Below, piece by piece: positions 1 to 35,128 of a DNA stretch of 35,128 nt. The stretch comes from Geobacter sp. (GTDB lineage: Bacteria; Desulfobacterota; Desulfuromonadia; Geobacterales; DSM-12255), in contig VFJK01000174.1 in NCBI GenBank assembly GCA_009886125.1, forward strand, positions 1 to 35,128, in the 5' to 3' direction. A program made the translations under genes and the position numbers. Numbering within the stretch: position 1 is the first letter of the stretch; each line of letters starts with the position of its first letter. The notes under the pieces are model-generated. The model was not told the origin of the DNA. It saw only the letters and a list, made by a program, of their open reading frames with translations, and made no database searches.

Positions 1-219
1 ATCAGATTTTGCCGATTTTGAAGGTTAATAGTTGTTCTATTGACCGAGAAAGCGGTGAAATATGAGCCGTTCAGATGGATTTGCAGCAGATTTATTCTAA
101 GTCCGACAGACTCCTTGGGAGACCCTGAATCACACGGCTACATCTCGGCCGGAAGTGACAAAGCAAAAGCGGTGGCAGTTCTCTATTCACGTTAACTTCA
201 TTCTAAAAGGGGGCTAAAG

Positions 220-876
220 ATGAAAAAAAAGATAGGTGTTGTTCTCTCCGGTTGCGGCGTATATGACGGCAGCGAGATCCACGAAGCGGTACTGACTCTT
301 CTGGCAATCGACAGGAACAGTGCAGAAGCCGTCTGCATGGCCCCTGATATGGAACTTCTTGAAATAGACCATCTAGCCGGTCAACCGACCGGCGCAAAGC
401 GTAATGTACTTGTCGAATCTGCCCGGATTGCACGGGGGAATATCAGGGATATTGCCGGGGTCAAAGCTGATGAACTCGATGCGATCATCTTCCCTGGCGG
501 ATTCGGTGCAGCGAAAAATCTCTGCGACTTTGCATCTAAAGGGGCAGACGCTTCCATCCAGCCTGATGTCGCCCGCCTCCTGAAAGAGATGGCTGCTGCA
601 CAGAAACCGATCGGCGCCATCTGCATCGCACCGGCTCTTATTGCGGCTGTTCTAGGTAAAGAGTACGCACCCGAAGTCACCGTCGGGAATGATGCAGGGA
701 CAGCTGTAGCAATTAATGCTACCGGGAGCAGACATCTGAACTGTCCGGTGAGAGAGCTGGTGATCGACAGCAAAAACAGGATCGTCAGCACTCCGGCATA
801 TATGCTTGCAGGCTGCATCAGCGAAGCAGCCGAGGGGATTGAAAAGGCAGTGAAAGCGGTTATTGATATGGCATGA
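220..876 (+). CDS. elbB: ElbB-type glyoxalase (DJ-1/PfpI superfamily)
   Basis: The 218-residue product matches the ElbB branch of the DJ-1/PfpI superfamily in length and motifs. It opens with KKIGVVLSGCGVYDG, has FPGGFG at residues 91-96, and carries the nucleophile-elbow motif GAICIAP with candidate catalytic Cys135. ElbB was first linked to isoprenoid biosynthesis. Family members have weak glyoxalase III-like activity, and the physiological role is unsettled. The protein is cytosolic, with no signal peptide. The ATG is preceded by a strong ribosome site (AAGGGGG, 207-213) at normal spacing, which fixes the start. The gene stands alone, convergent with the minus-strand metallopeptidase gene, with repeat copy A between them. 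I see no convincing promoter in the 219 bases upstream. The family call is firm and the cellular role is not. Confidence 0.93.
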   Translation: MKKKIGVVLSGCGVYDGSEIHEAVLTLLAIDRNSAEAVCMAPDMELLEIDHLAGQPTGAKRNVLVESARIARGNIRDIAGVKADELDAIIFPGGFGAAKNLCDFASKGADASIQPDVARLLKEMAAAQKPIGAICIAPALIAAVLGKEYAPEVTVGNDAGTAVAINATGSRHLNCPVRELVIDSKNRIVSTPAYMLAGCISEAAEGIEKAVKAVIDMA

Positions 877-949
877 CCTAAAGTCTGCGACTGAATGCTG
901 CCGGAATAAGTCATTGGGGCTGTTTCGTCGCATTTCTAATTTCTACAGC

Positions 950-1040
950 AACCCCCCTCAATCCCCCCTTATCAGGGTGGAAGCCTTTAAGCCTCCCTTT
1001 ATGCCCCAGAGGGTACTGACAAGGGGAGGTTGGAGGGGTT
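950..1040. repeat. Nested-palindrome repeat, copy A (degenerate)
   Basis: The outer arms are AACCCCCCTCAATCCCCCCTT (950-970, 21 bases, ending in CCCCCCTT) and AAGGGGAGGTTGGAGGGGTT (1021-1040), which are imperfect reverse complements. The core GGAAGCCTTTAAGCCTCCC is shared exactly with copy B at 10625-10698. Relative to copy B the right-hand hairpin is interrupted by about 18 bases. The element fills the space between two convergent genes and ends two bases before the stop codon of the metallopeptidase gene, so it may also act as a bidirectional terminator. Confidence 0.75.
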
Positions 1041-1042
1041 TT

Positions 1043-1627
1043 TCACACCCTCTCCACGCGGATCTTCGGCATCGCCATCTTCCTCCCCACAATCGCCCGG
1101 TGCCTGCCCCTCAGCTCCGCCATACCGCACTCCATGAAAAGAGTCCGCTCAGCACTGTCGGGAAGGAGCAGATACTCATCGACAAAACGTTCCATAAGCC
1201 TGTTGTAACGTTTTGCAGAGCCCCCATGAGCAAAGGTGCGGCCGGGAAAGCGCCTGATATCACCGTCGAATTCCGGCGAGATATGATAGAGCTCGTGAAA
1301 GATCGTCACAAGTTTGTCCCGCAGAGCCCTGTCCATGAATCTCGGGATTATGAAGTAGATGATGTAGAGGATCTGACGCCCCTGATGGGCTATCTCCGGC
1401 ATCGTACAGCGGAGTGTCTGCCGTCCCCGCTTGACTGTTTGCGTCGACTCTCCTGCTGTAAACCGTAATGGATGGATCTTTGCGAAGAGGCCGTGCTCGC
1501 TGCTGTTTCTCGAACTATTGATACAGACAAGAATCCGGGAGGGATCGATATGAGAAAACGCCTCATGCCTTGATGTAATATCGGCAATGAGGCGTTCTAT
1601 TTCAGCTGTCAGATTGAGAGTAGTCAA
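1043..1627 (-). CDS. Putative zinc metallopeptidase (HExxH)
   Basis: This 194-residue soluble protein has a zincin motif, HELYH (His111, Glu112, His115), followed by PEFDGDIRRF and a further His134 that could be the third zinc ligand. The arrangement resembles the 'putative phage metallopeptidase' family (Pfam PhageMetallopep) found in bacterial chromosomes and prophages; that assignment is from memory of the motif layout. No signal peptide is seen, so it is probably cytosolic. The start is a TTG 21 nt after the stop of the diheme cytochrome gene; the only alternative in-frame ATG lies about 75 codons in. The short gap suggests co-transcription with the cytochrome and the small membrane protein upstream. 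The substrate is unknown. Confidence 0.72.
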   Translation of the reverse strand: MTTLNLTAEIERLIADITSRHEAFSHIDPSRILVCINSSRNSSEHGLFAKIHPLRFTAGESTQTVKRGRQTLRCTMPEIAHQGRQILYIIYFIIPRFMDRALRDKLVTIFHELYHISPEFDGDIRRFPGRTFAHGGSAKRYNRLMERFVDEYLLLPDSAERTLFMECGMAELRGRHRAIVGRKMAMPKIRVERV

Positions 1628-1648
1628 GGGATCAAGCTGCCTGACGTG

Positions 1649-1933
1649 TCAGAATTTATGGCTTTTATGGCAAAACAGGCAGCGCATCGGAGCCCCGCCC
1701 GGCTTTGCAGGGTGCTTGTCCGGAAATTTAATCTTAACACCGTCATGACATGCTTCGCAGAGCGGATCCACTTCACTCTTCTTCTTGCCGGCTTTCAGCA
1801 TATCGTTGAACTGCTGGTGCGTGGCATCTTTCGGAAGTTTTTTTGTCTTCTCTTCACCGGATATGGCAATAAAAAAGAACAGCACGACGGCGAGGATGCC
1901 GACAAAAACCCAGTCCCGCTTCCCAAACTTCAC
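1649..1933 (-). CDS. Small membrane-anchored diheme c-type cytochrome
   Basis: The 94-residue product has one N-terminal membrane segment (about residues 8-24) and two CXXCH heme-binding motifs, CEACH (59-63) and CLFCH (85-89). It is therefore predicted to be anchored in the inner membrane with a tiny periplasmic diheme domain. Extra His residues (His39, His74, His92) could serve as distal heme ligands. The start is GTG with a strong GGAGG five bases upstream. It sits between a small membrane-protein gene (51 nt upstream) and the metallopeptidase gene (21 nt downstream), all on the same strand. A role in electron transfer follows from the motifs; the redox partner is unknown. No promoter of its own was recognised. 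Confidence 0.85.
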   Translation of the reverse strand: MKFGKRDWVFVGILAVVLFFFIAISGEEKTKKLPKDATHQQFNDMLKAGKKKSEVDPLCEACHDGVKIKFPDKHPAKPGGAPMRCLFCHKSHKF

Positions 1934-1984
1934 AAAAACCTCCGTTGAAATGTTTCAGAAAATCTACAGCAGCACATGCAGCTG

Positions 1985-2329
1985 TCAGTCACTTTTTATG
2001 AACGTGATATAAATCAGCACCCCACCGATGACCAGACCACCGAGTGCAAAGGGAAGCGTTGATGCAAGGGTAAGCCCACCTCCTACCAGCTCGGGCGAGG
2101 CAGTGTATCTGACCAGCAGCATAATAGCTATCGAAGTAAAGAGGAAAACAAGAACGAACTTTGACCTTCTGACAATGGCATAAAAAGCAAAGATCAGAAA
2201 CAGCACCATGATAAGCGGATGTTCCATCACCGATTTCAGATTAAGGTTCTGGATCAGATCAACTATGTTTCCTGTCTCAAGGGGGGTGAGTTTATTTTTG
2301 GCGTGTTCAAGCATCTGCTGCTTTTCCAT
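1985..2329 (-). CDS. Small integral membrane protein, function unknown
   Basis: The 114-residue product has a polar N-terminus (about 40 residues) followed by three hydrophobic segments: HPLIMVLFLIFAFYAIV, FVLVFLFTSIAIMLLV and a glycine-rich FALGGLVIGGVLIYITF at the C-terminus. I do not recognise a family. The start chosen is the ATG at 2329 because GGGGG lies about six bases upstream; an in-frame extension of six codons (MLNGGF) lacks a ribosome site. It is the first gene of an apparent three-gene unit with the diheme cytochrome and the metallopeptidase. This suggests a membrane partner for the cytochrome, but that is guilt by association only. Confidence 0.7.
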   Translation of the reverse strand: MEKQQMLEHAKNKLTPLETGNIVDLIQNLNLKSVMEHPLIMVLFLIFAFYAIVRRSKFVLVFLFTSIAIMLLVRYTASPELVGGGLTLASTLPFALGGLVIGGVLIYITFIKSD

Positions 2330-2405
2330 GAATCCCCCGTTAAGCACCGCTCAAAAAATAAATTCAGATATTATTAACAAATCCTCCTGCGAAATGAAAC
2401 ATTTT

Positions 2406-2927
2406 TCACAATGGATCAGCTTTTTTCAGAAAGATTTCTATTATCTTAGCTGCTATTTCGCCCGGCTCAAGATTGTCGGTATCGATCTCATACATCGATG
2501 CAGCAGCGTAAAGCGGTGTCCGCCTTTCAAGAACCTCTGCGACCTCTTCGGTAAATGTCTTGCCAACGGTGAGAGAAGGCCTGTCGTTATTCCCCTTTAT
2601 ACGGCCGACAATAGTTGCCACTGATGCCTTCAGCCAGAAAATGCAGCCTTTTAGCCGAAGCTGCTCAATATTTTCAGGGCGTTCAATAATACCTCCGCCG
2701 GTATCGATAACAATGCTGTCCCTGGCTGCAATTTCTCTCACCTCCAGAGACTCCCGGTCACGGAAACCCGGCCAGCCGTAGCGCTCCACTATTTCAGGAA
2801 TGCTTATGCCGGCACGCACGGTTATTGCCTTGTCTATTGATTCATACGGGAAGGACAACCTCTCTGACAGAAGCCTTCCCACATGGCTTTTTCCTGTACC
2901 GCGATAGCCTATCAGAACGATGTTCAT
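2406..2927 (-). CDS. aroK: Shikimate kinase
   Basis: This 173-residue protein has the expected size and motifs for shikimate kinase, which phosphorylates the 3-OH of shikimate with ATP in the chorismate pathway. The Walker A loop is GYRGTGKS (7-14). The shikimate-binding residues include Asp32 (SIDKAI), Arg56 (FRDRE) and GGG at 77-79. The lid arginine is in NDRPSL (Arg116), and a second substrate arginine is in ERRTPLY (Arg136). It is cytosolic. Its ATG overlaps the aroE stop codon by four bases (ATGA), so the two pathway genes are translationally coupled. Confidence 0.95.
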   Translation of the reverse strand: MNIVLIGYRGTGKSHVGRLLSERLSFPYESIDKAITVRAGISIPEIVERYGWPGFRDRESLEVREIAARDSIVIDTGGGIIERPENIEQLRLKGCIFWLKASVATIVGRIKGNNDRPSLTVGKTFTEEVAEVLERRTPLYAAASMYEIDTDNLEPGEIAAKIIEIFLKKADPL

Positions 2928-3793
2928 CCCTTGAGCCGCTCCATAAGCACGTTTCTCATCACGTCGACTGGAGCTTCGCTCCCGGTGAATTTCTCGAACT
3001 GAAGCACCGCCTGGTTAATGAACATCTCGACACCTGAAATGACAATGCACCCCTTTGCAGCAGCTTCTCTGAGCAGCCTGGTTTCAAGCGGAGTATATAC
3101 CACATCGAAGACAACCTGTCCTCTTCGGAAAAGTCCGGGAGGGACAAGTGAAGCGTCTTCTTTGGGATGCATCCCTACCGGGGTGCAGTTGATTATGATA
3201 TCCGCGTCCGGCACCCGTGCGGCAATCGTCTCCGGGCCAAGAAGTGCAGCTTCAACTGTCACGTCCGTACCAGCGGCAAGATCAGCGGCAAGACCCTTGA
3301 GCATCGGCTCATTGATATCCATCATTACCAGTTTCCCGATACTTGCCGATCGGGCCAGCGTAAATGCTATTGCCCGGGAAGCACCTCCTGCGCCAAGCAT
3401 GAGTACCGTGGCATCATCCGGATCTACACCGGCATCAAGGATGGCCTTCAGCGCGCCGGGTCCGTCAGTTCCGGAACCGCACAGCCTGCCCCCCTCATTG
3501 ATGACAGTATTGATCGAACCGATCGAACGGTCAATGTCGTCGATTTCGTCCAGATAATCGATCACCTCTATCTTGTGAGGGATAGTGACGCTCAGCCCCC
3601 TGAAGTTTTCCAGTGCCCTCATCCCTGAAATCGCACTCTTCAGGTCCTCGACCCTGAAAGCCGTATAGACGTAATCAAGCCCGAGTGCGTTGAAAGCCGC
3701 ATTGTGCAGAGCCGGAGAGAGGGAGTGTGCCACCGGGTTACCAATGACCGCGCAGAGCCGTGTCGATGTCGATATGATTCCGTCAGCCTTCAT
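2924..3793 (-). CDS. aroE: Shikimate dehydrogenase (NADP-dependent)
   Basis: The product (289 residues) reduces 3-dehydroshikimate to shikimate, the step before AroK. Substrate-site residues are visible: SLSP (Ser24, Ser26), catalytic Lys74 in VTIPHK, Asn95 in SINTV and Asp110 in GSGTDG. The nucleotide-binding loop is GAGGASRA (134-141), followed by NCTPVGM and DVVYTPLET. I chose the ATG at 3793 because it overlaps the preceding stop codon as TAATG, with AAGGTGG upstream; a GTG four codons earlier is possible. It follows the DUF4350 gene and precedes aroK with overlaps at both ends, indicating one transcript. Confidence 0.95.
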   Translation of the reverse strand: MKADGIISTSTRLCAVIGNPVAHSLSPALHNAAFNALGLDYVYTAFRVEDLKSAISGMRALENFRGLSVTIPHKIEVIDYLDEIDDIDRSIGSINTVINEGGRLCGSGTDGPGALKAILDAGVDPDDATVLMLGAGGASRAIAFTLARSASIGKLVMMDINEPMLKGLAADLAAGTDVTVEAALLGPETIAARVPDADIIINCTPVGMHPKEDASLVPPGLFRRGQVVFDVVYTPLETRLLREAAAKGCIVISGVEMFINQAVLQFEKFTGSEAPVDVMRNVLMERLKG

Positions 3794-4557
3794 TATTTGA
3801 GCCACCTTGCCAGGTTTTTTGCCAGCTTTTTGTTACTGTCATCAAGAAACTTGTTCTGAAAGATCGCATCGTCTCCAAAAACCACAAACCTGCCTGAGCC
3901 AAGATTTCCGGCAACGGCGACACCGAACTCCTGCATGACATCGCCCCTTGAAAGCCTGCCGTCACCGTTGAAATCGATCCATGCTCTTGGCGAGGTTGAC
4001 GCTATGATACGGGAGTTATCTGCGGTATTCTTAAGCGCCCAGCCGCCGTAAAGGCTGAACTGCTGCAGCCCGGACAAGAGCGGATGATCCGCAAGTTTTT
4101 TCACCTGGAAGTTTTTCGGATCGCCGGCGATGATATTCTCCTGCTCCCCGAGTACAAAATTCGTAAAATCCACCTCTATGCGGCGGAAAAGCCCGGTAAA
4201 GGGGGTCCCGATATGGAGCATAACCGCAAGCCTCCCCCCTCTCTCCAGAAAGCGGCTGACTGCATCAACTTCATTCGGCTCTATCTCCTTGAAGGGGCCT
4301 GAAATAACCAGGACATCCGCTCCCTTGAGAGATTCATCCGTTAACGGCTCCGCACCCGTCCTGACCGTAAACCCCTCTGCCTTCATGATTGCCGCAAATC
4401 CGGAAAGGTGGAGCGGCTCATCTTTTTCAACAACAAATCTTTGATCGTGTGACTGGTCCACAAGAACCACCGGCGCTGCCTCTGCTTGCGAGGTCACTGA
4501 CATGACCGCGAAAAGTAGTCCGGCAATCACCGCATAACTGCGTCTCCATCTCTTCAT
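3793..4557 (-). CDS. Exported DUF4350-like protein
   Basis: The 254-residue protein has a cleavable signal peptide (about 1-27, ending SQAEA). The mature part resembles the glutamine-amidotransferase-like fold of DUF4350/ABC-associated proteins: VVLVDQSHDQRF, then GADVLVISGPFKEI, then FLERGGRLAVMLHIG, then a late FVVFGDDAIFQN. No catalytic triad is obvious, so it may be a binding rather than an enzymatic domain. An EF-hand-like stretch, DFNGDGRLSRGDV, could bind calcium. GGAG lies eight bases before the ATG. It overlaps aroE (TAATG), so it is the first gene of this run. What a periplasmic protein has to do with aromatic biosynthesis is not clear; co-transcription may be incidental. Confidence 0.75.
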   Translation of the reverse strand: MKRWRRSYAVIAGLLFAVMSVTSQAEAAPVVLVDQSHDQRFVVEKDEPLHLSGFAAIMKAEGFTVRTGAEPLTDESLKGADVLVISGPFKEIEPNEVDAVSRFLERGGRLAVMLHIGTPFTGLFRRIEVDFTNFVLGEQENIIAGDPKNFQVKKLADHPLLSGLQQFSLYGGWALKNTADNSRIIASTSPRAWIDFNGDGRLSRGDVMQEFGVAVAGNLGSGRFVVFGDDAIFQNKFLDDSNKKLAKNLARWLK

Positions 4558-4568
4558 CCCAAAACTCC

Positions 4569-4604
4569 AAAAAGAGACCGGTCAGGGGAAAAGTCCGGAC
4601 CGGT
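4569..4604 (-). terminator. Rho-independent terminator after the rubrerythrin-like gene
   Basis: Read on the minus strand, ACCGGTC pairs with GACCGGT (7-bp stem at 4598-4604 and 4577-4583, 14-base loop) and is followed by CTCTTTTT. It lies 36 bases past the stop of the rubrerythrin-like gene and before the DUF4350 gene, where a transcript end is expected. The loop is long and the T-run only five bases. Confidence 0.55.
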
Positions 4605-4639
4605 AGTAATTGATACGGGTTAACGGGGAAAGAGTCCTC

Positions 4640-5092
4640 TTATCCCTCTGTCAGCACATGATCTTCATAAATCTGTTCGATCCTTGCCTTATGCCCCCTT
4701 TCAACATCAGCAAAGACCTTCAGGACGTTTTTCAGCTTGGGATCTTCCGTTGCTTCGGCAGCAGCTTCATACAGCTTGTAGGCTGACTCTTCCGCCTTCA
4801 TGGCAAAGGTAAGAATTTCCTGATAGGTCATATCCTTGCGAAAAGGGATATCCACCAGATACTGCGCTATCTTCATGTCAGGGATCCTGATGCTCCTGTG
4901 GTCTGCCGCCTTGTCAGTATCGATCCGGCTGAAGACCTCCTTGTGCCCGGCCTCTTCTGCAGCCATCTCTTCGAACATCTTGCGTGAAGCGATGCTGGTA
5001 CTGAGTTCAGCAGCACGTTTGTAAAGACGATAGGCGGTTTCCTCGCGTTCGACCGCAAAACTGATTATCTGTTCAAGAGTAACTAAATTCAT
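4640..5092 (-). CDS. Rubrerythrin-like ferritin-family protein (no rubredoxin domain)
   Basis: This 150-residue all-helical protein shows two internally similar halves, EREETAYRLYKRAAE (15-29) and KAEESAYKLYEAAAE (99-113). Each is followed by a Glu/His motif, EEAGHKEVF (46-54) and VERGHKARI (130-138). These supply the glutamates and histidines of a carboxylate-bridged di-iron site (E18, E47, H50, E102, E131, H134 or close neighbours). No rubredoxin CXXC pairs are present, so it is a short rubrerythrin/ferritin-like protein, a group often linked to peroxide or iron handling in anaerobes. The start at 5092 is favoured by GGGAGG nine bases upstream; a 21-codon extension lacks a site and conservation. 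It appears monocistronic. Confidence 0.85.
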   Translation of the reverse strand: MNLVTLEQIISFAVEREETAYRLYKRAAELSTSIASRKMFEEMAAEEAGHKEVFSRIDTDKAADHRSIRIPDMKIAQYLVDIPFRKDMTYQEILTFAMKAEESAYKLYEAAAEATEDPKLKNVLKVFADVERGHKARIEQIYEDHVLTEG

Positions 5093-5192
5093 CTGCCGCA
5101 TCCTCCCTGAAGCCTGTTTTTCTCTAAATCTAGTGCAGAAACCGGGTAAAGTCAACAGGATAATTTTGGTCTCATTTGCCGGGCATCAAATA

Positions 5193-5221
5193 TTGACACT
5201 GAAGCGGCATAAGTGTATTAA
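5193..5221 (+). promoter_or_regulatory. Sigma-70-type promoter for the Dabb-domain gene
   Basis: A consensus -35 TTGACA (5193-5198) is separated by exactly 17 bases from TATTAA (5216-5221). Transcription would begin near 5228, leaving a roughly 20-base leader before the ATG at 5250 that includes the ribosome site. This is one of the clearest promoters in the window. Confidence 0.7.
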
Positions 5222-5249
5222 ATATATTCTATTTTTTCAGGAGGATCTC

Positions 5250-5540
5250 ATGATCGCCCATATCGTTCTTTTTAAACTCAAGGATGCAACGCCGGAAAAT
5301 ACAAAGATTGTAAAAGAGATGCTGATGAGCATGGAGGGGAAGCTCCCGATGCTCCGATATCTTGAAGTCGGAACTGATATCATCCGCTCTGAACGCTCGT
5401 ATGACGTGGCACTCTATACAAAATTCGACTCACTTGCCGACCTGCAGTCATATCAGGTTCACCCGTACCATGCCGATACTGTCGTCCCCTGCATGAAAGC
5501 AAACTGTTCGTCGATAGCCTCGGCCGATTACGAAGTGTAA
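5250..5540 (+). CDS. Stress-responsive A/B-barrel (Dabb) domain protein
   Basis: The 96-residue protein has the typical Dabb opening MIAHIVLFKLK, the central YLEVGTDIIRSERSYDVALYTKFDSLADLQSYQVHP and the closing VVPCMKANCSSIASADYEV. Dabb proteins are small dimeric ferredoxin-like barrels, often stress-induced, mostly without a known enzymatic role. The ATG at 5250 is set by AGGAGG (5239-5244) and by the family's start; a longer in-frame reading upstream would run through the promoter and is rejected. It is followed by a low-complexity repeat and then ychJ on the same strand. Confidence 0.88.
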   Translation: MIAHIVLFKLKDATPENTKIVKEMLMSMEGKLPMLRYLEVGTDIIRSERSYDVALYTKFDSLADLQSYQVHPYHADTVVPCMKANCSSIASADYEV

Positions 5541-5544
5541 GAGC

Positions 5545-5577
5545 AGTTTTGAGTTTTGAGTGTTTAGTGTTGAGTTA
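5545..5577. repeat. Low-complexity TTTGAGT-type intergenic repeat
   Basis: The stretch is built from variations of GTTTTGAGT (for example AGTTTTGAGTTTTGAGTG). Its reverse complement (AACTCAACACTAAACACTC and so on) belongs to the same low-complexity family as the stretch found in frame inside the cpsB-like gene at about 10225-10303. It lies five bases after the stop codon of the Dabb gene. Confidence 0.6.
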
Positions 5578-5619
5578 TAGAGAGCAGATCGAAATGCGTA
5601 TTCAAGGAGAGAACTAGAG

Positions 5620-6105
5620 ATGGCAGCAGAAAAATGCCCTTGCGGCAGCACCTTATCATTTGCCAAATGCTGCGGCCCCTTGATAAAAGGGACTTCACCG
5701 GCGCCAACTGCCGAGAGCCTCATGCGCTCCCGCTACAGCGCTTACACGAAAGGCGAAATCGATTATCTGTACGCGACAACGCACCCTGATTTTCGCAAAG
5801 GGTACGACCACGAAGGCACCAGAAAATGGGCCGAAAGTTCGGAATGGCTGGGGCTGGAGATAGTCAGCAGCAGAGGCGGGGGTGAAGACGCCCTGGGCGA
5901 AGTCGAATTTATTGCCAGTTTCAGCGAAAGCGGGACTGAATCAGCACACCACGAGCTCGGTAAGTTCAGAAAACTTGAAGGGGTCTGGTATTTCACCGAA
6001 GGGAAGATGGTCACCTCGAAACCGATCATCAGCACGAAGGTCGGCCGGAACGAGCCCTGCCCCTGCGGCAGCAACAGCAAGTACAAGAAGTGCTGCGGGA
6101 AGTAG
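5620..6105 (+). CDS. ychJ: YchJ-family SEC-C motif protein
   Basis: The 161-residue protein carries a SEC-C zinc-binding motif at each end ([14 protein letters not shown] near residue 6 and [14 protein letters not shown] at the C-terminus). Between them is an NTF2-like domain with the family signature [23 protein letters not shown]. This is the full YchJ (UPF0225) arrangement. SEC-C motifs bind zinc, but the YchJ function is unknown. AAGGAGAG lies upstream of the ATG at acceptable spacing. It is the last gene before the polysaccharide locus, 60 bases upstream of the export lipoprotein. Confidence 0.92.
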
Positions 6106-6165
6106 TGCTGTTCGTAGTCGCTTAATCAGCAGGTACTGCCACTTCACTAACATGAGCAGGAATCG

Positions 6166-7245
6166 ATGAACAAAATCGTCAGAACACTATCAAGCTTCCT
6201 GCTGCTCGGCAGTCTCGCACTCCTGGCGGGCTGTGCGACCTATGCCGACCTGCCTGCGGGGACAGTTCGTCAGACTGTCGGCAATTCAGCTTCTGCGGTG
6301 ATCGAGCGACAGACAGAGTCCCTGCCGCCGCTCGCTCCGGAGCCGGCACCTCCTGCAGAGTACCAGATAGGAACCGGCGACCTGGTTTCCATAACAGTGT
6401 TCGGCCGACCGGAACTCGGTTCAACCACCGCAAGCAGCAGTGGCGCAGCCGGTATTGGACAGTCCAGACCCTCCGGTAGCCGGGTCGATGAAAACGGTGC
6501 CGTCCGTCTTCCCCTGATAGGAAGCGTTACCGTCGCCGGCCTGACGGCAGCCCAGGCCGAGGAGAAACTCCGTACCGTCTACCGGTCACTGCTCAGGGAA
6601 CCGTGGATATCGGTAGAGGTCTCCGAACACCGGAGCCGTCCGATTTACCTGTTCGGCTCGTTCAAGAAACCCGGTGTGTTCTACATGGATCGCCCTATGA
6701 ATCTGCTTCAGGGGCTGGCCCTTTCCGAAGGATTTGACACTGCCGCTGCCCTGAGAAGCGCCCGTTTGACTCGAAACAATACGGTTCTGCCCGTTGACAT
6801 CTACGAACTGCTCGCTAACGGTGACCAGCGCCAGAACATCTGGCTCCGCTCCGGCGATGCTGTCTACCTCCCTGACAAATCCTCCCAGCAGGTGTTCGTC
6901 TTCGGCTCGGTGCAGAAATCCGGCTCTATCCCCATGACCAATGGAGAGCTCTCCCTGGCCCAGGCTATCGCCGCCTCCGATCCGCGCTACAGCGGTTATG
7001 ACTACCAACACGTCCGCATCATCCGCTCCCTCAGCCCCACCAAGGGTGAGCTGATAGTTGTCGACTTTGACAGGATAATGCGCGGACAAGCACCTCCATT
7101 CATGCTGTCCAACGGCGACATCGTCTACCTGCCGCGCAGTTCGCTGGGGAGTTGGAACGATGCCATCAATGACATATTGCCGTCACTCCAAGCCGTCAGC
7201 GCTCTCCTGCAGCCGTTCGTCAGCATCAAGTATCTCTCGAAATGA
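6166..7245 (+). CDS. wza: Outer-membrane polysaccharide export (OPX) lipoprotein, Wza-like
   Basis: The 359-residue precursor has a lipoprotein signal with lipobox LLAGC (Cys23). A Poly_export domain follows (about 65-155: YQIGTGDLVSITVFG through RLPLIGSVTVAGLT), then two SLBB domains (about 160-235, YLFGSFKKPGVF; about 243-323, VFVFGSVQKSGSIPM) and an amphipathic C-terminal helix (about 328-352). OPX proteins form the octameric periplasm-to-surface channel that works with a Wzc-type co-polymerase. A Gly/Ser/Ala-rich insert (about 85-105) interrupts the Poly_export domain. Whether the C-terminal helix can span the outer membrane by itself decides whether a separate beta-barrel such as the YjbH protein at 29567 is needed. 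Start: ATG with AGCAGGA upstream. Confidence 0.92.
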   Translation: MNKIVRTLSSFLLLGSLALLAGCATYADLPAGTVRQTVGNSASAVIERQTESLPPLAPEPAPPAEYQIGTGDLVSITVFGRPELGSTTASSSGAAGIGQSRPSGSRVDENGAVRLPLIGSVTVAGLTAAQAEEKLRTVYRSLLREPWISVEVSEHRSRPIYLFGSFKKPGVFYMDRPMNLLQGLALSEGFDTAAALRSARLTRNNTVLPVDIYELLANGDQRQNIWLRSGDAVYLPDKSSQQVFVFGSVQKSGSIPMTNGELSLAQAIAASDPRYSGYDYQHVRIIRSLSPTKGELIVVDFDRIMRGQAPPFMLSNGDIVYLPRSSLGSWNDAINDILPSLQAVSALLQPFVSIKYLSK

Positions 7246-7396
7246 GTTAGTTGATTTGGAGCATGAGACCGAATTATGTTTATGATTGAAGCAGTTCAGA
7301 GTTTAATGAATTGCTCATCAAGGCACTGACGATAGACAACCTGAGGAGAATCGGTGCCATCTACCTTATAATGCACATCTCAAAACTGGATTTCAT

Positions 7397-9742
7397 ATGA
7401 CCACGACAAATCAACCTTCATCATTCACCCAGCCTGCCGAAGTCCACCTTCACGACTACCTGCGTGTTGTCATGCGTCGCCGCATCACCTTTCTTCTCGC
7501 CTTCTGTGCCGTCTTCTTCGGGGTGGCGATCTACACTTTCACCGCAAAGCCGGTTTATGAAGCATCTGCCACTCTTCATGTCCGCGACGACAAAGGCGGA
7601 AAGGGCGACCTCCTTGGAGAGTTGGGGGTATCCAGGCAGAACCCAATAGATGCCGAGATCGAAATCCTTAAATCCCGCACCAACGCCGAGCAGGTAGTTA
7701 CCCGCATGCATCTCAACTGGCGTATTGTCAATAAGTCGAGGGGATTTTCCTGCAGGATCACTGATTTCGCCACTACTGTTCCGGACTCCGAGTACCATGT
7801 CGTATTGACCGGAGGTGACAGCTACAACGTCTTCGACAGGAGCGAAAAACTGCTCGCTACCGGCAGGAGCGATGTGCTTCTTCAAAGCGGCGAGTTGCGG
7901 CTCCTCCTCACCGATATCAAAGGGAAACCCGGGGATAGCCTTCGAGTTTCAATCAAACCCCTGCACGTGACGGCAAATGGGCTCAAGAGCCGGATCAAGG
8001 CGGCAGAAGTCGGCAACAAAACGAGCATCATCCGTCTTTCCTACAGCGACAACGACCCGGTCAAGGCCCGGGATGTGATCAACACCCTGGCCGATGTCTA
8101 TCTGCAGCAGAGCATCGCTTTCAAAACCCAGGAAGCAAGTAAATCGGTCGAGTTCATCGAAAACCAGATGAACACCATCCGGGAAGAGCTGGATACCGCC
8201 GAAAAGAATCTCCAGACCTACAAGACCGGCACCGGCGTAATGAAACTCGACAGCGAAACAGAAGAGCTGGTCAAGAAGATCTCCGAGATCGAGAAGGAGC
8301 GGACTTCCCTTACCCTGCAGAAAAAGCAGGTCGAGTTTGCCCGGGCCTCCCAGCGGGATGCGCTGAAACAGGGGAAAGTCTACACGCCGGCAGGGCTAAA
8401 GGAGGATCCTGCTGTTGGCATCATGGCCGGCCGCCTGGCTGAGTTGGAGTTGCAGAAGCGCGGCCTCTCCTCTGAACTGACCGATACCCACCCTCAGGTT
8501 AAAGCGATTCAGGCGCAGATAGACGAGATCCAGAAAAAACTCATCGCCATCTATGACACAAGCCAGAAAAATCTTGTCTCCCAGGAAGCGGCTGCAGGGC
8601 AGACTCTTGCCCGCTACGAATCGGCTCTCAAAAAACTTCCCGCAGCCGAACGCGACCTTGCCCGCCTCATGCGGCACACCAAGGTCAATGCCGATATCTA
8701 CACCTTCCTCCTGCAGAAACATGAAGAATCACGTATCGTCAAGGCTTCCACCATAAGCAATATCAATGTCATCGACCCGGCTATCATCCCGCAGAAACCG
8801 ATCAAGCCAAACAAGCAGAAAAACCTCCTTCTCGGCCTGCTGGTCGGGCTTATGCTCGGAGCAGGCCTCGCCTTCTTTCAGGAATACCTGGACGACACCA
8901 TCAAGGACGCGGAGTCAGCCCGACGTGAACTTGGCGCACCGGTGTTGACAGTAATCCCGTTCATTGACCGGAAAGACAGCAAAGTCTCCTCCCGTCGTTC
9001 CTCGCTCGTTACCCTGCTGGAACCCAAATCGTCTATCTCCGAATCGTTCCGGGCTCTCCGGACGAGCCTCCACTTCTCCGCCATCAACCGGGTGAAGAAG
9101 GTCATCATCACCACAAGTACCTTCCCTGGAGAAGGGAAGACCACCGTTGTTGCAAATCTGGCAGTCACCCTGACGCAGACCGGTTCCAGCGTCCTCATTC
9201 TCGATGGGGATCTCCGCCGTCCGGCACTCCATGAGATCTTCGCTCACAGCAAGGTTCCCGGCCTGACCGAGATCCTGGCGGGTGACAGCACCATTGAAAG
9301 CGTCATCCATTCCACCGGGACAGCTGGCCTCGACTTTATCAGCGCCGGCACATCACCGCCCAACCCTGCAGAACTTCTTGGATCGGAACAGATGGGAACT
9401 CTCCTCGCCACCCTGCGGGAACGCTACGATTATATCCTCATCGACGCCCCCCCGGTCCTGGCAGTCACCGATGCGCCGCTTCTCACCACCCTCTGTGACG
9501 TAGTTCTCGTGGTAATGGAGACTGAGCGCGTTCCGGTCAAGGCCGGTCGCCGGATGGCCGAACTGCTCGCCAACGTCAAGGCCCCGGTCGCCGGCATCAT
9601 AGTCAACGACAAATCCGCGCATAACCGTGAACGCTACGGGGACTACTACGGCTACGGCTATTACGGCTACGGCTATTACGGCGAAGATGAGAATCCCACC
9701 AAAACTGTAAAATCATGGTGGCGACGTTTACTGCGGCGATGA
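7397..9742 (+). CDS. wzc: Polysaccharide co-polymerase with BY-kinase domain, Wzc-like
   Basis: The 781-residue inner-membrane protein has a Wzz-type N-terminus with the first membrane helix at about 31-49. A periplasmic region follows with coiled coil (about 245-440, including the GNVR-type stretch), then a second helix at about 477-494. The cytoplasmic BY-kinase domain has Walker A PGEGKTT (577-583), Walker A' ILDGDLRRP (601-609) and Walker B ILIDAPP (680-686). The tail contains nine tyrosines between residues 747 and 761, the expected autophosphorylation cluster. The protein sets chain length and couples polymerisation to export through the OPX lipoprotein; phosphorylation is reversed by the neighbouring phosphatase. 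A perfect -10-like TATAAT sits 25 bases before the ATG, but no good -35 accompanies it. The stop overlaps the cpsB start (ATGA). Confidence 0.95.
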   Translation: MTTTNQPSSFTQPAEVHLHDYLRVVMRRRITFLLAFCAVFFGVAIYTFTAKPVYEASATLHVRDDKGGKGDLLGELGVSRQNPIDAEIEILKSRTNAEQVVTRMHLNWRIVNKSRGFSCRITDFATTVPDSEYHVVLTGGDSYNVFDRSEKLLATGRSDVLLQSGELRLLLTDIKGKPGDSLRVSIKPLHVTANGLKSRIKAAEVGNKTSIIRLSYSDNDPVKARDVINTLADVYLQQSIAFKTQEASKSVEFIENQMNTIREELDTAEKNLQTYKTGTGVMKLDSETEELVKKISEIEKERTSLTLQKKQVEFARASQRDALKQGKVYTPAGLKEDPAVGIMAGRLAELELQKRGLSSELTDTHPQVKAIQAQIDEIQKKLIAIYDTSQKNLVSQEAAAGQTLARYESALKKLPAAERDLARLMRHTKVNADIYTFLLQKHEESRIVKASTISNINVIDPAIIPQKPIKPNKQKNLLLGLLVGLMLGAGLAFFQEYLDDTIKDAESARRELGAPVLTVIPFIDRKDSKVSSRRSSLVTLLEPKSSISESFRALRTSLHFSAINRVKKVIITTSTFPGEGKTTVVANLAVTLTQTGSSVLILDGDLRRPALHEIFAHSKVPGLTEILAGDSTIESVIHSTGTAGLDFISAGTSPPNPAELLGSEQMGTLLATLRERYDYILIDAPPVLAVTDAPLLTTLCDVVLVVMETERVPVKAGRRMAELLANVKAPVAGIIVNDKSAHNRERYGDYYGYGYYGYGYYGEDENPTKTVKSWWRRLLRR
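9650..9679 (+). repeat. 15-bp tandem duplication in the Wzc tyrosine tail
   Basis: GGCTACGGCTATTAC occurs twice back to back (9650-9664 and 9665-9679) without mismatch. Each unit adds Gly-Tyr-Gly-Tyr-Tyr to the C-terminal tail, so copy number changes the number of phosphorylatable tyrosines in steps of three while keeping frame. Confidence 0.85.
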
Positions 9743-10524
9743 TTTTGGGACCTGACACAACAGATTGGCATTGTCACCTTCTTCCCGGCATCGATGACGG
9801 CGCCACTTCGCCTGAAGAGTCGATTAAGATGGCGCGGATCCTCAGTGCAGCCGGTTATAAAACGGTCTGCTGTACCCCCCATGCAATTCGCGGTGTTTAT
9901 GATAATCGATCAGACAAAGTGCTGGGATCAGTCGCCAGGTTGCAACAGTTGCTCACCGATGAGGGGGTTGATCTTTTGCTGTGTGCCGGCATGGAGTACT
10001 ACCTGGATGAGTTCCTGCTCGATTCCATCAATGATCTGCTCCTTCTTCCCGGCAACCTGCTATTGGTAGAGATCCCCAACCACGTACCGGCTGAGTTCGT
10101 CAAAGAGACCTGCTACCGGATCAGATCCAGCGGCTACACCCCCCTGATCGCCCACCCGGAGCGTTCCACCCTGCTGGAGGCGAAGTCCAATGATTCTGTC
10201 AAAAAGGGTTTATGGAGTTCACTCTTCAACTCAAGAGCCAACACTCTAAACTCAGAACTCGGGTTTCAGAGCTCAACACACAAAACACAAAACACAACAC
10301 TCCTAAGTTATCTCCATGAAATCGGCTGCAAATTCCAGGGAAATCTCGGCAGTTTTGCCGGCATTTATGGCAATCTGGTCAAAAACAGGGCCAAAAGGTT
10401 TCTGCAAGGCGGCCTCTATGACTGTTTCGGCAGTGATGCCCATAAGCCCGAGCTATTGGAGGAGATTTTGGGGCTGGGTATGCGGACGGTAAATTCAATA
10501 AAGACAGGCGTAACCGGTGGGTAA
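9739..10524 (+). CDS. cpsB: PHP-family tyrosine phosphatase, CpsB/YwqE-like, with repeat insertion
   Basis: The 261-residue product has the metal-binding motifs of PHP-type phosphatases: DWHCHLLPGIDDGA (His11, His13), CTPHAIRG (His48), Glu86, IAHPER (His139) and GSDAHKPE (Asp233, His235). Such enzymes dephosphorylate the tyrosine tail of the cognate BY-kinase and take the place of a Wzb-type phosphatase, none of which is seen here. The start at 9739 is chosen because its ATG overlaps the wzc stop; an ATG eight codons earlier lies deeper inside wzc. Residues about 152-187 (rich in Asn, Ser and Thr) do not belong to the family and are encoded by low-complexity repeat DNA. They sit in the loop between IAHPER and the next conserved segment. 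Activity is plausible because all metal ligands remain. Confidence 0.88.
   Translation: MILGPDTTDWHCHLLPGIDDGATSPEESIKMARILSAAGYKTVCCTPHAIRGVYDNRSDKVLGSVARLQQLLTDEGVDLLLCAGMEYYLDEFLLDSINDLLLLPGNLLLVEIPNHVPAEFVKETCYRIRSSGYTPLIAHPERSTLLEAKSNDSVKKGLWSSLFNSRANTLNSELGFQSSTHKTQNTTLLSYLHEIGCKFQGNLGSFAGIYGNLVKNRAKRFLQGGLYDCFGSDAHKPELLEEILGLGMRTVNSIKTGVTGG
10225..10303 (+). repeat. In-frame low-complexity repeat inside the phosphatase gene
   Basis: The stretch is made of short runs such as AACTCAAG, AACTCAGAACTC and CACAAAACACAAAACAC. It resembles the intergenic repeat at 5545-5577 in reverse complement. It stays open in the reading frame and yields roughly 26 of the 30-35 extra residues in the phosphatase. 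Exact borders are uncertain by about 15 bases. Confidence 0.7.
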
Positions 10525-10828
10525 ATCAATGATGGGTGCATGTTTAAGCGTTGCGGAGCGGATTTAGATGGCCAATTATGCAATAAACAGGGGAGTTCCC
10601 TAGTGCCATGGAACACCTAAAACCAACCCCCTCTGTCCCCCCTTGAAAGGGGGGAAGCCTTTAAGCCTCCCCTGTTAAGGGGAGGTTTGGAGGGGTTTAG
10701 TGCGAAAGCAAAAGAGTTACAGGTACTAGTTTCTCATTACGTTTTTCCCAAACGGTTTGTTAAGTTATTGCTATATACACCCTAAACATTAACACGCACT
10801 TACAAGCCATACATTCCCAGGAACCCTA
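10525..10828. other. 304-base gap between cpsB and the FkbM gene
   Basis: The gap holds repeat copy B (10625-10698) and otherwise no open frame I can support. The last 90 bases are AT-rich and include TATATA at 10772-10777, but no matching -35 at 17 bases. A short self-complementary CAAACGGTTTG (10749-10759) lies just before. It may contain a promoter for the downstream genes, unproven. Confidence 0.5.
10625..10698. repeat. Nested-palindrome repeat, copy B (intact)
   Basis: Two hairpins sit inside an outer stem. Hairpin 1 is CCCCCCTT/AAGGGGGG (10637-10644 with 10647-10654, two-base loop). Hairpin 2 is CCTCCCCT/AGGGGAGG (10666-10673 with 10678-10685, loop GTTA). The outer arms are AACCCCCTC (10625-10633) and GGAGGGGTT (10689-10697). 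A direct repeat of AAGCCT (spaced by TT) lies in the middle. Copy A at 950-1040 has the same order in degenerate form. Layout is that of a REP/MITE-like element. Confidence 0.8.
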
Positions 10829-11722
10829 ATGAGTTTGGTATCCACATTAAATTTTATCGTCAACCATCCCCTCAATAAAAACCAGAAGTTCAATGCTTTG
10901 CTGCGCTACTTCAAATGGCAGATCGGCAGCCGCCTGGTTCCCGGACCAGTGGTCGTAAATTTCGTCAATAACGCAAAGCTGCTGGTAGCTCCCGGGATGA
11001 CTGGAGCTACAGGGAATATCTACACAGGCTTACATGATTTTGAAGACATGTCTTTCATTTTGCATGTACTGCGTCCGAACGACCTCTTTCTCGATATTGG
11101 TGCGAATATCGGGACGTACACAGTTCTGGCAAGCGTCGTGGCCGGAGCCCGTTCAATAGCTTTTGAACCAGTCCCGGCAACATTTAAAAGTTTGCAGCAG
11201 CAGATAAATATCAACGAAATAACTGAATTGGTCACTACGATGAATATGGCACTGGGGCGAGAAGAGGGTAACGTCAAGTTCACGTCCGGCCTTGATACCA
11301 TGAATCACGTGGTTGCCGCCAATGAAGAAAATGATGGGAAAATGATCGATGTGCCAGTTAAGCTACTTGACAGCATAGCAGCCTGTACTGATCCGTTCGC
11401 AATGAAAATAGATGTCGAAGGATTTGAAACCGATGTCATCGCCGGGGCAGACCAAATTCTCAAAAAAGTGTCACTCCATGCAGTCATCATGGAACTGAAC
11501 GGCAGCGGCAATCGTTACGGCTTTGACGAAAACATTCTGCATGAAAAAATGAGAACTTACGGCTTCAATTCATATAGCTATTCGCCACTCGATCGCACGC
11601 TTCATTCTCTCGACGGAAAAAATTCTCAATCAGGCAACACACTGTATCTTCGCAATGTCGAGTGTATAAAAGAAAGAATCCGTACGGCTGCTATTGTTCA
11701 TGTTAATTCCCACGATATATAA
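10829..11722 (+). CDS. FkbM-family SAM-dependent methyltransferase
   Basis: The 297-residue protein has the FkbM-family core: the SAM-binding glycine motif DLFLDIGANIGTYTVLA (about 85-101), the acidic strand AFEPVP, and the family-typical MKIDVEGFETDVIAGA (from residue 192) followed by VIMELN. FkbM-type enzymes in polysaccharide loci usually O-methylate a sugar of the repeat unit or of a precursor; which one cannot be read here. It is predicted cytosolic. AGGAA precedes the ATG. It is separated from cpsB by a 304-base gap with repeat copy B, and from the flippase by about 186 bases, so it may be a separate insertion into the locus. Confidence 0.85.
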   Translation: MSLVSTLNFIVNHPLNKNQKFNALLRYFKWQIGSRLVPGPVVVNFVNNAKLLVAPGMTGATGNIYTGLHDFEDMSFILHVLRPNDLFLDIGANIGTYTVLASVVAGARSIAFEPVPATFKSLQQQININEITELVTTMNMALGREEGNVKFTSGLDTMNHVVAANEENDGKMIDVPVKLLDSIAACTDPFAMKIDVEGFETDVIAGADQILKKVSLHAVIMELNGSGNRYGFDENILHEKMRTYGFNSYSYSPLDRTLHSLDGKNSQSGNTLYLRNVECIKERIRTAAIVHVNSHDI

Positions 11723-11742
11723 CAGAATCATTTCCCCCCAAG

Positions 11743-11768
11743 GGTGATTCGGCGGAAATTAGGCCACC
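11743..11768. mobile_element. Possible insertion-sequence end remnant (IS21-type-like)
   Basis: Read in reverse complement, the stretch contains CTAATTTCCGCCGAATCACC. This looks like the short TCCGCCGA-bearing repeats found near the ends of some IS21-family elements. Only one unit is present and no transposase remains. The similarity is from memory and may be coincidental. Confidence 0.22.
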
Positions 11769-11908
11769 AAGATGTACAAGGTTATCACCGTATATGCGCC
11801 GGACCAGGGTATTAGCATTTCAAACGTTCAATAAGTTAAAATTATGGCTCGCTCTGCTAAATTTATGCGGCAGCTAAGGGGAATTCCATAAAAAGCCCGC
11901 CAAGACAT

Positions 11909-13210
11909 GTGATGTTGCCAATCGGTTCCCTTTCCGCAGCTAAAAATTTTTTGTGGAACCAGGGCAATCAGATTTTAACTATCATAAGCGGCGTGTTACT
12001 GGCACGGTTTCTGGGGCCGCATGATCGGGGGCTGCTGGCTGCGGCCGTATTGTGGCCATCAATGGTTGCGAACATGGGACTGATTGGAATCCCCACTGCG
12101 GCCACCCTGCTCGTGCGCAGACATCCGGAAAAAACAGGTGAAATTGCCTCCAGCACATTCAAGGCCATAGCAGTACTTGCAGCATGTGAAGTCGTCCTGT
12201 TTTATTTTCTTTTGCCGGTGCTGATTCCGGACTCCGCAAAAGAGACGCTATCAATGGGTAGACTGTTTCTTCTGACGGTACCTATCTCGCATGTCGGAAT
12301 CATGATAACGACATTTTTTATGGCACTGGGCTGGATGAACTACAATGGCATTTTAACTTTCCTGAATACGGTGTCGTACGTCTCCTTTCTGGTGGTCTTT
12401 TGGTGTTTTGATAAAATAACCTTTTCTACTGCAATGTATGCCCTGATGGCCGGTATCATGTTGTCGACAATTGCCGGCGTCATCATGTTCATGACAAAGG
12501 TCGGCATCGTAAAAGCTACCACAAGCTGGGTTAATGTAATTAAAGACGGGCACCCGTTTTTTGTTGAGCAGGTTCTGGTCATGCTAACCAGGCAGATAGA
12601 ACAGTGGCTGTTGCTCTATTTTATGTCACCAATCGCGTTGGGGTATTATGTTATTAGTAAAAGTTACGCTGGACTTTCCGGCTCTTTAATAAATTCGCTT
12701 ACCGGCGTATATTTTTTAAAGTCAGCACATATATTCTTTGATGAAGACGGAAAAAAACAGCTTGTCAATATTTTCAAACAGTCGATCCTGGTCTTCCTAT
12801 TGCCTATCATAATCCTGATGGCTGTTGGGCCGTTCGCTATTCCTCTTATCTTCGGCGCCGCTTATTCATCATCAGTCTGTGCCGCCTTGATCCTTCTGAT
12901 TGCTATGCTGATCCAGGGTCTCTCCGATCTTTTGCTAGCTTCTCTACGCAGCACAGGGCATGCTGTCCGCGGTGGATTGCTCAGATTTCCGGCGCTCGGC
13001 ATTCTGGTTATGACAGCTCCGTTACTAATAAGACATTTTGGGATCCCAGGATGTTCAATCGCCATTCTGCTATCAACTATTACTCAACTCATTTCGGTCT
13101 TCTGGTATTTAAGCAAATTTGGTTTTTGTGTCAGTTCATTCTTTGCAATACGCAAAGAAGACATAACCATGACTTTTAATAAAATCAAGGATATCATCCA
13201 TGTACGCTAA
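11909..13210 (+). CDS. wzx: Lipid-linked oligosaccharide flippase, Wzx-like
   Basis: The 433-residue protein is almost entirely hydrophobic, with about 12-14 predicted membrane helices. It has the MATE/MOP-superfamily N-terminal pattern typical of Wzx (NFLWNQGNQILTIISGVLLARFLGPHDRG). Wzx flips undecaprenyl-diphosphate-linked repeat units to the periplasm for Wzy. Start choice is uncertain: GTG at 11909 and ATG at 11912 both fit, but neither has a good ribosome site. A strong AAGGGG (11876-11881) lies six bases before an in-frame ATA at 11888, which raises the possibility of a non-standard or lost start. Base composition is lower in GC than in wzc. It overlaps the next gene by 11 bases. Confidence 0.88.
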   Translation: MMLPIGSLSAAKNFLWNQGNQILTIISGVLLARFLGPHDRGLLAAAVLWPSMVANMGLIGIPTAATLLVRRHPEKTGEIASSTFKAIAVLAACEVVLFYFLLPVLIPDSAKETLSMGRLFLLTVPISHVGIMITTFFMALGWMNYNGILTFLNTVSYVSFLVVFWCFDKITFSTAMYALMAGIMLSTIAGVIMFMTKVGIVKATTSWVNVIKDGHPFFVEQVLVMLTRQIEQWLLLYFMSPIALGYYVISKSYAGLSGSLINSLTGVYFLKSAHIFFDEDGKKQLVNIFKQSILVFLLPIIILMAVGPFAIPLIFGAAYSSSVCAALILLIAMLIQGLSDLLLASLRSTGHAVRGGLLRFPALGILVMTAPLLIRHFGIPGCSIAILLSTITQLISVFWYLSKFGFCVSSFFAIRKEDITMTFNKIKDIIHVR

Positions 13211-14246
13211 TGCGGGAAGTGACGACATACCAGTGAAGCCAATATTATCAATTTGCATACCTACCTATAATCGTTCTTCTGCACTTGATTCTTGCCTGTT
13301 TTCTATTTGCTCGCAATTGTTTTGGGAAAACTTACCTCTTGAAATAATCATTTCAGACAATGCTTCGTCAGATGACACGGAAAGTGTTGCCAAAAAATGG
13401 GCAGCCAGATTTAACCAGGTAAGATACTATAGAAACAATGAAAATATTGGGGGTACCAAAAACTTTTGGAAGGTTACCGAATACGTCAATACTCCATTTT
13501 TTTGGTTCATGGGTGATGATGGAATTTTCATTCCAGGAACTCTGCGGCACGTAGTTGATATTTTGTTGGCAAATCCGAATACCTCACTGATGATCTTGTC
13601 CGGCACAAATAACCGGAATGATCAAACAGAACCTCTAAACGGAATGGTCTCAAAGCAAGGTTGTATTGTGCGCGCCATGGACAAAAATGAGTTCATATCT
13701 TCATTCGATATACAGACTTTGGGGTCAATCAGTTGTTTACTATTTTCGACAGAACATTGGCGGAAAACCGGTTATAATTTGCAGCCACAATATTCCTTAT
13801 ATCCTCAAATCAGATCTGTATTAGAAGTTGCCGCGATGAATGGAGATTTGTTATTTTCAAACAAATATTGCTCCTGTGTTTATCGCGCAGATCACAATAC
13901 TTCTGAATGGTATTTTGACAAAGCCCCTGTATCCATTGTAGTGGAGTTTCAGTGGCTCAGAAATTACGCCAAGACCCTGGGTTTTAATATGACGATAAAG
14001 GGCGGGCTCCACAATAGCAATCACATGTGGAAAATTAAACAGTGGCTGAGAATGCTTTTAAGTCACCCTTACTATGTTCCTCTTTACAAAGAAGCTCTTA
14101 CACTTGAACCCAATATTTTTGTCAGAATTACAATGCTACTTATGTTACCTATCACCATGGTTTCTCCTTTAGCTAGAAACATACTTGCTAAAAAACATAT
14201 TAAGTTTCCAGACTCAGGAAACAATACCCTTTACAAATCAGCTTAG
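13200..14246 (+). CDS. Family 2 glycosyltransferase (abequosyltransferase-like)
   Basis: The 348-residue product has a GT-A fold of family 2: LSICIPTYNRSSALDSCL (16-33), ISDNASSDDTE (51-61), NENIGGTKNFW (80-90) and the nucleotide-sugar/metal motif WFMGDDG (Asp106, Asp107). The spacing recalls RfbV/WbbV-type transferases, but specificity cannot be assigned. It would add one sugar on the cytoplasmic face. AAGGA sits eight bases before the ATG, inside the end of wzx. The gene is distinctly AT-rich (22 G/C of 60 at 13381-13440), suggesting horizontal acquisition together with the next gene. Confidence 0.86.
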   Translation: MYANAGSDDIPVKPILSICIPTYNRSSALDSCLFSICSQLFWENLPLEIIISDNASSDDTESVAKKWAARFNQVRYYRNNENIGGTKNFWKVTEYVNTPFFWFMGDDGIFIPGTLRHVVDILLANPNTSLMILSGTNNRNDQTEPLNGMVSKQGCIVRAMDKNEFISSFDIQTLGSISCLLFSTEHWRKTGYNLQPQYSLYPQIRSVLEVAAMNGDLLFSNKYCSCVYRADHNTSEWYFDKAPVSIVVEFQWLRNYAKTLGFNMTIKGGLHNSNHMWKIKQWLRMLLSHPYYVPLYKEALTLEPNIFVRITMLLMLPITMVSPLARNILAKKHIKFPDSGNNTLYKSA

Positions 14247-14262
14247 CTGTTATGGTGATATA

Positions 14263-15138
14263 ATGCAGCACGTTATTAAAAATGTTCTTGTTTCAGTTTG
14301 CATACCTACTTATGAACGGGAAGGTATGCTTGAGCAAGCTATAGAAAGTATACTCAATCAAACATACAAACATTTTGAAATTATAGTGTCTGACAATGCC
14401 AGTACTAGCTATAACATTTTTGAAAGACTTGCTCGATATAATGATAATAGGATGAAGGTATTCCGCAACGACAATAACATTGGAATGGTAAGCAATTTCA
14501 ATGCATGCATTAGTCGTAGTTCCGGGCAATTAATTAAACCGTTATGTGACGACGATGCACTGCACCCGGAATGTTTGCAATCATTGGTAGATCGGTTACA
14601 AGGCACCGACTTCTGTATTATAAGAGACAAACATTGGACTAATCATAAAAGCATCGAATGGAATGATTATACTTCTATCGAATCCAAGATAATCGAACCG
14701 GGACTGACGCGCGACATACTTAAAGTTGATTGCGTTTCCCCGACCAATGTCGCATTTACAAGAAATATTTGGGACGAAATCGGCCCATATGATGAAAACA
14801 TCTTATACTCTTTTGATTATCATTTTAGCGTAAAAGCCCGCTGCCGTTATCGAACCTTGTTTATCAAAACACCGCTCTGCATTTTCAGACAATGGGAAAA
14901 CTCAGCTACGTCAAAAAATAGAAACCCTTTCAAGAACTACTCAGAGTCCGTTTCTCTCATGGCGTTTCTATGGACAAATTATCCGCATCAACGAAATGTT
15001 ACGACATACAAAGCGCGAATTGATCTGATAAATGGACTGATAAATTTCGTAAAAAAGTCCTTGAATTTAGATTTCTCACACAATCTTGATTTTATTACAA
15101 CAGCATCCAAGTCACTCGAATACATTGTAGGTCTCTAA
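14263..15138 (+). CDS. Family 2 glycosyltransferase
   Basis: The 291-residue protein begins with the family-2 pattern VSVCIPTYEREGMLEQAIESIL (10-31) and continues with EIIVSDNAST (39-48), NNIGMVSNFN (71-80) and an Asp triplet (96-98) that serves as the metal/nucleotide site. The ATG at 14263 fits the family start; the in-frame extension back to 14185 lies inside the preceding gene and is not conserved-looking. The gene is the most AT-rich in the locus (18 G/C of 60 at 14401-14460). The sugar it transfers is unknown. Confidence 0.85.
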   Translation: MQHVIKNVLVSVCIPTYEREGMLEQAIESILNQTYKHFEIIVSDNASTSYNIFERLARYNDNRMKVFRNDNNIGMVSNFNACISRSSGQLIKPLCDDDALHPECLQSLVDRLQGTDFCIIRDKHWTNHKSIEWNDYTSIESKIIEPGLTRDILKVDCVSPTNVAFTRNIWDEIGPYDENILYSFDYHFSVKARCRYRTLFIKTPLCIFRQWENSATSKNRNPFKNYSESVSLMAFLWTNYPHQRNVTTYKARIDLINGLINFVKKSLNLDFSHNLDFITTASKSLEYIVGL

Positions 15139-15142
15139 CAAC

Positions 15143-16312
15143 ATGAGCGAAAAAAAGATACTTTTCATTTCTTCAATCAATCCTGAAGAGGGTGCTCCCC
15201 ATCATTTTATGGCAGCATTCTATCTTTCACATAAAGGTCATTCATTGCGATCTGTGTGTGTCGGACCTGCGAGCAGGGCACTGATCAATTTTCCCTTAGG
15301 GCAAATAATGGTGACCAGCATTCCCGAACGACGCGGGATAGCAGGCAGACTGCTGTGGCACGTTTCTCTGGTATTTAAATTAGTGAAAATGCAACTAACA
15401 AGCAATAAATGCCTTTTTTACATCCAGGGAAGTGTAGTCACACCAGCTATTTTCCTAGTGTTGTTTGCCGTTGGCAGAAATAGATTGGTTTATCACACAC
15501 AAGACTACCTGGAACCGGGTAGACATCCGTTTTGGGCATATTTCGAAAAGCGGGTTGCACGCCGTGCAGGCCACGTCATCTGCAACGAACCGAATCGTGC
15601 CCGTTTCATGGCCAGCAGCTACCAGTTAAAGGCCATGCCGACGATTGTGAGAACTGCCCTGCCACGAGATTGGCCTGTCCCCGAGCGGGATGAAAAACTT
15701 CGGCAGAGCCTGCTGCAACGAGTTAACAGGTCGGGGGATGGCCAACGTCTCGTAATGGTTCAGGGATTCCTCGGAAAACTTCGCGGAGGACCTCAAATTA
15801 TCGAAGCCCTGGCATCCTTGCCGGACAATTTTATCCTGGTGACGACCTCTGCGCAGGCCGACAGTCAGGAATACAAAATATACCATGAGCAAGCCGGCCA
15901 GTCAGGGATACTTGAGCGGATTATTTTTCTACCGACCCTCGAATTTACAGAGCTTTTGCAGTATACAGCGGCATGCGACATCGGCATGATGCTCTACCCC
16001 AATGATGGTGTGGGTAACTTTTATCAGGCACCCGGCAAGCTTACAGAGTTTATGCGTTGCGGTTTGCATATAGTAACCTCCAACTTTCCAGGTCTCGAAC
16101 TTTTGACGCTGAAGTACGGCATCGGCATCGCCTGCGACCCCGAATCTTCGACCGACATTGCAGCTGCCATACTTAAACTTGGCAGCAGGTCCGACCATGA
16201 ACTGGCGCAGGAGCGTGCTCGCTTGAAGACTCTGGCAACGACCGAATTTGCCTATGAAAGCCAGGCCTGGCAGATAGAAGAAATTGTCAATAAAGTAAAA
16301 TGCGAGATATAG
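15143..16312 (+). CDS. GT-B family glycosyltransferase (GT4-like)
   Basis: The 389-residue product has a two-domain GT-B layout. The N-terminal half includes ILFISSINPEEGAPHHF and YHTQDYLEPGRHPFW. The C-terminal half includes VMVQGFLGKLRGGPQIIEAL and the donor-site stretch APGKLTEFMRCGLHIVTSNFPG (Glu302). The ERIIFLPTLEFTELLQYTAACDIGMMLY segment is typical of the GT4 donor domain. It starts four bases after the previous gene and ends one base before the next start, so it is part of a tightly packed operon. The acceptor and donor are unknown. Confidence 0.84.
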   Translation: MSEKKILFISSINPEEGAPHHFMAAFYLSHKGHSLRSVCVGPASRALINFPLGQIMVTSIPERRGIAGRLLWHVSLVFKLVKMQLTSNKCLFYIQGSVVTPAIFLVLFAVGRNRLVYHTQDYLEPGRHPFWAYFEKRVARRAGHVICNEPNRARFMASSYQLKAMPTIVRTALPRDWPVPERDEKLRQSLLQRVNRSGDGQRLVMVQGFLGKLRGGPQIIEALASLPDNFILVTTSAQADSQEYKIYHEQAGQSGILERIIFLPTLEFTELLQYTAACDIGMMLYPNDGVGNFYQAPGKLTEFMRCGLHIVTSNFPGLELLTLKYGIGIACDPESSTDIAAAILKLGSRSDHELAQERARLKTLATTEFAYESQAWQIEEIVNKVKCEI

Positions 16313-16313
16313 C

Positions 16314-17540
16314 TTGAATCGTTATGTTGTGGCACAACTTGGCTCCAGGATGCATTATGCCGTGCCCCGGATCTTCCAGCAATCTGGAATGCTGGAGCAA
16401 TTCTTCACGGACATTTGCGCCGTCAAGGGTTGGCCTCGCATGCTGAACGCAATTCCGAACCCTCTTCGTCCTGAGGGGCTTAAACGTCTTATGGGCAGGG
16501 TGCCGCAAGGGGTACCGCCAAAAAACATCACTGCCTTCACCTCCTTTGGCAGGGAATATGCCAAACGCCGTGCACAGGCGACATCCCCTGACGAATCAAC
16601 GGCAGCCCACCTATGGGCAGGCACAACATTCTGCGAACTCATCATAAAAAATGGGATAGGTGAGACACAGGGTATCTATACGTTCAACAGCGCCGGCATG
16701 GAATTGATGGATCACGCTCGACGTCAGGGGATAAGAACGATGATGGAACAGACAATAGCACCGTTCCGGATCGAGCGCGAAATCATGGGTATGGAGGCTG
16801 AAAGGTATCCCGGCTGGGAAAAGCCGGCAGTCTTTTCAATCACACAGTCAGATTTTGCCGCCAGGGAGGAGATGGAATGGCAGCTTGCTGACCTGATCAT
16901 CTGCGGTTCTCAATTTGTCGCCGACGGCATCGAGCATATCGGTGGGCCGGTTGAGCGGTGCGTGGTTGTCCCATACGGCGTGGATACTGTTTCCGGTGTA
17001 TCCCAACGGTCCGGCCATTCGGGGCCTTTGCGGATTCTGACAGTCGGTGCTGTGGGGCTTCGCAAAGGATCACCGGATGTTCTGGCTGCGGCAAAACTGT
17101 TAAAAGGTAAAGCTGAATTCAGGATGGTTGGCACTATTGGAGTCTTGCCGGGTGCGGAAAAGGAGTTGCGGAACGATCTGGAACTCACCGGCTCAATCCC
17201 CCGTTCGGAGATGGCGGCGCAGTTTGCCTGGGCCGATGTCTTCCTTCTTCCCTCACTCTATGAAGGATCGGCGACCGTTGTCTACGAAGCGCTCGCCGCC
17301 GGATTGCCGGTTGTCTGCACGCACAATACCGGTAGCGTGATTACTGATGGCGAGGGTGGTTACCTTGTGCCGCTCCGTTCTCCCGAAGTTATCGCAGCTC
17401 GACTGGAGCAATTGGCTTCCGACCCTGAATTGTTGCGGCACATGTCCTTGACCGCTCGCCACATAGCTGATGAATATACGGTCAACAAATACGGCGAAAG
17501 GCTACTTGCGGCGGTTACCGGGGGGGATTCGAAGTCATGA
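16314..17540 (+). CDS. Family 4 glycosyltransferase
   Basis: The 408-residue protein starts with a TTG one base after the previous stop. This start is preferred over the ATG 12 codons in because the residues between (NRYVVAQLGSR) continue into the family-like N-terminus with MHYAVPRIF. The C-terminal domain has ILTVGAVGLRKGSPDVLAAA, FLLPSLYEGSATVVYEALAAGLPVV with the EX7E pair (Glu317, Glu325), and a terminal helix region. It is a retaining GT-B enzyme acting at the inner face of the membrane. Its end overlaps wzy by four bases (ATGA). Confidence 0.9.
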   Translation: MNRYVVAQLGSRMHYAVPRIFQQSGMLEQFFTDICAVKGWPRMLNAIPNPLRPEGLKRLMGRVPQGVPPKNITAFTSFGREYAKRRAQATSPDESTAAHLWAGTTFCELIIKNGIGETQGIYTFNSAGMELMDHARRQGIRTMMEQTIAPFRIEREIMGMEAERYPGWEKPAVFSITQSDFAAREEMEWQLADLIICGSQFVADGIEHIGGPVERCVVVPYGVDTVSGVSQRSGHSGPLRILTVGAVGLRKGSPDVLAAAKLLKGKAEFRMVGTIGVLPGAEKELRNDLELTGSIPRSEMAAQFAWADVFLLPSLYEGSATVVYEALAAGLPVVCTHNTGSVITDGEGGYLVPLRSPEVIAARLEQLASDPELLRHMSLTARHIADEYTVNKYGERLLAAVTGGDSKS

Positions 17541-18946
17541 TCCTGACTTCATCGGCTACAGCCGACCTGCTCATTTTAATGATTGTCGGACTGATAGTCG
17601 TTCATTCGGTAAAGCTTATTTTTGCCAGGCGTTGGCTTCTTTTTGATCCGTTAAACACGTTCTGGGCCGGCGTATTCATCGTCTATGTGGTCCAGCCGGT
17701 TTCGTTTGCGGAGACGTTCATCTCCTGGCATCGCGACGGAGTCTTTGAAGAAACTCTATTCTGGATATTTATCGGCCTCCTCTGCGTGGTTATCGGTTAT
17801 GAACATGGCATTGGGCCGGTTCGCGAACGCATCATACCCCGGTGCCCGGATCAGCTTATTCCTTCTCATCTGGCTTTTGCCGGATATTTGCTTATTTGTG
17901 TCGGCGTTGCCGGCTATCTCTACCTGTTTGCCAGCGCGGGAGGTGCGGCAAAGTGGCTGTCAGTCGGTCGCGGTGGGACCGATTACGCCAACATAAGCGG
18001 CTACCTGGCAACGCTTGCTGATTTTCTCCCCTTGGGGGTCCTGCTTCTCCTTTTTCACGCCTCCTTTCACGACGTCACCAGACTGAAAAAAATACTTATC
18101 TGGTCCTCGGGCATTCTCATGTGGCTCTGGTTCGTCTACTTGGGGACACGAAGCCGGACCATCATGTTCACCCTGATGCTCCTTGCCGCCTATTATCTGC
18201 CCAAACGGAGAAACCCTCCGGGCTGGTTTCTTGTGGTGTCGTGTTTTTTTATTTTTATGCTGATAAATTTTCAGGCACAATACCGGGAGAAATTCACTAA
18301 TCTTTCTTTCAACCTGGACAGCATCAACATTGAAGAAGCGTACCGCCGTTCCGCACCGGGCTTTCTCGGAGGCGACACTGGAATCAACAGTAAAAATGTT
18401 ACGAGAGGGGTAGATTTCAACTGTGTGCTGTCAGTGATAGACCTGGTACCGGAAACTGTTCCGTATAACTATGGTTACGGTCACTTGGAGGTATTCACCC
18501 GCCCCATCCCTCGCGCAATCTGGCCGGAAAAAATTTATCCGAGTATGGAAGCGGCGCAGGGCGTCTTACGAGAGGCAAACCTGACGAGTACCAAGGTTCG
18601 GGGAACTGAGTTGCTTATGGGACCGGCCTTAACGTTTGCCGGTCATTGGTATTACATCGGCGGCCCCCTGGCATTAATGGCAGGAGGACTTTTTACCGGC
18701 TCGCTCCTGCGAATCATCAGAAACGTGTATGATCGGAGTGGAGGCTCGGAAGGCGATCTGATTCTCTATGTCATGCTTATCACTATCGGCTTCGGAGAAG
18801 CCGTGGCAACTCCTTTGGGATGGGTTTATTCCTTACCGCTTACTCTCCTGCCCATCCTGGTGTTGTTTGTCATTTGCAAGGTCAGAACGTCTGCAACCGG
18901 AAATCAGGACAACACCATCTTCCAATCCCGAAAGACAGGTGAATAA
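17537..18946 (+). CDS. wzy: Repeat-unit polymerase, Wzy-like
   Basis: The 469-residue protein is polytopic, with about 11-13 membrane helices and one large extracytoplasmic loop (about 240-360) that contains VTRGVDFNCVLSVIDLVPE and FTRPIPRAIWPEK. The charged loop and helix layout match O-antigen/oligosaccharide repeat-unit polymerases, which show little sequence conservation. The only polymerase candidate in the locus is therefore this gene. It polymerises flipped repeat units in the periplasm under control of the Wzc-like protein. It overlaps its neighbours at both ends (ATGA with the upstream gene, TAATG with the downstream gene). Confidence 0.85.
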   Translation: MILTSSATADLLILMIVGLIVVHSVKLIFARRWLLFDPLNTFWAGVFIVYVVQPVSFAETFISWHRDGVFEETLFWIFIGLLCVVIGYEHGIGPVRERIIPRCPDQLIPSHLAFAGYLLICVGVAGYLYLFASAGGAAKWLSVGRGGTDYANISGYLATLADFLPLGVLLLLFHASFHDVTRLKKILIWSSGILMWLWFVYLGTRSRTIMFTLMLLAAYYLPKRRNPPGWFLVVSCFFIFMLINFQAQYREKFTNLSFNLDSINIEEAYRRSAPGFLGGDTGINSKNVTRGVDFNCVLSVIDLVPETVPYNYGYGHLEVFTRPIPRAIWPEKIYPSMEAAQGVLREANLTSTKVRGTELLMGPALTFAGHWYYIGGPLALMAGGLFTGSLLRIIRNVYDRSGGSEGDLILYVMLITIGFGEAVATPLGWVYSLPLTLLPILVLFVICKVRTSATGNQDNTIFQSRKTGE

Positions 18947-20139
18947 TGATGCGGATTACCGTACTGTTTAACCGCCTGGGACCTTATCATCATGCCCGTT
19001 TGAATGAATCTGTCGCACGATGTCAACTGTCGTGTATTGAACTCTCAGGGATTGATCAAACGTACCAATGGGAAAGAATTGATGCCTCCAAAGGATTTCA
19101 ACGAATAACTCTTTTTAAGGATTCAGCCGCTATCTTGCATTCGCAGGCTGAGATTCAATCAAGGTTGGAAACGACCCTTTGCGAACTCCAGCCTCACGTA
19201 GTTGCCATAAACGGCTGGTCAGAATGTTTTGCCCTGTCAGCCTTGTTGTGGTGTCGTCGGCATCATGTGCCGGCCATTGTTATGTCAGAGAGTCAGGCTA
19301 TTGACTTCGATCGAAGCCGGTGGAAGGAATCAGTAAAAAGACGGGTCGCGAAACAGTTCTCATCTGGGCTTGTGGGCGGAACAGTTCACGCTGACTACCT
19401 CCATTATCTAGGCATCCCAAGGGAGCAGATATTCAAAGGATACGACGCAGTTGATAACCAGTATTTTGCAAACAGCTCTGACCTTGCCAGGCACGGTTTA
19501 AAGCCCTTGAGGAGCCGCTTGAACCTACCAGACAGCTATTTTCTGGCATCGAATCGCTTTGTTGACAAGAAAAATATTCCGCGCCTGCTTCAAGCTTACG
19601 CAAATTACAGGGATCGCATAGGAAAGACAGCGTGGAAATTTGTGCTGCTGGGTGATGGTGCATTGATGCCGAAGGTTCTAAAACTCAGGGGAGATCTCAA
19701 GCTGGAAGATGACCTGCTGCTTCCTGGATTCAAGCAGTACGATGAAATCCCTCTTTACTATGGGTTGGCCAAAGCATTTATCCACGCCAGCACAACTGAA
19801 CAGTGGGGTCTGGTGGTCAACGAGGCCATGGCCTCGGGCCTGCCGGTCCTGGTCTCCAATCGTTGCGGATGTGCGCCGGACCTGGTACAGAGCGGTGTGA
19901 ACGGTTTTACCTTCGATCCGTATGATGTAGAGGAGTTGGCAGGGCTTATGATGAAGGTCAGTTCCGGTGAATGCGACCTGACAGCTATGGGGGAAGCAAG
20001 TCGGAAAATCATCGCCGATTGGGGGACGGAAAACTTCGCCGACAACCTCATGCGGGCAGCAGAAGCGGCACTAGCATGCGCTCCACCCCGTGCGAACATA
20101 TTTGACAGGGCGCTGCTCTGGGGGCTGATTCACCGATGA
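18946..20139 (+). CDS. Family 4 glycosyltransferase
   Basis: The 397-residue GT-B enzyme has ITVLFNRLGPYHHARL at the N-terminus and the GT4 donor domain at the C-terminus: FLASNRFVDKKNIPRLLQAY, VLLGDGALMPK and the EX7E motif EQWGLVVNE (Glu285, Glu293) followed by AMASGLPVLVS. The ATG shares one base with the wzy stop (TAATG), with AGGTGA upstream; a second ATG follows immediately. It is cytosolic or membrane-peripheral. The ATGA overlap with the next gene keeps the reading coupled. Specificity is not predictable. Confidence 0.92.
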   Translation: MMRITVLFNRLGPYHHARLNESVARCQLSCIELSGIDQTYQWERIDASKGFQRITLFKDSAAILHSQAEIQSRLETTLCELQPHVVAINGWSECFALSALLWCRRHHVPAIVMSESQAIDFDRSRWKESVKRRVAKQFSSGLVGGTVHADYLHYLGIPREQIFKGYDAVDNQYFANSSDLARHGLKPLRSRLNLPDSYFLASNRFVDKKNIPRLLQAYANYRDRIGKTAWKFVLLGDGALMPKVLKLRGDLKLEDDLLLPGFKQYDEIPLYYGLAKAFIHASTTEQWGLVVNEAMASGLPVLVSNRCGCAPDLVQSGVNGFTFDPYDVEELAGLMMKVSSGECDLTAMGEASRKIIADWGTENFADNLMRAAEAALACAPPRANIFDRALLWGLIHR

Positions 20140-21305
20140 TAAAAAGCGCCATCCTCATATCATCTGCCTCCCGCAATGCAGGTGGACTCTTCGAAAGCGT
20201 CCGACGTCTCGTTCAGAACCTCCATGAGCAGGATATTGGAGTTGAGGTGTTCAGTATCCGCGATGAACATACAGCTGCGGATATTACTGCCTGGCAGCCG
20301 CTCAAAACTTATCTGTTCGATGTTCGCGGTCCGAAGGCCTTTGCCTACGCCCCCGGCATGCTGTCCGAACTGAAAGGGAACCATTACCAGATTATCCACA
20401 GCCATGGCATCTGGATGTATCCATCGGTCGTCAACCTACTGAATAATGCTGCCAAGACGACTCCTTATCTTATCTCACCTCACGGCATGCTTGACCCATG
20501 GGCAGTTCGAAATTCCGCCTGGAAAAAAAAACTTGCTGGAGCATTGTTTGAAAATCGGCACCTGAGTAAAGCCTCCTGTATCCGAAGCCTCTGCACTTCT
20601 GAGACCGAGGCGGTTCGAGAGTACGGCCTGCGCAATCCAATCTGCCAGATACCGAACGGGATCGACCTGGTGGAGGCCGAGTGCACCGAGCCCTCACCCT
20701 GGCAGGGGAGTGTGGACAAGGGGAAGAAAATCATCCTCTACCTGGGGCGTATCCATCCCAAAAAGGGGCTAGTGAATCTCTTGCAGGCCTGGGCAGCGAC
20801 GCGGGATGAGGGGAAGGAGTGGCACCTCGTCATTGCCGGGTGGGACCAAGGGGGCCATGAGGAAGAATTGCAGCAACTATCCCGCAACCTGAGCATTGAT
20901 GAACGCACGCTCTTTGTGGGTCCACAATTCGGTGAAGCAAAGGCCGCCGCCTATCACCATGCCGATGGTTTTATCCTGCCGTCGTTCAGCGAAGGGCTGC
21001 CTATGGTGATTTTGGAGGCGTGGGCCAACCGTCTCCCGGTACTCATGACCACGTTCTGCAACCTGCCTGAAGGTTATAAGGAGGGGGCTGCGCTTCGCAT
21101 TGGCACGGATGTAGAAGATATAGCTCAAGGACTTCGGGATCTGTTCACAATGTCGGCAAAGGAAAGAGAAAATATGGGAGACCAGGGCTTGACACTGGTC
21201 AAGAAGCAATTCACCTGGCCCGTCATAGCTTCTGAGATGAAATCAGTGTACCAGTGGATGCTCGGAGGCGGTGCGCCTCCTTCGTCGATAAGGATGCCAG
21301 GATGA
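20136..21305 (+). CDS. Family 4 glycosyltransferase
   Basis: The 389-residue product has the N-terminal SSASRNAGGLFESVRRLVQ glycine-rich acceptor loop, HSHGIWMYPS and ISPHGMLDPWA, all characteristic of group-1 transferases in capsule loci. The donor domain carries LYLGRIHPKKGLVNLL, LVIAGWDQGG and the EX7E pair in EGLPMVILE (Glu286, Glu294). It starts inside the preceding stop (ATGA) and its own stop overlaps the acetyltransferase start (ATGA). It would add a sugar to the lipid-linked repeat unit. Confidence 0.92.
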   Translation: MIKSAILISSASRNAGGLFESVRRLVQNLHEQDIGVEVFSIRDEHTAADITAWQPLKTYLFDVRGPKAFAYAPGMLSELKGNHYQIIHSHGIWMYPSVVNLLNNAAKTTPYLISPHGMLDPWAVRNSAWKKKLAGALFENRHLSKASCIRSLCTSETEAVREYGLRNPICQIPNGIDLVEAECTEPSPWQGSVDKGKKIILYLGRIHPKKGLVNLLQAWAATRDEGKEWHLVIAGWDQGGHEEELQQLSRNLSIDERTLFVGPQFGEAKAAAYHHADGFILPSFSEGLPMVILEAWANRLPVLMTTFCNLPEGYKEGAALRIGTDVEDIAQGLRDLFTMSAKERENMGDQGLTLVKKQFTWPVIASEMKSVYQWMLGGGAPPSSIRMPG

Positions 21306-21871
21306 ACAGTATGGACCTGAACATATCAGCCAATCGGAAAGCTACAAAATATTCCCTAATCGAACAGATGCTGCGCGTCCTGTGGGGCGTGGGCAAGCTG
21401 CTGTTCCGACTCAGTCCAAGGATTTGTTTTGGATGGAGGCGCTTTGTCCTGAGGGCCTTTGGTGCAAAAGTCGGGAAGAATGTCTGCATTTACAACTCTG
21501 CAGTAATCTATATGCCCTGGAACTTGGAGATAGGTGAATGGTCGAGCATAGGTGAGTACGCGTTTATTTACAACCTGGGCAAAATAAATATCGGTAACCA
21601 TGCCACTATTTCTCAACGTGCTCACCTCTGTGCCGGGACCCACGACTTTACCGATCCTGCTCTCCCACTGCTTAAACCCCCAATTGTTGTCAAAGAACAG
21701 GCCTGGGTCTGTGCCGATGCTTTTGTCGGACCGGGTGTTACTGTGGGTGAAGGAGCCATTGTCGGCGCGCGGGCGGTAGTGGTAAAAGATATACAACCTT
21801 GGGATATCGTGGTGGGAAATCCGGCTAGAGTTGTACGTAAACGGGTCATGAAGGAAAAGAATGTCAACTAA
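21302..21871 (+). CDS. WcaF-like hexapeptide-repeat acetyltransferase
   Basis: The 189-residue protein is a left-handed beta-helix (about 58-175) with hexapeptide repeats such as IGEWSSIGEYAFIYNLGKINIGN and VGPGVTVGEGAIVGARAVV. The catalytic histidine is His114 in CAGTHDF, the segment shared with WcaF and CysE-like sugar acetyltransferases. It probably O-acetylates one residue of the repeat unit using acetyl-CoA. The ATG at 21302 overlaps the upstream stop; an ATG three codons later is equally possible. A 16-codon upstream extension lies within the previous gene and is rejected. Confidence 0.9.
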   Translation: MNSMDLNISANRKATKYSLIEQMLRVLWGVGKLLFRLSPRICFGWRRFVLRAFGAKVGKNVCIYNSAVIYMPWNLEIGEWSSIGEYAFIYNLGKINIGNHATISQRAHLCAGTHDFTDPALPLLKPPIVVKEQAWVCADAFVGPGVTVGEGAIVGARAVVVKDIQPWDIVVGNPARVVRKRVMKEKNVN

Positions 21872-22712
21872 CATCTCCTTTCTCATTCCCACCCTCAATG
21901 AGGAAAAAAATATAGCTTATTCCTTGGAGAGTTGCGCGTTTGCCGATCAGGTCTTTGTTCTGGATTCCGGCTCTACCGACAAAACAAAGGAGCTGGCAGA
22001 AGCCGCCGGTGCTTTTTTCGTATATCATCCATGGGAAGGCTATGCCAGGCAAAAGAACTGGGGACTCGACAATCTCCCCTTAGAGACTGAATGGATTTTT
22101 ATACTTGACGCTGATGAGGTGATAACTTCCCCCTTGCGCGATGAGTTGCTGGAACTAGCGGGCAGTATGGCTCTTACCGACAAATCTGGATTCTACGTGA
22201 ACCGTTACTTCGTATGGGAAGGAAAGCAAATCCGCCATTGCGGCTACTACCCTTCATGGAACCTCCGCTTTTTCCGTCGTGGTAAAGCGCGTTATGAAGA
22301 GCGAGACGTGCATGAACATATGGTGGTGGATGGCCCTGTCGGCTATCTCAAAGGTGAAATGCACCATGAGGACCGACGAGGCAGGGAGTACCTCTGGCAA
22401 AAACATCTGAAGTATGCTGAGCTTGAAGCACGTGAGATGGTGAAGTCTGTCAAAGGAGAGTCAACTGGTGAACTTAAACCCTCCTTTCGAGGAAACTCCT
22501 TGGAACTGCGTCGGGCAATCAAAGAGAGAATCTGGCCCTTTCTGCCAGCTCGCTGGGCATTGAGGTTTCTTTATATGTATATTTTGAAGCAGGGCTTTCT
22601 TGATGGCGCTACAGGTCTGGACATGTGTTTGTTCATGACCCGTTATGAGTTTGAGATCGCCAGGAAATTCAAAGCGTTTAAGAATATCGCTAACTCATCC
22701 GGAGTTCGTTAG
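21861..22712 (+). CDS. Family 2 glycosyltransferase (LgtF/WaaE-like)
   Basis: The 283-residue protein shows ISFLIPTLNEEKNIAYSL (5-22), VFVLDSGSTDKT (31-42), YARQKNWGLDN (61-71), the DAD metal motif (83-85) and the downstream family signature HCGYYPSWNLRFFRRGKARYEERDVHEH. Together these place it with the LgtF/WaaE-type GT2 enzymes that add beta-linked glucose in lipooligosaccharides. The donor here is not certain. AAGGA five bases before the ATG supports the start, which overlaps the acetyltransferase by 11 bases. Its stop overlaps the stop of the opposite-strand lipoprotein gene by four bases. Confidence 0.9.
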   Translation: MSTNISFLIPTLNEEKNIAYSLESCAFADQVFVLDSGSTDKTKELAEAAGAFFVYHPWEGYARQKNWGLDNLPLETEWIFILDADEVITSPLRDELLELAGSMALTDKSGFYVNRYFVWEGKQIRHCGYYPSWNLRFFRRGKARYEERDVHEHMVVDGPVGYLKGEMHHEDRRGREYLWQKHLKYAELEAREMVKSVKGESTGELKPSFRGNSLELRRAIKERIWPFLPARWALRFLYMYILKQGFLDGATGLDMCLFMTRYEFEIARKFKAFKNIANSSGVR

Positions 22713-23296
22713 TTCCATACTGTGTAATCGTTGCCGGTCCAGGTCCAGATGCGCATGACGGTCAGTATGCCACTCGCCGACGTGGCAGTTTCGGCAACAG
22801 TTCCCCGTACATTCCGGGCAGCAGGGTAAGTGCCATTCGTAGTACTTCCTGTGCCGAGCCCCGTCAACCTCACCCCGCCGCTAAGTTCTGATATCGTAAA
22901 GTCCCAGCTGTCATTCTGTGCCGCATGGGTAATTGTGCCATTCAGGGGGATCCGCACGACACGATTGTTATTGGCATCCCTCAGCCACCAGCCGGGGCTG
23001 TTGCAGGATTCGGTGAACGTTCCCGTTGTGGTGAACGGCACTATGATCACGTAGGCAACATCACCAAATTCATTGGTCAGGGTCCAGTTTTGTGTCGGTA
23101 AAATGGTTGCATTGGCACTGTTAGCAGTTGCACTGGAGCTGGTGCTGATTGCAGCACTTACCGTGGAGCTTGCACTGTTCACAGAATTAGAATCGGAGCC
23201 GCCACCGCTGCCGCAAGCCGAAAGCCCGAGCGTTCCAGCTACCAGCAAGGCCCAAAGAACTTTCGAGAATGATCTTTTTTCGTTGGTGGCTAGCAT
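22709..23296 (-). CDS. Hypothetical lipoprotein
   Basis: The 195-residue precursor has a signal peptide ending in a lipobox, LSAC (about residue 28), followed by GSGGGSDSN and a Ser/Ala/Thr-rich linker of about 40 residues. The rest (from NWTLTNEFGDVAYV) is a beta-rich domain with GWWLRDANNN and a Trp-rich end (MRIWTWTGNDYTVWN). I do not recognise the domain. GGGAGGG precedes the ATG. The gene is antisense to the polysaccharide genes, which is unusual for this locus, and converges on the GT2 gene with a four-base stop-codon overlap (TTAG). It may be an accessory surface protein or an unrelated insertion. Confidence 0.78.
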   Translation of the reverse strand: MLATNEKRSFSKVLWALLVAGTLGLSACGSGGGSDSNSVNSASSTVSAAISTSSSATANSANATILPTQNWTLTNEFGDVAYVIIVPFTTTGTFTESCNSPGWWLRDANNNRVVRIPLNGTITHAAQNDSWDFTISELSGGVRLTGLGTGSTTNGTYPAARNVRGTVAETATSASGILTVMRIWTWTGNDYTVWN

Positions 23297-23740
23297 GGCT
23301 GGACCCTCCCTCTGAATTTGTCGTGTTGATCTGCATTAGTTATTTTGAAGAAATACATGGATGGTGCCATTGCTTGCGGCGAGATTATTAACTTGCAAAA
23401 TGCTGATATAATTGACTTTTTTTTGGCGGCAGGGCTAATTGGCGGGTACGATGATGTGCAGAAGCGCTGTTTAAGAGTTGCACAGCATTTATGGCACTGA
23501 TTTGATTTTTATTTAATTACACATGGTTACGAAAGATGAACAGCGAGGCTTTTTTTGAACAGCTGTTGGGTGGATCGCAGTAAAGGATTTGAGCGGGAGA
23601 CCAACTGTTTAATATTTGAACATAAAAAATTGCTATATTCCCTGTGAGCGGCTATAAATACTGCCTGAGAGTACTTTTTGATATCAGGAAAGTTATTGTC
23701 AACAATACTCCGGGATCGTAAAAGAGAACTATCAGACAAA
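23297..23740. other. 444-base divergent intergenic region
   Basis: This region separates the minus-strand lipoprotein gene from a plus-strand glycosyltransferase gene. It is AT-rich, with T-runs (23418-23426, 23551-23557), and contains the promoter noted at 23630-23658. I see no open frame, tRNA or clear terminator in it. It must hold the start of transcription in both directions. Confidence 0.55.
23630..23658 (+). promoter_or_regulatory. Predicted sigma-70-type promoter upstream of the GT2 gene
   Basis: TTGCTA (23630-23635) is followed after exactly 17 bases by TATAAA (23653-23658). It lies 82 bases before the ATG at 23741 and in an AT-rich stretch. The -35 matches consensus at four of six positions. 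The antisense lipoprotein gene separates this gene from the main operon, so a local promoter is expected. Confidence 0.45.
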
Positions 23741-24580
23741 ATGACTACCATCTCCATCATCACCGTCACCCACAACGCGGCAACAACCATTGGCAACTGC
23801 CTTCAGAGTCTTGCTGCCCAGACTCATCCCTTCGAGCATATCATCATCGACGGAGCATCCACTGACGCAACTCTGGAGATTGCCCGTGGCATCTCGCCGT
23901 TCTGCCGGATCGTTTCAGAATCTGACCGGGGGATTTACGATGCCATGAACAAGGGGATCGCCCTTGCGACCGGCGAGGTGGTCGGCATCCTCAATGCCGA
24001 TGACTTCTATGCATCGCCGCAGGTACTGGAGAAGATAGCGCATGTATTCAGGGACCCGGCAGTAGAAGCATGCTATGCGGATCTGGAGTATGTCAAGTTC
24101 CGGGAGACTATGAATAATGACCGGGAAAAGGGAATAGATCAGCGGACAGCGCACAGTGAATCACTTCAGGACTCAGCGCTTATAACTCAAAGCTTTCAAG
24201 TGGTCAGGTATTGGAAATCCGGCGCCTTCTCCCCGAACAGATTCAAATGGGGATGGATGCCGCCGCATCCGACATTTTTCGTCAGAAGAAGCGTGTACGA
24301 ACGTTACGGGACCTTTCGCTTCGATATGGGATCAGCAGCTGATTACGAACTGATGCTCCGGTTTCTTTTCAGGCACGGGATCACGACAGTCTATATCCCG
24401 GAAGTGTTAGTACGGATGCGGGTCGGCGGGGCAAGTAACGCCACTCTTGCAGCCCGGTTCAAGGCCAACCGCATGGATAAGCAGGCATGGAGGGTGAACG
24501 GATTGAAACCTTATCCCTGGACCCTTCTCTGTAAGCCGTTGCGCAAGATTTTTCAATACAATGCAAGAAATACGACGTGA
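23741..24580 (+). CDS. Family 2 glycosyltransferase (WcaA-like) with extra loop
   Basis: The 279-residue GT-A enzyme has ISIITVTHNAATTIGNCL (4-20), IIIDGASTDATLEIA (34-48), RGIYDAMNKGIALATGEVVG (63-82) and the NADD metal site (85-88). The C-terminal half has VVRYWKSGAFSPNRFKWGW and MPPHPTFFVRRSVYERYG, typical of colanic-acid-type WcaA enzymes. About 30 residues between YADLEYVKF and QVVRYW (about 120-152) are not part of the family and look like an in-frame insertion. The ATG at 23741 is the family start; an upstream 21-codon extension is not. It stands apart from the main operon, behind its own promoter. Confidence 0.88.
   Translation: MTTISIITVTHNAATTIGNCLQSLAAQTHPFEHIIIDGASTDATLEIARGISPFCRIVSESDRGIYDAMNKGIALATGEVVGILNADDFYASPQVLEKIAHVFRDPAVEACYADLEYVKFRETMNNDREKGIDQRTAHSESLQDSALITQSFQVVRYWKSGAFSPNRFKWGWMPPHPTFFVRRSVYERYGTFRFDMGSAADYELMLRFLFRHGITTVYIPEVLVRMRVGGASNATLAARFKANRMDKQAWRVNGLKPYPWTLLCKPLRKIFQYNARNTT
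24098..24196 (+). repeat. Probable in-frame repeat-derived insertion in the GT2 gene
   Basis: The segment encodes a polar, non-conserved loop in an otherwise well-conserved enzyme. Its second half contains GACTCAGCGCTTATAACTCA, which resembles the AACTC/ACTCAG low-complexity elements inside the cpsB-like gene. The first half has no obvious repeat content. Borders are estimated from the family alignment remembered, not computed. Confidence 0.4.
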
Positions 24581-24736
24581 CAACAGAGCTGTATGCGGCA
24601 AACAGATCAGATAAATCTCTTGAGCAGACAACATTAAAATATCCGCTTTGTTGTTACAACGTTTCGTGCTAAAGAAATATATCCTCCTTTACCTGCCTGA
24701 GCAGAGTGAAGACAACCACTTATCCACATTGAAGCT

Positions 24737-26401
24737 ATGCCATCTATAACTCTTTTCTACATTTTTCTCACCGCCCTCTTCACGGTTCTGGTTATGATCC
24801 CGTCCATTTCAAAACTGGCGGTCGGAATCGGGATTATGGACAGGATCGATGCACGCAAGGTCCATACACTGGACACCCCCCGTCTCGGCGGGATTGCGAT
24901 CTTTTTTGCCTTCATGCTGGCAGTTATCCTCTTTGGAGAGTTCAGCCGCCAGACCCGCGGCTTTCTCTCCGGTGCTATCATAATCTTCCTCACCGGTCTC
25001 ATCGATGACATTGTCGGACTGACTCCTCAAAAAAAACTTGTCGGTCAGATCATGGCGGCTTTGGCTGCCACGACCATTGGCGGACTGCACATCAAGACCC
25101 TGGGAAACCTTTTCGGATGGGGGGAGACCCCTCTCGGCCACCTGGGGTTCCCCCTCACTATTTTAGCCATTGTGGGGATCATCAACGCGATAAACCTGCT
25201 GGACGGCCTTGATGGGTTGGCAGGCGGTGTGACTACTATTGCCACAACAGCCTTTGCCATCATTGCCTTTCTCACCGGCAACAGCCAGCTCATCGGTCTG
25301 ACTGTGGCCCTTTTGGGAGCGATCACCGGCTTTCTCAAGTTCAACACGTATCCCGCGCGGATTTTCATGGGCGACAGCGGCAGCCTGTTTCTTGGCTACT
25401 CCTTGGGAATTTTTTCCGCGATAGTCGTTGAAGGGAGTTTCGGCAGGGTAGCAGCAACAATCCCTTTCATAATCCTGTCGATCCCGGTGCTTGACACGTT
25501 ATATGTAATGTTTTCCCGGATGCGCTCTGGTAAAAATATTTTTCACGCGGACCGCACCCATGTGCATCACCGGTTCCTCGACTTTGGCTTCAGCCACAAA
25601 GCAACTGTAACTATCGTTTATAGCCTGACCTATTGCTTCAGTGTCCTGGCCATACTCTTGATAGATCTGCCCGAAAAGTATCTTCTTTCTGTCAGTCTGC
25701 TCATTTCGGTATTATTCGTTCTGACAGCAGCAGTGGGCAAACATTTCCCCGGTCCGCTGAACTCCTTGTCATTTGAGCGCCTTCTCCTCAGAAGCAACTC
25801 CCAATCACTCATGAATACGTCACACTCCCTCCTCCTGTGCAGCAAATATACCGTGATTGCTATCCTCTCTCTGGCTCTGCTCTTACCTCCTGTTTTAGAT
25901 TTCAATTCGATTACTGTTGCCGCCCTGCTGCTGGCTCTCTCTATCTCTCTCCTTTTCATGACCAAGGATTGGGGGAACCACTTTCTCCATTTCGTGTTGT
26001 ACTTTAACGGTGCCTTTCTCATCTACCTCATAGAAAACCAGGGCCGGGAGAAATTTATCGCGGAAATCTCTCTCAATACAGTTTCGCACGGACTCTTTTT
26101 CATTCTGTTTTTTATCTGTGGTATCGAGATGTTTATCAGGGTCCGAAGTGGAGAGCTGAAGGGTTCCCCCTTGGAATATCTGTTGCTTTTCATCGTCATC
26201 TCTATCCCCTTTCTTCCAGCCGACTTCATCGCAAAACACCATCTCTATACCGTGGGGAGCAAATCGGTTATCCTCTTCACAGCATACAAACAGGTCCTGA
26301 TGGACCAGGCCAATCGCAATCGGAAGATAATTGTTACGACGCTTGGAGTTCTGCTTATAGCGGTATTGAAGGGGCTGTATGAACTCTATTGGGCGAATTG
26401 A
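24737..26401 (+). CDS. WecA/MraY-type phosphoglycosyltransferase with extra C-terminal membrane domain
   Basis: The N-terminal 330 residues form a complete polyprenyl-phosphate N-acetylhexosamine-1-phosphate transferase. Asp90-Asp91 lies in LIDDIVGLTPQKK, NLLDGLDGLAGG is at 153-164, FMGDSGSLFLG is at 210-220, and the HIH-type motif is in RTHVHHRF (273-280). Such enzymes start repeat-unit synthesis by moving a sugar-1-phosphate from a UDP-sugar to undecaprenyl phosphate. No WbaP-type initiator is present, so this is the likely priming enzyme. The family is usually near 330-370 residues. Here about 220 further residues (335-554) add roughly five to six hydrophobic helices of unknown role. The ATG has only a weak ribosome site. 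The start is 156 bases after the GT2 gene. Confidence 0.9.
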   Translation: MPSITLFYIFLTALFTVLVMIPSISKLAVGIGIMDRIDARKVHTLDTPRLGGIAIFFAFMLAVILFGEFSRQTRGFLSGAIIIFLTGLIDDIVGLTPQKKLVGQIMAALAATTIGGLHIKTLGNLFGWGETPLGHLGFPLTILAIVGIINAINLLDGLDGLAGGVTTIATTAFAIIAFLTGNSQLIGLTVALLGAITGFLKFNTYPARIFMGDSGSLFLGYSLGIFSAIVVEGSFGRVAATIPFIILSIPVLDTLYVMFSRMRSGKNIFHADRTHVHHRFLDFGFSHKATVTIVYSLTYCFSVLAILLIDLPEKYLLSVSLLISVLFVLTAAVGKHFPGPLNSLSFERLLLRSNSQSLMNTSHSLLLCSKYTVIAILSLALLLPPVLDFNSITVAALLLALSISLLFMTKDWGNHFLHFVLYFNGAFLIYLIENQGREKFIAEISLNTVSHGLFFILFFICGIEMFIRVRSGELKGSPLEYLLLFIVISIPFLPADFIAKHHLYTVGSKSVILFTAYKQVLMDQANRNRKIIVTTLGVLLIAVLKGLYELYWAN

Positions 26402-26597
26402 CTGCAGCTCATCGCTTACCGTCCTTCACTCTAAGAGATGCGGGCCCGGTGTGATGCATGCTACAAGTTAATCACGCAAACTAGCAGATTTTGCTTGCCT
26501 TTTAATGTATTTTATTGATTATGATACTTGAGGTTTCCTTGCCAAGTATAAGGAGGCTTTTCTTTTTTGATAAAATCCTACCATAAGGAGAGTATGG

Positions 26598-27767
26598 ATG
26601 ATCCGGAACTTCACGGCACTTCTGCTCATATCGACTCTGGCTCTGACCTCGCCTGCCCTGGCAGGACCACAGGAGGGGGCCGCCTCCTTCAGCCTCAATG
26701 CCGGCAGCCTCATGTTCGACAAGGCCGAAAAACTTGATGACGGCCCGGTGATCGGCGTACGCCTCGGCTATGACCTGCACCGCAATCTGGGTCTGGAGGG
26801 AAGTTTCGGTTTTGTCGATACCCGCTCGAATCTCTCCGCCTCCAAACCGCAGGCATATCTGTACACCTACCGGACCGATCTGCTCTACTACCTGCTGCCG
26901 GGTTCGTCCTTCGTGCCTTTTCTGGCGGTCGGCGGCGGCATCATGAATCTGGACGGCTCCGAACTCTGGGGGAACCGGACCAGTCTCCTCCTTGAGTATG
27001 GCGTCGGCATCAAGTATTTCCTTGCCGACAACCTGGCGCTGCGCGCCGATGGCCGCAATCTCCTCTCCTTCGACAATAATCGCCATAGCCACCTCGAATT
27101 TACCGGCGGCATCAACTACTACTTCAACAAGGGGAAAAGTGCGCCGCCACAGGCAGCAGCAGCGGCAGTGATCACCCCGGCAGCGAACGAGCGCCAGGCG
27201 GAAGCCCCGAAACAGACTCAACCTGCAGCAGCTGTACAGAAGGATATCCCGACAGAGAGTAATCCCGTGAGCGCAGCAACCGTCAGCCCGGCGCCCGCGC
27301 CAGCAAGTCAACCGGCAGAGCTGCCAGCAGGACAGGCCCCGAAAGCAGCGGCATCGACTCCAGTTGCCCCTTCACCTGTCGCTGCGACGCCAACAGCCAG
27401 ACCCACCACCCCTCTACCCGCTGCTGCACCGGCTGTTGCATCTGCCTGTCCATCACCAGTGAAGATTTCCAGAATTGTTACCATCCAAAACGGCTTTGAA
27501 ATACAGTCTGATTCTCCCCTGGCACTTCCTCAGGCCATAACCCTGGCAAGCCCGCCCCGACTGGCCCTGGATATCGACTGTGCTACTTATGGCAGCGGGA
27601 ATAAATCACTGCCGTTCAACCATAGCGGGGTAACCGTGATCCGTATCGGGAACTACCCGGATAAGCTGCGGGTTGTTTTCGATGTAAACCAATCACCGGT
27701 TCCTCCCTACAAGATAGTGAAGAGCAGCCAGGGACTCAAGGTACTGTTCGGCAACTCAGCAAAATGA
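26598..27767 (+). CDS. Outer-membrane beta-barrel protein with C-terminal AMIN domain
   Basis: The 389-residue precursor has a signal peptide (1-22, ending ALA). An OmpA-like eight-stranded barrel follows (about 28-177: alternating aromatic strands such as VIGVRLGYDLHRNLGLEGSF and LRADGRNLLSFDNN, ending HLEFTGGINYYF), then a Pro/Ala-rich linker of about 100 residues and a C-terminal AMIN domain (about 284-389: VKISRIVTIQNGFEI, ITLASPPRLALDID and LRVVFDV). AMIN domains in amidases and secretins direct localisation in the periplasm. The AAGGAG seven bases before the ATG fixes the start. It is the first of three plus-strand envelope genes and follows the WecA-like gene. Barrel and AMIN calls are from pattern, not a search. 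Confidence 0.82.
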   Translation: MIRNFTALLLISTLALTSPALAGPQEGAASFSLNAGSLMFDKAEKLDDGPVIGVRLGYDLHRNLGLEGSFGFVDTRSNLSASKPQAYLYTYRTDLLYYLLPGSSFVPFLAVGGGIMNLDGSELWGNRTSLLLEYGVGIKYFLADNLALRADGRNLLSFDNNRHSHLEFTGGINYYFNKGKSAPPQAAAAAVITPAANERQAEAPKQTQPAAAVQKDIPTESNPVSAATVSPAPAPASQPAELPAGQAPKAAASTPVAPSPVAATPTARPTTPLPAAAPAVASACPSPVKISRIVTIQNGFEIQSDSPLALPQAITLASPPRLALDIDCATYGSGNKSLPFNHSGVTVIRIGNYPDKLRVVFDVNQSPVPPYKIVKSSQGLKVLFGNSAK

Positions 27768-27812
27768 TGAGTTCAGGCGTTCTGCCGACACTAACGGCAG
27801 GAGGGGATACCA

Positions 27813-29477
27813 ATGAAATACGTTAAAAATTCACTGCCGTTATGTATCAGCAAATATGTGGACTGTACACTGGCAGCAGCCTTGATTCTTGCCCTGTTTC
27901 TGACCTGCGGCTGCATGGGTGGCGGCGAAGTCGCCCCTCCGGGGGTCAATAACGGCGGCGGCAGCGGCCCTGCCGGCAAAGTCCTGCAAGGGGCGGTGTC
28001 CGGCGCCACAGTATTTGCCGACACCATTGTCGCCAACGGTCGCGGCAATATGGTCATGGACGGCACTGAGAGCCAGTACGTGACCGTGACGGACAGCACT
28101 GGTCACTTTACCCTGCCGGCAATCCCCCCCTATAGCTACATGATCGTCTCCAGCGGGGGCACTGACACCCTTTCCGGCAAGCCTGCCATAATGATGCTGG
28201 CACCGGCCGGGGCACAGAACCTCTCGGCGCTGACGACCATGGTAGCCCTTGACCCGACGATGAAGAGCAAGATCGAGATCCTGATGGGGGGCTCAAGCTA
28301 TGACTCTGACATCACCCTGGCAGTCACCCCGGCAGCCCTCATGCTTGCCAAGACCATCGAGATTTCGGTGCAGTCGCTGACAGGAGCCCTCAGCCCGGGA
28401 GGCAATACCATCTCCAACAGTCAGGTCAATGACATCCAGTTGACGACGCTGACAAACCTGGCCACCCAGATCGCCTCCCTGAACACTGCCCAGCTCTCTT
28501 CGCCGGTATCGATCCAGGCCATGGTGACGACAGCGATAACCGCCACAGCTACGGCCATTGACAGTCGCTACACCAATATAAACATCGGCAGCGCCGCAAC
28601 GGTTGCCAGCAATATAGCCGCCAGCGTGCCTATCATAGCTACCGCAATCAGCGGCTCGGCATCAGCTTCCCTGTCATTGACCGGTTCGGCCTCTGAGACC
28701 TCACAACTGCCGCCAGCTGACCAGAACACCCTGTCTGCGGCGACAAACAGGTCGATAAGCCAGAACTCCGCGACTGTTTCCGTGGCACCGCCGGCATCGA
28801 CTCCTGATACTACCGCACCGACCGTCACTGCCACCACACCGGCAGCACTTGCCAGCGGTGTTGCCCCGAACGGCAGCATTTCGGCAATTTTCAGCGAAAT
28901 GCTCGACCTTGCCACCGTGACCCAGGCAAACTTCTCCGTCAGCGGGCCGGCCGGAGCGGTCGGAGGGACCGTCAGCTGGGACGGTACCACCAAAGCGGTT
29001 TCCTTCACCGGAGCACTACCGGTAAGCAGCACTATAACAGTCACATTGAGTGGGATGAAGGATCTGGCCGGCAATACCATGACCGCCAAGAGCTGGTCGT
29101 TCACCACTGCTGCCAGCACAGACACGCTAAAACCGACGGTCAGCAGTACCACCCCGGCAGCTGCAGCTATCGGCGTCAACTCCAGCACCGTTTCTGCCCG
29201 ATTCAGCGAAGCGATGAAGAGCTCGACGCTGAACGGGGACACATTCTACCTGACGGACAACACCTCGACTCTTCTGGTTTCAGGAACTGTCTACTACGAC
29301 ATGTCTACCAGCACTATTTCATTTACGCCAACTGTCAGGCTTAACTCAGCCACTAACTACACTGCAACGATCACAACCGGCGCGAAGGACCTTGCCGATA
29401 ACCCTCTGGCCGCGGCTGTCACCTGGTCGTTCACTACGACCACGACCGGCTCATCGACTACGGTCTCCAATTTCTAA
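27813..29477 (+). CDS. Lipoprotein-like surface protein with two Big_5 (Ig-like) domains
   Basis: The 554-residue precursor has a hydrophobic segment (about 19-32) ending in FLTCGCMGGG, a poor but possible lipobox. The N-terminal part has a carboxypeptidase-like fold stretch (GKVLQGAVSGATVFADTI through FTLPAIPPYSYMIVSSGG), then a Ser/Thr/Ala-rich helical region. Two Ig-like Big_5 domains follow (about 328-432 and 436-545). Each has the signature TTPAALASGV or TTPAAAAIGV near its start, then FSEAM/FSEML, then KDLAGN/KDLADN and WSFTT. Such domains are common in secreted adhesin-like proteins. GGAGGGG precedes the ATG. A clear terminator follows, so transcription from the AMIN-barrel gene may stop here. 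Confidence 0.82.
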   Translation: MKYVKNSLPLCISKYVDCTLAAALILALFLTCGCMGGGEVAPPGVNNGGGSGPAGKVLQGAVSGATVFADTIVANGRGNMVMDGTESQYVTVTDSTGHFTLPAIPPYSYMIVSSGGTDTLSGKPAIMMLAPAGAQNLSALTTMVALDPTMKSKIEILMGGSSYDSDITLAVTPAALMLAKTIEISVQSLTGALSPGGNTISNSQVNDIQLTTLTNLATQIASLNTAQLSSPVSIQAMVTTAITATATAIDSRYTNINIGSAATVASNIAASVPIIATAISGSASASLSLTGSASETSQLPPADQNTLSAATNRSISQNSATVSVAPPASTPDTTAPTVTATTPAALASGVAPNGSISAIFSEMLDLATVTQANFSVSGPAGAVGGTVSWDGTTKAVSFTGALPVSSTITVTLSGMKDLAGNTMTAKSWSFTTAASTDTLKPTVSSTTPAAAAIGVNSSTVSARFSEAMKSSTLNGDTFYLTDNTSTLLVSGTVYYDMSTSTISFTPTVRLNSATNYTATITTGAKDLADNPLAAAVTWSFTTTTTGSSTTVSNF

Positions 29478-29495
29478 TCTGTACAGAACGTCTGA

Positions 29496-29525
29496 AAAGA
29501 GGAGGCTTTGGCCTCCTCTTTTTTT
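29496..29525 (+). terminator. Rho-independent terminator
   Basis: AAAGAGGAGGC (29496-29506), loop TTTG, and GCCTCCTCTTT (29511-29521) form a perfect 11-bp stem continued by a T-run to 29525. It sits 19 bases after the stop of the Big_5 gene. It is the strongest terminator in the window. Confidence 0.92.
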
Positions 29526-29566
29526 ATCAGCTGCTGTAATCGCCCATCTATCCGGAGTCTGCTGAC

Positions 29567-31702
29567 ATGCCCCTGACCACACCCACCCTACGCAGCTTTA
29601 CCCTGCTCTTTTTTTGCAGCTCACTCATCCTGCTGGCCGGCACTACAGTCCAGTCGGAAGAGTTTCACAATGCCCTCTCCCTGCAGGGCTTCACCGGCAT
29701 CCTCAATACACCGACTGCCACTCTGACCAGCGAGGGACATATCTATACCCTCTACTCGGATCAGAAGGAAAACTCCCTTCGCCCGCAGTTGAAACGGGAA
29801 GACAGCTATATGTTTTCCATCGGGCTCTTCGACCTGTTGGAGATGGGCGGACGCTTTACTGAAGCCCCAAGCTACAGTTACATCAATGGTGGTTTGAGGG
29901 ACCTGTCAGCCAATTTCAAGCTGCAGGTGCCGTTCATCCCAAGAGGCAAATATATCCCTCAGTTGGCAGTCGGAGCCCAGGATCTGGGCGGAAAAATAAA
30001 TTACCTGCGCACCGTTTATGCTGTTGCCACCGAAGAGATCTGGCGCTTTCGCCTCTCCGCGGGCTACGGCAACGGCCCCGACCGGATGAAGGGGGGCTTC
30101 GGCGGGGTCGAGGTAAAGACGTTCGACTGGCTTTATCTGCTCGCCGAGTACGATACCCGTGAGACGAATGTCGGCCTCCGCCTGGTGACTCCGGAGCTGT
30201 TTGGCATCCCGGTGAACCTGCAGGTGACGATCAAGTCGGCACTGAACGACAAGCAAGGGAGCCCGGAGTATGGCTTCGGCTTACAGATGCCGCTCGGCTA
30301 CGACCATCACAACCGGCAGCCATTGGCAAAAGCAGAAGAAGCTGCACCGGTTCAGAAAGCTGAGGGCTCCAGTCCAGGAGGAGTGCAGCCGGCTCTTGCG
30401 CCAGGGCAACCCGCGCCAACCGGTTCGGAGCAGACACTCAGCAGCTCGCCGGCAGCAGGAGATCGACGGGCAGCGCTGCTGGAACTCCGGGACCGCCTGG
30501 CAAAAGATGGTTTTCAGAATCTCCGCGTCGGCGAAGGTGAAGGTGGTCTGCTGGTGGTAGAGTATGAGAACGGTCGCTACACGAGCAATGAGCTGGACGG
30601 CATGGGAATTGTGGCGGGGATCGCAGCCGATATGGCTCCGACTGGATTGGACAGCCTGCGACTGGTACTGCGCAAGAAAGGAATTGCTATTTTCGAGGTC
30701 TCTGCGCCCATATCCGGCGTAAAAGCATTTATGGTAGATGCTGGCAGCGAAGAGAAGTTGCGCGATTCCATCAAGGCAACACCCGAACTGAGCGGAGACC
30801 GGGGCGTACACTTTGTGTCTGAAGCGGTCAATCCTGCCTGGCTGCGGCCGTCACTGGTGCTCTATCCAGAGCTGAAGACCTTCATCGGCATGGAGAACAC
30901 TCCGGCCGATTATCTGCTTTCCATCCGTCCCGATCTCTATCTCCCTCTCTGGAAGGGAGCGGTGGCCAATGCCCGCTTGGATTTCCCCTTGAGCTGGAGC
31001 GACAGTTTCGATGACGGTCAGCCGCTCCGCGGGAGCCGCCAGCCGAGCCAGCTCGACCGGCTGATGCTCTTCCAGGCGATCCGCCTGGCACCGACACTGA
31101 TGGCGGATATCGGTGCCGGGATGATTGTCCATGACAGCAACGGTACCCTGAACGAGCTGCTCTGGCAGCCGGGCGACGGCACCCACCGCTTCCGGCTCCG
31201 CCAGGCGTTTGCCGTCAATTCTGAGACCCATGCCCGCAATGAGGTTTATCTGGGGGCATACCGCTATCGCTACGCCCCCCTCGACCTCTCCCTTGAGGCG
31301 ACCGTCGGCCGCTTCTGGAGCAGGGATACCGGCTTTACTGTTGAGTTGAAGCGCTTTTTCGGCGACACCGCTTTTTCCATCTACTACAAGGATGTCCGTT
31401 CAGATGTAGACGAGCGAATCCATGCCGGCGGGATACAGCTCTCCTTCCCGCTTACCCTGCGAAGGGAGATGAGCCCATCGCCGGTACAATTAAAGGGGAG
31501 TGACGAGTGGAACTATGCTCAGGAGACTGAAATCACTTCCAAAGGCTCTAATCAGGTTGGACGTGCTATCGCAATAAATCCCCAGCCGGCTTTTAACCTG
31601 GGGACGGTTTTCTATAATCGGGACCGGCTGAGTGAAGCGTATCTCAAGCTGAATCTGCTCCGGCTGAGAGACGCCTATCTGCGCTATGGCCTAAGCGATT
31701 AA
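29567..31702 (+). CDS. yjbH: YjbH-family outer-membrane protein for exopolysaccharide
   Basis: The 711-residue precursor has a signal peptide (about 1-30) and the YjbH/GfcD N-terminus: LQGFTGILNTPTATLTSEGHIYTLYSDQ. Many beta strands follow, in two blocks (about 40-245 and 430-690) separated by a proline-rich linker (about 248-290) and an alpha/beta segment (about 295-420, including ELRDRLAKDGFQNLRVGEGEG). YjbH and GfcD are thought to be outer-membrane barrels serving export of the Yjb polysaccharide or group 4 capsule together with a Wza-type protein. Length is close to the Escherichia coli protein. No YjbE, YjbF or YjbG partner is seen here. GGAG lies about 11 bases before the ATG. It follows a strong terminator, so a separate promoter in the 41-base gap is needed or the terminator leaks. 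Confidence 0.88.
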   Translation: MPLTTPTLRSFTLLFFCSSLILLAGTTVQSEEFHNALSLQGFTGILNTPTATLTSEGHIYTLYSDQKENSLRPQLKREDSYMFSIGLFDLLEMGGRFTEAPSYSYINGGLRDLSANFKLQVPFIPRGKYIPQLAVGAQDLGGKINYLRTVYAVATEEIWRFRLSAGYGNGPDRMKGGFGGVEVKTFDWLYLLAEYDTRETNVGLRLVTPELFGIPVNLQVTIKSALNDKQGSPEYGFGLQMPLGYDHHNRQPLAKAEEAAPVQKAEGSSPGGVQPALAPGQPAPTGSEQTLSSSPAAGDRRAALLELRDRLAKDGFQNLRVGEGEGGLLVVEYENGRYTSNELDGMGIVAGIAADMAPTGLDSLRLVLRKKGIAIFEVSAPISGVKAFMVDAGSEEKLRDSIKATPELSGDRGVHFVSEAVNPAWLRPSLVLYPELKTFIGMENTPADYLLSIRPDLYLPLWKGAVANARLDFPLSWSDSFDDGQPLRGSRQPSQLDRLMLFQAIRLAPTLMADIGAGMIVHDSNGTLNELLWQPGDGTHRFRLRQAFAVNSETHARNEVYLGAYRYRYAPLDLSLEATVGRFWSRDTGFTVELKRFFGDTAFSIYYKDVRSDVDERIHAGGIQLSFPLTLRREMSPSPVQLKGSDEWNYAQETEITSKGSNQVGRAIAINPQPAFNLGTVFYNRDRLSEAYLKLNLLRLRDAYLRYGLSD

Positions 31703-31720
31703 TCTAATGGGTAAGCCCCG

Positions 31721-32812
31721 CTATTTCACCAGCTTCAGCGACTGCTTCCACTTCAGGACAAATCCGCGTCGCAGCCCTCTATCGTTGAATCGCGTCAGTT
31801 CGTCTCCAGGGAGTATTGGTTTGAATGCCTTTCCGGACGGAAGGCGTTGGCGGCCCTTCGTGATATCACCCCCTTCAGCATCTCCTCTCACCGGATAGAG
31901 ATCGCTGTTTTGGGAGATTATCTCCTGCCCCTGCTTCGAGAGCAGAAAATCCACCCAGAGTCTGGCAGAATCCGGATTGGTCGCCCCTTTTGTGATAATC
32001 ACGCTCTGTGGTATCGCAAGAGTCTGCTCAACAGAGTAGAACCAGCCGATGGATGGGTCGCTCTTTGCCCTTCTGAACAGCTCTCCGGAAGGAATGCTGT
32101 AGGCGAACAGGGAAGAGCCTCCGGATATGCTGTCGAGCAGTGCACCGTAATCGGTAAACTGCTGGACCCCAGCCGTTCCAATCCCTTTTACCAGCGCCCA
32201 GAAATTCTTCACGCTCCACTGCTCCTGGGTAAGGTAGATCAGGGAAAGCCTGTTCTTCTCGGGATCGCATACCGCAATTTTCCCTTTGAAAACAGCGGTA
32301 CCTGCAGATTTCAACAGCTCTTTGTGTGTCTGCGGCACCTCTTGTTCGCTCAGAAGTTTTGTGTTGTATGCCATGGCAACCGGCTCAAAACCGGTGGCAT
32401 ACGCGAAATCCCCCATGTTTGCCCAGGGATAGATGTTGTCACTCTCCGCAGAGTGGTACTTTAGAGCATAATTGTCTTTCAAAAGAGCCGCCTGAAGCTC
32501 GATCTCGCTGCTCCAGAGGATGTCGGCCGACACTTTTCTCCCGCCGACATCACGCATATGCCGGCCAAAGACCTCCGTACCGCTCATATCGATATAATCG
32601 ACCTTGATCCCCGGATACTTTAAATTGAAGCCTGCCACGACCAGATCGGCGACTTTTCGGCCGACAGCACCGTAGACATAAAGATTACGCACTTTCAGAG
32701 CAGCAGCAACTACGTCGTTCCCGGTTTCAGCTGAGGACAATCCTGCGGTGGAAAGAGACACGAACAGATATAGTGACAGCGGCACGAATAATCTTTTCAC
32801 AAAAATCAGCAC
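31721..32812 (-). CDS. Periplasmic solute-binding protein (ABC-type, family 1, iron-binding-protein-like)
   Basis: The 363-residue precursor has a signal peptide (hydrophobic core about 9-22, ending SSA) and a type-2 periplasmic-binding fold: LYVYGAVGRKVADLVVAGFNLKYPGIKVDYIDMSGTEVF, VSADILWSSEIELQAALL and DFAYATGFEPVAMAYNTKLL. It resembles AfuA/Fbp-type binding proteins for ferric iron or other small ligands, but the ligand is not predictable. GTG at 32812 overlaps the stop of the REC-PilZ gene by seven bases, and a second in-frame GTG four codons in is an alternative start. No ABC permease or ATPase is present nearby, so it may serve a distant transporter or act as a sensor component. It is convergent with yjbH, 18 bases away. 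Confidence 0.85.
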   Translation of the reverse strand: MLIFVKRLFVPLSLYLFVSLSTAGLSSAETGNDVVAAALKVRNLYVYGAVGRKVADLVVAGFNLKYPGIKVDYIDMSGTEVFGRHMRDVGGRKVSADILWSSEIELQAALLKDNYALKYHSAESDNIYPWANMGDFAYATGFEPVAMAYNTKLLSEQEVPQTHKELLKSAGTAVFKGKIAVCDPEKNRLSLIYLTQEQWSVKNFWALVKGIGTAGVQQFTDYGALLDSISGGSSLFAYSIPSGELFRRAKSDPSIGWFYSVEQTLAIPQSVIITKGATNPDSARLWVDFLLSKQGQEIISQNSDLYPVRGDAEGGDITKGRQRLPSGKAFKPILPGDELTRFNDRGLRRGFVLKWKQSLKLVK

Positions 32813-33546
32813 TCTGCATGATCCTTGATTGCATTCCCGGCATGTCGGAATATAAAGTCTTTCAGTTCACCTTTCCGCAGAAAAGGAATCCCCTGCCCCG
32901 TAATCTCCAGGAATTCGATGCCGAAACCGGGTTTGTACCCGGACTCCCCGCCTGAACCGGTCCTGTTGATCCAGGCGACCCTGCCACGCACCTCCATGGA
33001 AGAATCACTGCCGGGAAGAACGAATGAAAAACTCAGCTCTTCACCCATGGGAATCAGTACTCCAGTTGCCACATAGATGCCGTTCAAGGCAATATCTTCG
33101 CTCCTTCCCTGAAAGGTGGCTCCGTTGTGGGTCAGCCGGACCTCGGCATGAAGCGGTACGCGAAAGCTGCGCCGCTCAATGGCAGGCAGGAATTTTTTTA
33201 TCGTCTCCAGGAAAACTTTCCCGTCGAGAGGCTTTGAAAGGTAGTCGCTGCATCCGGCCCGATTGTATTCATCCAGGTCTGCGGGTTTTGCAGCATTACT
33301 GACCATGATAACCGGTATATGCTTCAGTTTCGGATCTTCCTTTAAGGCGGCGCAACAGGTTACACCGTCCATTCTGGGCATGTACCTGTCCATAATGATA
33401 AGGTCCGGGAACTCCCTCCTGGCTACATCAAGCGCCTCTGCACCGTCTCCGGCTGTCAGGACATGCACCATGGAAGAGGCCAGATATTTCTTCTGTATCT
33501 CCAGAAGAAGTTTTACATCATCAACCAGAAGGACCTTGTGCATCAT
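32806..33546 (-). CDS. Response regulator receiver domain fused to PilZ domain
   Basis: The 246-residue protein has an N-terminal REC domain (about 1-118) with acidic pocket Asp9-Asp10, phosphoacceptor Asp53 in LIIMDRYMP and Lys105 in YLSKPLDG. The C-terminal PilZ domain starts at ERRSFRVP, giving the RxxxR c-di-GMP motif (Arg125, Arg129), and has DIALNG (Asp151-Gly156) where the usual D/NxSxxG serine is alanine. It can thus respond to a histidine kinase and possibly to c-di-GMP. No kinase is beside it. The start at 33546 is preferred because GGAG lies six bases upstream; an ATG at 33558 has no site. It lies between the tolC-like and solute-binding genes on the same strand. Confidence 0.9.
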   Translation of the reverse strand: MMHKVLLVDDVKLLLEIQKKYLASSMVHVLTAGDGAEALDVARREFPDLIIMDRYMPRMDGVTCCAALKEDPKLKHIPVIMVSNAAKPADLDEYNRAGCSDYLSKPLDGKVFLETIKKFLPAIERRSFRVPLHAEVRLTHNGATFQGRSEDIALNGIYVATGVLIPMGEELSFSFVLPGSDSSMEVRGRVAWINRTGSGGESGYKPGFGIEFLEITGQGIPFLRKGELKDFIFRHAGNAIKDHAEC

Positions 33547-33659
33547 ATGAGGCTCCATAACAGTGAATCAACTAGATATGTTACGGAAGAAATTTACCAG
33601 TATGGATCATACTGTGTCAATGACATTAGGGAAGGCATCCGGGGAAGTCCGGCGCTGTT

Positions 33660-34940
33660 TCACTCTCCGAGCCTGCCCATGGTCCAGTCAAGATTCACCC
33701 GGGCGACGATGTAGTCTGTTGCCGCCTTTGCCCGGTTGATCTGGGCCTGCAGGAGACTGGTCTGGGCATCGTCGACTTCGAGCCGGATCTTAACGCCGAG
33801 TTCATACCCTTTTTCCGCCATCTGCAGCAGCCGTTCAGCCTGTCTGACAGTCCCTGAAAGAGCAGTGAATATCTCGGATGACTCTTTCACACCATTGAGA
33901 GCCGTTCTCACTTCCAGCCTGATGCTGTCCATCAGCTTCAGTTTCTCTATCTCCCGCGTAGCAAGTTCACTTCGTGCCTGAGCGACCTTGCCGTCAGTTC
34001 TTAATCCGTCGAAAAACGGAAAGGAGAGATAAACACCTATGTTCCAGGCCGGTCCATCGGTTCTGACGCTGCCGACCTCAAGCTGATGCCACCCCGCACC
34101 CCCTTTCAGGTCCACTCGCGGCTTATTTTCTGCTGAAGCGATGTTTATCAGCTCACCGTAGATCCCGACACGATACCCTATATCCCTGAGTTCTGGACGA
34201 TTGGAAAGAGCCGATTTCAGGGCATCATCAAAGGCAGCCGGTTGAGAAAGAACGGGCTCAAGAGTCCCGGCAGCATCGACCTCTTCGCTCTCAAGTGCCA
34301 GGTGAAAGCGCAGCCTCTCCCTGGCAAACCTCAGCTGGTTCTCTCCGCGGATCAGACCGGGGCGGGCATTGTCAACGGCGACTTCAGCAGCCAGGACATC
34401 GTAATCGGTAGCGACTCCCGCATCGAATCTCTTTTTCGCTTCCTCGCCATGCCTCCCCTTCTGCTTGAAGTTCTCTTCCGCCAGCCGCAGCAGCTCTTTT
34501 GCAAGGAGCACATTATAGAAGGCAGCGGTCACATCGCGAGTCGCCGCCTGACGTGCCATCCGGAGCTGTTCATCCGAAGTTTTCAGCCCGATTTCGGCTG
34601 CTCGTATCGCAGCACCGATCTTACCCCAGGTATAGAGAGGCTGCGAAAGCGACAAGCCGACAGCGCTATCATACTGAGTACTCCCGCCTCCGGATGCGGC
34701 AGGCAGTCCGCCATCACGAAGGACTGCAAAAGAGCCGTTGAGTCCGAACTGAGGAAGTGCGGCTGCCCGTTCATCCACATATCTCCCCTGTACACTCTTC
34801 GCATACTCCCCTGCTTTGGCAATGTCGCGGTTCTTCTCAAGAGCTATGGCAACCGCCTGTTCGATGGAGAGTGTGCGGACAGAAGCCGCAGCCGGTGAAA
34901 CGGCCGTCATCAGAATCAGAAAAGTCCCAATATATTTCAA
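33660..34940 (-). CDS. TolC-family outer-membrane efflux protein
   Basis: The 426-residue precursor has a signal peptide (about 1-20, ending AAA) and the two tandem OEP repeats of the TolC family. Visible segments are LSIEQAVAIALEKNRDIAKAGE near the start, VGLSLSQPLYTWGKIGAAIRAAEIGLK, AFYNVLLAKELLRLAEENFKQ, and in the second half NIGVYLSFPFFDGLRTDGKVAQARSEL and GYELGVKIRLEVDDAQTSLLQAQ. It would form the outer-membrane/periplasmic tunnel of an efflux or type I system. No RND pump or adaptor gene is within the window, so partners must be elsewhere. The start is TTG with GGAG eight bases before it. The 113-base gap to the REC-PilZ gene leaves co-transcription open. Confidence 0.92.
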   Translation of the reverse strand: MKYIGTFLILMTAVSPAAASVRTLSIEQAVAIALEKNRDIAKAGEYAKSVQGRYVDERAAALPQFGLNGSFAVLRDGGLPAASGGGSTQYDSAVGLSLSQPLYTWGKIGAAIRAAEIGLKTSDEQLRMARQAATRDVTAAFYNVLLAKELLRLAEENFKQKGRHGEEAKKRFDAGVATDYDVLAAEVAVDNARPGLIRGENQLRFARERLRFHLALESEEVDAAGTLEPVLSQPAAFDDALKSALSNRPELRDIGYRVGIYGELINIASAENKPRVDLKGGAGWHQLEVGSVRTDGPAWNIGVYLSFPFFDGLRTDGKVAQARSELATREIEKLKLMDSIRLEVRTALNGVKESSEIFTALSGTVRQAERLLQMAEKGYELGVKIRLEVDDAQTSLLQAQINRAKAATDYIVARVNLDWTMGRLGE

Positions 34941-34970
34941 TTTAGTTCTCCTTCAGTAAATACAGGTTTT

Positions 34971-35043
34971 CAGACTGAAGGCTGAAGACTGAAGGAAACA
35001 TTTTATACCTTCAGCCTTCTACTTCAGCCTTCTACTTCAGCCT
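34971..35043. repeat. CTTCAG-type tandem and inverted repeat
   Basis: Three units of CTTCAGCCTTCTA stand in tandem (35009-35021, 35022-35034, and a partial third to 35043). The left side (34971-34995) carries the opposite-strand version, GACTGAAGGCTGAAGACTG, so the region can fold back on itself across the ATTTTATA spacer. The last unit overlaps the stop codon of the PabC-like gene. Confidence 0.8.
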
Positions 35044-35128
35044 GCATCCACAAAAACAGCACGACGAATGCCGCGCACAGAATTTATCAGCCAGATCTCC
35101 TCAGCTTTTGCCAGATCGGCAGGAAAGA
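35037..35128 (-). CDS. pabC: PabC-like aminodeoxychorismate lyase, 3' end only
   Basis: Only the last 29 codons are in the window; the gene continues beyond the right edge. The readable tail contains EEIWLINSVRGIRRAVFVD, which matches the C-terminal pattern of 4-amino-4-deoxychorismate lyase and related fold-type IV PLP enzymes (a [ED]-x-[FW]-L-x-N-S-x-R-G stretch). The enzyme makes 4-aminobenzoate for folate. The stop (35037-35039) lies in the CTTCAG repeat. It is on the same strand as, and 97 bases upstream of, the tolC-like gene. The short length limits certainty. Confidence 0.6.
   Translation of the reverse strand, partial: FPADLAKAEEIWLINSVRGIRRAVFVDAG

Follow-up and report, generated by a model that had tools for sequence, protein, structure and literature searches.

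In the 35,128-nucleotide stretch of a Geobacter sp. contig analyzed here (VFJK01000174.1, hereafter the window), a YjbH/GfcD-family barrel is encoded next to a lipoprotein, and the comparison of YjbH loci demonstrates that these two proteins form the conserved unit, and not the three consecutive envelope genes that the initial annotation had put forward as one export or anchoring module. The conserved feature of the lipoprotein is a short Gly/Thr/Ser-rich C-terminal tail, while the folded core that precedes it varies and can be exchanged. GfcD homologues are linked to capsules and exopolysaccharides, and a role of the pair in the export or anchoring of a polymer is plausible.

Genomic context of the YjbH barrel and its neighbours

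The three open reading frames at 26598–27767, 27813–29477 and 29567–31702 were confirmed on the forward strand, on which the WecA-like, OPX and Wzx genes and the hairpin described below are also located. Pfam bears out their description as envelope genes that follow a priming enzyme, as the gene upstream (24737–26401) encodes a WecA-like glycosyl-1-phosphate transferase of the WecA/GT4 type (PF00953, 4.9e-44; the match to the NCBIfam WecA model is below its cut-off). A Wzx/Wzy locus had also been claimed nearby, of which the Wzx-type flippase is substantiated (11909–13210, PF01943) and the Wzy candidate (17537–18946) is weakly supported, scoring 27 bits against TIGR04370 with a cut-off of 40. 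The locus further encodes a Wzc-like BY-kinase, CpsB/CapC and an OPX protein of the Wza/GfcE type (6166–7245), which possesses Poly_export, SLBB and a C-terminal Wza_C segment and hence the class 1 architecture. It aligns with E. coli GfcE up to residue 349 of 359, and a profile search did not detect the GfcC module (PF06251) in it.

The gap between the lipoprotein gene and yjbH (29475–29566) folds with −28.9 kcal/mol (z = −3.0) and contains a perfect hairpin of 12 bp with a U-rich 3′ side (29495–29522), which is not among the elements listed by the consensus scan. This hairpin is possibly an intrinsic terminator or attenuator, in which case the lipoprotein would be more abundant than YjbH, and its position between both genes means that they may not be strictly co-transcribed in the window. 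Control of the module by a riboswitch was rejected, since Rfam searches of the window and of five of the related loci gave no match in its vicinity.

Architecture of the lipoprotein and of YjbH

The lipoprotein comprises 554 amino acids, carries a signal peptide and contains two Big_5 domains (Pfam, 4.4e-38). In the AF2 model, residues 51–282 form a CarboxypepD_reg-like beta-sandwich and a helical bundle, followed by the two Ig-like Big_5 domains and the tail. The lipobox is slightly atypical (TCGC, within L-T-C-G-C), and the putative lipidated cysteine, Cys34 (codon at 27912–27914), is an invariant column in the alignment of 17 homologues; most relatives possess a good lipobox, and the window protein may be lipidated as well. 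Homologues of its N-terminal part adjoin yjbH in related genomes. This N-domain is also similar to the part of PgcA that does not bind heme (E 2.9e-05; Z 8.1); PgcA is a cytochrome reported outside Geobacter cells in PMC5732950. The tail, predicted to be disordered by AF2, corresponds to the last 14 residues (29433–29474, within ..TTTTTGSSTTVSNF) and, in comparison with homologues, represents a degenerate form of the TGxTGG-type motif (TGSSTTVSNF) that falls short of the strict pattern. The partner lipoprotein can do without the Big_5 domains, which are optional additions. Both this optional status and the conserved tail had been overlooked in the initial annotation.

YjbH (29567–31702, 711 amino acids) matches PF06082 with 95.5 bits against a cut-off of 24, and we found no sequence relatives of it in the PDB. 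Its AF2 model, which is of moderate confidence (pLDDT 73), comprises a 12-stranded N-terminal barrel (residues 58–242; 29738–30292), a middle domain (residues 295–405; 30449–30781) and a 13-stranded C-terminal barrel (residues 429–656; 30851–31534), like the double barrel described for GfcD, whose homologues, according to PMC11494523, make up the largest group of outer-membrane proteins with more than one barrel. In structure comparisons, the best-scoring solved match of the N-barrel is FapF (Z 16.0, rmsd 3.5 over 194 residues, model residues 31–243), closely followed by KdgM (Z 14.4) and COG4313 (Z 13.9). As the latter two are uptake channels, the FapF-like fold is no proof of polypeptide export. 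The C-barrel is OmpG/CymA/FadL-like.

A Gly/Thr/Ser-rich tail recurs next to YjbH

We counted a tail when a TGxTGG-type motif occurred within the last 24 residues of a protein, a definition made after viewing the first 20 YjbH loci. A gene for a tailed product, usually a lipoprotein, is located within 1.2 kb of yjbH in 61 of 79 loci from Desulfobacterota, one Acidobacteriota record and Burkholderiales (19 of 27 Desulfobacterota/Acidobacteriota and 42 of 46 Burkholderiales loci). The same motif is found in none of 848 other open reading frames of the YjbH loci, and in none of 330 with a hydrophobic N-terminus. The strict motif is missing in eight Desulfobacterota/Acidobacteriota loci, two of which are contig-edge cases and three of which (L084, L095 and L101) encode a lipoprotein whose TG end is shorter; L034, L077 and L094 lack a tailed neighbour of YjbH. 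When five whole genomes were scanned by pattern for long open reading frames ending in TGxTGG, the hits were the YjbH neighbours and one uncharacterized frame.

The YjbH neighbours were again tailed in an independent sample of 274 Gammaproteobacteria, where the tails reside on lipoproteins (L248, L250, L252 and L253) and on small YjbE-type proteins (..STGTTGTTGTN in L237). Comparable Gly/Thr/Ser tails are present in E. coli YjbE and GfcA. Genome G141 is a natural control for the link between tail and YjbH: it retains the order WecA, galE, barrel candidate and lipoprotein homologue, YjbH is absent and the lipoprotein homologue is tail-less. Clustering by sequence divides the tailed cores into about nine groups, hence the tail is not merely inherited along with one core. 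Low-complexity tails can arise repeatedly. A YjbH-linked tailed lipoprotein was not found described in the parts of the literature available to us.

Conservation beside Wzx/Wzy loci, as suggested initially, thus applies to YjbH and the lipoprotein, whose pairing extends far beyond this genome, with polysaccharide genes near 42 of 80 YjbH loci; about half show no recognized polysaccharide gene within reach, and 21 of the 80 encode a priming enzyme no more than 2.5 kb away from yjbH.

The YjbF and YjbG partners are absent

That the usual YjbF and YjbG partners are missing was correctly noted before, as neither PF11102 nor PF06251 has a match in this genome. In profile searches, PF11102 (YjbF/GfcB) has no match in any of 28 genomes with YjbH, the Geobacter genome included, and PF06251 (GfcC/YjbG) has none in this and 22 other Geobacterales genomes. 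Among the 28 genomes, GfcC occurs only within two OPX-type fusions, frames of about 810 amino acids that also contain an OPX domain, in Oxalobacteraceae-type genomes. No small gene for a Thr/Ser/Gly-rich protein of the YjbE/GfcA type lies between the neighbours in the window, where the tail, in its degenerate form, is part of the lipoprotein.

Proposed function of the pair and alternative explanations

We favour, with moderate confidence, a two-gene outer-membrane module in which YjbH is served by a dedicated lipoprotein whose tail either docks in the barrel or threads through it and so places the lipoprotein at the polymer exit. After delivery of the lipoprotein to the outer membrane, the tail would enter YjbH, probably at the FapF-like N-terminal barrel, and would hold or thread the protein at the channel, where it may help to pass, hold or tether the Wzx/Wzy polymer of the locus. 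The module would stand in for YjbF/YjbG, and the lipoprotein tail would correspond to the tail of the small YjbE/GfcA proteins of E. coli-type operons. The pairing, the tail, the lack of YjbF and of stand-alone GfcC, the domain architecture and the fold similarity are observed; lipidation, the tail-barrel contact, the surface placement and the role in polymer export or attachment are inferred.

A possible but less probable explanation is that the lipoprotein is a periplasm-facing accessory on the inner leaflet that replaces GfcB/GfcC, with the tail plugging or gating the YjbH barrel, so that only the polymer is exported (or a lipid-anchored polymer via the C-barrel). In E. coli, the lipoprotein GfcB and GfcC are reported to bind GfcD (PMC8592465), both are missing here with the lipoprotein in their place, and the 13-stranded C-barrel is modelled as in GfcD, for which a lateral gate for lipid-anchored polysaccharide, between the first and last strand of that barrel, has been proposed (PMC11494523). 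However, such diversity of the cores would be unexpected in an accessory subunit with a fixed role, and Big_5 domains are typically found in proteins that are secreted or exposed on the surface. The structure matches listed for the lipoprotein are dominated by Ig-like hits to Big_5; GfcB (2IN5) does not appear among them, which carries little weight.

Only tentatively, and with somewhat more doubt than for the accessory, do we consider that YjbH/GfcD proteins are tail-recognizing protein exporters, the N-barrel of which would take the TGxTGG tail of the lipoprotein (or of YjbE/GfcA) and display it on the surface as a polysaccharide scaffold or tether.

It is improbable that the Thr/Ser-rich tail is a polysaccharide attachment site by which the lipoprotein anchors the polymer to the outer membrane. 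Every type of tail contains Thr/Ser, that of E. coli GfcA being Thr-rich, and most partners possess a lipobox; according to PMC8117528, E. coli colanic acid is anchored independently of WaaL by an unidentified anchor, a phenotype that yjbEFGH mutations stimulate. Yet the motif conserves Gly to the same degree as Thr, a recognized polysaccharide gene is lacking near many YjbH loci and no dedicated oligosaccharyltransferase was identified.

Even less credit is due to a three-protein export or anchor complex that includes the product of 26598–27767, an OmpA/OprF-type barrel with a C-terminal AMIN domain (OMP_b-brl 3e-15, AMIN 4.4e-08). The three genes are contiguous in the window, and a barrel of the OMP_b-brl+OmpA type adjoins the lipoprotein homologue in G121 and G141. 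Against this, full-length AMIN-barrel homologues recur independently in polysaccharide loci of genomes without YjbH (G017, G024 and G084), L039 has the order WecA, tailed lipoprotein and YjbH without an AMIN-barrel gene, and the only other match to the AMIN-barrel query among the neighbours in 80 loci is the OmpA-type barrel of L085. The trio as a single conserved module was therefore rejected; polysaccharide loci may or may not encode the AMIN-barrel, an envelope protein in its own right that stands outside the YjbH pair. Mere coincidence of common lipoprotein genes and low-complexity ends can hardly account for the pairing: barrel-domain and Big_5 matches are found in most relatives wherever looked for, but the tail is confined to the YjbH neighbours when set against the other open reading frames of the same loci, in several bacterial groups and in the independent sample.

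Comparison to known systems

The favoured two-gene module resembles the E. coli group 4 capsule operon gfcABCDE-etp-etk in its GfcD-type 12+13 double barrel, OPX protein, BY-kinase and a Gly/Thr/Ser-tailed exported protein, there GfcA. In contrast, the Geobacter genome lacks GfcB and GfcC, bears the tail on a large multidomain lipoprotein, possesses CpsB/CapC instead of Etp and has a full Wzx/glycosyltransferase locus elsewhere in the contig. With E. coli yjbEFGH it shares YjbH and a tail, there on YjbE, whereas YjbF and YjbG are replaced by a lipoprotein without detected YjbF similarity. The likeness to Fap amyloid export consists of the N-barrel fold, on the structural level only, and a flexible small-residue polypeptide encoded next door; FapF, however, has a single barrel and a coiled coil and forms trimers, and the partner of YjbH is a lipoprotein. 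The Slam/TbpB system of surface lipoprotein export is alike in concept, a lipoprotein having an outer-membrane barrel dedicated to it, but YjbH matches no Slam-family profile, the Pfam scan returning PF06082 only, and the putative recognition element would be the C-terminal tail. The 18-stranded porins of Myxococcus with class-3 OPX proteins, as presented in PMC9603273, likewise place a separate barrel beside a Wzx/Wzy-type locus, yet belong to another barrel family, and the OPX protein here is class-1-like. The same source proposes FapF-like polypeptide export for GfcD and leaves the substrate unnamed, and GfcA is called entirely uncharacterized in PMC11494523.

The pair thus provides a concrete, testable candidate protein partner, perhaps a cargo, for the widespread and poorly understood YjbH barrel, and suggests how YjbH can work where YjbF and YjbG are absent. 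Because the tail of this conserved partner is short and can be removed, the question of YjbH function becomes accessible to simple experiments. If YjbH/GfcD proteins were indeed tail-recognizing exporters, this would explain what YjbE and GfcA are for, and the tail would be a new type of C-terminal signal by which proteins cross the outer membrane.

Envelope genes of the polysaccharide locus

The positions of the three consecutive forward-strand genes at 26598-27767, 27813-29477 and 29567-31702 proved correct in an ORF check, and the initial annotation's domain calls hold in Pfam: an OMP_b-brl barrel with a C-terminal AMIN domain, a lipoprotein with two Big_5 domains, and a YjbH protein scoring far over the Pfam cut-off. 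5' of them lie genes for a WecA-like priming enzyme, glycosyltransferases, Wzx, an OPX (Wza/GfcE-type) protein whose alignment with E. coli GfcE reaches almost to the C-terminus, a Wzc-like kinase and CpsB/CapC; the presumed Wzy (17537-18946, forward strand) is a weak assignment, with a sub-threshold 27 bits for TIGR04370 and no Pfam match. Convergent to yjbH, 31721-32812 (reverse strand) encodes a periplasmic solute-binding protein of the SBP_bac_6/8 family; in relative G009 (loci L033/L076), a homologue is encoded on the strand of the tailed lipoprotein gene and yjbH, directly 5' of both. The adjoining gene at 32806-33558 (reverse strand) encodes a response regulator receiver-PilZ fusion, a possible c-di-GMP link to the module.

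The proposal that all three genes form one conserved set was not borne out. Of the 147 genomes covered by the relatives search, 26 gave a YjbH match, own genome counted; the three same-genus genomes gave none. The PF06082 profile likewise found none in 16 selected relatives previously lacking a protein match. Full-length AMIN-barrels in G017, G024 and G084 are each encoded in a polysaccharide locus without YjbH, the G084 order (GT-hexapeptide-GT-WecA-AMIN barrel) being that of the window minus lipoprotein and YjbH; L039 of G094 reads WecA-tailed lipoprotein-YjbH without an AMIN barrel. Hence, the window joins two independently occurring modules.

YjbH is usually accompanied by a tailed exported protein

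Most matches to the window lipoprotein elsewhere fall on its common Big_5 domains; those to its N-terminal part adjoin yjbH in G009, G051, G052, G121 and G129. The yjbH-adjacent exported proteins of 20 relatives differ in their cores and end in a Gly/Thr/Ser tail (e.g. TGATGGTGGSTGGTGINF and TGSTGGTGGTGGTGPNF), of which the window lipoprotein's own is a weak example. A genome contig scan gave 75 YjbH loci in several groups, some of them on contigs already included in the first 20. With the window left out, 61 of 79 YjbH loci encode, within 1.2 kb of yjbH, a neighbour carrying [TS]G[STAG][ST]G[GSAT] in its final 24 residues, a motif found in none of 848 other ORFs of these loci. The loci are phylogenetically clustered: tailed neighbours occur in 42 of 46 from Burkholderiales, 19 of 27 from Desulfobacterota/Acidobacteriota and none of six from Gammaproteobacteria and Campylobacterales, where four loci lie at contig edges. 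Among all misses, eight are at contig edges, and the lipoproteins of L096, L101 and L105 have a tail that is shorter or spaced differently. Since the motif was defined after seeing the first 20 loci, the fairer test comes from the Burkholderiales loci and a Gammaproteobacteria sample drawn later.

In that independent sample, YjbH is present in 18 of 274 genomes, centre genome G147 counted. Scored by eye and Gly/Ser/Thr content, with the strict motif not the sole criterion, tailed neighbours are lipoproteins in L248, L250, L252 and L253 and small exported proteins of the E. coli YjbE and GfcA type, which contain a hydrophobic segment, in L236, L237, L240, L241, L245, L246 and L247. Neighbours of either kind were not seen in L235, L238, L239, L242, L243 and L251. 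YjbF was absent from all 28 YjbH genomes, and GfcC occurred there only within two large OPX-type fusions.

Among long ORFs with TGxTGG near the end in five whole genomes, YjbH neighbours were recovered in G035, G073 and G094; the sole non-YjbH match was a second long ORF with a TGTTGG-type tail, distant from yjbH (L191, G094:C1:1971276). Thirty-four partner cores fell into nine clusters by single-sequence comparison, some of which profile methods would merge. G141, rated complete and devoid of PF06082, holds the only match to the lipoprotein's N-terminal part in a YjbH-less genome, and this homologue has a tail-less C-terminus; G141 serves as a natural control, and is a single case. Its locus (L254, G141:C42:5000-14898) reads WecA-galE-364-aa exported protein-lipoprotein homologue-OmpA-type barrel, the 364-aa protein, without Pfam match, adjoining the homologue.

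With single-sequence queries and short flanks, only 42 of 80 YjbH loci had recognisable polysaccharide genes nearby. The own genome, G020, G035, G051, G052, G073 and G115 encode OPX at most about 30 kb from yjbH; in G039, G076 and G094 it is not in the vicinity of yjbH. In two Desulfobacteraceae (L087, L094), yjbH and a gene for a large OPX-type protein (~1,100 aa) are divergently oriented, less than 400 bases apart. 5' of yjbH in L046, L050 and L051, PEP-CTERM proteins are encoded beside the lipoprotein gene that accompanies yjbH, which hints at a polysaccharide system linked to an exosortase.

Structure models and a possible role of the tail

In the YjbH model, a 12-stranded barrel is followed by a middle domain and a second barrel of 13 strands, the same architecture as described for GfcD (PMC11494523). 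The top-scoring solved match of the N-terminal barrel is FapF (Z 16.0), reported as the polypeptide exporter of the Fap system (PMC6173800); KdgM and COG4313 channels come next at slightly lower scores. The C-terminal barrel resembles OmpG, CymA and FadL. In the lipoprotein model, a sandwich and helical bundle are well predicted and followed by Ig domains and a disordered tail; its N-domain is similar to the non-heme domain of PgcA, a Geobacter cytochrome described as extracellular (PMC5732950).

The features that accompany YjbH are a tail that recurs, a core that can be exchanged and, in most partners, a lipobox. A tail that reappears behind changing cores behaves as an address or docking signal would. 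In the simplest reading, the tail would engage YjbH, most likely at its N-terminal barrel. That would position the lipoprotein where the polymer exits, with the protein exposed on the outside or kept in place to act as gate or plug. The hairpin that separates the lipoprotein gene from yjbH would presumably yield more lipoprotein than YjbH, as expected of cargo. The authors of PMC9603273 raised the possibility of polypeptide export by GfcD's FapF-like half; specific candidates for such a polypeptide are the tailed lipoprotein and YjbE/GfcA.
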